A DNA stretch of 64,000 nt from Carboxylicivirga marina. GTDB lineage: Bacteria; Bacteroidota; Bacteroidia; Bacteroidales; Marinilabiliaceae. A program made the translations under genes and the position numbers. Shown piece by piece: positions 1-64,000 of this stretch. The stretch spans positions 1 to 64,000 of the forward strand of contig NZ_JAENRR010000023.1 of NCBI RefSeq assembly GCF_016612505.1, read 5' to 3'. Within the stretch, counting starts at the first letter, position 1; every line of letters begins with the position of its first letter. The notes under the pieces are model-generated. The model made no database searches. It was given only the letters and a program-made list of their open reading frames with translations, and had not been told where the DNA came from.

Positions 1-73
1 ATAGGTGTAATTTTATTCACACTCTCGTGAAAAAATTATGATTTTGAAAAAGCGCTTTGGAGAACCTGAGTTG

Positions 74-928
74 TCACTGTATTTCAACATCATTAATAAC
101 TGTACTTATCATTTGATTGATAGTAGTTTCATCAGGCATTTTTACATAAGCGGTGTGAAGCCCATTTATTTGTTCAATCTTCTCAACTTTAAAACTGTCA
201 GATAACTTGGTTTGAATCAATTCTCGATCTCCTGCAAAATCCAGTTTAATTAAGTTGTCTTTATAGCTCTGTCGTATGTCATCAATCTGACCCGTTAATA
301 TGGTTTTTGACTGATTGATAAGCGTAATGTGGTCGCACAGTTCTTCAACCGAACCCATGTTGTGAGTTGAAAACAGTATGGTCGCTCCATTTTCTTTGAG
401 CTTTAGTATTTCTTGTTTTAAGATGTTGGCATTAATTGGATCAAAGCCGCTAAATGGTTCATCAAATATCAAAAGCTTAGGATCGTGCAAAACGGTAACG
501 ACAAACTGAATCTTTTGCTGCATTCCTTTTGATAGTTCTTCCACCTTTTTGTCCCACCAGGGTTGGATTTCAAATTTTTCGAACCAATATTTTAGTTTTT
601 TGAGAGCGTCATTGCGCGAAAGCCCTTTCATGCGAGCGAGGTAAACAGCTTGCTCACCTACTTTCATCTTTTTGTATAATCCTCTTTCTTCGGGAAGATA
701 ACCGATGCGGTGGACATCTTCGGACTTTAATGGACGTCCGTTAAAGATAATTTCACCTGAGTCGGGTCCGGTAATCTGATTAATAATACGTATTAGGGTA
801 GTTTTACCTGCGCCATTTGGTCCCAGAAGACCATAAATACTGTTTTCAGGCACTTGTAGATTGACCTCGTTCAGTGCCAGGTGGTTGGCATACTTTTTTA
901 CCACCTGCTTCGCTTCAAGAAACATCAT
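74..928 (-). CDS. ABC transporter ATP-binding protein (NatA/DrrA-like)
   Basis: Cytoplasmic ATPase subunit of a two-part ABC exporter; it powers a separate permease that is not in this window. Visible motifs are Walker A GPNGAGKTT at about residues 36-44, the LPEERGLY segment typical of this subfamily around the Q-loop, the signature LSKGMQQK near 133-140, Walker B LLIFDEP near 153-160 and the H-loop STH near 190. The C-terminal 70 residues fit the DUF4162 extension common in this family. The length of 284 aa is normal. Two consecutive ATG codons (928 and 925) are possible starts. The gene points toward the left edge, so its permease is probably just beyond position 1. The substrate cannot be told. 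Confidence 0.93.
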   Translation of the reverse strand: MMFLEAKQVVKKYANHLALNEVNLQVPENSIYGLLGPNGAGKTTLIRIINQITGPDSGEIIFNGRPLKSEDVHRIGYLPEERGLYKKMKVGEQAVYLARMKGLSRNDALKKLKYWFEKFEIQPWWDKKVEELSKGMQQKIQFVVTVLHDPKLLIFDEPFSGFDPINANILKQEILKLKENGATILFSTHNMGSVEELCDHITLINQSKTILTGQIDDIRQSYKDNLIKLDFAGDRELIQTKLSDSFKVEKIEQINGLHTAYVKMPDETTINQMISTVINDVEIQ

Positions 929-1005
929 AGGTTAGTAGTTGTAAATTATTTAGGAGTGAAGATAAGGTTTTTACCTTTACAATAAAATACAACTACGGCT
1001 AGGCT

Positions 1006-1446
1006 CTAGAACCAGGATGTTCCCAATTGCTCCCTGAATGGCCATGGTATGGCAATTATCACAATGATAAGGGCGAGCAGATTGTTCCAGAAAATTCGTT
1101 TGTGCGTTTGGAAATTACTATAACCTTTTGACTTTGCTGCGTTGTGAATAATAATGACTGTTGCGATCAGCATCATTAATGGGTGTTCCAAAGTGAAAAA
1201 GCGCAGAAGCGTGCTTTTCATGGTAGCAGCATCAAACATAACCTTTGAACTGATGGTGTATAAGACGATACCAATCATTAATTGAGCCAGAAACATTCCA
1301 GCATTAATTTTAACTAACACATGGTGGCTACCAGCATATTTTCTCTGTCTCATCCAACCCAAGAGACTTTGAATAATTACGCAGATTAGAAAAATAAGTG
1401 TTAGGTATCGAAGTCCGCTATGGGCGTGTAATAGTCCGTTGTACAT
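1006..1446 (-). CDS. Small four-helix membrane protein, cytochrome b-like
   Basis: Integral membrane protein of about 146 aa with four predicted hydrophobic helices and conserved-looking histidines (HAHSGLR at the start of helix 1, His in EHPLMM, and HNAA), plus a C-terminal AIPWPFR motif. Bacteroidota homologues that I recall are annotated as cytochrome b-like proteins. Heme binding is an inference from the histidines and has not been shown. I chose the ATG at 1446 (MYNGLL) because the family begins right before the His-Ser-x-Leu-Arg segment. An upstream ATG at 1497 in frame would add 17 hydrophobic residues. It is separated from the ABC gene by 77 bp on the same strand, so they may be cotranscribed. 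Confidence 0.75.
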   Translation of the reverse strand: MYNGLLHAHSGLRYLTLIFLICVIIQSLLGWMRQRKYAGSHHVLVKINAGMFLAQLMIGIVLYTISSKVMFDAATMKSTLLRFFTLEHPLMMLIATVIIIHNAAKSKGYSNFQTHKRIFWNNLLALIIVIIAIPWPFREQLGTSWF

Positions 1447-1510
1447 AGTCAATAGTGTTTGAAGTATAAACATCAGTTTGAAATAAATTGTTCCCATTTT
1501 GTAAATTATT

Positions 1511-1554
1511 TTTTGAGTTTCAATAAAATATGCCTTACTTTGAAATGCAAAGTA
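1511..1554 (+). promoter_or_regulatory. Promoter with overlapping palindromic operator ACTTTG-N5-CAAAGT
   Basis: A TTTTG at 1511-1515 sits 19 bp before TTACTTTG (1535-1542), which matches the Bacteroidota -7 box TAnnTTTG at 7 of 8 positions. A perfect inverted repeat TACTTTG-aaatg-CAAAGTA (1536-1554) overlaps that -7 box. The core ACTTTG-N5-CAAAGT recurs at 2507-2523 in front of creD. A regulator bound here would block the promoter. The winged-helix gene at 2194 is the obvious candidate regulator (inference). Confidence 0.6.
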
Positions 1555-1561
1555 CTATGAT

Positions 1562-2197
1562 ATGAAAGAAAAGACAGATACTCTCCAGGATATAAAAGTC
1601 ATAAGACAAATGATGGAACAATCTTCTAAGTTTCTATCATTAAGTGGACTATCGGGCGTTGCGGCCGGCGTTATAGCTTTACTTGGTGCTGCTTTTGCCT
1701 ATTTCTTTGTATTAGAGCAGGGAGCAAATGTTTATGATGAATATATGCAGGGACTCAATGCCACTAATACAACACACGTTCGGCTGGGTTTATTATTGAC
1801 CGCTTTAGGAGTGCTTGTTTTAGCGATTGTTTCAGCCTGGTACTTTAGTTGGATAAAAGCAAGACGAGCCAATGAGAAACTTTGGAGCCCAGCTGCACGA
1901 ATGGTGACATTAAACCTGTCGCTGATATTAACTGTTGGCGGAGTATTTAGTTTGATTTTAGTGTATCACGAAAACATTCGTTTTGTGGCATCGGTAATGC
2001 TTATCTTTTATGGTTTGGCTCTGTTAATGGCATCACGATATACGCAACGAGATATTCAGTACCTGGCAATAACGGAAATTGCCTTAGGTTTATTGGCGGG
2101 AGTCTTTCTAAATTATGGAATCGTTTTTTGGTCTTTGGGTTTTGGTGTATTTCATATTATTTATGGGATAAGTATGTATATAAAATACGATCGATGA
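1562..2197 (+). CDS. Uncharacterised multi-pass membrane protein
   Basis: A 211-aa protein with a short charged N-terminus (residues 1-25), then about six hydrophobic segments and a Lys/Arg-containing loop near residues 95-105. I recognise no enzymatic motif. Similar membrane proteins are common in Bacteroidota directly upstream of a small winged-helix regulator and creD, as here. Its last codons overlap the next gene (ATGA, 2194-2197), which implies translational coupling. The operator-like palindrome at 1536-1554 lies directly before its start. Likely a member of an envelope-stress-type operon, function unknown. Confidence 0.8.
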   Translation: MKEKTDTLQDIKVIRQMMEQSSKFLSLSGLSGVAAGVIALLGAAFAYFFVLEQGANVYDEYMQGLNATNTTHVRLGLLLTALGVLVLAIVSAWYFSWIKARRANEKLWSPAARMVTLNLSLILTVGGVFSLILVYHENIRFVASVMLIFYGLALLMASRYTQRDIQYLAITEIALGLLAGVFLNYGIVFWSLGFGVFHIIYGISMYIKYDR

Positions 2198-2490
2198 AAG
2201 CCATTATAGAAGGTTTAAATAAGAATTTCGAAAACCGTATACGTTTAGGTATAATGTCGGCTTTAATGGTTAATGAAAAGTTGGATTTTAATGCCCTGAA
2301 AGAATTGCTTGGGGTAACTGATGGAAATTTGGCCAGTCATTTAAAGGCATTGGAGAAATACCAACTTGTGGTGGTTAACAAGCAATTTGTAGGGCGAAAG
2401 CCTAATACCAGTTATGCGGCAACAGACTATGGAAGAGTGAGTTTTAAGAAGCACTTGAATGCTTTGGAAGATTTGCTGGGAGGAATATAA
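2194..2490 (+). CDS. Winged-helix transcriptional regulator (HTH_34 type)
   Basis: A 98-aa DNA-binding protein. It has the pattern of small MarR/ArsR-like winged-helix proteins of the HTH_34 family: an N-terminal helix (NRIRLGIMSALM), a recognition region (LGVTDGNLASHLKALEKYQLV) and a wing with the FVGRKPNTSYAATDYGR pattern. The start at 2194 is chosen because its ATG overlaps the TGA of the upstream membrane gene (ATGA). A longer reading frame from 2128 would lie inside that gene. It probably represses its own operon and creD by binding ACTTTG-N5-CAAAGT, found before both transcription units (inference). Confidence 0.85.
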   Translation: MKAIIEGLNKNFENRIRLGIMSALMVNEKLDFNALKELLGVTDGNLASHLKALEKYQLVVVNKQFVGRKPNTSYAATDYGRVSFKKHLNALEDLLGGI

Positions 2491-2506
2491 TTTTTTTTAA
2501 TCATAC

Positions 2507-2523
2507 ACTTTGAAAAACAAAGT
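2507..2523 (+). promoter_or_regulatory. Palindromic operator ACTTTG-N5-CAAAGT before creD
   Basis: Perfect 6-bp arms with a 5-bp A-only spacer, 19 bp before the creD start. The arms and spacing are identical to the site at 1537-1553, which is what a shared regulator would require. No convincing -33 TTG is spaced correctly here. Confidence 0.55.
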
Positions 2524-2542
2524 ACTTTTAAAAATAACAATT

Positions 2543-3868
2543 ATGGAATTAATCACTAATGAAAGAAATGAAGAACAATGGTATCAAACATTAACCTTTA
2601 AAGTGGTCATGATTGGTGCTCTGGTATTGCTACTACTTATTCCCTTAGGAATGGTAAAATCCGTTATTCGAGAACGTCAGGCTACTGAGGCTGAGGTTGA
2701 GCGTGAACTTTTTGAGAAATGGGGTGGTGAGCAGGTGTTAACAGGCCCAATATTACATGTACCAACTTATTATTATCTGAAAGAAGATGAGAAATTAACG
2801 AAACACAAGCGTTGGTTGCACGTTATGCCCGAATTATTATCGGTAAATGGAAGTGTAGAGCCCGAAGTAAGGTATAGAGGTATTTATAAGAAAGTGCTTT
2901 ACAATTCGGATTTACAAATAGAAGGTGCTTTTGAGAAATTGGATCAGATGGTTATTAATGCCGATGAAGTTGATTGGGAGAGTGCTTATGTCACGATTGG
3001 CATTAGTGATAACCGAGGTATTAAAGGGGAGCTTGTGTTTAATTGGAATGATCATGCTTTAGAGCCTGAAGCAGGTATGGTTATTACTGATCTCAACAAT
3101 TCAGGTGTTTCATTGAAAGTGCCGCTCACGAAGGAGAACTTAGCCGATAAATTTGCCTTTGATGTGAAATTTAAACTCAGTGGCGCTAAGAGTTTGATGT
3201 TTAACCCTATTGGTAAGATTACGAAAGTAGATCTTGAATCTGGGTGGAACAATCCAAGTTTTACGGGAGCTTTTTCACCAATTGAACCAGAACTGAACGA
3301 AGAAGGTTTTAAGGCAGGTTGGGCTGTTACACATCTTAATCGGAATTTTCCGCAACATTGGTTAGGGCGTAGTTTTCAAATAGACACGCATCAGTTCGGC
3401 GTTAATTTATACGACCCGGTTAATCATTATCAAAAATCACTCAGATCAGCAAAATATGGAATCCTTATTATCAGCCTTACTCTATTGGTTTTTCTTTTTA
3501 TCGAATTGGTTAAGAAAAAAGAGGTGCAAATTATTCAATACCTTCTGGTGGGTTTGGCTCTGGTCTTGTTTTTTTCTGTCCTCACGGCACTAAGTGAACA
3601 CATTGGATTCTCATGGGCTTACCTGGTGGCAGCTTTAAGTATTATCACCCTTGTTACGTCGTACTCATATGGTATGATACGGGATAAGCAGCAAGCATTC
3701 TGGATTTTTATAATGCTTAGTGTGCTGTATTTATTCTTGTTCGTATTGTTGCAACTTAATGATTTTGCCTTCCTGGCGGGTAATATCGGTTTATTAATAG
3801 CCTTAGGTGCCATAATGAAGGCATCGCTAAAAATAAAAACAGCCACAACATCAACTGAAGTGGCTTAA
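2543..3868 (+). CDS. creD: CreD-like inner membrane protein
   Basis: CreD family (inner membrane protein linked to the CreBC envelope/beta-lactam response in Proteobacteria). The 441-aa protein has an N-terminal membrane helix (about residues 20-40), the family segment RERQ-EAEVE-E-KWGGEQVLTGPIL, a long soluble domain to about residue 300, and five or six C-terminal helices. I start at the ATG at 2543; a TTG 33 bp upstream, within the palindrome, is in frame but unlikely. Its association with a winged-helix regulator rather than a CreBC two-component system is usual in Bacteroidota. Function in this phylum is not established. Confidence 0.9.
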   Translation: MELITNERNEEQWYQTLTFKVVMIGALVLLLLIPLGMVKSVIRERQATEAEVERELFEKWGGEQVLTGPILHVPTYYYLKEDEKLTKHKRWLHVMPELLSVNGSVEPEVRYRGIYKKVLYNSDLQIEGAFEKLDQMVINADEVDWESAYVTIGISDNRGIKGELVFNWNDHALEPEAGMVITDLNNSGVSLKVPLTKENLADKFAFDVKFKLSGAKSLMFNPIGKITKVDLESGWNNPSFTGAFSPIEPELNEEGFKAGWAVTHLNRNFPQHWLGRSFQIDTHQFGVNLYDPVNHYQKSLRSAKYGILIISLTLLVFLFIELVKKKEVQIIQYLLVGLALVLFFSVLTALSEHIGFSWAYLVAALSIITLVTSYSYGMIRDKQQAFWIFIMLSVLYLFLFVLLQLNDFAFLAGNIGLLIALGAIMKASLKIKTATTSTEVA

Positions 3869-3881
3869 TTAAAATGATAAT

Positions 3882-3904
3882 GGAGGAGATTAAAAATCTT
3901 CTCC
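3882..3904. terminator. Bidirectional hairpin terminator between creD and CHAD gene
   Basis: Stem GGAGGAGATT/AATCTTCTCC (3882-3891 and 3895-3904, one G-T pair) with a 3-nt loop. It is followed by TTATTCT on the plus strand. It lies just after both convergent stop codons. Confidence 0.6.
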
Positions 3905-4804
3905 TTATTCTCGGCTTATGAGCCAGTAAGAGGTGATGCGTTTTACAAATGATTTGGCATCTTCGGTAAATAGTTTTCCGAGTAGTGGCCATAAATCCCG
4001 ATGTATATGTTCACGTTCTTTTCTGAATGAATCTGTTAAGCTGTTTTTGTCTTCATCTGAAATCACTTTCGCCGGAAGGTTGTTAATTAATAAAATGCTT
4101 TCGGCGATGTTGTGATCATCTCCCAACAGATCAGAGGCTTGTTTTAATGAAGTAGAATATGTTTTAAAGAAGTCGGGCCACACTTCCTGAATTAATATCA
4201 TTTGATTAAGAAGGTATTTTACCCTTTTCCTTAATTCGTGCAATGGATGATCGTCGAGCTTTAGCTGAGTTTCAGAAATTTTGTTTAAACACTGACTGTA
4301 TGAATTTGACGTACCTTGTCGAATTGTATGCGGGCCTAAGAAATCAAATGGAAATTCTTTAAGCTCCTTGCTTGAGATCTCCATTTGTTCTTTAATTGTA
4401 TCCAGTGTTTGATTATCTATTAAGCGTTTTAGTTCCAACTCCTTTTTAGAGTTTAGATGATTAATTAAGCTAATGAAGTTAGCTTCAGGAATGTGCAATT
4501 CTTCGGCTTCGAAGTTTTCAGCGAGATAAGTAATAATTACATGGTAATCACGTATTTGAGAGAGTTGTCGCGCGAGGTCTCGAAAGCGCATGTTTTCACT
4601 TTGATATATTTCTTCGCCAATATCCCAACGTACTAATCTTAAAATGGCACGAATTCTTTTAATGGCTTTTCTGATTTCATGAACTGAAATATCAATATCA
4701 TCAGGAATACTCGTAAGTTGTATAATCAGTTCGTACTGTTCTCTAAGTACTCTGGTTATTCCTTCCTGAAGTTCTTCTTGGTTATCAATAGCAAATCGAT
4801 ACAT
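3905..4804 (-). CDS. CHAD domain protein
   Basis: CHAD domain (conserved histidine alpha-helical domain), a helical bundle linked to polyphosphate binding. Residues near 40-60 carry VHEIRKAIKRIRAILRLVR and residues near 200-215 carry LHELRKRVKYLLNQ, the two conserved His-x-x-Arg-Lys helices that repeat in this fold. About 299 aa, all helical, no signal peptide. There is no fused CYTH domain, which many CHAD proteins have. The start is the ATG at 4804 or, 6 bp further upstream, the ATG at 4810. It is monocistronic. Role in polyphosphate biology is an inference from the family. Confidence 0.85.
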   Translation of the reverse strand: MYRFAIDNQEELQEGITRVLREQYELIIQLTSIPDDIDISVHEIRKAIKRIRAILRLVRWDIGEEIYQSENMRFRDLARQLSQIRDYHVIITYLAENFEAEELHIPEANFISLINHLNSKKELELKRLIDNQTLDTIKEQMEISSKELKEFPFDFLGPHTIRQGTSNSYSQCLNKISETQLKLDDHPLHELRKRVKYLLNQMILIQEVWPDFFKTYSTSLKQASDLLGDDHNIAESILLINNLPAKVISDEDKNSLTDSFRKEREHIHRDLWPLLGKLFTEDAKSFVKRITSYWLISRE

Positions 4805-4912
4805 AAGCATGTGTTTTGATACTTCAAACTACGTATTAAAAATTTGAATATCAAGCCGATTTTTATGCTGTCTATAATTTTTATAAATTATCAATCAAAT
4901 GATTCTGAATTT

Positions 4913-5956
4913 ATGAGAAATAAGGTTGTTTGGATAATTCCGTTATTATACCTGATTAGTTTATTTGAAGGAATGGCCCAAGAAAAAAATCAACAGATGT
5001 ATCCGGGTTTGTTTGCTTCAAGTGAAGTTTTAAAGATGAGCCTCTATTTTGATATCACTAAGCATGTTCGTAAAAAAAGTGAAGAATACTGCCCGGGTCG
5101 AGTTGTTTTTTATGATTACGGAAATGACTCCATAACATTAAATGTGCGCTGCAGGGCCCGTGGTAATAATCGAAAAGACAATTGTTTTTTCCCGCCTGTG
5201 ATGCTCAATTTTAAGCCGGATACCTTGCATACAAACGAGGGTTATGTGACGAAGTTGAAGCTGGTGACACATTGTGTCAACTCTAAAACGTATCGAGAAT
5301 ATTTATTGGAAGAATTCCTCATATATAAGCTATGGGAAATAATTAGTCCGTATGCTTTTCGAACCCGACTGGTTGATGTGAGTTATTTTGATACAGGTGA
5401 GCGGGAAAAGCATTATAATGCCACTGGCTTTTTTATTGAACCATTACATATAATGACCAAACGAACCAATACTCTTGAAATTAAAGGCGAATATTTTCAT
5501 GAAGCGGTCATTAATGCCCTGGATGCTGATCGGGTAGCATTTTTCTGCTACATGATTGGAAATACCGATTGGCGGATAAAAAGCGGACACAATATAAAAT
5601 TCATAAAACTTAATGAGGCTGGGCGTGAGGAAATAACTGCTATCCCTTACGATTTTGATCATGCTGGTTTAGTGAATGCTGCTTATGCTATGCCATCTCC
5701 GTGGTCTTCGGCAGAGGCTGTTATTGAGCGTGATTTTATAGGGCGATGTCGTGATTATGACGATAATTATTATGCTTTAATTGATGAATTTAATTCTGCT
5801 AAAGAACAGATTTATGAAACGATTCTCAACTATGAGCATCTTGAGATGAAAAAACGGAAACAGATATATAAGTATGTAGCAAGCTTCTACAGTGAAATGA
5901 AAAAGCCCGACAGCTTTGTAAAGAAATTGCATAGTGATTGTATGGATCGTTATTGA
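4913..5956 (+). CDS. Secreted protein with kinase-like motif pattern
   Basis: About 347 aa. I start at the ATG at 4913 because it gives a clear signal peptide (MRNKVVWIIPLLYLISLFEGMAQ, shown here in parts: basic MRNK, hydrophobic core, cleavage after MAQ); 4844 is an earlier in-frame ATG. Around residue 219 it has IGNTDW followed by HNIKFI, and around residue 246 PYDFDHAG. An Asp-x-x ... His-Asn ... Asp-Phe-Asp order resembles the catalytic loop and metal-binding motif of atypical kinase folds (HipA or CotH types). I do not recognise an exact family, so enzymatic activity is a hypothesis. It is followed by the SDR gene 32 bp downstream. Confidence 0.7.
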   Translation: MRNKVVWIIPLLYLISLFEGMAQEKNQQMYPGLFASSEVLKMSLYFDITKHVRKKSEEYCPGRVVFYDYGNDSITLNVRCRARGNNRKDNCFFPPVMLNFKPDTLHTNEGYVTKLKLVTHCVNSKTYREYLLEEFLIYKLWEIISPYAFRTRLVDVSYFDTGEREKHYNATGFFIEPLHIMTKRTNTLEIKGEYFHEAVINALDADRVAFFCYMIGNTDWRIKSGHNIKFIKLNEAGREEITAIPYDFDHAGLVNAAYAMPSPWSSAEAVIERDFIGRCRDYDDNYYALIDEFNSAKEQIYETILNYEHLEMKKRKQIYKYVASFYSEMKKPDSFVKKLHSDCMDRY

Positions 5957-5988
5957 AACAATTACATAAAGATTTGGGTTATCATTTT

Positions 5989-6804
5989 ATGGGAAAGACA
6001 ATAAGTATTATAGGTTGCGGTTGGTTTGGCTTGCCTTTGGCCAAATTCATGATTGATAAAGGCTGGACAGTTAAAGGTTCCACTACCTCAGAAAATAAAT
6101 TTGATCACCTAAAGCAAATTGGTATTTTGCCGTGCTTGCTTGATGTTGCACGCCCCGAAACATTTAAGAATGATTTTTTTAAGTCCGATTATATCCTGAT
6201 TAATATTCCGCCAACTAAAGTGATGCGTCAAGTGTCGGTTTATTGGCCATTAATCAAGGTAATTGAGAAAGAGGGGGCGCAAAAGGTCATTTTTATTAGC
6301 TCAACATCTGTTTATCCGTCTAATAATTCTATAGTTTATGAGGAAGATACAGAGCGTATGGGAGATGGGGTCAATCAACTACTTGATATTGAAAGGGCGT
6401 TTCAGAAAGCCGCTTTTGAATGTGCGATTATTCGATTCGCAGGTTTGGTTGGAGGTGAGCGGTATCCGGGTCGCTTTTTCACGCCGGAAAGAGTTGTTGA
6501 TGGTGGCAGTCAGGTTATTAACCTTATACATCTCGATGATTGTATTCAGATAGTTGAACAGTTATTGAAACAAGATGCATTCAATAATGTATTTAATGGT
6601 GTGGCAGATACACATCCTCAGAAGAAAGAGTTTTACACCCTTGCGGCTCAATTGAATAATAAGCCTGCTCCAAAGTTTAGTCAGGCTAATGTGCCTTATA
6701 AGATTATTTCGAATGAAAAAGTAAAGCGCCATTTGAATATAATATTTAAACATCCCGATTTAATTGAAATGCTCCACAATAATGAACTGTGGAATCGTAC
6801 ATGA
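5989..6804 (+). CDS. SDR-family NAD(P)-dependent epimerase/dehydratase (YeeZ-like)
   Basis: Extended short-chain dehydrogenase with an N-terminal Rossmann motif (IGCGWFGLPLA, residues about 7-17), INIPP near 70, and ISSTSVYP near 100-107, where the catalytic Ser and Tyr would sit. The ATG at 5989 is chosen because it places the Rossmann strand at the N-terminus; a TTG at 5938 would overlap the upstream gene. About 271 aa, normal for the YeeZ-type group, whose substrate is unknown. It is probably cotranscribed with the secreted protein upstream. Confidence 0.85.
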   Translation: MGKTISIIGCGWFGLPLAKFMIDKGWTVKGSTTSENKFDHLKQIGILPCLLDVARPETFKNDFFKSDYILINIPPTKVMRQVSVYWPLIKVIEKEGAQKVIFISSTSVYPSNNSIVYEEDTERMGDGVNQLLDIERAFQKAAFECAIIRFAGLVGGERYPGRFFTPERVVDGGSQVINLIHLDDCIQIVEQLLKQDAFNNVFNGVADTHPQKKEFYTLAAQLNNKPAPKFSQANVPYKIISNEKVKRHLNIIFKHPDLIEMLHNNELWNRT

Positions 6805-6817
6805 TATTTAGCACCAA

Positions 6818-6849
6818 TTTGGTAAATAGTTGTCAAAAAACTATGTTTG
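6818..6849 (+). promoter_or_regulatory. Promoter of the SAM riboswitch transcript
   Basis: TTTG (6818-6821), 20-bp spacer, then TATGTTTG (6842-6849), a perfect TAnnTTTG -7 box. Predicted transcription start is about 6855, 25 nt before the aptamer. A perfect inverted repeat CTGCATC-ac-GATGCAG (6858-6873) would be at the extreme 5' end of the RNA. Confidence 0.75.
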
Positions 6850-6880
6850 CATTAATTCTGCATCACGATGCAGATGTTTG

Positions 6881-6977
6881 AGTTTATTAAGAAGAGGGGA
6901 GAGACAGGCTCTGTGAACCTCTGGCAACCACCACTGGCAGGTGCCAAAACCTGATTCCTTTATGGAGATGATGAATT
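6881..6977 (+). ncRNA. SAM-I (S-box) riboswitch aptamer
   Basis: The sequence follows the SAM-I consensus closely: UUUAUUAAGAAGAGG, then GAGAGACAGGCUC with UGUGAACC, then GGCAACC, and AGGUGCCAAAACCUG. The closing P1 helix is seen as UUUAUUA (6883-6889) pairing with UGAUGAA (6969-6975). It senses S-adenosylmethionine and switches the downstream gene off when SAM is plentiful (known for the family). The gene controlled is the aspartokinase 143 bp downstream, the first step toward methionine. Confidence 0.93.
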
Positions 6978-7015
6978 TAAACAATTTAACGATGATACAA
7001 TACAATTACCTTCGA

Positions 7016-7040
7016 ATGCCCTGTCGGGCATAATTATTTT
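7016..7040 (+). terminator. Weak hairpin in SAM-I expression platform
   Basis: ATGCCC-TGTC-GGGCAT (7016-7031) followed by AATTATTTT. The stem of 6 bp is short for an intrinsic terminator. I could not find a clear antiterminator partner, so the expression platform remains unassigned. Confidence 0.35.
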
Positions 7041-7119
7041 ACCACAAGTGTTAGTTCTGATTAAGTCAGATTGTTTCCATGTATAACCTATGGTTCTATA
7101 CCATTATATATTATTGTAA

Positions 7120-8493
7120 ATGAAAAAAGTAGTAGCCAAGTTCGGAGGCTCCAACCTTAAAAAGAAGGAAGATATTCAAAAGCTGGTACGTGTTATCAAA
7201 ACCTACAATCGCCCAATGGTTATTGTTGTTTCGGCTTTTTATGGAATTACCAACCACCTGATTCAATCAATGGATGAGGTAAAACAGGATGAATCGAATA
7301 TTGAAAAGTTAGCACGTTTTTTACGCGAGTTGAAAGAAGAGGCGATACTTGAAAATTTTGATGATAAGCATTGGCAAGATAAAACCTTAAATGCTGTTCA
7401 ATCGCGCATAAAAGAGCTTAGCCGATATTTAACAGGAATTCATTACATTGGTGATGTGCCCGAATTTGTTGAAGATGTGGTGTTGAGTTACGGTGAGCGT
7501 TTAAGTTCTTTAGTGTTAACAAATATTTTGCAAAGCAATGGTATTGACGCTGAAGAGGCTTTGCCTGAACAAATGCCACTGGTGACGGATGGTGAATTTG
7601 GTAATGCAACCGTCGATTTCGAAGTATCATCAGCCAATGTTCAAAATTATTTGTCGGGTAATAAGGTATATGTAGTTCCCGGATTTTACGGCGTTTCTCT
7701 GCAAGGTAAGGTTACTCTTCTTGGTCGTGGTGGAAGTGATTATTCTGCAGCTGCTCTGGCTCGCTGTCTTAATGCTGAGTCATTAGATGTATGGAAAGAT
7801 GTGGATGGTTTTATGAGTGCTGATCCAAAACTGGTAGATGCGCCTCAGCGAATTACTCATTTATCGTATGCTGAAGCGGCAGAGCTGTCGTATTTTGGAG
7901 CAAGCATTTTGCATCCGCGAACAGTTGAGCCATTAAAGGAAGTTGGTATCCCAATTCATATTGGAAATATTGATGCATTTGATGGTAGTGTGGCTCCCCG
8001 AACGATGGTTCATGGAATTGAAACGGTAAGCGATTGCATTGTTAAGAGTGTAACATATAGTGACGATTTTTGCATCTTAAAATTGCGTGGAGCTGGTGTT
8101 GGTCTCAAAAAAGGGATATTGGCTAAGGTAACAGCGGCACTTGATAAAGCAGGTATTAATATTAAATCGGTTGTGACATCGCAGATTGTGATTAACCTGT
8201 TATTATCGGCCAAGGATATTAAGCGTGCTTATAAAATTGTAGAAGAATTGGAGTTATCAGCTATTACTGAATTAATAGCCAGCGAGCAAATATCTACGAT
8301 TGCGGTTGTTGGTGAGGGACTGCTTGACAGGCCAGGTGTAGCCGGTCGTCTGTTTATGGCATTAGCTAAGCGCGAGATAAATGTGCAAATGATTGTGTCA
8401 GGTGCATCGGCCGTGGCTAGCTATTTTATGGTTGCCAGAGATGACCGCGATGGTGCTATTGATGCGATTCATAAGGAGTTTTTTAGCAATTAG
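7120..8493 (+). CDS. lysC: Aspartokinase (monofunctional)
   Basis: Phosphorylates aspartate, the first step to lysine, threonine and methionine. The nucleotide/substrate loop KFGGSN is at residues 7-12. The kinase domain runs to about residue 300, with VVPGFYG and LGRGGSDYSAAALA near residues 183-208. Two regulatory ACT segments follow, the last ending with the INVQMIVSGASAVASYFMV region. At 457 aa it has the normal length without a fused homoserine dehydrogenase. The SAM-I riboswitch in its leader implies that this copy serves methionine/SAM synthesis. A strong terminator follows 13 bp after the stop. Confidence 0.94.
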   Translation: MKKVVAKFGGSNLKKKEDIQKLVRVIKTYNRPMVIVVSAFYGITNHLIQSMDEVKQDESNIEKLARFLRELKEEAILENFDDKHWQDKTLNAVQSRIKELSRYLTGIHYIGDVPEFVEDVVLSYGERLSSLVLTNILQSNGIDAEEALPEQMPLVTDGEFGNATVDFEVSSANVQNYLSGNKVYVVPGFYGVSLQGKVTLLGRGGSDYSAAALARCLNAESLDVWKDVDGFMSADPKLVDAPQRITHLSYAEAAELSYFGASILHPRTVEPLKEVGIPIHIGNIDAFDGSVAPRTMVHGIETVSDCIVKSVTYSDDFCILKLRGAGVGLKKGILAKVTAALDKAGINIKSVVTSQIVINLLLSAKDIKRAYKIVEELELSAITELIASEQISTIAVVGEGLLDRPGVAGRLFMALAKREINVQMIVSGASAVASYFMVARDDRDGAIDAIHKEFFSN

Positions 8494-8505
8494 ATATATA
8501 AAAAG

Positions 8506-8541
8506 ATGGCCTGCACACCGTTCGTGCAGGCCATTGCTTTT
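8506..8541. terminator. Strong rho-independent terminator after lysC
   Basis: Eleven-bp perfect stem ATGGCCTGCAC/GTGCAGGCCAT (8506-8516 and 8524-8534), loop ACCGTTC, followed by TGCTTTT. An A-run on the left side could also stop transcription coming from amtB. Confidence 0.85.
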
Positions 8542-8627
8542 CAATATAAAATAAAACAACGCAACATTTTCATGTGTTAAGTATCGCACGATGGGATGGT
8601 TCATCACCCTGCGATACAATTTCTTTA

Positions 8628-9818
8628 TTAATAGTTGTAAGAACTTTGTCCGTGCTCGTGAATATCTAATCCTTCACGTTCTTCTTGCTCCGAAACTCGT
8701 AGGCCAATAGTAGCTTTTAATACTTTGAATAGGACTAATCCAAGTCCAAATGCCCAGGCTCCAATTGAAACAACTCCTATTGCTTGTACGCCTAATAGTG
8801 AAAAACCACCACCATAAAATACGCCACCATCTGTTGCAAAGAAGCCTACTAACAAGGTACCTACTGCTCCACATACGCCGTGAACAGAAATGGCACCAAC
8901 AGGGTCATCTATTCTTAATTTCTGATCGATGAATTCAATTGAGAATACTACCACTAATCCGGCAATTGCACCTATGGCAACAGCTCCGGCAGGAGAAACA
9001 ATATCACAACCTGCAGTTATTCCTACTAATCCGGCCAATGCACCGTTTAAGGTCATTGATAGGTCGGGTTTACCATAGCGGAACCAAGTAACAAACATGG
9101 TTACAATGGCACCTGCTGCTGCTGCCAGGTTAGTTGTAATAACTATTAAAGCGACTGCATAAGCATTATCACCGCTGATAGCTAATTGTGACCCAGGGTT
9201 GAAACCAAACCAACCTAGCCAAAGGATAAATACACCCAGAGCGCCTAGCACCATATTGTGACCAGGGATGGCATTTGTTTTGCCATTGTATTTTCCAATA
9301 CGCGGACCGATTGTCCAGGCACCAGCTAAGGCAGTCCATCCTCCTACAGAGTGTACCACCGTAGAACCTGCAAAATCGTGGAAGCCAAGCTCGCTTAACC
9401 AGCCACCACCCCAAACCCAGTGGCCTGATATTGGATAGATAACTACTGTGATAACTAAGGAGAATAATAAATAGGTACTGAACTTGGTACGTTCAGCCAT
9501 GGCTCCTGAAACGATTGTAGCTGCTGTGGCAGCAAATACCGTTTGGAAGAATAGATTGTGTAAATCAGTTCCGTCGTTGTAAAAGAAATCGAATGCACCA
9601 AAGAAAGCACCATCGCCTCCATACATGATGCTGTATCCAATAATCCAGAACATTAATGAACCAATTGAAAAGTCCATAAAGTTCTTCATAATGATGTTAC
9701 CAACGTTTTTTGCTCGTGTAAAACCGGCCTCAACCATGGCGAATCCGGCCTGCATAAAAAAGACTAAAATTCCGGCCAGTAAGACCCATAATATATCTAA
9801 AGCACTATTTGCGTCCAT
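8628..9818 (-). CDS. amtB: Ammonium transporter AmtB
   Basis: Ammonium channel with eleven transmembrane helices. The pore histidine pair is His156 (GSTVVHSVGG) and His313 (AISVHGVCG). The NNP-type gate region and GFNPGS are intact, and the C-terminal tail contains REGLDIHEHG, the segment bound by PII proteins. At 396 aa it has the usual length, and there is no signal peptide. It lies 36 bp downstream of glnK on the same strand, the classical glnK-amtB pair, so ammonium flux is likely blocked by GlnK when nitrogen is plentiful. Confidence 0.96.
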   Translation of the reverse strand: MDANSALDILWVLLAGILVFFMQAGFAMVEAGFTRAKNVGNIIMKNFMDFSIGSLMFWIIGYSIMYGGDGAFFGAFDFFYNDGTDLHNLFFQTVFAATAATIVSGAMAERTKFSTYLLFSLVITVVIYPISGHWVWGGGWLSELGFHDFAGSTVVHSVGGWTALAGAWTIGPRIGKYNGKTNAIPGHNMVLGALGVFILWLGWFGFNPGSQLAISGDNAYAVALIVITTNLAAAAGAIVTMFVTWFRYGKPDLSMTLNGALAGLVGITAGCDIVSPAGAVAIGAIAGLVVVFSIEFIDQKLRIDDPVGAISVHGVCGAVGTLLVGFFATDGGVFYGGGFSLLGVQAIGVVSIGAWAFGLGLVLFKVLKATIGLRVSEQEEREGLDIHEHGQSSYNY

Positions 9819-9854
9819 AATACTAATGTTTTGTAAGGTTTTGATTCAATTCAA

Positions 9855-10199
9855 TTATTTCTCATAAAGGGTTTCTGGTCCTGACTCGCCAGTGCGAATG
9901 CGATAGGTGTCGGCTACATCAGATACAAAGATTCGCCCATCACCTATTTCACCTGTTTTAGCCGCGTTAATAATGGCGTCTACAGTTTTGTTCATATTCT
10001 CGTCGCGCACGATAATGGAAAGAATACGTCTTTCGATGATGCTTGTATCGTATAAGGTGCCCCTGTAAAGGTGGCCTTCGCGTGCCACTCCTGTTCCTCT
10101 AACATCCCAGTATGAGAAAAATGTGATGTCTTGTTCTTCCAGTGCTTTTTTTACAGCTTCAAATCGAGATAATCGAATAATGGCTTCAATTTTCTTCAT
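9855..10199 (-). CDS. glnK: PII nitrogen regulatory protein GlnK
   Basis: PII signalling protein of 114 aa, which binds ATP/ADP and 2-oxoglutarate and plugs AmtB. The N-terminus MKKIEAIIRLSRFEAVKKAL and the segment GEIGDGRIFVSDV are diagnostic. The T-loop reads EGHLYRGTLYDTS, with Tyr50 at the position of the uridylylated Tyr51 of enterobacteria, but its tip differs from the proteobacterial form. No uridylyltransferase gene is in the window, so modification is uncertain. It forms an operon with amtB and follows the porin gene after a 219-bp gap with a large hairpin. Confidence 0.95.
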   Translation of the reverse strand: MKKIEAIIRLSRFEAVKKALEEQDITFFSYWDVRGTGVAREGHLYRGTLYDTSIIERRILSIIVRDENMNKTVDAIINAAKTGEIGDGRIFVSDVADTYRIRTGESGPETLYEK

Positions 10200-10300
10200 T
10201 TTGTTTGTTGTTAGTCGTTAATATTTTTTTTTGAAAAGACTTGAGAAGCAACCGAATTGTACTAGCTCCCTCGTCATGTCTTGTTAATTTTCTTTGTTTT

Positions 10301-10380
10301 AAAATAAGAGCAGCCGTAAATGGCGATAAAGGTTTAAGTCAATTAGGACAATAATTGAAATGTGTGACTGCTCTTATTTT
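10301..10380 (-). terminator. Large nested hairpin between porin and glnK
   Basis: A perfect 13-bp inverted repeat (10301-10313 AAAATAAGAGCAG with 10368-10380 CTGCTCTTATTTT) encloses 54 bp that contain a second stem, CAATTA/TAATTG (10340-10345 and 10352-10357). On the minus strand it ends in a T-rich run after the porin stop codon. It may act as an attenuating terminator that lowers glnK-amtB expression relative to the porin. Confidence 0.55.
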
Positions 10381-10418
10381 TATCATAGATATTGGTTTGA
10401 GTGTGTTATGTTTTTGGT

Positions 10419-11447
10419 TTAGAACGAATAGATGGCAGCCATTAGAAATTGTGTGGCTGATTTGTTTGGTGCGTCATCACCATCAACAAACCATTCACTG
10501 CTGGCTGAATCCATTCTTAGTTCTGTTGAAAAGGTTAATGGTCCTGCGTAATAGTTGAGGGTGAATGTATTTGAGAATACATTCTCACTATCCATATCAA
10601 TCGTTTTGTCTTCTTTTACGATAAAGTATTCACCTCTGTATCCTAGAGAAAGTTTTTCGCTAAATGTTACTTGTGGGTATAATGCAAATCCGATGTAGCC
10701 TCCAAGGTCAGATTCTGAATAAGTATAATCAGCAGCATTTAAACCCAGGTAAAATCCGTCAGTAATTTGAAAACCCGTTGTAAGGTCAATGATAGTTCCA
10801 GATGAAGAACCTGTTAAGAAATTTACATAAGCATCCCAACCTTCTACCGGATTAATATATATCTGTGTTCCAAAGTCGGATATTCCATTTACATCTTGAT
10901 AAACATTCCAATCATTGAATGCCCCCACCATTACTCCAAATTTTTCAGAAATGGACCAATCTAATTTAAGACCAGCATTTTGGAATGGTCCAGCACTAAA
11001 TAAATAAGATGTACTGTAGTTGAAGTTACCAACGGGTGAAATTACTTCATACCCAACAAAGGTACCCATGTAACCAGCGGTTAATGAAAGGGCATCACTT
11101 AAGGCGTAAGAAATATAAAGGTTTTGAATGTTCACGTTTTGGCCGTCGCCTAACCCATCGCTATTAAGGTCAAATGTTGGTATAGATTTAAAGCTTCTTG
11201 GTCCAAAAGAAAACTCACCAACAAAACTGGCTTTCCCAATTGATTGTGATAAAGCAATGTCTAGCATACCTAGTGATACAGAATTGTGGTTGTCTGCAAA
11301 ACTGGTTGGGATGTTAGATGTGCCTGAAAAGTCGTACTTAAAGTATGTATCTACAGATCCTGAAATTTCCAGTCCACTCTTTTCGTCTTGTGCATTTGTG
11401 GTGAATAATGCAAGGCCAAGTCCTAAAGTCAAAAAAATCTTTTTCAT
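10419..11447 (-). CDS. Outer membrane beta-barrel porin (bbp2/OmpL-like)
   Basis: A 342-aa protein with a signal peptide (MKKIFLTLGLGLALFTTNAQ) and a succession of amphipathic beta strands ending in an aromatic C-terminal residue (AAIYSF), the sorting signal of outer membrane barrels. The order ISGSVDTYFKYDF, then a barrel with alternating short turns, fits the putative porin-2 family. Its position upstream of glnK-amtB suggests that it brings ammonium or small nitrogen compounds across the outer membrane (inference). A -7 box TATGTTTG on the minus strand is at 11562-11569, and the palindrome at 11587-11606 lies at roughly -40 from the predicted start. Confidence 0.85.
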   Translation of the reverse strand: MKKIFLTLGLGLALFTTNAQDEKSGLEISGSVDTYFKYDFSGTSNIPTSFADNHNSVSLGMLDIALSQSIGKASFVGEFSFGPRSFKSIPTFDLNSDGLGDGQNVNIQNLYISYALSDALSLTAGYMGTFVGYEVISPVGNFNYSTSYLFSAGPFQNAGLKLDWSISEKFGVMVGAFNDWNVYQDVNGISDFGTQIYINPVEGWDAYVNFLTGSSSGTIIDLTTGFQITDGFYLGLNAADYTYSESDLGGYIGFALYPQVTFSEKLSLGYRGEYFIVKEDKTIDMDSENVFSNTFTLNYYAGPLTFSTELRMDSASSEWFVDGDDAPNKSATQFLMAAIYSF

Positions 11448-11561
11448 CGAATAACGGTTAATAGTTAATATTTGCTTTTACTATCTCGTTGATTGGGGGT
11501 GTCGGCCTAAAAAAATGCTTTTTCTCAAATGGTACCCTGTAGTTTTGATAGGTTGACGATA

Positions 11562-11606
11562 CAAACATATAAAAAATATTTCATCGACCCCTCAAAAAAT
11601 AGGGGT
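11562..11606 (-). promoter_or_regulatory. Porin-glnK-amtB promoter with activator-type site
   Basis: Minus-strand TATGTTTG (11562-11569) is a perfect -7 box. The nearest TTTG (11593-11596) is 23 bp away, slightly too far for an unaided promoter. The palindrome ACCCCT-N8-AGGGGT (11587-11606) covers this -33 region, centred near -40, where class II activators bind. Confidence 0.6.
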
Positions 11607-11711
11607 AAATATTAAAATAAAGTTAAAAATAACAAAATACCCCTGTTTTGAAAGGGGTATTGGGGTGAAAAATAGCAAATCGTAAGTTGCCACCCCTATT
11701 TTTAATGGGGT
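11587..11711. promoter_or_regulatory. Three ACCCCT-N8-AGGGGT palindromes
   Basis: Site 1 is 11587-11606, site 2 is 11639-11658 (arms extended to 9 bp, AATACCCCT/AGGGGTATT, 11636-11661), and site 3 is 11692-11711 with one arm mismatch. Each has exactly 8 bp between the arms. Centres are 52 and 53 bp apart, five helical turns. They lie in the divergent region between the porin-glnK-amtB unit and gltB, so a nitrogen-responsive DNA-binding protein is likely. I know no named regulator with this motif. Confidence 0.75.
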
Positions 11712-11898
11712 AGTGAATATCTGGGAGTGATTAAAAGTCTAACTGAAATTGTTAGGTAAATTGATATTTGAAGTGTCTGCTTAAGCTAAGTGTCGTAAAG
11801 TCAATAATATATGAATGAATATTCGTCTTGTTGTATAAATATACAATTCCAAAAACATGTCAAAAGTCATAAAAAATGACAGCTTAGTCCATGTTTAG

Positions 11899-11929
11899 TT
11901 GGTATATATAAATGAAAATTCTATTTTTG
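11899..11929 (+). promoter_or_regulatory. gltB promoter
   Basis: TTG (11899-11901), 20-bp spacer, TATTTTTG (11922-11929), a perfect TAnnTTTG box. This predicts a start near 11935 and a leader of about 125 nt. In the leader, GGATTA (about 11935) can pair with TAATCC (about 11984), but I see no recognised riboswitch. The stretch 11712-11898 shows nothing else. Confidence 0.7.
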
Positions 11930-12059
11930 CTTTCGGATTATAATATAATATTAATATATGCTTTCTAAATGAAAGATTGATTGTAATCCATCCGATTCAA
12001 CGGCGAGAACGAAACCTTACGAGGGGGTAACACAAGATTTTTCTCTTAAATAAAACAGT

Positions 12060-15000
12060 ATGACAAAACGATTTCCAAAACCTCAGGGGTTGTATGACCC
12101 TGCAAATGAACGTGATAATTGTGGGATTGGATTTGTTGCCAATATAAAAGGTACACAAACCAATGAAATAGTGATGAGAGGCTTGGAGGTGCTTACAAAT
12201 ATGACACACCGTGGTGCCGAGAGCTCTGATAACAAATCGGGAGATGGTGCCGGTATATTAATGCAGGTGCCTCATGAGTATTTTTCAACGTTTGGGTTTA
12301 ATTTGCCTTCTGCTGGGAAGTATGGAACCGGATTGGTTTTTCTGCCACAGGATGAAAATGAAGCCGCTGAATGTCAGCGCACGCTAGATGAATTTTTTGT
12401 ATCAGAGGGGCTTGAGTTGATTGGCTACCGCGATGTACCGGTTGATAGTGATGTTATTGGTGAAATAGCCAAAGGTACCGAGCCAAAAATCTATCAGGTT
12501 TTTGTAAAAGGTAATTATGAGCAGGATGCTTTAGAGCGCCGATTGTATTTGGCCCGTAAGCAAGCTGAAAATGCCATTCGTGAATCGGATCTGAAGGAAA
12601 AAGAAGCATTCTATTTGCCAAGTTTATCGTCAAAGATATTTATATATAAAGGTATGTTGACGCCCGAGCAATTGGGCTTATACTTTTTAGATCTAAAAGA
12701 TCGACGTGTTAAAAGTGCGATTTCATTAGTGCACTCTCGTTTCAGTACTAATACATTCCCTACCTGGGATTTGGCACAGCCATTCCGTATTATGGCGCAC
12801 AATGGTGAAATTAACACCATTAAAGGTAACCGCCTTTGGATGCAGGCACGCGAGAGCTTGTTAGAGTCAGATCTATTTGGTGATGACCTGAAGAAGTTAT
12901 TTCCGGTAATTACGCCCAATATGAGTGATTCAGCCTCATTAGATAATGTGCTTGAGTTCTTGTTTTTAACGGGTCGTTCACTTCCGCATGCACTAAGTAT
13001 GTTAGTGCCTGAATCTTGGAACAGTAAAAATCCAATACCAAAAAGCTTAAAGGCCTATTACGAATACCATTCGACCATTATGGAACCGTGGGATGGACCT
13101 GCATCAATCGTATTCTCCGATGGTCGTTATGTCGGCGGTACATTAGATAGAAATGGCTTACGTCCATCGCGTTATGTGATAACCAAAGACGATATGATCG
13201 TTATGGGATCAGAAGTTGGTTGTCAGGTTTTTCCTGCTGAAGAGATTAAGGAGAAAGGACGTTTGAAGCCTGGTAAACTCTTGTTGGTTGATACACAGCT
13301 AGGTGTTATTATTCCTGATGAAGAGATAAAATCGCAATTATCGAAGCGAAGACCTTATGCCAATTGGTTAAAGGAAAATCGTATTCGCATGCGTGAGATT
13401 GAAGTGCAAAAACGTGTGCCATCACAACTAGGAGATAAATATGATGCTTACTTAAAGGCTTTTGGATATAACCGTGAAGACTTTGAGCATCTGATTGCAC
13501 CAATGGCCAAAACAGGTGGTGAACCTATAAGCTCAATGGGTAATGATACACCAATAGCTGTTTTGTCAGACAAGCCTCAGCGCTTTTTCTCATATTTCCG
13601 ACAGTTATTTGCGCAGGTTACTAACCCACCAATTGATCCGATTCGTGAAGGTTTAGTAATGGCTCTGACTAATTATATTGGTTCTGTATCAAAGAATTTT
13701 TTAAAGGAGGAGCCTTCACAGTGTCGCTCCATTAAATTCGAAAGCCCATTGATGACCAATACTGATTTGGGTAAGATAAAAGATTACATGCGCGAAGAAT
13801 TTACGCATGTGAAGATTCCGATGACTTTTCCGGTTGAAAAAGGTGGAAAAGGATTAGAAGAAGCTTTAGAGCGTATATGTAAAGCTGCTGAGAAAGCGGT
13901 GGATGATGGTATGAATTACATCATCTTAAGCGACCGCGATATTGACGAAAAGCATACGGCTATTCCTTCATTGTTAGCTGTTTCGGCAACTCATCACCAC
14001 CTGATAAAAGCTAAAAAGCGTATGCAAGTTGGCTTAGTGGTTGAGACAGGTGAAGCTCGTGAGGTAATGCATTTTGCTCTGTTACTTGGTTTCGGAGCCA
14101 GCGTAATAAACCCATATGTGTGTTTTGCTACCATCAACGAAATGGTGAAGGAAGGCAAAATTGATATGGATTATGCGTCTGCGCGTGAGAATTATATCAA
14201 AGCTGTAGATAAAGGTTTGCTGAAGGTGTTGTCAAAAATGGGTATCAGTACGCTACGTTCATATCATGGTGCACAAATATTTGAAGCCATTGGTGTGTCG
14301 GAAGATGTGATTAATAAATACTTTATTGGTACGCCAACTAAAATCGGAGGAGTTGGATTGGATGAGATTGCTAAGGAAAGTATTCTTGATCATCAGAAAG
14401 CTTTTCAACCAAAATTTCAAACGAATCCATTTGATACCAAGGGGAGCTATGCGTATCGTAAATATGGCGAGAAGCATGGCTGGAATCCGGAAACCATTGG
14501 TTTGTTACAGTGGGCAACCACAGAAGGTGACTATAATAAGTATAAAGAATACAGCCGTCAGGTTGATGCTGATAATCAAACGCCTTTGTTTATCCGCGGC
14601 CTGATGAAGCTAAAAGATAGAAAGCCTATCGATATTAGTGAGGTGGAGCCTGCATCAGAAATTATGAAGCGATTTGTGACAGGTGCCATGTCTTATGGTT
14701 CAATATCAAAGGAAGCTCATGAAGCCATGGCATTGGCCATGAATGAAGTGGGCGGTAGAAGTAATACTGGTGAAGGTGGCGAGGATGCTGAACGTTTTAA
14801 AAGTCCGGCGCGTAGTTCAATTAAGCAAATTGCATCAGGGCGATTTGGTGTAACCAATAATTACCTGACCAATGCTGATGAGTTACAGATTAAAATAGCA
14901 CAGGGCGCTAAGCCAGGTGAAGGTGGTCAGTTGCCAGGTTTTAAGGTTGATAAGATAATTGCCCGCCTGCGAAACTCAACGCCGGGTATTACCTTAATAT

Positions 15001-16577
15001 CACCTCCTCCACATCATGATATTTATTCAATTGAGGATTTAGCACAGCTAATTTACGACCTGAAAAGTACGAATCCATCAGCACGAGTGAGTGTTAAGCT
15101 GGTTTCTGAAAATGGGGTTGGTACAGTAGCAGCAGGTGTTGCCAAGGCTCACGCTGATTTAATTGTCATTAGTGGTACCGAAGGAGGAACAGGGGCCAGC
15201 CCAACCAGTTCTATTAAACACGCTGGTTTACCGGTGGAAATTGGTTTGTCAGAAACACAGCAAACGCTTGTAATGAATAACTTGCGTGGTCGCGTAAAGC
15301 TTCAGACCGATGGGCAGCTAAAAACAGGTTTGGATGTGATTAAGATGGCCTTACTTGGTGCTGAAGAATATGGTTTTGCCACTTCTGCATTGGTAACTCT
15401 TGGTTGTGTGATGATGCGTAAGTGTCACTTGAATACATGCCCGGCAGGTATTGCCACGCAGGATGAAGCCTTAAGAAAACGATTTATAGGTAAATATAAA
15501 TACACGGTTAACTTCTTCAACTTTATTGCACAGGAAGTACGTGAGTATTTGGCACAATTAGGCTACAAGTCTTTGGATGATGTTATTGGAAGGACCGACT
15601 TGCTTGAGCAGAATACTTCAGTTAATAACTGGAAATCAAATGGTGTTGATTTAAGTCGTCTATTGTACTTCCCGGAGGAAGGTAAAACCTACCCTATAAA
15701 AAATACAACTGAGCAGGATCATAAACTGGATCAAGTACTTGATCGCCGATTAATAAAGCAGGCACAAGCGGCCCTTATTAACCAGCAGAAAGTTTGGATG
15801 GCCAGTGATATAATCAATACAGACCGTACTGTTGGGGCTATGCTTTCAGGTGAGGTATCTAAAAAATATGGTGAAGAAGGTTTACCAAAGAATACCATTA
15901 ACTGTACGTTCCATGGTTCGGCCGGTCAAAGCTTTGGCGCTTTCCTTACAAAAGGTGTGAGTTTCCGATTAGAGGGTGATGCCAATGATTATTTAGGTAA
16001 AGGCTTGTCGGGAGGTAAAGTGATTGTGGTGCCGCCGCAAGGAACAACCTTTAAGCCAGAAGAGAATATCATTATTGGTAATACTGTGTTATATGGAGCT
16101 ACTACTGGTTACCTGTATGTGAGAGGTGTAGCTGGTGAGCGATTTGCTGTTCGAAACTCGGGAGCACATGCCGTTGTTGAAGGTGTAGGCGACCACTGTT
16201 GTGAATACATGACCGGCGGTCGTGTGGTGGTGCTTGGTCCTACCGGGCGAAACTTTGCTGCGGGTATGAGTGGCGGTATTGCTTACGTACTCGATGATGA
16301 AGGAACGCTTGATTACTATTGTAATAAAGGACTGGTAGATTTATCACCGGTAGAAGATGCAGCTGATGTGCAGGAGCTTCAGTTTATGCTGAACAAGCAT
16401 TTGTTACATACCAACAGTAGTAAGGCGCAAGAGATATTGGTGAACTGGACAACTTACTTGCCTAAGTTTGTGAAAGTCATTCCTTTTGAATATAAAAAGG
16501 TGTTGCAGGAACAAAAGATTAAAGAGTTGGAACGTAAGCTTCTCGAAACAGAAGATGCACCGCATTTGAGAGAGTAA
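12060..16577 (+). CDS. gltB: Glutamate synthase large subunit
   Basis: Transfers the amide of glutamine to 2-oxoglutarate (GOGAT). A 20-residue propeptide precedes Cys21 (RDNCGIGF), the N-terminal nucleophile of the class II amidotransferase domain (about 21-430). A central domain follows (about 470-770). The FMN-binding synthase domain (about 810-1190) contains SGTEGGTGASP and the 3Fe-4S cysteines CVMMRKCHLNTCPAG, and the GXGXG beta-helix comes last (about 1250-1450). At 1505 aa it is full length. Paired with gltD downstream, and divergent from the ammonium uptake genes across the palindrome cluster. Confidence 0.97.
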   Translation: MTKRFPKPQGLYDPANERDNCGIGFVANIKGTQTNEIVMRGLEVLTNMTHRGAESSDNKSGDGAGILMQVPHEYFSTFGFNLPSAGKYGTGLVFLPQDENEAAECQRTLDEFFVSEGLELIGYRDVPVDSDVIGEIAKGTEPKIYQVFVKGNYEQDALERRLYLARKQAENAIRESDLKEKEAFYLPSLSSKIFIYKGMLTPEQLGLYFLDLKDRRVKSAISLVHSRFSTNTFPTWDLAQPFRIMAHNGEINTIKGNRLWMQARESLLESDLFGDDLKKLFPVITPNMSDSASLDNVLEFLFLTGRSLPHALSMLVPESWNSKNPIPKSLKAYYEYHSTIMEPWDGPASIVFSDGRYVGGTLDRNGLRPSRYVITKDDMIVMGSEVGCQVFPAEEIKEKGRLKPGKLLLVDTQLGVIIPDEEIKSQLSKRRPYANWLKENRIRMREIEVQKRVPSQLGDKYDAYLKAFGYNREDFEHLIAPMAKTGGEPISSMGNDTPIAVLSDKPQRFFSYFRQLFAQVTNPPIDPIREGLVMALTNYIGSVSKNFLKEEPSQCRSIKFESPLMTNTDLGKIKDYMREEFTHVKIPMTFPVEKGGKGLEEALERICKAAEKAVDDGMNYIILSDRDIDEKHTAIPSLLAVSATHHHLIKAKKRMQVGLVVETGEAREVMHFALLLGFGASVINPYVCFATINEMVKEGKIDMDYASARENYIKAVDKGLLKVLSKMGISTLRSYHGAQIFEAIGVSEDVINKYFIGTPTKIGGVGLDEIAKESILDHQKAFQPKFQTNPFDTKGSYAYRKYGEKHGWNPETIGLLQWATTEGDYNKYKEYSRQVDADNQTPLFIRGLMKLKDRKPIDISEVEPASEIMKRFVTGAMSYGSISKEAHEAMALAMNEVGGRSNTGEGGEDAERFKSPARSSIKQIASGRFGVTNNYLTNADELQIKIAQGAKPGEGGQLPGFKVDKIIARLRNSTPGITLISPPPHHDIYSIEDLAQLIYDLKSTNPSARVSVKLVSENGVGTVAAGVAKAHADLIVISGTEGGTGASPTSSIKHAGLPVEIGLSETQQTLVMNNLRGRVKLQTDGQLKTGLDVIKMALLGAEEYGFATSALVTLGCVMMRKCHLNTCPAGIATQDEALRKRFIGKYKYTVNFFNFIAQEVREYLAQLGYKSLDDVIGRTDLLEQNTSVNNWKSNGVDLSRLLYFPEEGKTYPIKNTTEQDHKLDQVLDRRLIKQAQAALINQQKVWMASDIINTDRTVGAMLSGEVSKKYGEEGLPKNTINCTFHGSAGQSFGAFLTKGVSFRLEGDANDYLGKGLSGGKVIVVPPQGTTFKPEENIIIGNTVLYGATTGYLYVRGVAGERFAVRNSGAHAVVEGVGDHCCEYMTGGRVVVLGPTGRNFAAGMSGGIAYVLDDEGTLDYYCNKGLVDLSPVEDAADVQELQFMLNKHLLHTNSSKAQEILVNWTTYLPKFVKVIPFEYKKVLQEQKIKELERKLLETEDAPHLRE

Positions 16578-16598
16578 TGTTGCTTAGGAATAAAAATG

Positions 16599-16690
16599 AT
16601 TCCCCCTTCGCCTGATGGCACTTCCTCAAGGGGAAGATGAGGGCTTGGGTTAATTCTCCCCTTGGGGAAATACCCGAAGGGAGAGGGGGT
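16599..16690. repeat. Inverted pair of a G/C-rich intergenic repeat
   Basis: Copy A (16599-16636) and copy B (16655-16690) are inverted versions of one unit (consensus beginning CTTCCCCTTGGGGAAGTGCC, itself palindromic). They are separated by 18 bp, so the gltB-gltD spacer could fold into a long hairpin. A third copy starts one base after the gltD stop codon. The GC content is well above that of the flanking sequence. Confidence 0.7.
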
Positions 16691-16831
16691 AAATTAATAA
16701 AGTTGTCAATTGCTAATAGCCACAGGCCGAAAGCAGGCAGCTATTTTAAAACATCAAAGAACATCGGGGGATAAGGAGAATGAGTGAAAAGGCTCAAAGG
16801 AGCCGCCCCGGTTTCTTTAAAACTTGAGATT

Positions 16832-18256
16832 ATGGCAGATCCAAAAGGTTTTATAAAATATGCACGTAAAGAAGGTGGGTATCGCCCCGTAACAGAACGA
16901 ACGGATGATTATGGTGAGGTTGAGCAAACACTCAATGTTGCTGATCGCACCTTACAAGCATCGCGATGCATGGATTGTGGTATTCCATTTTGTCACTGGG
17001 CTTGCCCGGTAGGCAGTAAAATACCCGAATGGCAAGATGCTGTTTATAAAGGGGAATGGAAATTGGCAAGTGAAATACTACATTCAACCAATAGCTTTCC
17101 TGAATTTACGGGACGTATTTGTCCTAATCCCTGTGAGAAGTCGTGTGTGTTAGCTATCCATGATGAAGCAGTGACCATCCGTGAGAATGAGTGCTCTATT
17201 GTTGAGCGTGCCTTCACTGAGGGTTTTATTGAGCCACGTATTCCGGCTCAGCGAACAGGCAAAAAAGTAGCTGTTGTGGGTTCTGGTCCTGCCGGATTGT
17301 CGGTAGCTGATTTACTGAATCAGGCCGGTCACACAGTCACTGTGTTTGAAAAAGACGATGCTGTTGGTGGTTTGCTACGCTATGGTATTCCTGATTTTAA
17401 ATTAAATAAAAAGGTCATTGATCGCCGTGTGGCCATTTTCGAAAAAGAAGGTATCTTGTTTAAGACCAACGCTGCTATTGGCGAAAATGTAAAAGGCGAG
17501 GAGTTATATAAAGAATACGATGCAGTGGTGTTAACCATTGGAGCAATGAAGCCACGCGATTTGCCAATTGAAGGAAATGATTTGGAAGGTGTTCATTTTG
17601 CTATGGATTTTTTGAAACAGCAGAATAAAGTGAATCGTGGTGAAGAATTTACCAATGGTGAACGAATTTTGGCTGCCGATAAAAATGTATTGGTGATTGG
17701 TGGTGGAGATACCGGAAGCGATTGCGTAGGTACTTCAAATCGTCAAAAGGCAAAGTCAGTAACACAAATAGAAATATTACCCAAACCACCTGAGAAGCGT
17801 GGGCCAGGGAACCCTTGGCCATATTGGCCAACAACACTGAAATCATCTACTTCGCATGCCGAAGGTTGCGAGCGTAAATGGAGCTTGAATACCAAGCGCT
17901 TTATTGGTGAAGGTGGTAAGCTAAAGCAGGTTGAGCTGGTTGAAGTGGAATGGAATAAGGATGATAAGGGCCAGTGGCAAATGAGCGAAAAGTCAGAAAC
18001 AGCTTATACTATGGATGTTGACCTGGTGATGCTTTCTATGGGGTTTGTGAGCCCGGTACACGAAGGACTAGTAAAAGAGTTCGGCTTAGAGCTTGATGCA
18101 CGTGGTAATATTAAAGTGGATGAAGCGTATCAAACCAGTAAGGTCAATGTGTTTGCTGCAGGTGATGCCGCTACTGGTGCCAGTTTGGTAGTTACCGCCA
18201 TTGCGAAAGGTCGTGAGGCAGCCAAAAGTGTACATGCCTATTTAATGGATAAATAA
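16832..18256 (+). CDS. gltD: Glutamate synthase small subunit
   Basis: NADPH-dependent electron input subunit of GOGAT. The N-terminus carries the cysteine clusters CMDCGIPFCHWACPVG and CPNPCEKSC for 4Fe-4S centres. The FAD site AVVGSGPAGLSVADLL is near residue 137, the NAD(P) site VIGGGDTGSDC near 285, and the C-terminal FAD motif VFAAGDAATGASLVVTAI near 440. I use the ATG at 16832 (MADPKGF), which matches family starts; a GTG at 16784 would add a non-conserved 16-residue tail. The 254-bp gap to gltB holds the repeat pair, which may weaken cotranscription. Confidence 0.96.
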   Translation: MADPKGFIKYARKEGGYRPVTERTDDYGEVEQTLNVADRTLQASRCMDCGIPFCHWACPVGSKIPEWQDAVYKGEWKLASEILHSTNSFPEFTGRICPNPCEKSCVLAIHDEAVTIRENECSIVERAFTEGFIEPRIPAQRTGKKVAVVGSGPAGLSVADLLNQAGHTVTVFEKDDAVGGLLRYGIPDFKLNKKVIDRRVAIFEKEGILFKTNAAIGENVKGEELYKEYDAVVLTIGAMKPRDLPIEGNDLEGVHFAMDFLKQQNKVNRGEEFTNGERILAADKNVLVIGGGDTGSDCVGTSNRQKAKSVTQIEILPKPPEKRGPGNPWPYWPTTLKSSTSHAEGCERKWSLNTKRFIGEGGKLKQVELVEVEWNKDDKGQWQMSEKSETAYTMDVDLVMLSMGFVSPVHEGLVKEFGLELDARGNIKVDEAYQTSKVNVFAAGDAATGASLVVTAIAKGREAAKSVHAYLMDK

Positions 18257-18295
18257 TCTTCCCTTGGGGAAGTGCCGAATGGCGATGGGGGAAAT
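18257..18295. repeat. Third copy of the gltD-flanking repeat
   Basis: Begins TCTTCCCTTGGGGAAGTGCC immediately after the gltD stop codon. It has the same orientation as copy B at 16655-16690 and is inverted relative to copy A at 16599-16636. It ends in GATGGGGGAAAT. Confidence 0.65.
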
Positions 18296-18348
18296 CTGTT
18301 GCTGACTACATTAGAAATATTATCAATTAGGGTTGTTAAAAATGCGAG

Positions 18349-18379
18349 AAGGCTGCTTCAATTTTGGAGTGGCTTTTTT
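18349..18379 (+). terminator. gltD terminator
   Basis: AAGGCTGCTTC (18349-18359) pairs along its whole length, counting G-T pairs, with GGAGTGGCTTT (18366-18376). A T-run follows to 18379. Confidence 0.6.
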
Positions 18380-18430
18380 GGTTAATGGATCTGGATATTG
18401 GCCTGGAGGGCAGAACAACAATGTATACAT

Positions 18431-18511
18431 GGATTCGACTCCTATAGGAGTCGGATATTTCTGGAACGGCAAATGTCTACGCGCCTGCGACCCTAATTGG
18501 GTGGCGAATCC
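18431..18511. repeat. 81-bp branched inverted-repeat element
   Basis: Outer arms GGATTCG (18431-18437) and CGAATCC (18505-18511) enclose two inner hairpins. One is the perfect 18-bp palindrome CGACTCCTATAGGAGTCG (18436-18453). The other is a bulged stem CGCC/GGCG with ACCC/GGGT (about 18483-18506). It may be an RNA-like fold or a DNA repeat of the REP/MITE kind. A reading frame of 102 codons crosses it (18333-18641), but I do not accept it as a gene. Confidence 0.5.
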
Positions 18512-18527
18512 TTATTCATCTGTGGTG

Positions 18528-18566
18528 ATAAAAAAAAGGACTGCCCCATTGCAGAGCAGCCCTTTA
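18528..18566 (-). terminator. Terminator of the helical protein gene
   Basis: On the minus strand, AAAGGGCTGC pairs with GCAGTCCTTT (one mismatch), followed by eight Ts. It lies 22 bp after the stop of the gene ending at 18588. Confidence 0.75.
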
Positions 18567-18587
18567 ACTATGAGAATAAATCAAAAA

Positions 18588-19310
18588 TCAATCATTCGTT
18601 TTTTCGGTCTCGCGACGTGTTTTACGTGCTTTTGCTGTTGAAGTCACACTTGTAATAATTTCGTTGATGGTATTTATCAGTTCTTCAAGTTCGGCTGTTG
18701 TGTTAAATTGTGCCATACTCTCAAGGTAATTGAGTGCCGATTGTAAATCGCTATTTAACTGCTTGCGGGTAGTCGATAAAATTGGTTGTTCAATAGCATC
18801 CAGTTCTTCGCGCTGGGTACTGGTTGCTTCAAAGGTTTTCTGACTATTATCCAGCCGAGTCACCCATTCGCCTAGAGATGTAGTTGTGATACATGTGGCA
18901 GCTGGTTCTTTTGTGAGTTCAGATATGAGTGTATTAATGCCTGCTGACTCCGCTGTGTAACCCTCGTTTTGTATCGACCAGCCATTTCTGCGAATGATTT
19001 CAACGATAATAGCAGCCGCTTCTCTTATCGCTTCGTCCCAATGGTAAGTCAAGGCCTCCGAACTGGTTCTTAAGCCTAAAAACAAGTTATCTCTATTGTC
19101 ATCTTGTTCTTCCATTTTAGCTGTAAGCGGATTTACTTTTTTGCGATTCAATGCTGCGTCGTATACCGCAAAGTGTTCCTTTATACGAGCTAAGAACATG
19201 GTTTTTAAAGCTTCATCAATCGATGAATTTTCAATAGCTGTAATGATTCGTTTAACAAGCGTGTAAAATTCGCTTGCAAACAAAAAGTGGTTTAAAATAG
19301 GTTTGATCAT
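18588..19310 (-). CDS. Uncharacterised helical protein (DUF6261-like)
   Basis: A 240-aa, mostly alpha-helical protein with no signal peptide or membrane segment. It has YTLVKRIITAIENSSIDEAL near the start, a central YDAALNRKKVNPLTAKM, and a basic tail (KARKTRRETEKTND). The helical layout and the YDAAL segment recall the Bacteroidota family DUF6261, but I cannot confirm membership. No operon partner. It sits between repeats in an accessory-looking region, has its own terminator, and its role is unknown. Confidence 0.7.
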   Translation of the reverse strand: MIKPILNHFLFASEFYTLVKRIITAIENSSIDEALKTMFLARIKEHFAVYDAALNRKKVNPLTAKMEEQDDNRDNLFLGLRTSSEALTYHWDEAIREAAAIIVEIIRRNGWSIQNEGYTAESAGINTLISELTKEPAATCITTTSLGEWVTRLDNSQKTFEATSTQREELDAIEQPILSTTRKQLNSDLQSALNYLESMAQFNTTAELEELINTINEIITSVTSTAKARKTRRETEKTND

Positions 19311-19979
19311 AAAAAAAGAATTTTAGTTACTTGATTAAAACTAGGTGTAATTCTATGAAACAAAAAATAACGTTTGATAGTTAGGAACTTTTTAATCATA
19401 AGAATTCGATGTTTGGTAATGGGGGTATGCACGTTGGTCAATAAAAAACAATTATTTGTCAATTTAACCATTTTGCTTTTTGTCAAAGCGGATTTGGAAG
19501 TAGTAATTAAGTGTTCGATAACAGCTCAGGTTTCGATAGTAATACCAATCAAATGTTTAATGAAGTCCACCTGCTCACAGAGGGCCTCAATCAAGTGTTG
19601 TTGTGTCGTTTCAAGCTGATTAGCAAAACGAATCAAATGTTTGGTTTTGAGGGGCTGTGTACTTTTGATTGCCATTAATAATAACACTATTGCTTCTAGT
19701 GCAATTCGACAGCTAATCAAGCATTAGATTGGAGCCTTGTGTTGACTGGGAGTTCCAATCAAGGATTCAAATGAGACTTCACTATTGCATGAAGCCACAA
19801 TCAAATAATTGAAAATATCATCAAAACAACTCTGCAGGAAAAGTGAGTCACAACTTTTAAGTTTGAAGTTGCTGAAGATAGCAATTGATTCTTTGTTTAT
19901 CGAGCTTGCAAATTACATGCTAATTTCAATTTAAGACATCAAAAGAAGGGATATGGTTATAAAGTTGAAAATATTAGTA
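19311..19979. other. Gene-poor stretch with possible decayed gene
   Basis: No intact gene is convincing. On the minus strand two open stretches in different frames read like protein: about 19735-19910 (rich in Phe/Ser/Cys, ending at a stop near 19735) and 19526-19720 (64 codons, amphipathic, containing LIRFANQLETTQQHLIEALCEQ). They may be pieces of one frameshifted gene. I do not recognise the family. Confidence 0.3.
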
Positions 19980-20582
19980 TTAATTAATACAAATTCTCCA
20001 TGTATGTGAATTTTCATCATCATAGCCTATCAAACCATTTTGTAAACTATAGTATATTTTTTTTATTCCCTTAAACCCTTCTATGCTTTCAGGTTGAATC
20101 ACATAGTCATAACCTATTTCAAAAACCAACACATCGTCAAATTCCAAATCATCAATAACCAAGACTCCTGTTTCAGATAATAATTTAGGAATTACTCTAA
20201 TTGTAGCATTCGGTGAATGATGCCTCATATTGAACTCACCATAAACTCCATTGTCGGTTCCATAGAATAAATAAGTAACTCGATAATTTCCTTTTAACTG
20301 TGATAATTTTATACTTAATCTATCATGAAATCCCCTTGGTTCACACCCCGAATATCCATCTTCTACCTTTTCGCTAAAAGTATATTCCTCTACCTCATAA
20401 CTCATTTCTTCATCAAATTGATTTTTAAAACTTACTATCTGATCTGCTTTATAGACTGGAAAATGCTTACTTAAACTAGCATCTAGTTTATTATAACCTC
20501 CATTACCACAAGGGGGTGAAACATCTAATGTACATCCGAATAAAACAATTACTAGCAGCGTTATGGGTAAACTTTTTCTCAT
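19980..20582 (-). CDS. Uncharacterised lipoprotein
   Basis: About 200 aa from the ATG at 20582, which gives a lipoprotein signal peptide (MRKSLPITLLVIVLFGC, Cys17 lipidated). An earlier ATG at 20648 would place 22 polar residues in front of it and is rejected. The mature part is rich in acidic residues and beta-strand patterns (YRVTYLFYGTDNGVYGEF) and has four further Cys that could pair. No motif is recognised. It likely sits in a membrane facing the periplasm. Flanked by gene-poor sequence, it has the look of an accessory gene. Confidence 0.7.
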   Translation of the reverse strand: MRKSLPITLLVIVLFGCTLDVSPPCGNGGYNKLDASLSKHFPVYKADQIVSFKNQFDEEMSYEVEEYTFSEKVEDGYSGCEPRGFHDRLSIKLSQLKGNYRVTYLFYGTDNGVYGEFNMRHHSPNATIRVIPKLLSETGVLVIDDLEFDDVLVFEIGYDYVIQPESIEGFKGIKKIYYSLQNGLIGYDDENSHTWRICIN

Positions 20583-20980
20583 GACATTTCTATTTTTATG
20601 ATTTATAACATAACAGTTGCTTGAAATGTTGAGAATAATAAACTTCAATTTACTGCAGGTGGTCTGGAATTTACGAATGAAAATATGAATCCATCATGCT
20701 TTCACTTTGGTTACAGGGGATTAGAGAACTATTCATAATGGCTTTTAATAGTTGATAATAAGATACACGAATTTATTAAAGGCGGGAGGTTAATGGGTTA
20801 GCTAATTTATGGCAATCATTATCCAAAGTGAAATTAAACCGATGGGATTTAATATGGATGATGATATCGACTAACTACTATGAATTAATTCTTGAGAGCG
20901 TACGTGTAAGCATTTGCACCATTGTCTCATCATCAGGAAAGAGAATAACAACCATCGTTATTTAAGGAAAACAAACAAAT
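20583..20980. other. Intergenic stretch without recognised features
   Basis: 398 bp between divergently oriented lipoprotein genes. I found no tRNA, terminator, consensus -7 box or repeat here. Confidence 0.5.
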
Positions 20981-22192
20981 ATGCGTCGAATAGTTGGATT
21001 AGTGATTGTGGGATTAGCGATTGTATGCAATGCGTGCAATAGTGATGAGGTGATGGATGCTTATAGTGAACGAGGAGCTGATAGCGATAAGTTAATGCTA
21101 TCCAATAGTTCCGATGTTCTTATAGGTGAATTGGTACAGTTGGGTACGACTGACTTTCCCTTGATGTGCCATTCAGTTAATAAACGGTTTGCCGAAGTGG
21201 AACTGGAAGGTAATGCGCGTTTTGTGGAGGCACTTGTCAAGATAGGTGTGCTCATGTACGATGTCGAATCAAGTGATTGTTATTTTGAAGAGTTGATGAA
21301 CTTTGCTTTTGATAAGGAGTATTACTGCAATGTGCTGCTAAGTGAAGGTTTCGGTGTATGGCAATGGAATCAAGAGTTATTGGTGTTTGAGCAGGTTGAT
21401 GAACATGACTCGGAAGTTGTGTTTATTTTTCCGGCTACCGATGATGTTAATGGAGGTAATGCTGTTTTATCTGTGTCAGAGCTTATGCTTTACGAAGGTG
21501 CATTCCCTGGTAAAGGTGATTTGCTCGACGATGGCACTGTAATTTCCAATGCACTTGAGTCGTTAAAGCTAAATATTAAAGTGGACGAACGGCTTATACT
21601 AACCAGTAATGTATCAACAACCTTCAACTCTGATGGTTATTACAATGATGTGGCGATGACTTTTAACCCTCAGCCTTATCATTTAAAATGTGAACTGGCC
21701 CGGGAAGAAGAGAATGGCTATTGGATGTTTTCATTTAATCGTGATTCGGAGGTTATTTTAAGTCATAATTTAACATTAGGCCTCGATAAAAGCAATAAGA
21801 ATGAACCTGTAACTCATTTGTACAACGGGCTTAGGGTTGGTGATGTAGTTTTGCAAACTGAAGCTCAAACAGGAGAACTGTATAAGGCTTTGTTACAAGT
21901 TGATAAGCTTAATGAAGGTGCAAAAGAATATGCACAGGCCCTGGCTATGGCGCTTAATAATCATGCTTTAATGGATGTGCGATATGTGGCTGATAAGTCC
22001 ATTATTGCAAAAGTACATGCACTTGCCAGGCAAAATCAGAGCATGACCGATGAATGGTGGGTTGATCTGGAACTGGTGTTTAGTGATGAAAGCTGTGTTA
22101 GTAGTGAGATTTATTTTGAGGATTTCCTCACCAACTTTAAAGTCGAGTTGGAGCAATTGGTGGTTGAATTTGAAAGTAAATTTGGTATTTGA
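20981..22192 (+). CDS. Uncharacterised lipoprotein
   Basis: A 403-aa protein with a lipoprotein signal peptide (MRRIVGLVIVGLAIVCNAC, Cys19). The mature chain is strongly acidic, with alternating beta and helical segments and a pair of Cys near residues 60-90. There is no recognised domain. Two Trp in DEWWVDLELVF near residue 360 and a final helix (VELEQLVVEFESKFGI) are visible. It stands alone with its own terminator at 22229-22257. It is probably anchored in the inner or outer membrane. The gene may be lineage-restricted. Confidence 0.75.
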   Translation: MRRIVGLVIVGLAIVCNACNSDEVMDAYSERGADSDKLMLSNSSDVLIGELVQLGTTDFPLMCHSVNKRFAEVELEGNARFVEALVKIGVLMYDVESSDCYFEELMNFAFDKEYYCNVLLSEGFGVWQWNQELLVFEQVDEHDSEVVFIFPATDDVNGGNAVLSVSELMLYEGAFPGKGDLLDDGTVISNALESLKLNIKVDERLILTSNVSTTFNSDGYYNDVAMTFNPQPYHLKCELAREEENGYWMFSFNRDSEVILSHNLTLGLDKSNKNEPVTHLYNGLRVGDVVLQTEAQTGELYKALLQVDKLNEGAKEYAQALAMALNNHALMDVRYVADKSIIAKVHALARQNQSMTDEWWVDLELVFSDESCVSSEIYFEDFLTNFKVELEQLVVEFESKFGI

Positions 22193-22228
22193 CTCTTGAT
22201 GCCTGATTAAATATTAATCGATGAAATG

Positions 22229-22258
22229 AAAAAGGTGCTTCTGCGGAGTGCCTTTTTT
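22229..22258 (+). terminator. Terminator of the lipoprotein gene
   Basis: AAAAAGGTGCTTC (22229-22241) pairs with GGAGTGCCTTTTT (22245-22257), with some G-T pairs, and is followed by a T-run. Confidence 0.8.
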
Positions 22259-22324
22259 ATGTTAGCAATAAATGATGTTCTAAATAATTTTATCCATTGG
22301 GCTATCCGCCCAAACCGGACTTCA

Positions 22325-22368
22325 TTTCTTGCCTTGAAGCAAGAAACGCAAGCAAAGAAATTCAAGGC
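22325..22368. repeat. Overlapping alternative hairpins in a gene-free stretch
   Basis: TTTCTTGC-cttgaa-GCAAGAAA (22325-22346) and GCCTTGAA (22331-22338) with TTCAAGGC (22361-22368) share bases, so only one can form. The surrounding 22259-22647 holds no convincing gene. A 62-codon frame (22297-22485) reads across the repeat and is probably spurious. Confidence 0.4.
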
Positions 22369-22647
22369 TACTTTTTAAATTACTTTCTAATTTATCTCAA
22401 GCTTAAGTGCGGCCGAGTGATTTCAGAAACAAGTTCGGAACTTCTCGATCTTACTAAAGCTTTCCAGAAAACGAAAGCAATTTAAAAGAGAGGCCACAAT
22501 GTACGATGCTAAAAAGAATCTCAGTAAAAAAGGATAATATCCAACATATATTCAATCAGTTAGGTTTGTGTCAACAAATCATTTAGAACACTATTGCTTT
22601 TAACTACGACCAAAACCATATTACCGTTGTATTATTGATTGAGAAGA

Positions 22648-23553
22648 TTACTTTTCCTCTTTAAGCATGAACTCCAGCGGAATATGAAGCCGTTTTCGCC
22701 AGGCGGTTTCCGTATGCTCAGCTCCTTCAAACCTCTTAGATACGTAATTTTTATCCGATTGATATCCATGCAAAAACATCAGAGAATCAACTTTTAGCTG
22801 GTAAGGTTCATACAATGAATCTAAGGTGGCAGTGCCGTAATCAAAGTAAATACGATGGGTTTTGGCATTAGGTATATTGTGTTTCAGATAGTTGAAAGTG
22901 ACGCCCCCAACAGCAGGCCAGTGGGTTGACATGCAAATGGCACCTTCAAATATGCCAGGGTATTCGCACAAGGCATAGCAGCTAATGAGGCCGCCCATGC
23001 TTGAACCCATTATAAATGTATTGGCTTTATCGGTGTGTGTGCTGTAGTTTTTGTCGATATATGGTTTGAGCTCACGCACAATAAATTGAAGATATTGGTC
23101 GGCCAGCATGCCTTGTTCAAAAATAGCCGGGTCGATGTGTGCATCTTGCATTAATAGAATTTTCTTTTGTTTCTCTTTGTCCGTCATTCGCCAACCGCGT
23201 CGCGGAAAGTACTCTGAATGTCGTTTGGCACCGTTATTCCATATGCCAACTACAATGCATTTTCGTATGCGTTTATTATTTATGAGTACCGACATTACTT
23301 CGTCAACACCCCACTCTTGATTGTTCCAGGTATTGCTGGCATCAAACAACATCTGACCATCGTGCATGTATAACACAGCATATTGTTCTTCTTCATTGTA
23401 GTTTTCTGGTAGCCACACATCAACTGTTCGGGCATCAACGTATTCTGAATTAAAGAAGCCATGGCGCACCACCTTACCCGAAGATACTTTCACATCTTGT
23501 GCCGCTAACAAAATCGTACTTGATAAAAACAAAATGGAAAGTAGAAGTTTCAT
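22648..23553 (-). CDS. Secreted esterase (alpha/beta hydrolase, esterase D/enterochelin esterase type)
   Basis: A 301-aa alpha/beta hydrolase with a signal peptide (MKLLLSILFLSSTILLAAQ). It fits the putative esterase family PF00756: DVWLPENY, VLYMHDGQMLFD near residue 65, and the nucleophile elbow MGSSMGG near residue 190 with the catalytic Ser in the middle. The acid would lie near YFDYGTATLDSLY, and the catalytic His in EGAEHTETAWR near residue 283. It probably acts in the periplasm or outside the cell on acyl, feruloyl or siderophore esters; the substrate cannot be told. It is monocistronic. Confidence 0.85.
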   Translation of the reverse strand: MKLLLSILFLSSTILLAAQDVKVSSGKVVRHGFFNSEYVDARTVDVWLPENYNEEEQYAVLYMHDGQMLFDASNTWNNQEWGVDEVMSVLINNKRIRKCIVVGIWNNGAKRHSEYFPRRGWRMTDKEKQKKILLMQDAHIDPAIFEQGMLADQYLQFIVRELKPYIDKNYSTHTDKANTFIMGSSMGGLISCYALCEYPGIFEGAICMSTHWPAVGGVTFNYLKHNIPNAKTHRIYFDYGTATLDSLYEPYQLKVDSLMFLHGYQSDKNYVSKRFEGAEHTETAWRKRLHIPLEFMLKEEK

Positions 23554-23658
23554 GCGCCTGTGTGTTAATTTCTAAATTGGATACGTAATATCTGACACTG
23601 GCATTTAAACGTCAAGGGATATATACAGTTTTATCCTTCATGTATTCTATTGTGGTTA

Positions 23659-23829
23659 AACCCGAATTATGAGTTAGGACTTCGTAATGAGCGTTGAAAG
23701 TGCGATAAAACAAGGATTTTCTGGAACGAGGCATAGCACCGTTTCTGGTGAGTGAAAGAATATTAGTGAAACGACTTGTTTTGAAGCAATTTCAATGCGC
23801 AATAGACTTGCTAACACATATTTCGGGTT
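23659..23829. mobile_element. 171-bp MITE-like element
   Basis: Terminal inverted repeats of 19 bp, AACCCGAATTATGAGTTAG (23659-23677) and the complement of 23811-23829, differ at only two positions. There is no coding capacity. T/A-rich flanks (GGTTA before, AAAAT after) may be part of a TTA/TAA target duplication. This is the layout of a miniature inverted-repeat transposable element that needs a transposase in trans; none is in the window. Confidence 0.65.
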
Positions 23830-23840
23830 AAAATGAGCAA

Positions 23841-23877
23841 TAAAAAAGGCGATAATAAATTGTGCTTATCGCCCTTT
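23841..23877 (-). terminator. Terminator of the Dabb protein gene
   Basis: On the minus strand GGCGATAA (23866-23873) pairs with TTATCGCC (23848-23855) and is followed by six Ts. Confidence 0.8.
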
Positions 23878-23904
23878 TACTAGGTTCTAAATAGAATACA
23901 TATT

Positions 23905-24204
23905 TTACATTTCATAATCAACGCACGAACGTTCCTCTAATACTTCACGTATGATTTTTCCCACAGCCAGATGATCAGGGTGTTTGGCATATTTTTCCAA
24001 ATCTTCCATGCTATTAAAGCTAGTGTCTAATGCTATGTCAAAGTTCTCGTTGGGATTTGAGTTAATGCCAACCTCTATCGAAAGCAATTCATTAACCTTG
24101 TCTTTAAGCGAAAGCAGACATTCTTTTATCTCTATTAGTTTGCTTGCTTTTTCCTCATTATTTGCAAAGCTTTTTAGCTTAAATAGCACTATATGCTTAA
24201 TCAT
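23905..24204 (-). CDS. Stress-response A/B-barrel (Dabb) domain protein
   Basis: A single Dabb domain of 99 aa (ferredoxin-like dimeric barrel). The N-terminal strand IKHIVLFKLK and the C-terminal YAKHPDHLAVGKIIREVL with the conserved Tyr-x-x-His-Pro are diagnostic. Proteins of this size form homodimers. Roles range from stress response to polyketide cyclisation in other organisms, so the substrate here is unknown. It is divergent from udk, sharing a 54-bp spacer. Confidence 0.88.
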   Translation of the reverse strand: MIKHIVLFKLKSFANNEEKASKLIEIKECLLSLKDKVNELLSIEVGINSNPNENFDIALDTSFNSMEDLEKYAKHPDHLAVGKIIREVLEERSCVDYEM

Positions 24205-24258
24205 AATCGAAATATTTACTTATTTTGTTTTAGTTCTTAAGCAAACAAAAATACGAAA

Positions 24259-24879
24259 ATGCTGATAATTGGAATCTCCGGAGGCACAGGTTCGGGCAAA
24301 ACAACTGTAGTTCGTAAGATAATAGATCAACTGCCTGCAGGAGAAGTGGCCATCTTACCACAAGACTCATATTATAAAGATAGCAGACACTTGCCTTTGG
24401 AGGAGCGACAGAAAATTAATTTTGATCATCCTAATTCTATTGAGTGGGAATTGCTCATTAAGCATATTGAAGAATTAAAAGCCGGGCGATCGATTGAGTT
24501 GCCACAATATTCGTATCTCACCTGTACACGCTCCGAAGAAACCATAAAGGTGGAACCACGCGATGTAGTGATTGTGGAGGGAATCTTGATTTTGGGTAAT
24601 AGTGAATTGCGCCAGCTAATGGATTTGAAAGTATTTGTACATGCCGATGCCGATGACCGTTTAGCACGAGTGATTCAACGCGATATTAAAGAACGCGGCC
24701 GTACGGTTGAGAAAGTTTTGGAGCGATACGATGATACGGTTAAGCCAAGTCACCTGCAGTTTATTGAACCAACCAAGCGCTATGCTGATTTAATAGTGCC
24801 GCAAGGCGGACAAAACCAAATTGCTATTAATATATTAACCCACTTTATCGAACGAAACTTAACCAGCCTAAACGAATAA
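24259..24879 (+). CDS. udk: Uridine kinase
   Basis: Phosphorylates uridine and cytidine in pyrimidine salvage, in the cytoplasm. The P-loop GGTGSGKTT is at residues 8-16. DSYYKD follows near 35, NFDHPNSIEW near 50, YSYLTCTRSEET near 80, VIVEGILIL near 100, and RVIQRDIKERGRTVEKVLERY near 137-157 (the lid with Arg residues). The 206-aa length is typical. It is followed 3 bp later by the exonuclease gene, an operon arrangement common in this phylum. Confidence 0.95.
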   Translation: MLIIGISGGTGSGKTTVVRKIIDQLPAGEVAILPQDSYYKDSRHLPLEERQKINFDHPNSIEWELLIKHIEELKAGRSIELPQYSYLTCTRSEETIKVEPRDVVIVEGILILGNSELRQLMDLKVFVHADADDRLARVIQRDIKERGRTVEKVLERYDDTVKPSHLQFIEPTKRYADLIVPQGGQNQIAINILTHFIERNLTSLNE

Positions 24880-24882
24880 ATT

Positions 24883-25599
24883 ATGCTTGACAATGTAAAA
24901 GTCGACGATATCATGTTCTTGGATATCGAAACTGTACCACAAGAAGCCACATTTGATAATGTAAATACTGACATGCAATTGCTGTGGGAGAAGAAATCAG
25001 CTTATTTTCGTCAGGAAGATGAATCGCCTGCCGATGTTTATGGTCGGGCAGGTATTTATGCCGAGTTTGGGAAGATTGTATGTATATCTGTTGGTGTCAT
25101 CTCAGCTCGGGGAGGTAAGCGCATCTTTAGAGTAAAATCTTTTGCAGGCGATAATGAAAAGGTGTTACTTGAAGACTTCGGCCAGATGCTTAATCACTTT
25201 GCTCGTGATGTACACAAGAATATTTGTGGTCATAATGCCAAAGAATTTGATTTTCCATACATCGCCCGGCGTATGTTAATTCATGGTGTGAAGTTGCCTC
25301 CTATTCTTGATGTGGCAGGTAAGAAGCCATGGGAAGTGAAATTTCTGGATACCATGGATATGTGGAAATTTGGTGATTATAAGCATTACACATCGTTAAA
25401 TTTGCTCACCACAATATTTAATATCCCATCACCAAAAGATGATATTGATGGTAGTCAGGTAGCAGCTGTTTTTTATGAAGAAAATGATGTGGAACGCATT
25501 GCTCATTATTGCGAAAAAGATGTGTTGGCTACTGCTCAGTTGTTTTTGCGCTTAAAAGGTGAAGCGTTAATCAATGAAGATGATGTTGAGCATGCGTAG
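24883..25599 (+). CDS. 3'-5' exonuclease, PolB-like
   Basis: A DnaQ-fold exonuclease of the family predicted 3'-5' exonuclease related to DNA polymerase B proofreading domains (PF10108). The acidic metal ligands are visible as FLDIETVP (Exo I, residues 13-20), GHNAKEFDFPYIARR (Exo II, near 115-130) and HYCEKDVLAT (Exo III, near 207-216). 238 aa, no other domain. It is probably cotranscribed with udk and likely acts in DNA repair or RNA/DNA end trimming; the exact substrate is unknown. Confidence 0.88.
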   Translation: MLDNVKVDDIMFLDIETVPQEATFDNVNTDMQLLWEKKSAYFRQEDESPADVYGRAGIYAEFGKIVCISVGVISARGGKRIFRVKSFAGDNEKVLLEDFGQMLNHFARDVHKNICGHNAKEFDFPYIARRMLIHGVKLPPILDVAGKKPWEVKFLDTMDMWKFGDYKHYTSLNLLTTIFNIPSPKDDIDGSQVAAVFYEENDVERIAHYCEKDVLATAQLFLRLKGEALINEDDVEHA

Positions 25600-25648
25600 A
25601 AGTTGAACTGTTTATGCGATATTTCAATTCTTAATATCGACATAAGGA

Positions 25649-26455
25649 TCAATCCAATAAAAAATAAGCCAAGGTTTTAATTAACAACTCAGGTTGCTCG
25701 GCATGAAGCCAGTGACCTGCTTTGGGGATGGTTACCAACTCGGCATCTTTAAAGTATTTACGCATAATGAGGGTGTCTTCATCCATCACGTAGCCCGATT
25801 TCTCACCACGAATAAAAATTGAAGCAAGCTTAACTCGGTTGTTTTCGGGCGAAAGGTGAGAAAAACCATCCATGATCTGCTCTAGTTGCTTTTTTATTAT
25901 CTGAAGGTTTAAGCGCCAATGATAACTGCCGTCTTTTTTGCGTTCAATGTTTTTAAGTAGAAATTGCCTTAAGCCTGTATCAGGTAGTTTAGTCGCTAGT
26001 TGCTTATCAATAGCTTGTCTTGAGCTCACACCTTCAAGATTGATTTCCAACAAGCTCTCAATGATTAGCTGATGATTATTGGTAATCTGTGCATAGTTAC
26101 TAAACGAAGCATATGATTTTGGAGCAATGTCTAGTATGACCAGTTTATTAATTCTATCGGCATTTGAAAGTGCAAAGCGCATGGCTGTTTTTCCTCCCAT
26201 GGAGTGGCCCATCACATGCGCTTTGTCAATGTTTTTGTCGTTAAAAAACTCCAACAGATCATCTGCCATACTATCAAAATCGTGAATGTCGCTATGGGGC
26301 GATTGCCCATGGTTTCGTTGGTCAAGAATGTATATATGATAATCCTTCTCTAACTGACGGGCAATTGATACCCAATTATCTGAAGCACCATACAATCCAT
26401 GCAATATCACAATTGTAGGACCGGCTTGACCATATTCACGATAAAATAGCTTCAC
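25649..26455 (-). CDS. Alpha/beta hydrolase (YbfF-like esterase)
   Basis: A 268-aa cytoplasmic alpha/beta hydrolase. The N-terminal strand and oxyanion region VILHGLYGASDNW are near residue 17, DQRNHGQS near 46, the nucleophile elbow GHSMGG near 83 (Ser85), and the final His in KAGHWLHAEQP near 247. This motif set matches the YbfF/acyl-CoA thioesterase-like esterases of enterobacteria. The start at 26455 lies 4 bp after the end of pdxJ on the same strand, so the two are cotranscribed. Physiological substrate unknown. Confidence 0.88.
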   Translation of the reverse strand: MKLFYREYGQAGPTIVILHGLYGASDNWVSIARQLEKDYHIYILDQRNHGQSPHSDIHDFDSMADDLLEFFNDKNIDKAHVMGHSMGGKTAMRFALSNADRINKLVILDIAPKSYASFSNYAQITNNHQLIIESLLEINLEGVSSRQAIDKQLATKLPDTGLRQFLLKNIERKKDGSYHWRLNLQIIKKQLEQIMDGFSHLSPENNRVKLASIFIRGEKSGYVMDEDTLIMRKYFKDAELVTIPKAGHWLHAEQPELLIKTLAYFLLD

Positions 26456-26459
26456 GCTT

Positions 26460-27176
26460 TTATTTAATTAGTTGTTGTTGATAGAGTTGAATGGTTTTTT
26501 CCAAGCCAATATATAAGGCATCACTAATTAAGGCGTGTCCTATCGATACTTCTTTTAAATAAGGAATACGTTCGTTGAAGTATTTCAGGTTGTCAAGATT
26601 TAAATCGTGACCAGCATTAATTTTTAGGCCAATCTTATTAGCTAATTCAGCTGCTTCAACAAATGGTGCTATGGCAGCTTCTCTGTCTTTGGCATAATCT
26701 GTAGCATAAGGCTCAGTATACAATTCAATACGGTCGGTATTTGTTTTAACGGCCCCTTCAATATTTTTTAAATCGGTATCAATAAATATAGAGGTGCGAA
26801 TACCTGCTTCGCTAAACCGGCCAATAACGTCTTGTAAAAACGTTAAGTTATTAATTGTGTCCCATCCGGCATTTGATGTTAATGCTTCTGGCGGATCGGG
26901 TACCAAGGTAACCTGATGTGGGCGTGCTGCCAGCACCAAATCAATGAATTCCTTTGAAGGATAGCCTTCTATATTAAATTCAGTTTTAATGGCAGGACGA
27001 ATATCATGTACATCCTGGTAGCGAATGTGTCGTTCATCCGGACGTGGGTGAACGGTGACACCGTCGCCTCCAAATTCCTGAACATCTATGGCTGCTTTTA
27101 ATACATTAGGAGTATCTCCACCACGAGAATTTCGCAGTGTGGCCACCTTGTTTATGTTAACACTTAGTTTAGTCAT
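26460..27176 (-). CDS. pdxJ: Pyridoxine 5'-phosphate synthase
   Basis: Condenses 1-deoxyxylulose 5-phosphate with amino-acetone phosphate in the DXP-dependent vitamin B6 pathway. It is a TIM barrel of 238 aa with N-terminal [17 protein letters not shown], the catalytic-loop [17 protein letters not shown] near residue 45-60, [16 protein letters not shown] near 95-110, and [11 protein letters not shown] near 186-196. All segments expected for PdxJ are present. It is the first gene of a two-gene minus-strand unit with the hydrolase. A NAD kinase gene is nearby but on the other strand. Confidence 0.96.
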
Positions 27177-27345
27177 TGCTGTTTAATTGATGAACACCCG
27201 TTCTGCTTTGATTAAATACTAAATAAACTATCGGTTAATTTTGTTTGTTATAATGTTTGACAGTATTTTTAATACTCAAACAAATACACCTGAAAAGGGT
27301 TCTTTGTTGTCGCGCAAAATTATAAAGTATTTCCAAAAGTAGTCT

Positions 27346-28011
27346 ATGTTGGCAAAAGAATTAATATCAGAGGTGGTACCATCACTAAAAACTTCAGACA
27401 CAGGGCTCGATGCTCTCAACTGGATGGAGGTTTTCAGGGTGTCGCATTTGCCCATAGTCAATAATCGTTCTTTTTTAGGGCTTATCAGCGATGTTGATAT
27501 TTTTGATTTAAATAAGGCTGAAGAGGCTTTGGGTAATCATTCTCTGTCATTTACACGGCCTTATGTGTATGCGCATCAGCATATTTTTGATGTAATTGAA
27601 GTGGCTTCACGTTTGAAGTTAACAGTGGTACCTGTGCTTGATAAAAATGAAGAATATCTGGGCTTGATTACACAAAGTGATTTATTGCACACATTTGCCG
27701 ATTTGGTAGCAGCACACAATTCAGGAGGTGTTATTGAGCTTGAATTGTTACCAAATGATTATTCGTTATCTGAGATTTCGAGAATTGTTGAGGATGCAGA
27801 TGCTAAAGTATTAAGCTTATATGTGTCGCAGCCGACTGGCTCCGAAAAGTTATGTATCGCCATTAAACTCAATAGAGTTGATGTGCGACCTGTGTTAAAT
27901 GCTTTTGATAGATATGATTATTCAGTAAAAACGACCTATGTTGGGGATGATTCCTACGATGATACTGTGAAAAAAAACTACGACGCACTAATGAGGTATC
28001 TTAATATGTAG
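27346..28011 (+). CDS. CBS domain protein
   Basis: A 221-aa cytoplasmic protein with a tandem CBS pair (about residues 1-130) as seen in LPIVNNRSFLGLISDVDIFD and VVPVLDKNEEYLGLITQSDLLHTFADL. It is followed by an ACT-like C-terminal part (VIELELLPNDYSLSEISRIVEDADAKVLSLYV). CBS pairs bind adenine nucleotides and regulate partners. In Bacteroidota this gene typically precedes the nadK-porG-uppS-bamA block, as here. It lies 16 bp before the next gene, so they are cotranscribed. Confidence 0.85.
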   Translation: MLAKELISEVVPSLKTSDTGLDALNWMEVFRVSHLPIVNNRSFLGLISDVDIFDLNKAEEALGNHSLSFTRPYVYAHQHIFDVIEVASRLKLTVVPVLDKNEEYLGLITQSDLLHTFADLVAAHNSGGVIELELLPNDYSLSEISRIVEDADAKVLSLYVSQPTGSEKLCIAIKLNRVDVRPVLNAFDRYDYSVKTTYVGDDSYDDTVKKNYDALMRYLNM

Positions 28012-28027
28012 TAGTTAAAAATGGAAT

Positions 28028-29461
28028 ATGGGTAAGGCTTGTTACAATGCCGTTAAGTTTAATTGTCTTTGCATAGTGATGTGCTTCAGCGTGCTAATGT
28101 CATATGCTGAGGTTAAATCAGCGGCAGAAAGTCAGCAAGCGCGGGATGGTTATGTTATTGTTCAGCAAATAGTGATATCCGGAAATAAAATCACAAAGCC
28201 TCGCGTTATCCTTAATGAGCTTATTTTTCATCAAGGCGATAAACTAATGGTCGATAAATTAGGGCAAGTCGTTAAGCGAAGTCGTCATAATCTGTTGAAT
28301 ACAGCCTTGTTTAATTATGTATCTATTCGATACACCATTCAATCAGATAATAGTGTCGTTTTTCATGTGAGTGTCGATGAAAGATGGTACTGGTGGGTGT
28401 TTCCAATATTTGAAGTTGCCGATCGTAATTTAAGTGCTTTTTTTAATAGTGGAGACTGGTCGCGTGTTAATTATGGTGTTTATCTAAAGCGTGATAATTT
28501 CAGAGGGAGAAACGAGAAAATTATCGCACGGGTGCGATTAGGATTTACCACACAAATATTGCTTGGGTATATGTCGCCCGAATACAACCGTCGTGGCGGT
28601 TGGGGAGCGATGTTCGATTTTCGGATGCACGATCAGTTGCCATACATGACAGAAGGCAATCAGCAATTATTTAAAGCACTCGAAACGGAATTGGCGCAGG
28701 TGACTTACACGGGAACGCTGTATTATACCATTCGTTCAGGTATCTATAATAGACATCGCTTTGAGGCTTTTTACAATCAATTTAGTGTAAGTGATTCGAT
28801 TATTGATTTAAATCCTAATTACCTGACGCCCGATGCCAATAGGCTTCAGTTCATCGAGCTGAGATACGAGTATGAATTTGATAAACGAGATTCTAAAGTT
28901 TATCCTTTAAAGGGTACAAGGCTTAGGGCGAATGTAACTCAATCTGGTCTTGGAATTTGGCAAGATGAACTGAATAATCTTAAGTTAGGTGCCCAGCTCG
29001 ATAAGCATATTCGTGTCGGACCCAGATGGCATTGGAGTAGTTTGCTTTATGGCGAGTATAATACCAGTAACTCACTTCCATATGTGATGAATGCTGGGAG
29101 TGGATATCGGAGTTTTTTAAACGGATATGAACTGTATGTGATCGATGGTACCAGACAAGGAACCATGAAAAATCAGATGCTTTTTACATTATTACAACCT
29201 CGAATGAAAAAATTAGGTTTTATGCCTTTAACGCAATTCGCAAAAATTAACTATGCGTTTTATTTAAAGGCGTATTATGATTTTGGATACGTATGGCAAG
29301 ATAATCCACCAATAACTAATACATTTGCCAATGATTGGCAGTATGGTTATGGTGCCGGCCTCGATTTTGTGACTTTTTACGATATGGTTTGGAGCTTTAA
29401 TTATTCGGTTAATAAGTTTAATCAACATGGCTTTTTTGTACATTTTAACTTAGCCATTTAA
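28028..29461 (+). CDS. BamA/TamA-family outer membrane protein with POTRA domain
   Basis: A 477-aa protein with a signal peptide (cleavage near SYAEVKS), one or two POTRA-like units (VIVQQIVISGNKITKPRVILNEL and the VSIRYTIQSDNSVVFHVSVDER strand pair) and a C-terminal beta barrel ending in FFVHFNLAI. It is half the length of BamA (downstream at 32061) and so is a minor Omp85-family member. A role in inserting or moving a specific protein or lipid is likely but unproven. Genes on both sides (CBS protein 16 bp upstream, nadK 16 bp downstream) appear to be in the same operon. Confidence 0.82.
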   Translation: MGKACYNAVKFNCLCIVMCFSVLMSYAEVKSAAESQQARDGYVIVQQIVISGNKITKPRVILNELIFHQGDKLMVDKLGQVVKRSRHNLLNTALFNYVSIRYTIQSDNSVVFHVSVDERWYWWVFPIFEVADRNLSAFFNSGDWSRVNYGVYLKRDNFRGRNEKIIARVRLGFTTQILLGYMSPEYNRRGGWGAMFDFRMHDQLPYMTEGNQQLFKALETELAQVTYTGTLYYTIRSGIYNRHRFEAFYNQFSVSDSIIDLNPNYLTPDANRLQFIELRYEYEFDKRDSKVYPLKGTRLRANVTQSGLGIWQDELNNLKLGAQLDKHIRVGPRWHWSSLLYGEYNTSNSLPYVMNAGSGYRSFLNGYELYVIDGTRQGTMKNQMLFTLLQPRMKKLGFMPLTQFAKINYAFYLKAYYDFGYVWQDNPPITNTFANDWQYGYGAGLDFVTFYDMVWSFNYSVNKFNQHGFFVHFNLAI

Positions 29462-29477
29462 TAGTAATATTTGACTC

Positions 29478-30356
29478 ATGCGTATAGCTGTTTTTGGAAA
29501 GCAATTTGGTGAGGTATTTTATAATGCCTGTAAGGGCTTGTTCCAGATTCTTAAGGAAAATAAAGTTGAAGTATCTATCTATAAACCCTTTTATGAGTTT
29601 TTGCTAACCCATGTAAAAATGAAGCCCGAAGTTTCTGGCTTTTTTAATGTGCATGACGAAATTGTTGATGCTGATCTGGTTTTTAGTATTGGCGGTGATG
29701 GTACCTTTTTAGAAGCAGTTACTTTTGTTCGCGATAAAGGGATTGCAATAGTTGGTATAAACAGTGGTCGATTAGGTTTTTTAGCAGATATATCACAAGG
29801 CGAAATGAAAGTCGCTATTCAGGAAGTGCTGGAAGGACGTTATAGTGTTCGTCAACTTGACCTGATAAAACTGGATACCGGCGGAGGCCACTTTAATGAT
29901 TATAATTTTGCATTAAATGAGTTAGCGATTTCTAAACGCGATAGCTCGGCAATGATTACCATTCATACTTATGTGAATGATGATTTCTTAAATTCCTTTT
30001 GGGCTGATGGATTAATTATCTCAACGGCAACAGGTTCAACCGCCTATTCTTTAAGTGTAGGTGGCCCAATATTACATCCCGATAGCAAGAGTTTTATAAT
30101 TACGCCAATTGCACCTCACAACTTAAATGTTCGACCTGTAGTGGTGCCTAATGATGTTGAGATAACATTAAAAGTCGAGGGGCGTGATTCTAAATTCCTT
30201 GCTTCGCTCGACTCCAAAAGTGAGGTGTTTGAAAATTCCGTTCATCTGAAAGTTAAAAAAGCCGGTTTTCATATTAATGTCATCGAACTCGAAGGGCATT
30301 CATTTTTTACAACTTTGCGTAATAAATTGATGTGGGGCGTCGATAAGCGCAATTAA
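29478..30356 (+). CDS. nadK: NAD kinase
   Basis: Makes NADP from NAD and ATP in the cytoplasm. It has GGDGT at residues 72-76, NSGRLGFLAD near 95-105, NELAISKRDSSAM near 150-162, DGLIISTATGSTAYSLSVGGPILHP near 175-200 and SPIAPH-like TPIAPHNLNVRPVV near 208-221. 292 aa, full length. Embedded in the conserved nadK-porG-uppS-bamA cluster. Confidence 0.96.
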   Translation: MRIAVFGKQFGEVFYNACKGLFQILKENKVEVSIYKPFYEFLLTHVKMKPEVSGFFNVHDEIVDADLVFSIGGDGTFLEAVTFVRDKGIAIVGINSGRLGFLADISQGEMKVAIQEVLEGRYSVRQLDLIKLDTGGGHFNDYNFALNELAISKRDSSAMITIHTYVNDDFLNSFWADGLIISTATGSTAYSLSVGGPILHPDSKSFIITPIAPHNLNVRPVVVPNDVEITLKVEGRDSKFLASLDSKSEVFENSVHLKVKKAGFHINVIELEGHSFFTTLRNKLMWGVDKRN

Positions 30357-30462
30357 TCTTTATTTTAGTACAATATTTTTTTTAATGTGGTGTTTAAAAT
30401 GTATCGTTTGCTGGCGAAGCGATAAGTGCAAAATAATGCCATATCATGTATCCTTTATAGAA

Positions 30463-31221
30463 ATGCTAAATAGTTTATTCGCATATTTCTTAAAAAGTAA
30501 ATCGGCGAAAGCCTTTTTAATGCTAATTGCGTTGGTCATTCAAATTCAATCTGCTGCGTCGCAGGATAGACTCGAATTAGGTGGATTTGTTGGCAGTTCA
30601 TATTACTTTGGTGATTTAAGTAAAGGTGTGCCTTTTGCCAATGCTCATCTAGCAGTAGGCGGTATTGGTCGCTATGTTTTTACCGATCGGATAGCTTTGA
30701 AAGGGATGGCACTCTTTGGAAATATCAGTGGCGATTATCAAGGACAGGATTTAAAATACCTCGAATCGTCTGATGCTAATTATGCTTTTCCGCGAAGTAT
30801 TGGTGATGTTTCGGCTCAGGTCGAGTTTAATTTTCGTTCGTACGATCATAAATTTATATCCAATACCACCTTTACGCCATACATTTCTGTGGGGCTTGCC
30901 ACAACTATTTATAACAGAATTAATACAGATGATGAAAATTCTGCCGGCAAACCAAGTTTTATATTATCTTTGCCGTTCGGTGTAGGTGCGAAGTACAAGA
31001 TTAACAAATATATTCGGGTTGGGGCCGAATGGACCTTTCGAAAAACATTTGTTGATGACTTGGACTACAGGGGAGAAGGAAGTATCGATCCTTCTGACCC
31101 ATATGGATTTGGAGAGAGCACTTTTACCCATAACAACGATTGGATATCGTTTGCAGGTGTTTACGTGACAATAAGTATGCTGAAGCGTAAAACCAAATGT
31201 AATGATGGTATAAAAAAATAG
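30463..31221 (+). CDS. porG: Type IX secretion outer membrane protein PorG-like (DUF6089)
   Basis: A small beta-barrel protein. The mature part starts with RLELGGFVGSSYYFGDL, the opening typical of DUF6089/PorG proteins, and contains FTPYISVGLATTIYNRI and VGAKYKINKYIRVGAEWTFRKTFVDDLDYRG, close to the conserved PorG core. PorG belongs to the type IX secretion machinery of Bacteroidota. I take the ATG at 30463 (signal peptide with AFLMLIALVIQIQSAASQ); 30436 and 30385 are in-frame alternatives. The gene order nadK-porG-uppS-bamA supports the call. About 252 aa. Confidence 0.82.
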   Translation: MLNSLFAYFLKSKSAKAFLMLIALVIQIQSAASQDRLELGGFVGSSYYFGDLSKGVPFANAHLAVGGIGRYVFTDRIALKGMALFGNISGDYQGQDLKYLESSDANYAFPRSIGDVSAQVEFNFRSYDHKFISNTTFTPYISVGLATTIYNRINTDDENSAGKPSFILSLPFGVGAKYKINKYIRVGAEWTFRKTFVDDLDYRGEGSIDPSDPYGFGESTFTHNNDWISFAGVYVTISMLKRKTKCNDGIKK

Positions 31222-31234
31222 ACAGGTTGAAAGT

Positions 31235-31978
31235 ATGTCGTTAAAAGACGAACTGAAGCAAGATAGGTTACCCAGCCATGTGGCGATAATTATGGACGGA
31301 AATGGACGCTGGGCAAAGAAACGTGGCAACTCCCGTATGTTTGGACACAAGCATGGTGTAACAGCTGTTAGGGAAGTGACCGAATCAGCGGCCGAACTTG
31401 GGATCAATTTTTTAACGCTCTATGCATTTAGTACCGAAAACTGGAGTCGTCCAAAAACAGAGGTCGATGCACTAATGAGCCTTCTGGTTTCTACCATCAG
31501 TTCTGAAACATCCACTTTGATGAAGAATAATGTGAAGCTTAATGCAATTGGCTGTACAGAGTCATTGCCATCAAGCGTTCAGGCAAAGTTGGATACCTGC
31601 ATTCAAAAAACATCTGCCAATACCGGATTAACTTTAACATTAGCGCTTAGCTATAGTTCTCGATGGGAAATCATTGAGGCTGTAAAGCAAATAGCCGCAG
31701 ATGTAAAAGATAATCAGCTTAATATTGATGATATAAGTGCTGATGTGATATCAAATCGAATGGCTACCTCCGGAATTCCTGATCCTGAATTAATGATCAG
31801 AACGAGTGGTGAGCATCGAATAAGTAATTTTTTACTTTGGCAGTTAGCTTATTCTGAGCTATATTTCTGCGATATTTTATGGCCCGACTTTAGGAGAGAT
31901 GATTTTTATCGGGCTCTGCTTGATTTTCAAGGACGCGAAAGGCGCTTTGGAAAAACAGGTGATCAAATAAAAAAATAA
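31235..31978 (+). CDS. uppS: Isoprenyl transferase (undecaprenyl diphosphate synthase)
   Basis: A cis-prenyltransferase making the lipid carrier for peptidoglycan and O-antigen synthesis. HVAIIMDGNGRWAKKRG (catalytic Asp21) opens the protein. The conserved TLYAFSTENWSRPKTEV is near residue 68-84, and IRTSGEHRISNFLLWQLAYSELYF with DILWPDF near 188-221. Length 247 aa. It lies 13 bp after porG and 82 bp before bamA. Confidence 0.96.
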   Translation: MSLKDELKQDRLPSHVAIIMDGNGRWAKKRGNSRMFGHKHGVTAVREVTESAAELGINFLTLYAFSTENWSRPKTEVDALMSLLVSTISSETSTLMKNNVKLNAIGCTESLPSSVQAKLDTCIQKTSANTGLTLTLALSYSSRWEIIEAVKQIAADVKDNQLNIDDISADVISNRMATSGIPDPELMIRTSGEHRISNFLLWQLAYSELYFCDILWPDFRRDDFYRALLDFQGRERRFGKTGDQIKK

Positions 31979-32060
31979 GGTGAAGGCATTGTGAAGTAGA
32001 GGAATGTGAAGTGGATGCTGGCCGAAAACGAACAAACTAATGAATTGCATGGAAGGTAAT

Positions 32061-34643
32061 ATGCGTTATAAAGTATTATTTGTTTTTCTATTTATATTAT
32101 CCATTATAAATATAAACGGACAAACTTCTGATGTTCCGAACATATCGTACTCGGGTACACCCCGAAAATATATAATTGCTGATATTGAAGTGACAGGGGT
32201 GCAAAATCTCGATCCAAAAATATTGGTTAACATCAGTGGACTAAAAGTGGGACAGCAAATTACCGTTCCTGGTGATGAAGTCTCCGAAGCGATTAGAAGG
32301 TACTGGCAACATGGCCTTTTTTCTGATGCTAAAATAAAAGCTACAAAAATTGAAGGTCGGGAAATTTACCTCGAAATTTATCTTAAAGAGCGCCCTCGCC
32401 TATCTGAAATGTTCTTCTCAGGATTAAAAAAGAATGAGATTGAAACGGTAGAGGAAAAAGTGGCCATGATGAAAGGTTCGCAGGTGACTCCTTTTATGGT
32501 ATCACGCGCCGAAAAATACATTACTGATTATTTTGTTGGAAAAGGCTTCTATAATACTGAGGTAAACATTGTTCAAAAAGATGATCCGGCAAAGCCAAAT
32601 CACGTAACACTTGATATCAATGTAGATAAAAAGGATAAGGTAAAGGTAAATTCCTTATCGTTTGAAGGTAACGAGGTGTTAAGTGATAGTAAGCTTAATC
32701 GTACCATGAAAAAGACCAATGAAAAAGGTCAGGTTCTTAATTTTTTCCGAACAAAGAAGTTTGTGGTTGAAAAATATGAAGAAGATTTAGCTGCTGTTCT
32801 TGGGAAGTATAACGAAATGGGTTATCGCGATGCACGCATCGTAGCAGAAGAAGTTTCCAAAAACATAGAAGACAATACCGTTGATGTTACGCTTGTAATT
32901 GAAGAGGGTAACAAGTATTATTTTGGTGATATAAAGTGGGTAGGTAACACTATTTATCCTTCTGAGTTATTAGATTATAACCTGCGAATTCAAAAAGGAG
33001 ATATTTTCAATCAAACCTATTTGGATGAACGTCTGATAAGTGATGAAGACGCGGTTCATAACTTATATATGGACAAAGGTTATCTGTTCTCAAATATCTC
33101 TCCAATTGAAACTGGAGTGCGTGGTGATACCATCGATATTGAGATGCGTATTTATGAAGGGCAGCAGGCTACTATTAATAAGGTCATCATTCGTGGTAAC
33201 ACCAAAACTCACGAACATGTGGTTCGTCGCGAGGTTCGTACAAAACCAGGACAATTATTTAGTAAGTCAGAATTGATTCGTACAGTACGAGAATTGGCTC
33301 AACTAGGTCACTTCGATCCTGAAAATATTTCGCCAGATGTACAGCCAAACCCTGATAATGGAACAGTTGATTTGGTTTATCAGTTAGAAGAAAAAGCGAA
33401 TGACCAGATTGAATTATCCGGTGGTTGGGGTGCAGGTATGTTTGTAGGTTCATTAGGTTTGAAGTTTACAAACTTCTCAATGCGTAACTTCTTTAATAAA
33501 GAAGCCTGGCGCCCGCTTCCGACTGGTGATGGTCAAACATTGGCTTTAAGAGCACAGACAAACGGTAAATTCTACCAATCATATAGTTTATCATTTACCG
33601 AACCATGGTTAGGTGGTAAGAAGCCAAACTCATTAAGCTTCTCAATTTATCACTCAATTCAAACCGGCGTAAGTTCAAGTTATTACGATCCACGTTATAG
33701 TTACGGTGGTGGCTACGGTGGTGGTTATGGCGGTGGGTATGGTTACGGTGGTGGCTATGGAGGTATTACCGATCCTGATGCAATCGACCAGCATATGAAA
33801 ATTACTGGTATGTCTCTGGGTTTTGGAAAACGTCTTCGCTGGCCTGATGATTTCTTCTCATTATATACCGAAGTAAGTTATCAGCGTTACGATTTGTTGG
33901 ATTGGAATTATTTCATCATGCAAAATGGTATTTCCAATAACCTGAATTTTAAAGTAATGTTGAGTCGTCGTTCTATCGATAATCCAATTTATACTCGTAA
34001 TGGTTCTGATTTCTCAGTTGGGCTTGAATTCACACCACCTTGGTCAGCCTTCCAGGAAGGTAAAGATTGGACCAGTGCTTCAGATGAAGAAAAATATCAG
34101 CGCATCGAATATCATAAATGGACGTTTAAAGGAGCCGTGTATAAACCTGTTGACAATGCCAACAAACTGGTTGTGATGGGTAAAATGGAAATGGGCTTCT
34201 TGGGGTATTACAATAAAGATCTTCAATCACCTTTTGAGAAATTCGTATTAGGTGGTGACGGAATGGCCGGATTTAGTATGTATGGTAGTGAAACGATTGG
34301 ATTACGTGGTTACGAGAATTCATCACTAACTCCATATAATACCAGTGGTTCATATGATGGTAATATCTATAATAAATTAACGATGGAAGTTCGCTATCCT
34401 TTAGCTCTTCAACCGTCGGCTACTGTTTTTGCTCTCGCATTCCTCGAAGCTGGTAATGCCTGGAGTCAGTATGAAGACTATAATCCATTTGAGTTGAAAC
34501 GTGCGGCTGGTGTTGGTTTAAGAATTTTCTTGCCAATCTTTGGTTTAATGGGTATTGATTGGGGTTATGGATTTGATGATAGCTTCTATCGTAGTAATGC
34601 AGGTGGTAGTCAATTCCACTTTGTTATTGGTCAAAGCTTCTAA
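32061..34643 (+). CDS. bamA: Outer membrane protein assembly factor BamA
   Basis: Core of the outer membrane beta-barrel insertion machine. A signal peptide is followed by five POTRA domains (about residues 30-420, with typical YIIADIEVTGVQNLDPKIL, KVNSLSFEGNEVLSD, INKVIIRGNTKTHEHVVRREVR) and a 16-strand barrel ending GGSQFHFVIGQSF. The insertion lid motif appears as GGDGMAGFSMYGSETIGLRGY. I use the ATG at 32061 (MRYKVL) over 32040. About 860 aa. An extracellular loop at 33699-33768 is a run of Gly/Tyr triplets, unusual for BamA. Immediately followed by ompH paralogues. Confidence 0.95.
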   Translation: MRYKVLFVFLFILSIININGQTSDVPNISYSGTPRKYIIADIEVTGVQNLDPKILVNISGLKVGQQITVPGDEVSEAIRRYWQHGLFSDAKIKATKIEGREIYLEIYLKERPRLSEMFFSGLKKNEIETVEEKVAMMKGSQVTPFMVSRAEKYITDYFVGKGFYNTEVNIVQKDDPAKPNHVTLDINVDKKDKVKVNSLSFEGNEVLSDSKLNRTMKKTNEKGQVLNFFRTKKFVVEKYEEDLAAVLGKYNEMGYRDARIVAEEVSKNIEDNTVDVTLVIEEGNKYYFGDIKWVGNTIYPSELLDYNLRIQKGDIFNQTYLDERLISDEDAVHNLYMDKGYLFSNISPIETGVRGDTIDIEMRIYEGQQATINKVIIRGNTKTHEHVVRREVRTKPGQLFSKSELIRTVRELAQLGHFDPENISPDVQPNPDNGTVDLVYQLEEKANDQIELSGGWGAGMFVGSLGLKFTNFSMRNFFNKEAWRPLPTGDGQTLALRAQTNGKFYQSYSLSFTEPWLGGKKPNSLSFSIYHSIQTGVSSSYYDPRYSYGGGYGGGYGGGYGYGGGYGGITDPDAIDQHMKITGMSLGFGKRLRWPDDFFSLYTEVSYQRYDLLDWNYFIMQNGISNNLNFKVMLSRRSIDNPIYTRNGSDFSVGLEFTPPWSAFQEGKDWTSASDEEKYQRIEYHKWTFKGAVYKPVDNANKLVVMGKMEMGFLGYYNKDLQSPFEKFVLGGDGMAGFSMYGSETIGLRGYENSSLTPYNTSGSYDGNIYNKLTMEVRYPLALQPSATVFALAFLEAGNAWSQYEDYNPFELKRAAGVGLRIFLPIFGLMGIDWGYGFDDSFYRSNAGGSQFHFVIGQSF

Positions 34644-34707
34644 AAATGAACTCGATAAGTGTTTGGTTTGATTTTTGTGTAGATAGGGTGTACTAAAAAT
34701 TTAAGCT

Positions 34708-35220
34708 ATGAGAAAAATCGTTCTTTTATCATTATTATTTATTGGGCAACTAACATTTGCTCAAAAGTATGCTTTTGTTGATTCAGATTACATCTTACGT
34801 AATGTGCCTGCTTACGAAGCTGCAAACGAGCAGTTATCGCAATTGTCATCTAAATGGCAAACGGAAGTGGAACAGCGATTTGAAGAAATAGCACAGTTGT
34901 ATAAAAATTATCAGGCCGAGAATGTCTTCCTTTCAAATGAGATGAAAGTGAAACGTGAGAATGAAATTATTGAGAAAGAGAAGCAGGCAAAACAATTGCA
35001 GCAGAACTATTTTGGACAAGAAGGGGAATTGTTTAAGCGCCGAGAAGCTTTAATTAAGCCAATTCAAGATGAAATTTACAACGCCATAGTTGATATTTCT
35101 GCTGAGAATAATATAGCAGCTGTTTTTGATAAAGCATCAGGAATGGGCATTATGTATGTTGATACTAAATACGATATCAGTGATGATGTGCTGATAGAGT
35201 TGGGATATAAAAGTGAATAA
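34708..35220 (+). CDS. OmpH/Skp-family periplasmic chaperone, copy 1
   Basis: Skp-type holdase that keeps outer membrane proteins soluble in the periplasm. Signal peptide MRKIVLLSLLFIGQLTFAQ, then KYAFVDSDYILRNVPAYEAANEQLSQL, a long coiled-coil (about 35-115) and a C-terminal domain with IAAVFDKASGMGIMYVDTKYDISDDVLIELGY. 170 aa, the same length as the next two copies. Directly downstream of bamA, as is usual. It differs most from copies 2 and 3 at its C-terminus (no SDKS-D-APLVKAKLG motif), so duties may differ. Confidence 0.92.
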   Translation: MRKIVLLSLLFIGQLTFAQKYAFVDSDYILRNVPAYEAANEQLSQLSSKWQTEVEQRFEEIAQLYKNYQAENVFLSNEMKVKRENEIIEKEKQAKQLQQNYFGQEGELFKRREALIKPIQDEIYNAIVDISAENNIAAVFDKASGMGIMYVDTKYDISDDVLIELGYKSE

Positions 35221-35234
35221 CTAAAATAGAAAAT

Positions 35235-35747
35235 ATGAAGATTTACTACACACTGGTTGTGACGCTATTACTAGCGGTAAGTGCTGTTAATGCACAGCAA
35301 CCAATGAAATTCGGACATATTAACAGTACTGAAATATTGCAGGCGATGCCTGAATTAAAATCTGTAGAAACACAGATGGAAGCGGAGTTTAATGAAAAGG
35401 AAGCTCAGTTTACAACGATGCAGGAAGATTTACAAGCTAAGCAACAAGCCTACCAACAGGAAGCCGTAGGACTATCGGCCACTGACAGAGCAGCTCGCGA
35501 ACAAGAATTAATGGAAATGAACCAAAAGGTTCAGAATTACTATATGTTGTCACAACAGCAAATTCAAGCCAAACAAAATGAGTTGCAAGCGCCAATTATT
35601 CAAAAGTTAAAGGCTGCCATTCAGGAAGTTGGTGACGAAGAAGGTTTTTTGTATATCTTTGAGATGACAAGTCGCGTACCTGTATTTGCCTCAGATAAAA
35701 GCATTGATGTTGCGCCATTAGTAAAAGCAAAATTAGGAATTCAATAA
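35235..35747 (+). CDS. OmpH/Skp-family periplasmic chaperone, copy 2
   Basis: Skp-type chaperone of 170 aa. Signal peptide MKIYYTLVVTLLLAVSAVNAQ, then MKFGHINSTEILQAMPELKSVETQM, a Gln-rich coiled-coil with tentacles (about 40-120), and the C-terminal FLYIFEMTSRVPVFASDKSIDVAPLVKAKLGIQ. It shares the final motif with copy 3, so the two look like a more recent duplication than copy 1. The gene starts 14 bp after copy 1. Confidence 0.92.
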   Translation: MKIYYTLVVTLLLAVSAVNAQQPMKFGHINSTEILQAMPELKSVETQMEAEFNEKEAQFTTMQEDLQAKQQAYQQEAVGLSATDRAAREQELMEMNQKVQNYYMLSQQQIQAKQNELQAPIIQKLKAAIQEVGDEEGFLYIFEMTSRVPVFASDKSIDVAPLVKAKLGIQ

Positions 35748-35770
35748 TCACGAAATTAAAGATATAAGAT

Positions 35771-36283
35771 ATGAAGTTTTTAAAAGTATTAGTAGTTATT
35801 GCTGCCGTTGCTTTTGCAGGAAAAGTTCAGGCACAAGATTTAAAGTTTGGTCATGTTAACATTCAGCAAATGGTATCTGAATTACCTGAAAAAATTTCTG
35901 CAGATGCCGAATTGCAGGCTGAAGCTCAAAAGTTACAAGAGCAATTACAGGTAATGGAGCAGGATTTAGGTACAAAGTATAATACATACATGGCTCAGCG
36001 CGATACTTTACCTGATTTAATTCGTGCGACTAAAGAAAAAGAGATTCAGGATTACCAGCAGCGTATGCAGCAGTACAGCCAGATGGCACAACAATCATTA
36101 GGTCAAAAAGAGCAGCAGTTGTTACAGCCTATCATTATGAAAGTTCAAAAAGCTATCGATGAAGTGGGTCAGGAGCAAGGTTTGATCTATATATTTGACA
36201 TTAGCACTCAGGTTGTGGTTTATCACTCTGATAAAAGTATGGACTGTGCCCCTCTGGTAAAAGCTAAGTTGGGCGTTCAGTAA
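35771..36283 (+). CDS. OmpH/Skp-family periplasmic chaperone, copy 3
   Basis: Third Skp-type copy, again 170 aa. Signal peptide MKFLKVLVVIAAVAFAGKVQAQ, then LKFGHVNIQQMVSELPEKISADAEL, a Gln-rich coiled-coil, and the C-terminus LIYIFDISTQVVVYHSDKSMDCAPLVKAKLGVQ. It is 23 bp after copy 2, and its terminator (36305-36337) ends the bamA-ompH transcript. Confidence 0.92.
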   Translation: MKFLKVLVVIAAVAFAGKVQAQDLKFGHVNIQQMVSELPEKISADAELQAEAQKLQEQLQVMEQDLGTKYNTYMAQRDTLPDLIRATKEKEIQDYQQRMQQYSQMAQQSLGQKEQQLLQPIIMKVQKAIDEVGQEQGLIYIFDISTQVVVYHSDKSMDCAPLVKAKLGVQ

Positions 36284-36304
36284 ATATAACGATATAACTT
36301 TTTT

Positions 36305-36337
36305 AAGCGGGTGGCTATGTATAGTCACCCGCTTTTG
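36305..36337 (+). terminator. Terminator of the bamA-ompH block
   Basis: AAGCGGGTGGCTA (36305-36317) pairs with TAGTCACCCGCTT (36322-36334), one G-T pair, loop TGTA, followed by TTTTG. Confidence 0.85.
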
Positions 36338-36363
36338 TATCTTTAACTTTCTAATGCTTAGTT

Positions 36364-37188
36364 ATGAAAGAGACAGGACCAATTGCCGTTTTTGATTCTG
36401 GATACGGGGGCTTAACGGTACTAAATAAAATCAGACAGCATTTACCGCAGTATGATTATATCTATCTGGGTGATAATGCGCGCACACCTTATGGCACGCG
36501 TTCATTTGAAGTGGTTTATGAATATACTCTCGAGGCTGTTAAGAAGTTATTTGATATGGGAGCTCATTTAGTTATTCTGGCTTGTAACACGGCATCGGCT
36601 AAGGCATTACGTAATATTCAACAAAAGGATCTGCCAAGTATCGACCCTGATAAACGTGTTTTAGGAGTTATTCGTCCAAGTGTAGAAGTCGTCGATAAGT
36701 TGAGTAATTCTAAGCATGTTGGTGTTTTGGGAACAGTCGGAACGATTCAATCTAAATCCTATTCAATGGAAATAAACAAGTTATTCCCTGAAATTAAAGT
36801 ATCTCAGGAGGCTTGCCCGATGTGGGTGCCATTGGTTGAGAACAATGAATTCAAAAATAATGGCGCCGATTATTTTGTGAAGCAAAGCATTGACGGCATA
36901 CTTGATCAAGACACGAATATTGATACCATTATATTAGGATGTACACATTATCCTTTACTTATTGATAAAATTAGAAAGTACTTACCTACAGGTGTAAATA
37001 TTATAGAGCAAGGTGACATTGTTGGCGAAAGTCTGAAAGATTATCTAAGGCGACATCCGGAAATGGAACAGAATTGTTCTAAAAATGGCTCAGTAAGTTT
37101 TTATACGACCGAGCAGGTATCTAAGTTTAAACAAACCGCCGGTATATTCTTTGAAGGTCAACTCAATGTTGAGCATATGATATTATAA
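36364..37188 (+). CDS. murI: Glutamate racemase
   Basis: Supplies D-glutamate for peptidoglycan. IAVFDSGYGGLTVL (Asp11, Ser12) opens the protein. The two catalytic cysteines are Cys74 (LACNTASAKAL) and Cys193 (LGCTHYPLL), and LGDNARTPYG is near residues 35-44. 274 aa, full length. Separate transcript after the ompH terminator. Confidence 0.95.
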   Translation: MKETGPIAVFDSGYGGLTVLNKIRQHLPQYDYIYLGDNARTPYGTRSFEVVYEYTLEAVKKLFDMGAHLVILACNTASAKALRNIQQKDLPSIDPDKRVLGVIRPSVEVVDKLSNSKHVGVLGTVGTIQSKSYSMEINKLFPEIKVSQEACPMWVPLVENNEFKNNGADYFVKQSIDGILDQDTNIDTIILGCTHYPLLIDKIRKYLPTGVNIIEQGDIVGESLKDYLRRHPEMEQNCSKNGSVSFYTTEQVSKFKQTAGIFFEGQLNVEHMIL

Positions 37189-37223
37189 AAGCTATCAGCC
37201 ATTAATATACAGCTGATAGCTTT
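37188..37223. terminator. Bidirectional terminator, murI and gamma carbonic anhydrase-like gene
   Basis: Perfect 12-bp stem AAAGCTATCAGC/GCTGATAGCTTT (37188-37199 and 37212-37223) with a 12-nt loop, lying between convergent stop codons. Confidence 0.8.
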
Positions 37224-37227
37224 AAGT

Positions 37228-37758
37228 CTATTTTTCTTCACCATCTTCTTTAAACCAACCCGCATACATTAAGTAGTTGTTGGCTATTTTCTGAACCATT
37301 TCTCTCGACTGTTCAGGCTCTATATCTTTGAGCTTTTTTGCAGGAACACCAGCATAAACACTGTTGGGTTCAACAATGGTTCCTGTTAAAACCAATGAAT
37401 TAGCCGCAATAATTGAGTTAGAGCCTATAACTGCATGATCTAAAACAGTAGCACCGATACCAATCAATACATTATCCTCTATTTTAGCGCCATGGATGGT
37501 TACGTTGTGGCCAATTGATACATTATCGCCGATTTCAACTATTGATTTCTTATAAAGCGTATGCAAGACTGAACCATCCTGGATATTAACTTTATTTCCA
37601 ATACGAATGGAATTAACATCGCCACGTAAGACTGCATTAAACCAGATACTGCAATCGTCACCCATTTCAACATCGCCTATTATTGTGGCGTTTTCTGCCA
37701 AGTATGCATTTTTACCAATTTTTGGCGTAAAACCTCTTACTGTTTTTATTAGTGCCAT
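37228..37758 (-). CDS. Gamma carbonic anhydrase-family hexapeptide protein
   Basis: A left-handed beta-helix (hexapeptide repeat) trimer of the gamma carbonic anhydrase/YrdA/PaaY group, 176 aa. Repeats such as ATIIGDVEMGDDCSIWFNAVLRGD and VEIGDNVSIGHNVTIHGAKIEDNVLIGIGATV are clear. The zinc-binding histidines are visible at VLHT and in GHNVTIHG. Activity as a carbonic anhydrase is not guaranteed for this subgroup; many are of unknown function. It is monocistronic. Confidence 0.9.
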   Translation of the reverse strand: MALIKTVRGFTPKIGKNAYLAENATIIGDVEMGDDCSIWFNAVLRGDVNSIRIGNKVNIQDGSVLHTLYKKSIVEIGDNVSIGHNVTIHGAKIEDNVLIGIGATVLDHAVIGSNSIIAANSLVLTGTIVEPNSVYAGVPAKKLKDIEPEQSREMVQKIANNYLMYAGWFKEDGEEK

Positions 37759-37922
37759 ATTTTGTTTTGTTTGTAATTATACAGATATTTAAATAAGTTA
37801 TGGTTGTGGATATCTAATTGGTGGGACAAAAATACAATCAACTTTTTTAAGAATTAAATGGCTGAGGAATTAAGTGCAGCATTGTAAACTAATAATTAAT
37901 ACAATATCGGAATGTTAAAAAA

Positions 37923-37978
37923 TGTGTTGTATAACACAAGGGGTACATGTGTTAAACATGACAAATGTCAATATGTCA
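37923..37978. promoter_or_regulatory. Cluster of small palindromes upstream of korAB
   Basis: TGTGTT-gtat-AACACA (37923-37938), CATGT-gttaa-ACATG (37946-37960) and TGACA-aa-TGTCA (37959-37970), with another TGTCA at 37974-37978. They are 75-130 bp upstream of the korA -33 box and could be regulator sites. I recognise no known motif. Nothing else is seen in 37759-38052. Confidence 0.35.
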
Positions 37979-38052
37979 ACATGAGCATATCTCTACCTTT
38001 AACCCAGTATTAGAAGAGGAAATTAATGTTGAATCGAACTGGTTTGATAACA

Positions 38053-38084
38053 TTGATTTCCTTTTTATCGATTGCTTAACTTTG
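38053..38084 (+). promoter_or_regulatory. korAB promoter
   Basis: TTG (38053-38055), 21-bp spacer, TAACTTTG (38077-38084), a perfect -7 box. The leader is about 30 nt. Confidence 0.75.
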
Positions 38085-38121
38085 TTTTAATATATAGATA
38101 CAAATCAGAACCTTATCAATC

Positions 38122-39969
38122 ATGGGTAAAAGGTCAAAAGTTATTGAAAGAGATGAAGTAGTAGTAAGGTTTTCTGGCGACTCCGGTGACGGAATGCAGT
38201 TGACAGGAACCCTATTCTCTTACACCTCTGCAATTTTCGGAAACGACATCTCAACGTTTCCTGATTATCCATCTGAAATTCGTGCCCCTCAAGGTACCAT
38301 TAGCGGTGTTTCCGGTTTTCAGGTGCATTTTGGACATACGGAAGTTTATACTCCAGGTGATTATTGTGATGTACTGGTAGCAATGAATCCTGCAGCTCTA
38401 AAAGCTAATGCAAAATGGATGAAGCCAGGTGGTACAGTTGTACTTGATGTGGATAGTTGCGACGAAAAGAATTTGCGTAAAGCTGGTTACGAAACCAACG
38501 ATCCAATTGCTGAAAGTAAACTGCGCGATTACAATATTGTAAAGGCTCCAATCACAACTCTTACTAAAGAGAGTTTAAAAGATATGGGCTTAGACAATAA
38601 AAGTATTTTGCGAAGCAAGAATATGTATGCCCTTGGTTTGGTTTACTGGTTGTTTGATAGATCTTTAGATCATACTAAAGAATATATAAAGAAGAAATTT
38701 GCTAAAAACCAGCTTGTTGTTGATGCAAACGTAAAAGTATTGGATGATGGGTATAATTATGGAAATATTATTCAGGCTTTAACACCCTCTTACCATATAC
38801 ACCCAGCGGATATCAAAAAGGGGAAATATCGTAATCTAAGCGGTAATGTAGCGGTTGCTTGGGGATTTTTGGCTGCTGCAGAAAAGAGTGGATTGGAGTT
38901 ATTCTTGGGTTCATACCCTATCACGCCGGCTACCGAAATTCTTCAGGAGCTTAGTGCGCGTAAAGATTTAGGTGTGAAAGTGTTTCAGGCCGAGGATGAA
39001 ATTGCAGGAATTTGTACAACTATAGGTGCAAGTTTTGCTGGTAATTTGGCTGTAACAACTACATCCGGACCCGGTTTAGCATTAAAAGGCGAAGCTATTG
39101 GACTAGCTGTTATTGCTGAGTTGCCAATTGTTATTGTTAACGTTCAGCGTGGAGGTCCTTCAACAGGTCTGCCAACAAAAACAGAGCAATCGGATCTTAT
39201 GCAAGCACTTTACGGTCGTAATGGAGAAAGTCCAGCTGTTGTAATTGCGGCCAGTTCGCCAACTAATTGCTTTGATTATGCTTTTTATGCAGCAAAAATT
39301 GCAGTTGAACAAATGACACCAGTTATACTATTGACTGACGGATTTTTAGCGAATGGTACACAGCCTTGGCGCCTGCCAAATATGGAGGAGTGGCCTAAAA
39401 TTGAAGTCCCAACTGCTGATGTTAATGATAAAACCTGGCATCCTTATAAGCGTGATCTAGAAAAAATGTCACGTTCATGGGCTAAGCCAGGAGTTGCAGG
39501 TTTAGAACACCGTATTGGTGGCTTAGAGAAGGATGAACATTCAGGTGCTGTTTCTCATGATGCACTAAACCACCAGCGAATGGTAGAGATCCGTGAGGAA
39601 AAAGTACAGAAAATTGCTAATGTGGTTCCGGAACTTGAGTTATTAGGTGACGAAGATGCAGATATACTTGTTGTTGGCTGGGGTGGTACTTTCGGTCATT
39701 TATTTACAGCTGTTGATGAGTTGCAAAGCGAAGGACATAAGTTGGCTTTAGCACACTTTAACTACATTAAGCCATTACCGCGTAACACTTATGAGGTATT
39801 AAAGCGTTACAATAAAATTGTAGTTTGCGAATTAAACCTTGGGCAATTTGCCGATTATCTGACAATGAACTTCCCTGACATTCAAACTTTACGTTTTAAC
39901 AAAGTACAGGGACAACCATTTACGGTAATAGAATTAAAAGAACACTTTAAAACATTGTTGGAGGAATAA
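38122..39969 (+). CDS. korA: 2-oxoacid:ferredoxin oxidoreductase, fused gamma-alpha subunit
   Basis: Oxidises a 2-oxoacid (2-oxoglutarate most likely) to its acyl-CoA with reduction of ferredoxin. The N-terminal gamma domain (about 1-190) begins VVRFSGDSGDGMQLTG and contains SEIRAPQGTISG. The alpha domain (about 235-610) has AEKSGLELFLGSYPITPATEILQEL, QAEDEIAGICTTIGASFAG and TTTSGPGLALKGEAIGLAV. 615 aa, the normal fused size. It is directly adjacent to korB. Its use suggests a partly anaerobic or reductive metabolism. The acid is inferred from family resemblance. Confidence 0.93.
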   Translation: MGKRSKVIERDEVVVRFSGDSGDGMQLTGTLFSYTSAIFGNDISTFPDYPSEIRAPQGTISGVSGFQVHFGHTEVYTPGDYCDVLVAMNPAALKANAKWMKPGGTVVLDVDSCDEKNLRKAGYETNDPIAESKLRDYNIVKAPITTLTKESLKDMGLDNKSILRSKNMYALGLVYWLFDRSLDHTKEYIKKKFAKNQLVVDANVKVLDDGYNYGNIIQALTPSYHIHPADIKKGKYRNLSGNVAVAWGFLAAAEKSGLELFLGSYPITPATEILQELSARKDLGVKVFQAEDEIAGICTTIGASFAGNLAVTTTSGPGLALKGEAIGLAVIAELPIVIVNVQRGGPSTGLPTKTEQSDLMQALYGRNGESPAVVIAASSPTNCFDYAFYAAKIAVEQMTPVILLTDGFLANGTQPWRLPNMEEWPKIEVPTADVNDKTWHPYKRDLEKMSRSWAKPGVAGLEHRIGGLEKDEHSGAVSHDALNHQRMVEIREEKVQKIANVVPELELLGDEDADILVVGWGGTFGHLFTAVDELQSEGHKLALAHFNYIKPLPRNTYEVLKRYNKIVVCELNLGQFADYLTMNFPDIQTLRFNKVQGQPFTVIELKEHFKTLLEE

Positions 39970-40989
39970 ATGATGGCTGAAAATTGTCAAGTAAAATTTA
40001 CTGAATTTAAAAGCGACCAAAGTGTAAAGTGGTGTCCGGGTTGTGGAGACCATGCCATTCTTAATTCTGTTCAGAAGGCTATGGCCGCTTTAGGATATAA
40101 AAAGGAAGAAGTAGCCGTTATTTCTGGTATCGGCTGTTCATCACGTTTCCCATATTACATGGAAACATATGGGTTTCATACCATTCATGGTAGGGGTTCG
40201 GCTGTAGCATCAGGCGTGAAGGTTGCTAACCCTGAGTTAAAAGTATGGCAAATTACAGGTGACGGTGATGCTTTAGCTATTGGTGGTAACCACTTTATTC
40301 ATACCATTCGTCGTAATATTGACATTAATGTTATTCTTTTCAATAACCAGATATATGGATTAACCAAAGGACAATATTCACCAACATCCAAGAGAGGATT
40401 TATTTCTAAAACGTCTCCTTTTGGAACAGTTGAGTCACCATTCCGACCTGGAGAATTATGTATTGGAGCTCGCGGACAGTTTTTTGCGCGTTGTATCGAT
40501 ACCGATATTAAGCACTCAGTTGTGATGTTGGAAGAGGCTGCAAGACACGAAGGTACTTCGATTGTTGAGGTATTGCAGAACTGTGTTATCTATAATGATA
40601 AAACACACAATGCCATTACTGATAAGAAGCACTCAACCGACCGTACCATTAAACTTGAGCATGGTCAGCCAATGATTTTTGGTAAAGAGAAAAACAAAGG
40701 TTTAATGCTTGACGGATTAAACCTTAAGGTAGTTACTATTGGCGAAGAGGGTATCACTGAAGATGATATTTTGGTTCATGATGCACATTGCGATGATATT
40801 ACTTTGCACCTGAAACTCGCTGATATGGAGTATCCTGAATATCCTGTTGCTTTAGGTGTGATTCGTTCTGTACAAGCGCCTGTTTACGATCAATGTATTG
40901 AAGAGCAGTTGGAGGCTGTGCAAGAAAAATCAAAAATCAAATCTTTCACTGATCTAATTCATTCAGGTGATGTGTGGGACGTGGAATAA
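39970..40989 (+). CDS. korB: 2-oxoacid:ferredoxin oxidoreductase beta subunit
   Basis: Thiamine diphosphate-binding subunit. KWCPGCGDHAIL is near residue 20-31 and ISGIGCSSRFPYYMETYGFHTIHGRGSAVASG near 52-80. The ThDP/Mg motif GDGDALAIGGNH through NVILFNNQIYGLTKGQYSPTS lies near 98-140. 339 aa. The start codon ATGATG directly follows the korA stop codon, so the two are translationally coupled. No separate ferredoxin-like delta gene is adjacent. Confidence 0.94.
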   Translation: MMAENCQVKFTEFKSDQSVKWCPGCGDHAILNSVQKAMAALGYKKEEVAVISGIGCSSRFPYYMETYGFHTIHGRGSAVASGVKVANPELKVWQITGDGDALAIGGNHFIHTIRRNIDINVILFNNQIYGLTKGQYSPTSKRGFISKTSPFGTVESPFRPGELCIGARGQFFARCIDTDIKHSVVMLEEAARHEGTSIVEVLQNCVIYNDKTHNAITDKKHSTDRTIKLEHGQPMIFGKEKNKGLMLDGLNLKVVTIGEEGITEDDILVHDAHCDDITLHLKLADMEYPEYPVALGVIRSVQAPVYDQCIEEQLEAVQEKSKIKSFTDLIHSGDVWDVE

Positions 40990-41009
40990 TATTTATTATT
41001 GAGTTAGCA

Positions 41010-41046
41010 AAAAAGCCGTTCATGGAATTTTCCAGAACGGCTTTTT
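41010..41046 (+). terminator. korAB terminator
   Basis: AAAAAGCCGTTC (41010-41021) pairs with GAACGGCTTTTT (41035-41046), with the loop forming a further TGGAA/TTCCA stem. Confidence 0.9.
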
Positions 41047-41075
41047 ATATTTTTATAATTACTTTTTGATTTGAA

Positions 41076-41753
41076 TTACTTCGATAGTAATGAGTGTGTG
41101 AAGTGTTCAAGCATATCTTTAACCTCTTCATAATTGTCATCTTTGACCTTCACATCGGTTAAGCGAGGCAAGTGAATGGCAAAATAACTATGGCTATTAG
41201 CCATTTCAAATAAATTACTTGCCAGAGCTCTAGGGTAAGGGAAGTCGGCATTGACTTCAGAAATGACGCTTGCTACTTTTTCGCATAGCATCTTGTAATT
41301 CGAAAAGAAACCAACAGTATTTTCCTTATCAACTAATTTGGTATAATAAGCTTTTGTGCCTTCTGCAATAATTAAACGATGCAAAACACTCTCATTTACG
41401 TAATCTATTGCCGGATTTTCTTTATGAGCAAATACCAATGTGGAAATGATGATATTAAGGCGCTCCTCAGCCGATTTAATATTCATTGTATTGATGTCAA
41501 TTAAGTAGCTCACCCATTCCCAATACCATGATACGAGATAAAGCAAGAGTAAGTGCTTATTCTCAAAATAACGATATACAGACGCCTCAGTTGAGTTCAT
41601 TTTAATTGCCAGCTTTTTGAAAGTAAAAGCTTCGAAGCCAATTTCATCAATTAAAAGAATACTGTGCTTGATAATATTCTGACCTAAAGACGTCTCCTGC
41701 GGATCTCGCAAGTAGAGTTTGTCGTTTAAACTTATTTTTATTCCAATGGACAT
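41076..41753 (-). CDS. TetR-family transcriptional regulator
   Basis: A 225-aa regulator with an N-terminal TetR-type helix-turn-helix: IIKHSILLIDEIGFEAFTFKKLAIKMNSTEASVYRYFENKHLLLLYLV (about residues 25-75), with the typical SVYRYFENK recognition helix. The rest is helical and would bind a ligand. It is divergent from the SulP transporter gene. A perfect 9-bp inverted repeat (41819-41850) between them is the likely operator. A minus-strand -7 box TACTTTTG (41775-41782) lies 22 bp before its start. Ligand unknown. Confidence 0.88.
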   Translation of the reverse strand: MSIGIKISLNDKLYLRDPQETSLGQNIIKHSILLIDEIGFEAFTFKKLAIKMNSTEASVYRYFENKHLLLLYLVSWYWEWVSYLIDINTMNIKSAEERLNIIISTLVFAHKENPAIDYVNESVLHRLIIAEGTKAYYTKLVDKENTVGFFSNYKMLCEKVASVISEVNADFPYPRALASNLFEMANSHSYFAIHLPRLTDVKVKDDNYEEVKDMLEHFTHSLLSK

Positions 41754-41818
41754 AATGGCAAAACTTATTTAATACAAAAGTAAAATTTTTTTTGAACAAG
41801 TTTGTGATTTTGACGTTC

Positions 41819-41874
41819 TAGTAATACATAGGGAGCGGATAGTATTACTATAATAAAGAAAAGTAATATATTTG
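41819..41874 (+). promoter_or_regulatory. SulP promoter and probable TetR operator
   Basis: TAGTAATAC (41819-41827) and GTATTACTA (41842-41850) form a perfect inverted repeat with a 14-bp spacer. A perfect -7 box TATATTTG follows at 41867-41874, and the right operator arm covers the -33 position, where no TTG is present. The layout fits control of the SulP-carbonic anhydrase unit by the divergent TetR protein. Confidence 0.6.
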
Positions 41875-41958
41875 CATCGAATTAAGATGCTATGTTTAAT
41901 TATGGAACGAAGCTGTTGAGCGTTAACAGTTGATTCTGAGAAAAATAAGTATTATACG

Positions 41959-43554
41959 ATGAGTGTCACACAAAAAAAAGGTTTGTTTTCAAATTTAAAG
42001 CATGATGTTCCGGCTTCCATAGTTGTTTTTTTGGTTGCTGTCCCACTTTGTTTGGGAATTGCATTAGCATCTGGAGCTCCGTTGTTTTCTGGTGTTATTG
42101 CAGGTATTATTGGAGGAATTGTAGTTGGAGCAATTAGTGGCTCACAACTAGGAGTTAGTGGACCAGCGGCCGGCTTGGCAGTTATTGTGCTTTCAGCCAT
42201 AAGCGAGTTAGGTTCATTTGAGATCTTTCTAACAGCTGTTGTTATCAGTGGGTTTATACAATTAATACTTGGTTATGCAAAAGCCGGTATTATTGGTTAT
42301 TATTTTCCATCATCCGTTATCAAAGGAATGTTATCTGGAATTGGTATTATTATTATCCTAAAGCAGATACCTCATAGTTTAGGTTATGACAAAGATTTTG
42401 AAGGAAGTTTGAAGTTTGCTCAGGCAGATGGTCATAATACCCTATCAGAACTCTTTTATATGTTTGAGGCCATTAGTCCTGGAGCGATCATTATTACAGC
42501 ATTGTCAATGTTGGTACTTATTCTATGGGAACGTCCGTTTATGAAAAGGATTAAGTTGTTTAATGTCGTTCAGGGCCCTTTAGTTGTGGTCGCCATTGGC
42601 ATTGTGCTGAATCTGATTTTTCAAGCGATGCCTTCATTCTCATTAAAGACAGATCAAGTGGTGGCCATACCTGTTGCTGAAAGCATTTCTGGTTTTATTG
42701 GACAGTTTACAACACCCGATTTTAGTCAGATTATGAATCCTTCAGTATGGGTAATTGCTGCAACTATTGCAATCGTAGCCAGTTTAGAAACTTTGCTTTG
42801 CCTTGAAGCAACCGATAAGTTGGATCCACAAAAGAGGGTAACACCGACTAATCGCGAGTTGAAAGCGCAAGGAATTGGTAATGTTATTTCTGGTTTAATC
42901 GGAGGATTGCCTATTACTCAGGTTATTGTACGAAGTTCAACAAACATTCAGTCTGGCGGTAAAACTAAAATGTCTGCCATCCTACATGGTGTGATCATGT
43001 TATTATGTGCATTGGCCATCCCCAAAGTTCTTAATCTGATTCCATTGGCAAGTTTAGCTGCCATCTTATTTGTGGTTGGTTATAAACTGGCAAAACCTTT
43101 ACTGTTTAAGCAAATGTATGGTTTAGGAAAAGAGCATTTTATTCCGTTTATGGTAACGATACTTGGTATTGTTTTTACCGATTTGCTTGTTGGAATTGTA
43201 ATGGGATTGGTAGTTGCCGTGATGTACATCCTCTACAATAATTACAAAAAGCCATTCTTATTTGAAGAAGGAAAACACCTTAAAGATAAAGTTCTTCATT
43301 TGGAGCTGGCTGAAGATGTGACGTTTATTAATAAAGCCAGCATTTTGAATACATTAAGTCAAGTGCCGAATGGTTCGAAGGTAATAATTGATGGCAGCCG
43401 TTGTATAAATATTTGTCATGATGTAATTGAAATCATCGATGAATTTAAAACGAGTGCTAAATACCGCGACATAGAAATTGAAGTAAAGAGCCGTCAAAAA
43501 CGAGGCGTTAGTAATCAGCGTCGTGTAGCTGAATTTGCACTAAGCGAGAATTAG
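41959..43554 (+). CDS. SulP-family anion transporter, probable bicarbonate uptake
   Basis: A 531-aa SulP (SLC26-like) transporter. The N-terminal AGLVVFLVAVPLCLGIALASGAP-type segment is seen (here VVFLVAVPLCLGIALASGAPL, residues about 20-40). Many helices follow to about residue 430, then a cytoplasmic STAS domain (about 440-515) with FINKASILNTL and IDGSRCINICHDVIEII. It is followed 47 bp later by a beta carbonic anhydrase gene, the pairing known for bicarbonate-importing SulP proteins, so bicarbonate is more likely than sulfate. The STAS motif differs somewhat from the sulfate transporters. Confidence 0.88.
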   Translation: MSVTQKKGLFSNLKHDVPASIVVFLVAVPLCLGIALASGAPLFSGVIAGIIGGIVVGAISGSQLGVSGPAAGLAVIVLSAISELGSFEIFLTAVVISGFIQLILGYAKAGIIGYYFPSSVIKGMLSGIGIIIILKQIPHSLGYDKDFEGSLKFAQADGHNTLSELFYMFEAISPGAIIITALSMLVLILWERPFMKRIKLFNVVQGPLVVVAIGIVLNLIFQAMPSFSLKTDQVVAIPVAESISGFIGQFTTPDFSQIMNPSVWVIAATIAIVASLETLLCLEATDKLDPQKRVTPTNRELKAQGIGNVISGLIGGLPITQVIVRSSTNIQSGGKTKMSAILHGVIMLLCALAIPKVLNLIPLASLAAILFVVGYKLAKPLLFKQMYGLGKEHFIPFMVTILGIVFTDLLVGIVMGLVVAVMYILYNNYKKPFLFEEGKHLKDKVLHLELAEDVTFINKASILNTLSQVPNGSKVIIDGSRCINICHDVIEIIDEFKTSAKYRDIEIEVKSRQKRGVSNQRRVAEFALSEN

Positions 43555-43601
43555 GTACTGAATTTGTAAAACACATTCGCGAAATCAAAAAAAATATTAA
43601 T

Positions 43602-44231
43602 ATGAGTACAATAACACAAACAGTGCAATCGCAGGCTAATATCACTCCTGCCGATGCAATTCAATTATTAAAGGAAGGGAATAAGCGCTTTGTTGAGAAA
43701 AAGCAAATTGAACGTGATTTGTTGCAACAAGTTAATGAAACTGCCGGAGGTCAATATCCTTTTGCAGCAGTTGTAAGTTGCATCGATTCTCGTATTCCAA
43801 CTGAGGTGGTATTTGATCAGGGTATTGGTGATATATTTAATGTACGTGTGGCCGGTAATATTGTTAATGAAGATATATTAGGAAGCCTTGAGTTTGCTTG
43901 TAAACTTGCCGGAGCAAAAGCTATTGTAGTTTTAGGTCATACCTCTTGTGGAGCAGTAAAAGGAGCATGCGATGATGCTAAGCTAGGTAATTTGACTCAA
44001 ATGCTTGGTAAGATTAAACCCGCTGTGGAGTTAACACCTACCGCCGAAGGTGAAGCCAGAAATTCGGGTAATATCGAATTTGTAAATAAGGTGGCCGACA
44101 AAAATGTTGAGCTCACCATCGAGAATATTAAATCACAAAGTACTGTTTTAAACGAAATGTTTGATACAGGCGAAATTTCCATAGTGGGAGCCATGTACGA
44201 TGTGAAAACAGGAAAAATTACCTTTAGTTAG
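43602..44231 (+). CDS. Beta carbonic anhydrase
   Basis: Zinc enzyme that interconverts CO2 and bicarbonate in the cytoplasm. The ligands are Cys60, His113 and Cys116 (SCIDSR and GHTSCG), and the Asp62-Arg64 dyad lies in the same CxDxR motif. 209 aa. It forms a transcription unit with the SulP transporter and ends in a terminator at 44302-44344. It may supply bicarbonate to carboxylating enzymes or balance pH. Confidence 0.94.
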   Translation: MSTITQTVQSQANITPADAIQLLKEGNKRFVEKKQIERDLLQQVNETAGGQYPFAAVVSCIDSRIPTEVVFDQGIGDIFNVRVAGNIVNEDILGSLEFACKLAGAKAIVVLGHTSCGAVKGACDDAKLGNLTQMLGKIKPAVELTPTAEGEARNSGNIEFVNKVADKNVELTIENIKSQSTVLNEMFDTGEISIVGAMYDVKTGKITFS

Positions 44232-44301
44232 TTATGTTCCCCGGGTTGAGTGTTTCTGTTTCCTGAGTTAGATTTACATTCAACCCTTTAATTTTACCTG
44301 A

Positions 44302-44344
44302 GTGGTGGTTCGGTTTCAGACGTGATTTCGAATCACCATTTTTT
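44302..44344 (+). terminator. Terminator of the SulP-carbonic anhydrase unit
   Basis: GGTGGTTCG (44304-44312) pairs with CGAATCACC (44329-44337), one G-T pair, extended outward by two pairs, followed by ATTTTTT. Confidence 0.75.
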
Positions 44345-44449
44345 AGTATTGAATCATTAATATGAAGGTATTCGTAGTGTTAATTCATCACTTTGGAGTG
44401 AATGATTCTTACAATTTTCTTATGGAATTAAAAAAAATGTAATTTCAGG

Positions 44450-44482
44450 TTTGGTTTTTAAAAATATTATTTCAAATATTTG
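44450..44482 (+). promoter_or_regulatory. trp operon promoter
   Basis: TTTG (44450-44453), 21-bp spacer, AATATTTG (44475-44482), 7 of 8 matches to the -7 box. The predicted start near 44489 leaves about 19 nt before the leader peptide ATG. Confidence 0.6.
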
Positions 44483-44507
44483 TGACGAACAATTGCAAAA
44501 GCAAAAC

Positions 44508-44570
44508 ATGAATTTGATTTTAACACATAAAGGCTGGTGGCATTATACTTATCTTTCAAATGAGAGTTAG
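44508..44570 (+). CDS. trpL: Trp operon leader peptide with tandem Trp codons
   Basis: A 20-codon frame, ATG to TAG, with the two adjacent Trp codons at codons 10-11 (GWWHY). It lies in the 427-bp gap between the carbonic anhydrase and trpE, 19 nt after the predicted transcript start. The end of the frame (Glu-Ser-stop, 44562-44570) coincides with the 5' arm of a likely antiterminator. Ribosome stalling at the Trp codons when charged tRNA-Trp is low would let that arm pair and block the terminator at 44603-44636. The order is that of classical trp attenuation. Chance is unlikely: two Trp codons in 20 in this gap, in the right place. Recognised by layout, not by sequence similarity. Confidence 0.75.
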   Translation: MNLILTHKGWWHYTYLSNES

Positions 44571-44636
44571 GAGTAACCGTCGTATATGTAAAAAATATAA
44601 ACAAAGGCTTATCGAAACTCTCGATAAGCCTTTTTT
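44561..44636 (+). promoter_or_regulatory. trp attenuator: antiterminator and terminator
   Basis: Terminator stem AAAGGCTTATCGA (44603-44615) with TCGATAAGCCTTT (44621-44633), a perfect 13-bp pairing, 5-nt loop AACTC, then TTTTTT. Antiterminator: TGAGAGTT (44561-44568) can pair with AACTCTCG (44616-44623), using the terminator loop and the first bases of its right arm, so the two are mutually exclusive. TGAGAGTT overlaps the leader peptide stop, where a ribosome finishing translation would cover it. Confidence 0.72.
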
Positions 44637-44658
44637 AATTCCTTAAATTTAACCAAAC

Positions 44659-46074
44659 ATGGACACTATAAACATCAAAACAGTAGCATCACCAATACCG
44701 GCTAATGTGGCAGACGTAACTACGCCGGTTAGCTTATACTTAAAGCTACGAGATGCCTACCCAAATACCATATTACTTGAAAGTAGTGACTATCATGGAA
44801 GTAGTAACTCGCTCTCATTCATCTGTTTTAATCCCTTATATGAGTTTATTGCCGATAATGGTGAAGTTAGGCAAGGTGAAGCACACAAGGCACTTCAACC
44901 TATTGCCATTACTAAAGAAGATAATGTACCAGCGCTTTTAGATGCTTTTATTAAAAGCTTTCAGGTTGATAATAGTGATTGTCCAATTAAAGTTAATGGC
45001 CTGTTTGGCTACTCAACTTTTGATGCTGTTCAGTATTTTGATACACTTGAGTTTACAGCTGAGAAAAAAGAAGCTCATACAATTCCTGAATTGCGCTATA
45101 CTTTTTACAAATACATTGTAGCCTTTAATCATTTTACGAATCAACTTTATTTGATTGAAAACCTAAAGGACGGCGACGAAAGTTCAAGTCAACAAATTAT
45201 TTCTGAGTTTTATAACCGAACTATTCCAACGTTTCAATTCAAACCATCCAATAATGAGGTGTCGAATCTAAACGATGAGGAATACATGGCTATGGTCACA
45301 AAAGGAAAAGAGCATTGCTTTCGTGGCGATGTTTTCCAGATAGTTTTATCGCGCCAGTTTCGTCAGCAATTTTCCGGCGATGAGTTTAATGTCTATCGTG
45401 CACTACGCAATATTAATCCATCACCTTACTTGTTTTACTTCGATTATGGGAGTTACAAAATATTTGGTTCGTCGCCCGAAGCTCAATTGGTAATTGATAA
45501 CAATGTGGCCACCATTAACCCCATTGCCGGAACTTTCAAACGCACAGGTGATGATGTTAAAGATCAGGAGCTGGCTATTCAACTAAGCGAAGATGAAAAG
45601 GAGAATGCCGAGCATGTGATGTTAGTTGATTTAGCGCGAAACGATTTAAGTCGCAACTGTGAAAACGTGACTGTAAACACCTATAAAGAGGTGCAGTATT
45701 ACTCGCATGTATTACATTTAGTTTCCGATGTGAGCGGTGAATTACAAGATGGTTCTATTGCCTCACGAGTTATGGCAGATACCTTTCCAGCTGGTACTCT
45801 ATCAGGTGCTCCAAAATATAAGGCCATGCAGCTGATTGATTCCATCGAAAATCAGAATCGCGGTTATTACGGAGGATGTATTGGTAACATTGGCTTAGAT
45901 GGTAGTTTTAATCAGGCCATTATGATTCGCTCATTCTTGAGTAAAAACAATACTTTGTTTTATCAGGCCGGGGCAGGTGTAGTTAGCGAGTCCAAAGAGG
46001 AAAACGAACTACAGGAAGTCAATAATAAATTGGGAGCTTTAAAGAAAGCTATCCAAATGGCGCAAAATTTTTAA
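44659..46074 (+). CDS. trpE: Anthranilate synthase component I
   Basis: Makes anthranilate from chorismate and ammonia or glutamine (with TrpG). The chorismate-binding domain shows FRGDVFQIVLSRQFRQ, NPSPYLFYFDYGSYKIFGSSPEAQL, INPIAGTFKRTGDD, VMLVDLARNDLSRNC and TFPAGTLSGAPKYKAMQLID. The feedback-inhibition region LLESSDYHGSSNSLSFI is near residue 38-55. 471 aa. First gene of trpEGDCFBA, downstream of the attenuator. Confidence 0.95.
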   Translation: MDTINIKTVASPIPANVADVTTPVSLYLKLRDAYPNTILLESSDYHGSSNSLSFICFNPLYEFIADNGEVRQGEAHKALQPIAITKEDNVPALLDAFIKSFQVDNSDCPIKVNGLFGYSTFDAVQYFDTLEFTAEKKEAHTIPELRYTFYKYIVAFNHFTNQLYLIENLKDGDESSSQQIISEFYNRTIPTFQFKPSNNEVSNLNDEEYMAMVTKGKEHCFRGDVFQIVLSRQFRQQFSGDEFNVYRALRNINPSPYLFYFDYGSYKIFGSSPEAQLVIDNNVATINPIAGTFKRTGDDVKDQELAIQLSEDEKENAEHVMLVDLARNDLSRNCENVTVNTYKEVQYYSHVLHLVSDVSGELQDGSIASRVMADTFPAGTLSGAPKYKAMQLIDSIENQNRGYYGGCIGNIGLDGSFNQAIMIRSFLSKNNTLFYQAGAGVVSESKEENELQEVNNKLGALKKAIQMAQNF

Positions 46075-46174
46075 GTGAGGTAACAAGCATTATTGAAAGA
46101 GGCCGAAGATATATTTGATGCTTCTTTTACGCTAACTACTATAATACTAACCAAGCTGTTAATAGCTATCAATT

Positions 46175-46744
46175 ATGAAAATATTAGTTTTAGATAATTA
46201 CGACTCATTTACCTACAACCTTGTTCATTACGTAGAAGAGATTGTGGATGACAAAGTTGATGTGTTTCGCAACGATGAAATAAGTGTAGCTGATGTTTCA
46301 AAGTACGATAAGATATTGTTGTCTCCTGGGCCTGGTATTCCTGATGAAGCGGGCATTTTAAAAGAGCTTATTAAGACTTATGCCTCAAGCAAAAGTGTTT
46401 TCGGTGTCTGTTTAGGTTGTCAGGCCATTGCCGAAGTATTTGGAGGCAGTATCAGAAATCTTAATAAAGTGTATCATGGTGTTGCCACACCTGTTACTGT
46501 ATCAAATACCGATGAGTACATTTTTAAAGGCTTGCCTAAAAGTTTCAAAGCAGGTCGTTACCACAGTTGGGTAGTCAATGAAGAAGATTTACCTAAAGAA
46601 TTACTCATTACATCTAAAGAAGCCGAAGGACAGATAATGGGCTTAATGCATAAACAATACGATGTGCATGGCGTGCAGTTTCATCCCGAATCGGTGCTTA
46701 CAGAGCATGGTAAAGAGATGATTCGGAATTGGATAGAACATTAA
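46175..46744 (+). CDS. trpG: Anthranilate synthase component II (glutamine amidotransferase)
   Basis: Class I amidotransferase that delivers ammonia to TrpE. LDNYDSFTYNLVHYV is at residues 6-20, LLSPGPGIP near 48-56, the catalytic nucleophile is Cys79 (GVCLGCQAIAEVFGG), and VQFHPESVLTEHG near residue 165-177 carries the His-Glu pair. 189 aa, not fused to trpD. A 7-bp repeat array starts directly after its stop codon. Confidence 0.95.
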   Translation: MKILVLDNYDSFTYNLVHYVEEIVDDKVDVFRNDEISVADVSKYDKILLSPGPGIPDEAGILKELIKTYASSKSVFGVCLGCQAIAEVFGGSIRNLNKVYHGVATPVTVSNTDEYIFKGLPKSFKAGRYHSWVVNEEDLPKELLITSKEAEGQIMGLMHKQYDVHGVQFHPESVLTEHGKEMIRNWIEH

Positions 46745-46832
46745 GATGCTAGCCTCTAGGAAATAATTAATAGCTTTAAATGAAACGATTAACCAACTTG
46801 CTAGCTTCTAATCGCTAGCCTCTATCTACTAA
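46745..46832. repeat. 7-bp repeat array without gene between trpG and trpD
   Basis: GCTAGCC-TCTAGG (46748-46760), then about 40 bp, then GCTAGCT-TCTAATC-GCTAGCC-TCTATCT (46800-46827). The units match the TCTAGCY heptads that flank the four-helix-bundle gene at 55374. The array starts right after the trpG TAA (TAAG) and runs to within a few bases of the trpD ATG. Confidence 0.65.
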
Positions 46833-46836
46833 TAAG

Positions 46837-47835
46837 ATGAATATCAAACAAACCATAAAACAATTACTCAATCATAAAACGCTTTCACGACAGGAAGCGA
46901 AAGTGATATTGCTTAATATTGCTAAGGAGAGCTATAATAAATCAGAAGTGGTTGCTTTTCTCACGGTTTTTATGATGCGCCCCGTTACCGTTGAAGAACT
47001 CTCTGGTTTTAGGGATGCTTTATTGGAACTGTGTTTACGCATCGACTTATCCGATTTTAGAACGATTGATATGTGTGGGACTGGTGGCGATGGACAAAAC
47101 ACCTTTAATATTTCAACACTCGCTTCATTGGTTGTAGCCGGAGCTGGTGCCAAAGTATCAAAGCATGGTAATTATGGTGTTTCATCGTCGTGTGGTTCAT
47201 CAAATGTAATGGAATATCTGGGCTATCAGTTTACAAACAGTGAAAGCAAATTGAAGGAACAGCTCGACCAGGCAAACATCTGTTTTTTGCATGCCCCTCT
47301 GTTTCATTCGGCTATGAAGGCAGTGGGACCCATTCGCAAAGAATTGGGATTAAAAACTTTCTTCAATATGCTGGGGCCAATGGTGAATCCTTCTTTCCCC
47401 GAAAATCAATTGGTGGGCGTGTTTAGTCTGGAGTTGGCGCGTGTTTATCAATACATTTATCAGCAAACCAATAAGAACTATACCATTGTGCACGCTTTAG
47501 ATGGGTATGATGAAGTTTCATTGACTGGCGATTTTAAAGCGATTAGTAATTCTGGTGAGCATATATATTCACCTACTGATTTTAGTATGAAACAAATTGA
47601 GCCCACTGAAATATTTGGTGGCAACACAGTACCTGAAGCTGCTGAAATTTTTAAAACGGTATTGAATGGTAATGGCACTGAGGCAAAAAACAATGTGGTA
47701 ATTGCCAATGCTGGACTGGCCTTAAATTGCTATTATCCTGAAAAAGGATTAGAACAGAATATTGAATCAGCCCGCCAATCGTTGCTTGAAGGAAAAGCAG
47801 CTAAAGTATTATCCACCTTATTAAGTTTGTCATAA
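46837..47835 (+). CDS. trpD: Anthranilate phosphoribosyltransferase
   Basis: Attaches phosphoribosyl from PRPP to anthranilate. The phosphate-binding loop is CGTGGDGQNTFNISTLASLVVAGAGAKVSKHGNYGVSSSCGSSNVMEYLG (split here by description: CGTGGDG near residue 80, KHGNYGVSS near 108). The MKAVGPIRKELGLKTFFNMLGPMVNP core follows. 332 aa, full length. It starts 92 bp after trpG, a gap filled by the repeat array, and is followed closely by trpC. Confidence 0.95.
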   Translation: MNIKQTIKQLLNHKTLSRQEAKVILLNIAKESYNKSEVVAFLTVFMMRPVTVEELSGFRDALLELCLRIDLSDFRTIDMCGTGGDGQNTFNISTLASLVVAGAGAKVSKHGNYGVSSSCGSSNVMEYLGYQFTNSESKLKEQLDQANICFLHAPLFHSAMKAVGPIRKELGLKTFFNMLGPMVNPSFPENQLVGVFSLELARVYQYIYQQTNKNYTIVHALDGYDEVSLTGDFKAISNSGEHIYSPTDFSMKQIEPTEIFGGNTVPEAAEIFKTVLNGNGTEAKNNVVIANAGLALNCYYPEKGLEQNIESARQSLLEGKAAKVLSTLLSLS

Positions 47836-47847
47836 GCCCATAAAGAA

Positions 47848-48645
47848 ATGAACATCTTAGATAAAATAGTCGCACAAAAAAAGATTGAAGTACAGCAGGC
47901 TCTTAAGGCTGTTTCAAAGGAACAATTAATGGATCAGCCTTTGTTTAATGAGCCGGTGCCTTCGTTAAAAACTTCCATCGCCAGTCCCGAGAGGTCGGGT
48001 GTGATAACTGAGTTTAAGCGCCAATCGCCATCCAAAGGCATTATTAACGGCACATCTAAAGTTGAAGATGTCACAAAGGGCTACGAACAGGCTGGTTCAT
48101 CTGCATTATCAGTATTAACGGATACACAGTTTTTTGGTGGCAGCAATGCCGATTTAACGGCTGCACGTCGAGTGACGACTATTCCAATTCTGCGAAAGGA
48201 TTTTATTATTGACCCATACCAAGTGTACGAAGCTAAAGCCATTGGTGCCAGTGCCATTCTGCTTATTGCGGCTATTTTGGATGTTAATCAAGCCAAAGAA
48301 CTAGGAGCATTGGCTAATTATTTGGGAATGGAAGTGTTGATGGAATTACATGCGCCCGAAGAGGCTGATAAACTGAATCCCTTCGTTGATGTGGTGGGAA
48401 TTAATAATCGTAACCTGAAGACTTTTGAAGTAAACCTGGAGCAATCTATAAAGTTGGCGACATCGTTACCTGATGATAAATTAAAGATTTCCGAAAGTGG
48501 TATTCATTCGCCCGAGGATGTGTTTTTTCTTCGTAAGAATGGATTTGATGGTTTCTTAATTGGCGAGAACTTTATGAAGACTGATAATCCGGCACAGGCT
48601 TTTAATACGTTTGCCAAGGCCATTAGAATTAAGGAAAACGCTTAA
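47848..48645 (+). CDS. trpC: Indole-3-glycerol phosphate synthase
   Basis: TIM barrel closing the indole ring. VITEFKRQSPSKGII (catalytic Lys) is near residue 52-66, ALSVLTDTQFFGGS near 86-99, ILRKDFIIDPYQVYEA near 113-128, VGINNRNLKTFEVNL near 180-194, and SESGIHSPEDV near 215-225. 265 aa, monofunctional (not fused to trpF). It lies 12 bp after trpD. Confidence 0.96.
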   Translation: MNILDKIVAQKKIEVQQALKAVSKEQLMDQPLFNEPVPSLKTSIASPERSGVITEFKRQSPSKGIINGTSKVEDVTKGYEQAGSSALSVLTDTQFFGGSNADLTAARRVTTIPILRKDFIIDPYQVYEAKAIGASAILLIAAILDVNQAKELGALANYLGMEVLMELHAPEEADKLNPFVDVVGINNRNLKTFEVNLEQSIKLATSLPDDKLKISESGIHSPEDVFFLRKNGFDGFLIGENFMKTDNPAQAFNTFAKAIRIKENA

Positions 48646-48658
48646 GTATCGTTCTGTT

Positions 48659-49291
48659 ATGAATCAAACCCCCGAAATAAAAGTTTGCGGAATGCGGAAT
48701 GCGCAAAACATTGCAGATCTCATAAAGCTAAAGCCAGATTACATGGGTTTTATCTTTTATGAGAAATCGCCACGCTACATTGCACAAGCACCCGATGTCG
48801 ATTTTGATAACAGTATTAAAAAAGTAGGTGTTTTTGTTAATGCCAGCGAGCGCACTATTAACGAAAAGCGCATTCAGTTTGGCTTAGACATAATACAGCT
48901 ACATGGCGACGAAAGTCCTGAATTATGCTACTTGATAAAACAATCCGGAGTGCAAGTGATGAAAGTGTTTCGTGTCGATGATGATTTTGATTTTCAGATA
49001 ACAAGGCGCTACCAGGATTATTGCGACTATTTTTTATTTGATACGCAAACTAAAGCTTTTGGTGGAAGTGGAACGAAATTTAATTGGCGATTATTAGAAC
49101 AATATAACAATGCTCGCCCTGTGTTTTTGAGTGGTGGTATTGGGCCCAATGATGTTGAAAGTATTACCAGCATTAAAGGCCTTAATCTTAAAGCCATTGA
49201 TGTGAACAGTAAATTTGAAACCGAACCAGCATTGAAAGACATTGAACGTCTGGCCGGTTTTATCAATAATATTAGAAAACCTGAAGCTTAA
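48659..49291 (+). CDS. trpF: Phosphoribosylanthranilate isomerase
   Basis: TIM-barrel isomerase acting between TrpD and Trp[13 protein letters not shown] (catalytic Cys) opens the protein, [13 protein letters not shown] is near residue 30, [12 protein letters not shown] near 82-93, [19 protein letters not shown] near 128-146 (catalytic Asp), and [15 protein letters not shown] near 156-170. I take the ATG at 48659, 13 bp after the trpC stop; the earlier frame start at 48611 overlaps trpC. Its stop overlaps the trpB start by one base. Confidence 0.94.
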
Positions 49292-50484
49292 TGAGTACAC
49301 GAAATAAATATCAGGCAGATGAGAATGGCATGTATGGCCAATTCGGTGGGGCATACATACCAGAGATGCTATATCCAAACATCGAAAATCTTAAAGCGGT
49401 TTATGAAGACATTATTGGCTCTGCAGCTTTTCAACAAGAATACAAATCACTTTTAAAAGATTATGTAGGGCGGCCGTCACCTTTGTATCTGGCCAAACGA
49501 TTATCCGAAAAATACCAGACCAATATTTATCTTAAACGTGAAGATTTAAACCACACAGGTGCACACAAAATTAATAACACTGTTGGGCAAATTTTGATTG
49601 CAAAGCACATGGGTAAGGAGCGCATTATTGCCGAAACTGGTGCTGGCCAGCATGGTGTTGCATCGGCAACGGCTTGTGCACTTATGGGATTAAAATGCGT
49701 GGTGTACATGGGTGAGGTGGATATTAAACGACAAGCTCCAAATGTGGCACGTATGAAGATGCTTGGTGCTGAAGTAAAAGCTGCGACGTCAGGTAGTAGA
49801 ACTTTAAAAGATGCCACTAACGAAGCCTTGCGCGATTGGATTTGTAATCCTGAAGATACCTTTTATTTGATTGGTTCGGTGGTGGGGCCACATCCATACC
49901 CAGATATGGTAGCGCGCTTACAGGCAGTTATCAGCGAAGAAATAAAGCAACAGATTAGTGAGAAAACCAATAAAGACTATCCGGATTATGTCATAGCATG
50001 TGTTGGAGGTGGTAGTAATGCAGCGGGTTCGTTCTATCATTTTCTGGATGATGAACGTGTGAAACTGGTTGCAGTTGAAGCCTCGGGCATGGGTGTTGAT
50101 TCGGGCGAAACAGCGGCTACCATTGCATTGGGCGATATGGGCATTATCCATGGCAGCAAAACTTACTTAATGCAAAGCGATGATGGACAGATAACTGAAC
50201 CTTATTCCATTTCAGCTGGATTGGACTATCCGGGGATTGGACCTCAGCATGCTCATTTGTTTGATACTAACAGGGCGCAATTTCTGTCGGCCACCGATAA
50301 GGAGGCTTTAGATGCTGCTTTGCAATTAACACAGTTGGAGGGTATTATTCCGGCGCTTGAATCGTCGCATGCCCTGGCGGCATTGGATAAAATGACCTTT
50401 AGTGAAAATGATTCAGTTGTGATTACCCTTTCAGGTAGAGGGGATAAAGACATGGCAACATATATGGAACGCTTCGGATTTTAA
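49291..50484 (+). CDS. trpB: Tryptophan synthase beta chain
   Basis: PLP enzyme that joins indole and serine. [12 protein letters not shown] starts the protein. The catalytic Lys93 is in [33 protein letters not shown] is near residue 114-131, the PLP phosphate loop [15 protein letters not shown] near 233-247, and [14 protein letters not shown] near 311-324. 397 aa. The start overlaps the stop of trpF (TAATG). Confidence 0.97.
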
Positions 50485-50486
50485 TT

Positions 50487-51254
50487 ATGAATAGATTACA
50501 ACAACTTTTTAGAGATAAAAAAGATATTTGCTCGGTGTATTTTACGGCTGGGTATCCTAATATAGATGATACCTTGCCAGTACTTAAGGCATTGGAGGAT
50601 GCAGGCACTGACCTGGTAGAATTGGGCATGCCATTCTCTGACCCATTGGCTGATGGACCAACTATACAGGCCAGTAGTGAGCAGGCTTTGGAAAATGGCA
50701 TGAGTATTAAACGATTGTTTGAGCAAATCAAAGACATGCGTCAAACCATATCGATGCCGGTTGTCCTGATGGGCTATTTTAATCCGGTTTTTAAATATGG
50801 GATTGAGAATTTTATTGCTAAATGTAAAGAGGTGGGCGTTGATGGGCTCATCTTGCCAGATTTACCTTTTGATGAATACCGTGAGAAGTACCTGGAGTTA
50901 TTCGAAGAGGCTGGTATTGCCAACATCTTTTTAATCACGCCTCAAACATCCGATGAACGAATAAAACTAATTGATGCGAATAGCAATGGCTTCATATATG
51001 TCGTCTCATCTGCTTCAGTAACAGGTGCTAAAAAGGAAGTTGAGCAGGGACAAATTAACTATTTTAATCGGGTGAATAATATTGGGTTACAATCACCACG
51101 ACTGATTGGTTTTGGTATAAGTAACCGTTCAACTTTTAAAACCGCTTGCCAACATGCCTCAGGCGCTATAATAGGTAGTGCTTTTGTAAAACTCATTGGA
51201 GAACATGGAGCTGAAGGCAGCAAAATAGAGGAATTTATTAAAAGTATTAAGTAA
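50487..51254 (+). CDS. trpA: Tryptophan synthase alpha chain
   Basis: TIM barrel that cleaves indole-3-glycerol phosphate and passes indole to TrpB. YFTAGYPNIDDTLPVLKAL is near residue 18, VELGMPFSDPLADGPTIQASSEQAL near 47-71 (catalytic Glu), DGLILPDLPFDEY near 120-132 (catalytic Asp), and IYVVSSASVTGAK near 170-182. 255 aa. Two bases after trpB, last gene of the trp operon. Confidence 0.96.
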   Translation: MNRLQQLFRDKKDICSVYFTAGYPNIDDTLPVLKALEDAGTDLVELGMPFSDPLADGPTIQASSEQALENGMSIKRLFEQIKDMRQTISMPVVLMGYFNPVFKYGIENFIAKCKEVGVDGLILPDLPFDEYREKYLELFEEAGIANIFLITPQTSDERIKLIDANSNGFIYVVSSASVTGAKKEVEQGQINYFNRVNNIGLQSPRLIGFGISNRSTFKTACQHASGAIIGSAFVKLIGEHGAEGSKIEEFIKSIK

Positions 51255-51304
51255 AAGTCAAAAGACTATCGAACATTAACCAACATCACACAAAGTATTA
51301 GAAA

Positions 51305-52162
51305 ATGCAAAACACCGCTATCATTCGCATTCACTGTCCTGACCAGCCAGGGATTGTTTCCAGAGTAACCAATTTCATCAGTACCCATAATGGTAATATC
51401 TTGTTTCTCGATCAGCATACCGATAGAGCAGAGAAGCGTTTCTTTATGCGGGTAGAATGGGATTTGGATGGTTTTGCCATTGATGCTAATTCCATTGAAG
51501 AAGTTTTTACGCGAGCCATTGCAGAACCTATGGAAATGGTTTGGACACTTAACTTTTCATCACAAATACCACGCATGGCGATATTTGTATCGCGAGCATC
51601 TCATTGTTTATATGATTTACTGGCTCGATACAGTGCCGGTGAGTTAAATGTGGAAATTCCATTGATTATCAGTAATCATAAAGATTTGGAGATTGTGGCC
51701 AAGCAATTTGATATTCCATACTACCATTTGCCGCTGACAAAAGAAAACAAAGCAGAAACAGAAGCAGAGCAGATTCGTTTGTGTAGTGAATATAAAGTGG
51801 ATTTTATTGTGTTGGCACGTTACATGCAAATTTTATCTCCCGAATTTAATGCACAATACCCAGATAGGATAATCAATATTCATCACTCTTTTTTACCTGC
51901 TTTTGCAGGTGCTAAGCCATACCATGCAGCACACTCGCGTGGTGTAAAGCTTATTGGGGCAACAGGACATTATGTGACTTCAGATTTGGATGCTGGACCA
52001 ATTATTGAACAAGATGTTGTAAAGATTTCACATCATGATACTGTAAAGAGTCTGGTTCAAAAAGGAAAAGATGTTGAGAAAATGGTTTTATCAAGAGCAG
52101 TGCAGGCACATATCGAACGAAAGACATTGGTATATAAAAATAAAACCATCATATTCGCCTAA
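51305..52162 (+). CDS. purU: Formyltetrahydrofolate deformylase
   Basis: Hydrolyses 10-formyl-THF to formate and THF, supplying formate for purine synthesis and balancing one-carbon units. An N-terminal ACT domain (about 1-80, IRIHCPDQPGIVSRVTNFI) precedes the formyltransferase domain (about 85-280) with MAIFVSRASHCLYDLL, VLARYMQIL, INIHHSFLPAFAGAKPYHAA (catalytic His and nearby Asp in GHYVTSDLDAGPIIEQD). 285 aa. Fifty bp after trpA, possibly in the same transcript. Confidence 0.95.
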   Translation: MQNTAIIRIHCPDQPGIVSRVTNFISTHNGNILFLDQHTDRAEKRFFMRVEWDLDGFAIDANSIEEVFTRAIAEPMEMVWTLNFSSQIPRMAIFVSRASHCLYDLLARYSAGELNVEIPLIISNHKDLEIVAKQFDIPYYHLPLTKENKAETEAEQIRLCSEYKVDFIVLARYMQILSPEFNAQYPDRIINIHHSFLPAFAGAKPYHAAHSRGVKLIGATGHYVTSDLDAGPIIEQDVVKISHHDTVKSLVQKGKDVEKMVLSRAVQAHIERKTLVYKNKTIIFA

Positions 52163-52193
52163 CTAAAATATTTTCAAATTTTATTTTCAACCC

Positions 52194-52712
52194 ATGAAAC
52201 AGTTTGTATTAATTATCTCAATTACATTAATAAGTTTATCCGTTTTTGCACAAACACCAGATGAGCGCGGTTACATAGTTAAGATTGGTGATCCGGCTCC
52301 TGATTTTGAAATGACTTTAACAGATGGTAGCATTGTTAAACTATCCGATTTGCGCGGAAGTGTTGTGATGCTTCAATTTACAGCCAGCTGGTGTGGTGTT
52401 TGTCGAAAAGAGATGCCTCATATCGAAAAGGATATATGGCAAGCCTTTAAAGATAAAGGTCTAAAGGTGTTTGGCGTAGACCGAGATGAGCCTAAAGAAA
52501 AAGCATTGGAGATGATCGAATCAACAGGCATCACTTATCCGATGGGATTAGATGATAATGCTGATATTTTTGGCTTATATGCCGATAAAAAATCCGGTGT
52601 AACCCGTAATGTTTTAATAGATAAAGAGGGTGAAATTATTTTCTTAACCCGCTTATTTAATAAAGAAGAGTTTGGAGAGTTGGTGAGGAGGATTGGTGAG
52701 GAGATGGAGTAA
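52194..52712 (+). CDS. Secreted TlpA/peroxiredoxin-like thiol protein
   Basis: A 172-aa thioredoxin-fold protein with a signal peptide (MKQFVLIISITLISLSVFAQ), so it works in the periplasm. The active-site pair is Cys67 and Cys70 in ASWCGVCRKEMPH, typical of TlpA/ResA reductants. The AhpC/TSA-like frame (GDPAPDFEMTLTDGSIVKLSDLRG) is present. A thiol-disulfide exchange role is likely. The stop codon TAA is immediately followed by the left repeat array of cassette 1, which overlaps it by a base. Confidence 0.9.
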   Translation: MKQFVLIISITLISLSVFAQTPDERGYIVKIGDPAPDFEMTLTDGSIVKLSDLRGSVVMLQFTASWCGVCRKEMPHIEKDIWQAFKDKGLKVFGVDRDEPKEKALEMIESTGITYPMGLDDNADIFGLYADKKSGVTRNVLIDKEGEIIFLTRLFNKEEFGELVRRIGEEME

Positions 52713-52741
52713 GTCCGAAGCGATGAGTCCGAAGTCCGAAG
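52712..52741. repeat. Left 7-bp repeat array of cassette 1 (AGTCCGA units)
   Basis: Three AGTCCGAAG copies (52712-52720, 52726-52734, 52733-52741) on a 7-bp period, starting in the TAA of the upstream gene (TAAG). The inverted counterpart is at 53157-53187. Confidence 0.8.
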
Positions 52742-52781
52742 CAATAGCTGGTATTTCACCGAAATTATTAACTAACCTTAT

Positions 52782-53132
52782 ATGAAAACATTTAGAGAAT
52801 TAATAGTATGGCAGAAGTCGATGGATTTGGTTACAGAAATTTATGAGGAGGCCAAGACTTTTCCAGAGGAAGAAAAATTCGGTTTGACAAATCAAATAAG
52901 GAGAGCTTCGGTATCAATCCCATCGAATATTGCTGAAGGTTTTGGTAGAAAGTTTGATGGTGATTTTGCTAGGTTTATGTCGATCGCCATGGGCTCAAAT
53001 TATGAAGTTCAAACCCAATTAGAGATAGCGAGAAATGTTGGTTTTATAGTAAATGAACAGCTCGTTATATTAATTGAGAAATTAGAAGCCATAGATAAGA
53101 TGCTAAAAGGTTTAAAGTCTAAATTGAAATAA
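52782..53132 (+). CDS. Four-helix-bundle protein (23S rRNA IVP family), cassette 1
   Basis: A 116-aa cytoplasmic four-helix bundle of the family named for proteins encoded in 23S rRNA intervening sequences (TIGR02436/PF05635), related to the Avd protein of diversity-generating retroelements. The signature RRASVSIPSNIAEGFGRK is at residues about 40-58, after an N-terminal FRELIVWQKSMDLV. Function unknown. It is inserted between the thioredoxin-like gene and hisH, enclosed by inverted heptad arrays. Its stop is only 2 bp before the hisH start. It is only moderately similar to the second copy at 55374, sharing the RASVSIPSNIAEG core, so the two are separate acquisitions. Confidence 0.88.
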   Translation: MKTFRELIVWQKSMDLVTEIYEEAKTFPEEEKFGLTNQIRRASVSIPSNIAEGFGRKFDGDFARFMSIAMGSNYEVQTQLEIARNVGFIVNEQLVILIEKLEAIDKMLKGLKSKLK

Positions 53133-53134
53133 AA

Positions 53135-53788
53135 ATGGTTGAAAAGATGGACGATTCTTCGGACTCCGGACTTCGGACTCCGGACACTCAAAATATCGTA
53201 ATTATTAAGTACAATGCCGGTAACATTCGCTCGGTTACAAATGCTTTGGTACGCCTTGGCTATGAAGCTGAGGTAACAGCCGATCCTAAGAAAATAAAAG
53301 AAGCTGATAAGGTTATTTTCCCGGGTGTTGGTGAGGCTAGTACCACAATGGCTTTTTTACGTAATACCGGTTTGGACGAGGTTATTATTAATCTGAAGCA
53401 ACCGGTTTTAGGTATCTGTCTGGGTATGCAGCTAATGTGCAGCTTCTCAGAGGAGGGGAGTGTTGATTGCCTGGGAATTTTTGATGAGCAGGTAAAGAAG
53501 TTTCAACTACCTGAGACTAACCTGCAAAACATTAAGATTCCGCATATGGGTTGGAATAAGATTACAAATGTGAAGGCACCGCTTTTTGACAGTTCTCTGG
53601 AAGGCGAATATGTCTATTTTGTGCATAGTTATTATGTGGCAATGGGAGAACATACAGTCACCACTACCAATTATATTCATCCTTATAGCTCATCTCTTCA
53701 GAGAGATAATTTTTATGCAACTCAGTTTCACCCCGAAAAGAGCGGGGAGGTTGGAGAGCGTATATTGGCTAATTTTTTAAAACTTTAA
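53135..53788 (+). CDS. hisH: Imidazole glycerol phosphate synthase, glutaminase subunit, with acquired N-terminus
   Basis: Supplies ammonia to HisF for imidazole-ring formation. The conserved protein begins at Asn20 (NIVIIKYNAGNIRSV), the nucleophile is Cys95 (LGICLGMQL), and QFHPEKSGEVG near residue 201 carries the His-Glu pair. Residues 1-19 (SSDSGLRTPDT and neighbours) are not family sequence; they are translated from the right 7-bp repeat array of the adjacent cassette. No ATG, GTG or TTG occurs at the conserved start (CAA AAT ATC), so translation must begin at 53135 or 53147. The normal start codon appears to be lost. Confidence 0.93.
   Translation: MVEKMDDSSDSGLRTPDTQNIVIIKYNAGNIRSVTNALVRLGYEAEVTADPKKIKEADKVIFPGVGEASTTMAFLRNTGLDEVIINLKQPVLGICLGMQLMCSFSEEGSVDCLGIFDEQVKKFQLPETNLQNIKIPHMGWNKITNVKAPLFDSSLEGEYVYFVHSYYVAMGEHTVTTTNYIHPYSSSLQRDNFYATQFHPEKSGEVGERILANFLKL
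53157..53187. repeat. Right 7-bp repeat array of cassette 1, inside hisH
   Basis: CTTCGGACT at 53157-53165 and 53171-53179 with intervening CCGGA, the reverse complement of the AGTCCGR heptads at 52712-52741. It lies within codons 8-18 of hisH. Confidence 0.8.
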
Positions 53789-53794
53789 AATAGA

Positions 53795-54520
53795 ATGGGA
53801 AAGATCGATATCATTCCGGCAATAGATATTATTGATGGCAATTGTGTAAGGCTAAGTCAGGGCGATTACAATAGTAAAAAAGTGTACAATGAGGATCCAC
53901 TTGAAGTGGCAAAGGAGTTCGAAGACCATGGAATAAGTCGATTACACCTGGTTGATTTGGACGGTGCCAAAGCAGGACAAATCATTAATTATAAGGTGCT
54001 GGAAAGAATTGCATCAAAAACCAATCTGATCATAGATTTTGGGGGAGGACTTAAAACTTCAGAAGACTTATACATTGCTTTTGAGTCTGGTGCACAAATG
54101 GTGACAGGTGGCTCAATTGCTGTGAAAAACCCTAAGGAGTTTGAAGGATGGATTGAGAAGTACGGCTCCAATAAAATAATTCTTGGAGCCGACGCGAAGG
54201 ATAACAAAATTGCTGTAACTGGATGGCTCGAAGAAACCGATCAGGAACTGATACCCTACATCCAAGCCTATACTGAAAAAGGAATTACGAAAGTTATTTG
54301 CACAGATATTAGTAAAGATGGTATGCTTCAAGGACCAGCTATTGACCTTTACAAAGAAATTCTTACAGTACTACCTGAGCTGTATTTGGTAGCTAGTGGA
54401 GGTGTTAGTAATCTATCGGATATAGAAGCTTTAGCCGAAGCCAAAATACCTGCAGTGATTTTCGGAAAGGCTATTTATGAGGGTAAGATTGATTTGATGG
54501 ATTTGGAGAAGTTTGTTTAG
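53795..54520 (+). CDS. hisA: ProFAR isomerase (HisA)
   Basis: Half-barrel-duplicated TIM barrel that isomerises ProFAR in histidine synthesis. [20 protein letters not shown] (catalytic Asp11) opens the protein. [32 protein letters not shown] is near residue 81-112, [23 protein letters not shown] near 169-190 (second Asp) and [16 protein letters not shown] near 196-211. 241 aa. Six bp after hisH. Confidence 0.96.
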
Positions 54521-54559
54521 AAAAGGCAGAAGTCATAAGAACTTATTAATTATAAAAGC

Positions 54560-55318
54560 ATGTTAGCGAAGAGAATCATTCCATGTCTCGATATAAAAAA
54601 CGGTCAAACAGTCAAGGGTGTCAAGTTCGTCGAGATTAAAGAAGTTGGTGACCCGGTTGAACTCGGTGCTCTTTATGCCGAACAAGGGGCCGACGAACTA
54701 GTCTTTCTGGATATCACGGCTACACACGAAGGACGAAAAACATTTGTTGATTTAGTAAAACGAATTGCACAAAACATTAATATACCATTTACCGTAGGAG
54801 GTGGAATTAGTGAGCTGAGTGATGCCGATGCCCTTTTAAATGCTGGTGCTGATAAAATATCAGTTAATTCATCAGCTGTTCGTAATCCGCAATTGATAAA
54901 TGACTTAGCTCAGAACTTTGGAAGTCAGTTTGTGGTTGCCGCCATTGATGCGAAACACCAGCAAGGCAATGATTGGGTAGTGACCGTTAACGGAGGTCGT
55001 ATTCCAACAGATAAGTTATTATTTCCATGGGCCAAGGAATGTGAAGAACGTGGAGCTGGTGAGATATTGTTTACCAGTATGGATCATGATGGTGTAAAGC
55101 AAGGGTTTGCCAATGAAGCTTTAGCGAAGATGAGCAACCTACTTAGTATTCCGATTATAGCATCGGGAGGAGCGGGTGCAATGGAGCACTTTAAAGATGT
55201 ATTTACTCATGGTAAAGCAGATGCCGGATTGGCCGCAAGTATATTTCACTTCAAAGAGATCCCAATCCCAGAGTTAAAGGCCTACTTAAATAAAGAAGGA
55301 ATTCCCATGCGCTTATAA
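54560..55318 (+). CDS. hisF: Imidazole glycerol phosphate synthase, cyclase subunit
   Basis: Cyclase of the HisHF complex. [23 protein letters not shown] with Asp11, [34 protein letters not shown] near residue 75-109, [13 protein letters not shown] near 120-132 (Asp127-type residue), and [14 protein letters not shown] near 171-184. 252 aa. Its TAA is the start of the left array of cassette 2 (TAAGCTTC). Confidence 0.96.
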
Positions 55319-55357
55319 GCTTCTAGAGGTTAGAGGCTTGAGGCTAGAAGTTAGCTC
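55318..55357. repeat. Left 7-bp repeat array of cassette 2
   Basis: A tandem array on a 7-bp period, with successive units AGCTTCT, AGAGGTT, AGAGGCT, TGAGGCT, AGAAGTT and then AGCTC. It begins in the hisF stop codon (TAAG). Inverted counterpart at 55753-55785. Confidence 0.8.
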
Positions 55358-55373
55358 TTTAAAAACAACACCT

Positions 55374-55733
55374 ATGAAGAACTATAAAAAGCTTAAGATT
55401 TGGCAACAAGGAATTCAAATTGTAAAGAAGACATATGAATTAACAAAGAAGTTGCCCGAAAGCGAAAAATACAATCTCATTTTACAAATGAATAGAGCTT
55501 CTGTCTCGATTCCATCAAACATTGCTGAAGGAAGCAGTCGGAAAAGTGATAAAGATTTCAATCGTTTCTTGCAAATAGCTTTAGGAAGTAGCTTTGAATT
55601 AGATACGCAATGTGAGGTAGTTAAAGAGCTTTATGTTGGTTTCGATAAAGAGCTTGAAGAATTGCAAAATAAAGTTGATGAAGAATGTCGGATGATACAA
55701 GGTTTTATTAATAAGATAACCGAGAATAATTAA
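55374..55733 (+). CDS. Four-helix-bundle protein (23S rRNA IVP family), cassette 2
   Basis: A 119-aa protein of the same family as the one at 52782, with NRASVSIPSNIAEGSSRKSDKDFNRF near residue 40-65, an N-terminal KKLKIWQQGIQIVKK and a charged tail. I choose the ATG at 55374 (MKNYKKL); the in-frame start at 55338 would translate part of the left repeat array. It is inserted between hisF and hisIE. Flanked by inverted heptad arrays with different unit sequence from cassette 1. Function unknown. Confidence 0.88.
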   Translation: MKNYKKLKIWQQGIQIVKKTYELTKKLPESEKYNLILQMNRASVSIPSNIAEGSSRKSDKDFNRFLQIALGSSFELDTQCEVVKELYVGFDKELEELQNKVDEECRMIQGFINKITENN

Positions 55734-55752
55734 TATATAAAATGATTGCTGG

Positions 55753-55785
55753 GAGCTAGTTTCTAGCCTCTAGCTTCTAATAGCT
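55753..55785. repeat. Right 7-bp repeat array of cassette 2
   Basis: GAGCTAGTTTCTAGCC-TCTAGCT-TCTAATAGCT is, read on the other strand, AGCTATT-AGAAGCT-AGAGGCT-AGAAACT-AGCTC. This aligns heptad by heptad with the left array. It ends 6 bp before the hisIE ATG. Confidence 0.8.
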
Positions 55786-55791
55786 AAAAAC

Positions 55792-56385
55792 ATGAATTTT
55801 CAAAAACTAGGAAACGAACTAATTCCAGCCATCATACAAGATGCCACCACCAATAAAGTATTGATGCTAGGTTTTATGAATGAAGAAGCCTATGAAAAGA
55901 CGAAGCTAGATAGAAAAGTAACTTTCTATTCGCGAACAAAGCAACGACTTTGGACCAAAGGAGAAGAGTCTGGTAACTTTTTAAATGTAGTATCAATGGC
56001 TGTCGATTGCGACGATGATACCTTATTGATTAAGGTAAATCCTGTTGGGCCAACTTGTCACAAAGGCACGGATACTTGCTGGGGTGAAGAGAATAAAGCG
56101 GATGATGTACAGTTTTTAAAAACCTTGCAGGATTTTATTGATAAGCGCAAAGAAGAAATGCCCGAAGGCTCATACACCACCAAGCTATTTACCAAAGGTG
56201 TAAGAACCATCACCCAAAAAGTTGGCGAGGAAGCCATTGAAACTGTAATTGGAGCCATGGCCAACGATGACGAAAACTTCTTGTATGAAGGCGCTGATCT
56301 ATTATATCACTTGATAGTATTGTTAACACACAAAGGCTACCGTATTGAGGATTTAGCTCGCGAACTAAAAAGCCGACATAAGTAA
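55792..56385 (+). CDS. hisIE: Bifunctional phosphoribosyl-AMP cyclohydrolase/phosphoribosyl-ATP pyrophosphohydrolase
   Basis: Carries out the second and third steps of histidine synthesis. The HisI domain (about 1-105) has VLMLGFMNEEAYEKT, RTKQRLWTKGEESGNF, VDCDDDTLLIKVNPVGPTCHKGTDTCW (zinc cysteines). The HisE domain (about 110-197) has GSYTTKLFTKGVRTITQKVGEEAIETVIGAMANDDENFLYEGADLLYHLIVLL. 197 aa. Only hisH, hisA, hisF and hisIE are in this window; hisG, D, C and B are not, so the pathway is split. Confidence 0.96.
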   Translation: MNFQKLGNELIPAIIQDATTNKVLMLGFMNEEAYEKTKLDRKVTFYSRTKQRLWTKGEESGNFLNVVSMAVDCDDDTLLIKVNPVGPTCHKGTDTCWGEENKADDVQFLKTLQDFIDKRKEEMPEGSYTTKLFTKGVRTITQKVGEEAIETVIGAMANDDENFLYEGADLLYHLIVLLTHKGYRIEDLARELKSRHK

Positions 56386-56386
56386 A

Positions 56387-56926
56387 GTGAATCCACTTGG
56401 TATAATTAATAAGTATTACGATGAAGGTAGCCCTCTGTGGGTTACCTTAACCGAACATAGTAAAGCCGTTCGTGATAAGGCACTGGATATTATTTCGAAT
56501 CATCCGGAACTCAATGCAGATGGTTTATTTGTGTCTGAGGCTGCTATGTTACACGACATTGGCATCTTTTTGACCAAGGCACCCGATTTGCATTGTAATG
56601 GAACATATCCATACATCTGCCATGGTTATTTGGGGCGAGAACTGCTTGAAAAGGAAGGTTACCCCTTACATGGTTTGGTTTGTGAGCGCCATACAGGTAC
56701 AGGCCTCTCCGTTATAGATATTCAACAGCAGAATCTTCCAATACCACACCGCGAAATGGTGCCTGTTTCCATCGAAGAACAAATCATTTGTTTTGCTGAT
56801 AAATTCTATAGTAAAAGTCGTGAGTTAACTAAAGCCAAAAGCATTGATAAAATCATTAAGTCAATGCGAAAACATGGCGAGCATCAGTCGCAGAAGTTTG
56901 AAGAGTGGTGTGGGTTGTTTTTGTAA
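56387..56926 (+). CDS. HD-domain phosphohydrolase-like protein
   Basis: A 179-aa HD-domain protein. The metal ligands are seen as His near LTEHSKAVRDKAL, HDIG near residue 57-60 (LHDIGIF), His in CHGYLGRELL and His in CERHTGTG. Family members hydrolyse nucleotides or phosphate esters; the substrate here is unknown. The start is a GTG one base after the hisIE stop. It may be cotranscribed with the his genes. Confidence 0.85.
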   Translation: MNPLGIINKYYDEGSPLWVTLTEHSKAVRDKALDIISNHPELNADGLFVSEAAMLHDIGIFLTKAPDLHCNGTYPYICHGYLGRELLEKEGYPLHGLVCERHTGTGLSVIDIQQQNLPIPHREMVPVSIEEQIICFADKFYSKSRELTKAKSIDKIIKSMRKHGEHQSQKFEEWCGLFL

Positions 56927-57259
56927 TTAGCTTACAAATCGCATATTTTCTTGAATCCAATCGCCTATAAAAGGCACTTTGCTGAATTTACCCTGAATGG
57001 CACCAATTAAGCCAATCAACCAAAGCGCAAAAACGCATATCCCAACAATATTGCCAATAAATCCCAATGATATAGTTGTCAATATAATTTTGGCAAATGA
57101 GGCTACAAATGATAACACCATAATACCAAATGATTGGCGCAGGTGAAACAAGCCTAATTCACTTTTAGGGTTCTCGTTTTGACGAAGTATTAAAGCAATA
57201 ATCCATCCAATAATGGTGATATAGCTCACTGTGGAAATCAATCGACTTTGGTCTTGCAT
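56927..57259 (-). CDS. DUF4870-like small membrane protein
   Basis: A 110-aa integral membrane protein with three or four helices and the segment YITIIGWIIALILRQNENPKSELGLFHLRQSFGIMVL, which follows the DUF4870 (Tic20-like) pattern with the conserved FHxRQ. The C-terminal VGICVFALWLIGLIGAIQGKFSKVPFIGDWIQENM is also typical. I take the ATG at 57259; upstream in-frame ATG at 57349 would add an unrelated basic N-terminus. Function unknown. It runs toward the HD gene. Confidence 0.82.
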   Translation of the reverse strand: MQDQSRLISTVSYITIIGWIIALILRQNENPKSELGLFHLRQSFGIMVLSFVASFAKIILTTISLGFIGNIVGICVFALWLIGLIGAIQGKFSKVPFIGDWIQENMRFVS

Positions 57260-57496
57260 ATTATTAGGTTTTGATATTGAATGAAGCAAAGTAACTAAAA
57301 GTTGTTTAATTTTTATTCTAACTACTTGTGTTTGTTGTTTATTAAACACAACTTTGTATCATTATGATGACAATGAGCAATATATATTCATATCCGACCA
57401 ATAGCGTCTGCTATATCTTCTAAGAAGGTCGTCTCATTGTATCAATTCATTTCATTTCATTTTTTATTTATCAATTTATCTAAGGAGGAATTCATT

Positions 57497-57628
57497 ATGA
57501 TGACACTAGCTGTTTATCCAACTATTGTGTGCGTTTGTAACACACCCGCGTATTCGGTAAAATCATTTAATCGTTTTACAATCAGTTCAAAGTTTAGGTT
57601 ACGACAAAAATTAAAGTACGATGACTAA
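57497..57628 (+). CDS. Possible small ORF in front of the MATE gene
   Basis: A 43-codon frame starts ATGATG after an unusually good Shine-Dalgarno sequence (TAAGGAGGA, 57480-57488), rare in this phylum. It overlaps the MATE start codon by 8 bp (MATE ATG at 57621). The peptide has CVCN and a basic tail. It may be a leader peptide coupling translation, or it may be spurious. An in-frame start at 57437 also exists. Confidence 0.35.
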   Translation: MMTLAVYPTIVCVCNTPAYSVKSFNRFTISSKFRLRQKLKYDD

Positions 57629-59057
57629 GCAAAATAGTAGTATACTATTATCAAAGATAAATAAGAAACAATTGAGTACGATCTGGAAAGATTTTAAAGA
57701 TGCCCTCGCTGGTTCATCACAGGATTACACACAAATACCACTTAATAAGGCGGTTTTTTTGTTGGCTATTCCTATGGTTTTAGAAATGGTGATGGAATCG
57801 GTATTTGCAGTAGTCGACATCTATTTCGTTGGTCGATTAGGCGCTGATGCCGTAGCAACAGTCGGAATCACCGAAAGTGTACTCACTATAATTTACGCCA
57901 TTGCTTTTGGCTTGAGTATGGCAACCACGGCTTTAGTATCAAGGCGAATAGGCGAAAAAAACAGAAGCGAAGCTTCCAAAGAGGCCATGCAGGCTATAAT
58001 TACAGGTTTTGTAATCTCGGTGGTTATTGCGGTGCCCGGAGTCTTTTTTGCCAAAGATTTATTGCGGCTCATGGGAGCTTCACCTGCCATTGTTGATGAA
58101 TTATCGGTTTATACATCCATCATGTTCGGAGGCAATGTGGTGATTATGCTCCTGTTCATTAATAATGCTATTTTTCGTGGTGCAGGCGATGCGGCCATTG
58201 CTATGCGTATGTTGTGGATTGCTAACGGTTTAAATATCATTCTCGATCCATTATTGATTTTTGGTATTGGCCCATTCCCTGAACTAGGTGTTGCAGGTGC
58301 TGCCATTGCGACCAATATTGGCAGAGGGTTGGCGGTCATTTACCAATTGTACATTCTATGGAAAGGTAATGGTCGGGTTAATCTATCCGGATTAGCGATA
58401 CGTGTTGATTGGATGCGTATCACGCATTTAGTAAAAATATCACTTGGTGGTATTGCTCAATCATTAATTGCCACTTCAAGCTGGATATTTTTAGTTCGCA
58501 TCATCTCAAATTTTGGAAGTGAGGTATTAGCCGGATATACCATTGGTATCCGCATTATAATATTCTCCTTGCTTCCATCGTGGGGTTTAAGTAATGCCGC
58601 CGCCACTTTAGTTGGTCAGAATTTAGGAGCGAATCAATCTCAACGCGCCGAAAAAGCTGTTTGGGGTGTTGCGCGTATCAACCTGATATTTTTAGTGAGT
58701 TTGAGTTTTCTCTTCATTATATTTCCCGATTGGTTTGTACAGCTTTTTAGCGATGACCAGGCTGTCATTGATGCGGGTATTAAGTGTCTGCGAATAGTTG
58801 CTTATGGTTTTGGATTTTATGGTATTGGTATGGTGATGACTCAAGCATTTAATGGAGCTGGAGATACGCGAACTCCAACTCGCATCAATATTGTGGCATT
58901 CTGGATGATTGAAATACCATTGGCCTACCTTATGGCCATGCACTTAGGATTGAAAGAAGATGGTGCTTTTTATGCCATAATAATTGCCGAAGCGTGCATG
59001 ACATTAATGGCTGCCTACTTGTTTAAGAAAGGTCGATGGAAGAAAGAGGCCATATAG
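57621..59057 (+). CDS. MATE-family multidrug exporter
   Basis: A 478-aa transporter of the MATE (NorM/DinF) family: about 12 helices in two halves, the first starting LNKAVFLLAIPMVLEMVMESVFAVVDIYFVGRLGADAVATVGITESV near residue 40, with LLMGASPAIVDELSVYTSIMFGG in the first half and FNGAGDTRTPTRINIVAFWMIEIPLAYLM near 405-435. About 40 polar residues precede the first helix, longer than usual. Exports cationic drugs or related compounds using Na+ or H+. The ATG overlaps a possible leader ORF. A hairpin at 59065-59101 follows. Confidence 0.88.
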   Translation: MTKQNSSILLSKINKKQLSTIWKDFKDALAGSSQDYTQIPLNKAVFLLAIPMVLEMVMESVFAVVDIYFVGRLGADAVATVGITESVLTIIYAIAFGLSMATTALVSRRIGEKNRSEASKEAMQAIITGFVISVVIAVPGVFFAKDLLRLMGASPAIVDELSVYTSIMFGGNVVIMLLFINNAIFRGAGDAAIAMRMLWIANGLNIILDPLLIFGIGPFPELGVAGAAIATNIGRGLAVIYQLYILWKGNGRVNLSGLAIRVDWMRITHLVKISLGGIAQSLIATSSWIFLVRIISNFGSEVLAGYTIGIRIIIFSLLPSWGLSNAAATLVGQNLGANQSQRAEKAVWGVARINLIFLVSLSFLFIIFPDWFVQLFSDDQAVIDAGIKCLRIVAYGFGFYGIGMVMTQAFNGAGDTRTPTRINIVAFWMIEIPLAYLMAMHLGLKEDGAFYAIIIAEACMTLMAAYLFKKGRWKKEAI

Positions 59058-59064
59058 AATTAAA

Positions 59065-59101
59065 ACAGAGCATTTGGTAAACTATGCCAAATGTTCTGTT
59101 A
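59065..59101 (+). terminator. Hairpin after MATE gene
   Basis: AACAGAGCATTTGG (59065-59078) pairs with CCAAATGTTCTGTT (59088-59101), one G-T pair; the tail is TATTATA, weak. The -7 box TAGATTTG (59121-59128) of the next gene lies just downstream. Confidence 0.6.
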
Positions 59102-59162
59102 TTATACATCTGGTTTTTATAGATTTGAGGCTAAACAATCTGTTCTTTTCAAATCAAATCAC

Positions 59163-61211
59163 ATGAAAAATTATTTAACACTGCTGATTATGGCGATAAT
59201 TTTTTCGTCTTGCTACAATTCAGATAGCAATACACAGCAAAAAGAAGTAGCTAATATAACAGCTGCTACTGTTGATGCGACAATCGACAAGTTAACAAAC
59301 ATGCATAATGTGGCCGATGCTGATTTATTGGCACGTGGCGTAAAGCATGCTGCATCGCTATGGCGTAATGTAGATGGTACTGAAGCTGAGTTTCAGGCTT
59401 TTTGTGAGGCATACTTTATTGCAGATGAAATGCAAAAAGAACTCATGTTTAATAAGGTCAGTCGAAACCTGGAGATTTTGTATGGTCACTTTAATAAGAT
59501 TATCCTTGACTTACAACGTCCGCTTCACGAGCCAATGGGCGATATAATTGACATTGATAAAGCCTTTGGTGGCTTTAGTGCTGGTTCGCATTTAACTTCA
59601 GATTTGTATCGTAATAAACTGGCTTTTAACATAGCCTTAAATTTCCCCTATTATACACTAACTGAAAAAGAGCAGAATGCTGCCAGCTGGTCACGCAAAG
59701 AATGGGCATATGCGCGTATGGGCGATGTCTTTACTGCTCGTGTTCCAGCCGAGATTCTTCAGAACGTTTCTGAAATAAGTTCTGCCTCTGAAATGTATAT
59801 TGCTAATTACAATATCTATATGGGACAATTGGTTGATGATGACATGAAAACCTATTTTCCTGAAGACATGGTATTGTTGTCGCACTGGAACTTGCGCGAT
59901 GAAATTAAATCACACTATAGCAAAGGTGCAGATGGGGTTCAATTACAAGGTATGGTGTATGAAGTGATGAAGCGTATCATTAACCAAACCATTCCGCAGA
60001 AAGTGATTAATAGCGGAGAGTATCAATGGAACCCGGAAACAAATCAAACGTTCAAAGATGGGCAGCCGGTAGAACTGACGAATGAAGGAAATGATCGTTA
60101 CCAGCAAATCATCAATAATTTTCACGCTATGCGTCAGATGGATGAGTTTTCGCCATTAAATACAGCTGTTAAACGCGCTTTTGCCGGAGGTATGGAAATA
60201 ACTCAGGCCGATGCCGAAAAGCTCTTTACGGAATTTATGTCTTCCGAAGAACTGAAGCAAGTTGGTGAGTTAATTAAAAAACGTTTAGGTCGCGATTTAA
60301 AGCCTTGGGATATTTGGTACGATGGCTTTAAAGCACGTAGCTCAATTGATGAGGATGCCTTAAACACGATTACTCGTACACGATACCCAAATGCAAAGGC
60401 TTTGGATGATGATTTGGCAAACTTACTTTTGAAGCTTGGTTTTACTAAAGAGAAGGCTCAATTTTTATCTGATCGTATTGATGTTGATCCGGCACGCGGT
60501 TCTGGTCATGCCTGGGGAGCTTCTATGAAAGGGGAAACAGCTCATCTTCGAACAAGAATTCCTGATTCGGGCATGGATTATAAAGGCTATAATATTGCAA
60601 TTCATGAATTTGGGCACAATGTTGAGCAAACAATTTCATTGTACGATGTTGATTACTACATGTTAAATGGAGTTCCAAATACTGCATTTACTGAAGCTTT
60701 AGCTTTCATTTTCCAAAAACGCGATTTGGAGTTATTGGATATGAAGAATGATAATCCGGAGAAAGACGCTTTACAAACTTTAGATAATTTCTGGTCTACA
60801 TACGAAATTATGGGTGTATCATTATTGGATCAACGCATGTGGCTTTGGTTATACGCAAATCCTGATGCTACAGCAGAACAACTTAAAGTAGCAGTTGAAG
60901 ACATTGCTGTTGATATTTGGAATGAATTTTATGCGCCGGTATTTGGTATTAAAGACCAGCCTATTTTAGCGATTTATTCACATATGATAAATAGCCCAAT
61001 TTATTTGTCGAATTATGCCTTTGGTCACCTGATTCAGTTTCAGGTTGAGCAATATTTAAAAACAGCCGATTTTGCACCTGAAGTAGAACGTTTGTTCAAA
61101 ATAGGTTCTATAACACCTAATGCCTGGATGCAGGAAAGCCTGAAGGAGGATATCTCAATCGTTTCTATTATTGAGGAAGCGGGAAAAGCTGCCGCAAATA
61201 TCTCACAATAA
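59163..61211 (+). CDS. Lipoprotein zinc metallopeptidase (gluzincin)
   Basis: About 682 aa from the ATG at 59163, which gives a lipoprotein signal (MKNYLTLLIMAIIFSSC). A zinc site HEFGH is at residues 481-485 (IAIHEFGHNVE), with the third ligand Glu511 26 residues after the second His (NTAFTEALAFI), the spacing of M3- or M13-like gluzincins. The upstream part is helical (NVDGTEAEFQAF, KPWDIWYDGFKARS). It resembles secreted oligopeptidases but does not match one exactly. It is probably anchored to a membrane facing the periplasm and cleaves peptides. The terminator follows at 61226-61261. Confidence 0.83.
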   Translation: MKNYLTLLIMAIIFSSCYNSDSNTQQKEVANITAATVDATIDKLTNMHNVADADLLARGVKHAASLWRNVDGTEAEFQAFCEAYFIADEMQKELMFNKVSRNLEILYGHFNKIILDLQRPLHEPMGDIIDIDKAFGGFSAGSHLTSDLYRNKLAFNIALNFPYYTLTEKEQNAASWSRKEWAYARMGDVFTARVPAEILQNVSEISSASEMYIANYNIYMGQLVDDDMKTYFPEDMVLLSHWNLRDEIKSHYSKGADGVQLQGMVYEVMKRIINQTIPQKVINSGEYQWNPETNQTFKDGQPVELTNEGNDRYQQIINNFHAMRQMDEFSPLNTAVKRAFAGGMEITQADAEKLFTEFMSSEELKQVGELIKKRLGRDLKPWDIWYDGFKARSSIDEDALNTITRTRYPNAKALDDDLANLLLKLGFTKEKAQFLSDRIDVDPARGSGHAWGASMKGETAHLRTRIPDSGMDYKGYNIAIHEFGHNVEQTISLYDVDYYMLNGVPNTAFTEALAFIFQKRDLELLDMKNDNPEKDALQTLDNFWSTYEIMGVSLLDQRMWLWLYANPDATAEQLKVAVEDIAVDIWNEFYAPVFGIKDQPILAIYSHMINSPIYLSNYAFGHLIQFQVEQYLKTADFAPEVERLFKIGSITPNAWMQESLKEDISIVSIIEEAGKAAANISQ

Positions 61212-61225
61212 AGAAAAAACATGAT

Positions 61226-61261
61226 AAAAAAAAGGTAAGCCAATGCGGCTTACCTTTTTTT
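61226..61261. terminator. Bidirectional terminator between peptidase and sigma factor genes
   Basis: GGTAAGCC (61234-61241) pairs with GGCTTACC (61247-61254), with eight As before and seven Ts after, so it works on both strands. Confidence 0.88.
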
Positions 61262-61284
61262 ATGGGTTTAATATTGTAGATGAA

Positions 61285-61788
61285 TTAGTCAATGGCTAAT
61301 TCAATCATCTTTTGTAGTTTCTTTCTGCCAAAGAAAATGCGGCTTTTTACTGTACCAATCGGCATTTCTAACTGCTCAGCAATTTCTTTGTATTTATAGC
61401 CTTCCATATGCATGGTTAATGGCTGTTTAAATTCACCTTCAAGCTTACCCATTTGTGTTCTTATTTCACCAGTGTAGTGAATCACATCAGGTGTGTCAAC
61501 CGTGTAATACTTATTAGAGAGGTAATTAACTTCATCTACCAACATTGGTGCCTGACGCATTTTGTACTTTCTGCGATAATTGTTAATAAACGAATTGCGC
61601 ATAATCGTGTGCATCCATGCCGAGAAGTTGGTGTTCATCACAAATTTTTCGCGTGATGATAAGGCTCTGAAATTTGTTTCTTGTACTAAATCGTGGGCAT
61701 CTTCTTCGTTAGCCGTTAATGTAAGAGCATAGCTAAACATTTTCTGTTGAAGCCCCAATAATCGATGGTTAAATTGTTCTGCGGTCAT
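61285..61788 (-). CDS. ECF-type RNA polymerase sigma factor
   Basis: A 167-aa extracytoplasmic-function sigma factor. Region 2 is visible as QQKMFSYALTLTANEEDAHDLVQETNFRALSSREKF and FSAWMHTIMRNSFINNYRR; region 4 as LTMHMEGYKYKEIAEQLEMPIGTVKSRIFFGRKKLQKMI. I start at the ATG 61788 (MTAEQFNHRL); 61851 is earlier. No anti-sigma gene is adjacent, as in Bacteroidota ECF groups lacking a partner. Regulon unknown. Confidence 0.88.
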   Translation of the reverse strand: MTAEQFNHRLLGLQQKMFSYALTLTANEEDAHDLVQETNFRALSSREKFVMNTNFSAWMHTIMRNSFINNYRRKYKMRQAPMLVDEVNYLSNKYYTVDTPDVIHYTGEIRTQMGKLEGEFKQPLTMHMEGYKYKEIAEQLEMPIGTVKSRIFFGRKKLQKMIELAID

Positions 61789-61851
61789 CTTTTTGGGTTT
61801 TTGTTTAACAATTCTGATTTCTTTCGACACAATTATTCGGGTGTTCAACAA

Positions 61852-62250
61852 TTGTATTTTTAAAAATCAGATATAATTTAGTTAATATTGTTCTTTAATG
61901 CAACTGATTCTCTGTATTTCAATATTAAAAGGCAAAGAGGTAATTAAATACTCAAATACAAAGTAAAGATGAACAAAATCGTTTTAACTTCCAAATTTGT
62001 TTAATGAATTTCGAGGTCAATTAATCACATTTAACCATTTAGTAAGGATTAATTTGAATATTTAACTCATTAATAATCAGTTTTAAATGATTGTTAAGTG
62101 AAAAATTTAATTTTTTTTCACATTTATTGAAAAGAATTAAATGACTTAATCGGTTGTATTTATTGTTTGGTAAAAGCGACATTTATCGTGTTTTGTTCTA
62201 CTAAAAGTGAGTATTTTGCTCTTGCAATAGAGAAGTTGATTAGAAGAAGA
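61852..62250. other. AT-rich intergenic stretch
   Basis: 399 bp between divergent genes, very AT-rich with several A/T tracts. I saw no confident promoter or RNA gene. An in-frame upstream extension of the DUF4492 gene (from 62167) is not convincing. Confidence 0.5.
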
Positions 62251-62463
62251 ATGAAAGTTTTTAAAAAGATTTATGAGTTTTATTTAGAGGGATTTAAAAG
62301 TCTTTCACCTTGGGCGCGTACTTTATGGGTAATTATCTTAGTGAAGCTGTTCATTATGTTTGCCATCTTAAGATTGTTCTTTTTTAGGGATACACTTAAA
62401 AACAGGTACGATACTGATGAAGAGCGCGCCAATCATGTCATCGAAGAATTAATTAGTCAGTAA
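62251..62463 (+). CDS. DUF4492 protein
   Basis: A 70-aa protein with one membrane helix (LWVIILVKLFIMFAILRLFFF) between an N-terminal KVFKKIYEFYLEGFKSLSPWARTL and an acidic tail (DTDEERANHVIEEL). This pattern is DUF4492, which in Bacteroidota and Campylobacterota stands directly before cytochrome bd genes, as here. It may be a small subunit or assembly factor of the oxidase. I use the ATG at 62251. The cydA gene begins 16 bp downstream. Confidence 0.85.
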   Translation: MKVFKKIYEFYLEGFKSLSPWARTLWVIILVKLFIMFAILRLFFFRDTLKNRYDTDEERANHVIEELISQ

Positions 62464-62479
62464 TCACATATATTAAGAA

Positions 62480-64000
62480 ATGTTAGAGAACATTGATTTG
62501 TCGCTCGTCAATTGGTCGAGGGCTCAATTTGCACTCACAGCCATGTTCCATTGGTTGTTTGTTCCACTTACTTTGGGACTCAGTTTTATAATCGCCTTTA
62601 TGGAGACGATGTATGTTAAAACCGGAGATCAGGAATGGAAGCGGATCACAAAATTCTGGATGAAACTCTTTGGGATTAACTTTGCCATTGGTGTTGCTAC
62701 CGGCATTATTCTGGAATTCGAATTTGGTACCAACTGGTCAAATTACTCCTGGTTTGTTGGTGATATTTTTGGGGCACCTTTAGCTATTGAAGGTATAATG
62801 GCCTTCTTTATGGAAAGTACCTTTATAGCTGTTATGTTTTTTGGGTGGGATAAAGTGAGTAAGAGGTTTCACCTGACTGCTACATGGCTAACAGCTGCCG
62901 GTGCTAATCTATCAGCATTATGGATACTTGTAGCAAATGCCTGGATGCAAAATCCGGTAGGTATGAGGTTTAATCCGGAAACAGCCCGTAATGAGATGGA
63001 AAGTTTTTGGGATGTTTTCTTATCACCTAGTGCTGTTACAAAATTTTTGCACACGACAACATCGGGCTACGTGCTAGCCGCTGTTTTTGTCGTTGGAATA
63101 AGTAGTTGGTTTTTATTAAAGAAGAGACATGTTTTGTTTGCAAAACGAAGCATTGTTATTGCTGCAATTTTTGGTTTTGTTTCTTCGGTGATGCTAGTGG
63201 CATCTGGTGATGGGTCTGCTCGTGATGTTGCGAAAACACAGCCGATGAAATTTGCGGCCATGGAATCTCTTTATGAAGGACAAACACAGGCACCCCTTAT
63301 TGCAATCGGTTTATTTGGTAAAGAGCATGATGATCCTATGCATCGTGGTTCTGATCAGGAGTTCTTAATGAAAATTGAGATTCCTAACATGTTATCATAT
63401 CTGGCTTTTCTTAAAGTAGATGCTTTTGTACCAGGTATTAAAGATTTGGTACTTGGTAATGAAGAATACAATATCATGTCATATAAAGAGAAGATATTGC
63501 GTGGCTATGAAGCACAACAAACGCTCAGAGCCTTTAAAGATGCAAAAGGGCATGACGATGCTGAGCACGCACGACTAAAGGCAAAATTCGATGATAAAGA
63601 ATGGCTTGATAATTATTTCCGATATTTTGGCTATGGAAATTATTATGATCCTAATCCAGAGCAACTTGAACTAAATGCGTTTAAAATAGTACCACCTATC
63701 TCCTTATCATTCTATGCATTCCACATAATGGTAATTTTGGGCGGACACTTTATGTTGTTGTTTATGGTGGTGCTTTGGTTGATTTATCGTAAAAAACTGG
63801 AATCAAACAAAGTAGTGCTTTATACGGCATTGTGGACCATTCCTCTTGCATACATAGCCAGTCAGGCAGGTTGGATTGTTGCTGAAGTAGGTCGTCAACC
63901 TTGGGTTATTCAGGACCTAATGCCTACTATGACTGCAGTTTCGAAGATAGACACTAGTTCAGTAATGATAACGTTCTGGTTGTTTACAATCACATTTGTA
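62480..64000 (+). CDS. cydA: Cytochrome bd oxidase subunit I (truncated at window edge)
   Basis: Quinol-oxidising, oxygen-reducing terminal oxidase subunit in the inner membrane. The open frame of at least 507 codons continues past position 64000. The heme ligand His24 is in FALTAMFHWLFVPLTLG, the family segments EFGTNWSNYSWFVGDIFGAPLAIEG and LWILVANAWMQNPVG are present, and EVGRQPWVIQDLMPT lies close to the end. The stretch around residues 290-370 is a long soluble loop (Q-loop region). A high-affinity oxidase of this type suits low-oxygen habitats. cydB is expected next. Confidence 0.93.
   Translation, partial: MLENIDLSLVNWSRAQFALTAMFHWLFVPLTLGLSFIIAFMETMYVKTGDQEWKRITKFWMKLFGINFAIGVATGIILEFEFGTNWSNYSWFVGDIFGAPLAIEGIMAFFMESTFIAVMFFGWDKVSKRFHLTATWLTAAGANLSALWILVANAWMQNPVGMRFNPETARNEMESFWDVFLSPSAVTKFLHTTTSGYVLAAVFVVGISSWFLLKKRHVLFAKRSIVIAAIFGFVSSVMLVASGDGSARDVAKTQPMKFAAMESLYEGQTQAPLIAIGLFGKEHDDPMHRGSDQEFLMKIEIPNMLSYLAFLKVDAFVPGIKDLVLGNEEYNIMSYKEKILRGYEAQQTLRAFKDAKGHDDAEHARLKAKFDDKEWLDNYFRYFGYGNYYDPNPEQLELNAFKIVPPISLSFYAFHIMVILGGHFMLLFMVVLWLIYRKKLESNKVVLYTALWTIPLAYIASQAGWIVAEVGRQPWVIQDLMPTMTAVSKIDTSSVMITFWLFTITFV

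Follow-up and report, generated by a model that had tools for sequence, protein, structure and literature searches.

The window analysed here, a 64,000-nucleotide stretch of the Carboxylicivirga marina genome, contains two divergently oriented groups of genes. On the minus strand, a gene for an outer-membrane porin (BBP2; PF07642, E=1.6e-61; positions 10419-11447) is followed by glnK, encoding a P-II protein (9855-10199; PF00543, E=7.7e-22), and amtB, encoding an ammonium transporter (8628-9818; PF00909, E=2.9e-132). The divergent neighbour on the plus strand is gltB (12060-16577), the gene for the large subunit of GOGAT, with a GATase_2 domain (PF00310) in the N-terminal part of its product; gltD lies on the same strand as gltB. 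These Pfam matches confirm the preliminary description of this DNA, which had named the neighbours of the array discussed below as ammonium uptake genes and gltB.

The intergenic region contains three palindromes centred at 11596.5, 11648.5 and 11701.5, that is, at steps of 52 and 53 bp. Seen from the porin gene, the distal one is palindrome 1 (ACCCCTATTTTTAATGGGGT, plus strand, 11692-11711), followed by palindrome 2 (ACCCCTGTTTTGAAAGGGGT, plus strand, 11639-11658) and the proximal palindrome 3 (ACCCCTCAAAAAATAGGGGT, plus strand, 11587-11606). The preliminary description had read all three as ACCCCT-N8-AGGGGT; the palindromes, their positions and their spacing stand, but only two have exactly this form, and the remaining one reads ACCCCT-N8-TGGGGT. 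Given this T for A beside one arm, the core common to the array is ACCCC-N10-GGGGT, which palindrome 1 matches exactly. About 0.9 copies of this 20-mer would be expected from base composition in the 5.65-Mb genome, and four are found, namely the three of the array and one G/C run. Random scatter across the genome, named at the outset as grounds for dismissing the motif, is thus not what was found, with three of the four copies lying inside a 125-bp stretch. A search for phased pairs (52 bp apart, with at most 3 mismatches in 16 positions) likewise identified this locus alone in the C. marina genome, against zero control matches.

The porin-glnK-amtB promoter

The -7 element of Bacteroidetes sigma-A, TAnnTTTG, is present on the minus strand at 11562-11569 (TATGTTTG) and is kept in relatives. 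In a transcriptome study of Flavobacterium, this element occupies positions -12 to -5 (PMC9723704). By analogy, transcription of porin-glnK-amtB is predicted to start near position 11557 on the minus strand, some 110 nt ahead of the start codon (ATG) of the porin gene. Counted from there, palindrome 3 is centred at about -39.5, and its GGGG arm coincides with the -33 position. The earlier placement of the leftmost site near -40 therefore agrees with the predicted start; there is no -33 element. Palindrome 3 ends exactly 17 bp before TAnnTTTG; with its centre near -39.5 and an arm at -33, it is placed as class-II activator sites are. When the palindrome, a spacer of 16-19 bp and TAnnTTTG were combined into a composite pattern, which was searched blind to genes, the single match in the C. 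marina genome was this promoter.

The array is larger than the three palindromes first reported and spans the promoter, with two further sites on the promoter side. Palindromes 1 and 2 are centred at about -144.5 and -91.5 relative to the predicted start. Beyond palindrome 3, a degenerate palindrome (ACCTATCAAAACTACAGGGT, minus strand, 11534-11553) with 7 matches out of 10 is centred at about +13.5, 53 bp from palindrome 3, and a half-site with CCCCC (ACACCCCCAATCAACGAGAT, minus strand, 11483-11502) follows 51 bp further on, at about +64.5.

On the other side of the intergenic region, a candidate -7 element of gltB (TATTTTTG, plus strand, 11922-11929) resembles an element that lies in L012 at approximately the same position ahead of gltB. 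No site of the array is in register with this candidate, and no sites were found at gltB in most relatives in which an amt operon is not adjacent. These two sequence observations make gltB an improbable direct target, and the array is assigned to the amt operon; the role for gltB that its position had suggested is not borne out.

The gltB leader displays a separate feature in other Bacteroidales (L022, L023 and L026), where, some 40-130 bp upstream of the gene, the sequence GAGAATGG...CCATTCTC...GAATGGC-TTTTT is conserved. It could form mutually exclusive hairpins followed by a T-run and thus looks like a transcription attenuator; it has no match in Rfam.

Conservation and targets in relatives

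Upstream of gltB in relatives within Carboxylicivirga, the same arms recur at the same 52/53-bp steps with different spacers. In other genera, where the porin-glnK-amt operon is located elsewhere, the sites move with the operon (L121, L125, L126, L230 and L231); the same is probably true of L123, where the contig stops before glnK. The motif is accordingly kept upstream of the same operon in these related species, even where the operon has parted from gltB; a lack of such conservation was the other observation that would have counted against it. Judged by their sequences, the three palindromes are real conserved sites, and we infer that a protein, one and the same, binds to all of them.

When 13 amt promoters were aligned by their -7 elements, peaks appeared at -91.5, -39.5, +13.5 and about +65, with the core ACCCC-N10-GGGGT conserved at every register; at the register of palindrome 2, the mean is 8.1 matches out of 10. 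Of the five registers, four (-92, -39.5, +13.5 and about +65) are found again in 12 related promoters of amt operons, whose spacers have diverged. The +13.5 register is conserved in relatives, with complete palindromes in L014 and L121, and at the position of the fifth site, CCCCC-AATCAA is kept in Carboxylicivirga, with fuller palindromes in L125 and L231. The arrangement of a site, 17 bp and TAnnTTTG is also found in L121, L125, L126, L027, L117 and L228, and four loci (L019, L021, L034 and L187) retain half-sites only, at the spacing of the array (GGGG-N34/35-CCCC). Many amt operons of Bacteroidales lack the motif, which is therefore lineage-limited or diverged.

The phased-pair search across 393 genomes of the order produced four matching genomes: that of the window, G280 from another family, in which the pair lies just upstream of porin-glnK-amt, and G120 and G416, where the matches are GC-rich hairpin repeats. 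Six genomes (G031, G051, G052, G120, G317 and G416) contain families of such repeats, whose arms are CCCC/GGGG; they probably represent mobile elements and imitate the phased pattern.

The composite pattern extended the list of target genes. Among 71 genomes of the family, it matched 23 sites, compared with 10 control sites, and 16 of the 23 are located upstream of nitrogen genes: eight porin-glnK-amt operons, four glnN genes (one of these sites, in G067, faces the opposite way), two tatD-ansA pairs, one nifA-like gene and one second amtB. Sites are also present at a second nifA-like gene, that of G040, which Pfam reads as GAF-sigma54-Fis. Across the 393 genomes of the order, there were 15 sites versus 6 in the control. 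Outside the family, six of nine matches, counted without three copies of a repeat in G317, precede glnN, the gene for glutamine synthetase III, in families f23, f53, f56 and f112. In these assignments, glutamine synthetase III, asparaginase, TatD and some of the NifA-like and AmtB proteins were named from the translated sequence, and the others by Pfam or by similarity to proteins of the window. Within the family, many glnN promoters contain a pair of imperfect sites separated by 52-54 bp. The glnN promoters of G323, G122, G205, G092 and G378 have one recognisable site, always at the position that replaces -33. The suggestion that other nitrogen genes might carry the motif is thus supported in relatives, for glnN, nifA, ansA and additional amt genes. 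At glnN of C. marina itself, no recognisable site was found, so the regulon there may be small. In Prevotella ruminicola, another member of Bacteroidales, the response of glnK, amtB, glnN and gltBD to ammonium amounts to 27-69 fold (PMC5552732).

Several occurrences involve other kinds of genes. In two Carboxylicivirga genomes, promoters of secreted proteins with DUF3244 or sorting domains display the same array and the 17-bp spacing (L228, 8800-8943; L117, about 5990-6180). A palindrome also lies upstream of SusC-like TonB receptors in two genera (L269 in G053 and L114 in G003), in the composite register in L269; these receptors are possibly a nitrogen-linked uptake system. Finally, phased sites occur near a possible short transcript with a terminator in L119 (about 6180-6285), L229 (about 8620-8730) and L209 (about 1680-1780). 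In L119 and L229, this lies downstream of recJ, and a shared CCCTTAAATCAG stretch has the opposite orientation in L209; Rfam gave no match for the possible transcript. The sites at these three loci fall outside the -39.5 register, which makes their link to the array uncertain.

Proposed regulation and alternative readings

We consider it likely that a nitrogen-responsive transcription factor uses the array as its operator and controls porin-glnK-amtB by class-II activation, with a regulon shared with relatives. The constant spacing from the -7 element, along with the missing -33 element, points to a class-II activator, with a protein on the palindrome making up through its contacts for what is missing from the DNA. 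A dimer would bind ACCCC-N10-GGGGT, and the factor on the copy at about -39.5, where the GGGG arm replaces the -33 element, would recruit sigma-A RNA polymerase to a promoter with only a -7 element. The other copies lie on the same face of the helix at steps of five turns (about 52.5 bp) on both sides of the predicted start; extra sites on one face suggest cooperative binding, which this phasing would probably allow between dimers. The +13.5 site could tune or shut off expression, and in relatives the same factor would control glnN, nifA, ansA and further amt genes. With less assurance, we lean towards a more general reading, namely that an undescribed nitrogen regulator of Bacteroidales at large, distinct from NtrC, NtcA and GlnR, activates amt, glnN, nifA and ansA from a palindrome in place of -33, and that at amt operons it builds a regularly phased array of protein across the start.

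As to which protein this might be, no transcription factor gene is conserved beside glnN or amt. The closest structural analogue of the array site is the lux box, a dyad of 20 bp that is located near -42 and substitutes for the -35 element. The dyad length, the separation of the half-sites, the AT-rich middle and the promoter position are all shared with LuxR-type class-II sites, whereas the half-sites are ACCCC rather than ACCTG, the targets are nitrogen genes and the copies are phased. Binding of the palindrome by a dimer of the LuxR/NarL (GerE) type is accordingly a tentative possibility, one that would fit the activator reading rather than exclude it. GerE proteins were detected in all 17 site-bearing genomes tested, but with 6-23 per genome they are too common everywhere to decide the matter, and orthologue grouping gave no one-to-one orthologue common to all genomes. 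A PAS protein gene with a composite site in G048 was also considered; with no regulator adjacent, this match is probably due to chance.

The conserved site just downstream of the start in amt promoters, together with phased operators on both sides of the promoter, would also suit a repressor that binds under nitrogen excess, covers -39.5 and +13.5 and loops the DNA between phased sites. We regard this as rather unlikely. The five glnN promoters with a single recognisable site have it invariably in place of -33, and with the palindrome itself occupying -33, the promoter looks incomplete without a helper.

A still less favoured reading assigns the sites to an NtcA-like Crp/Fnr regulator of altered specificity. 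NtcA recognizes GTAN8TAC at about -41.5 (PMC3898017), and this precedent makes Crp/Fnr the obvious guess. In cyanobacterial NtcA class-II promoters, as at the promoter studied here (relative to the predicted start), a palindrome near -40 replaces the upstream promoter element; the activator-dependent logic is similar, and the targets likewise include amt, glnN and control of nitrogen fixation. The array differs in its core, which is ACCCC-N10-GGGGT and not GTA-N8-TAC, in its sigma element TAnnTTTG and in the repetition of sites every 52-53 bp across the start. One Crp/Fnr gene, in G018, does have a site, located 21 bp ahead of the gene start, but close relatives of this gene occur in only three other genomes of the 71, so it is not a general regulator. 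Furthermore, HTH_Crp_2 is absent above the Pfam cut-off from G065, G066 and G067, and in G059 and G064 the only traces of the Crp HTH are short or broken fragments. Since both G065 and G067 carry good sites at glnN but lack an intact Crp HTH, a Crp/Fnr regulator is very improbable and largely refuted, unless these assemblies miss the gene.

Although some relatives do contain GC-rich hairpin repeats whose arms are CCCC/GGGG, we reject as highly improbable the notion that the palindromes are mobile hairpin repeats or RNA hairpins such as terminators instead of operators, because the motif in the C. marina genome is confined to the porin-glnK-amtB promoter, it keeps a constant place with respect to the -7 element in different genera and families, and the three palindromes precede the predicted start and would not be transcribed with the operon.

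Relation to known nitrogen control and implications

The regulator proposed here, an activator bound next to the -7 element, also departs from other described systems. Several palindromic sites upstream of glnK-amtB are reminiscent of NtrC/sigma-54 control in Proteobacteria, but the array site abuts a -7 element of the sigma-A type and the motif lacks NtrC half-sites; reading the site-bearing promoters by eye, we saw no -24/-12 promoter (GG-N10-GC) and found TAnnTTTG instead. The GlnR/TnrA box, TGTNA-N7-TNACA, is not matched, the array motif differing from it in both sequence and length. NrdR boxes and other helically phased operator pairs share with the array identical palindromes separated by an integral number of helical turns, an arrangement consistent with cooperative reading. 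The array nevertheless has five turns compared with approximately three, up to five sites and nitrogen genes as neighbours, and contains no NrdR-like box. A literature search found no paper that describes the motif or names a regulator of nitrogen assimilation in Bacteroidota, and nitrogen is absent from the main text of the iModulon paper on B. thetaiotaomicron.

An array that crosses the transcription start at five-turn intervals is an unusual promoter layout. The exact bait sequence, the exact promoter geometry and the list of targets (amt, glnN, nifA and ansA) provide a direct route to the missing regulator.
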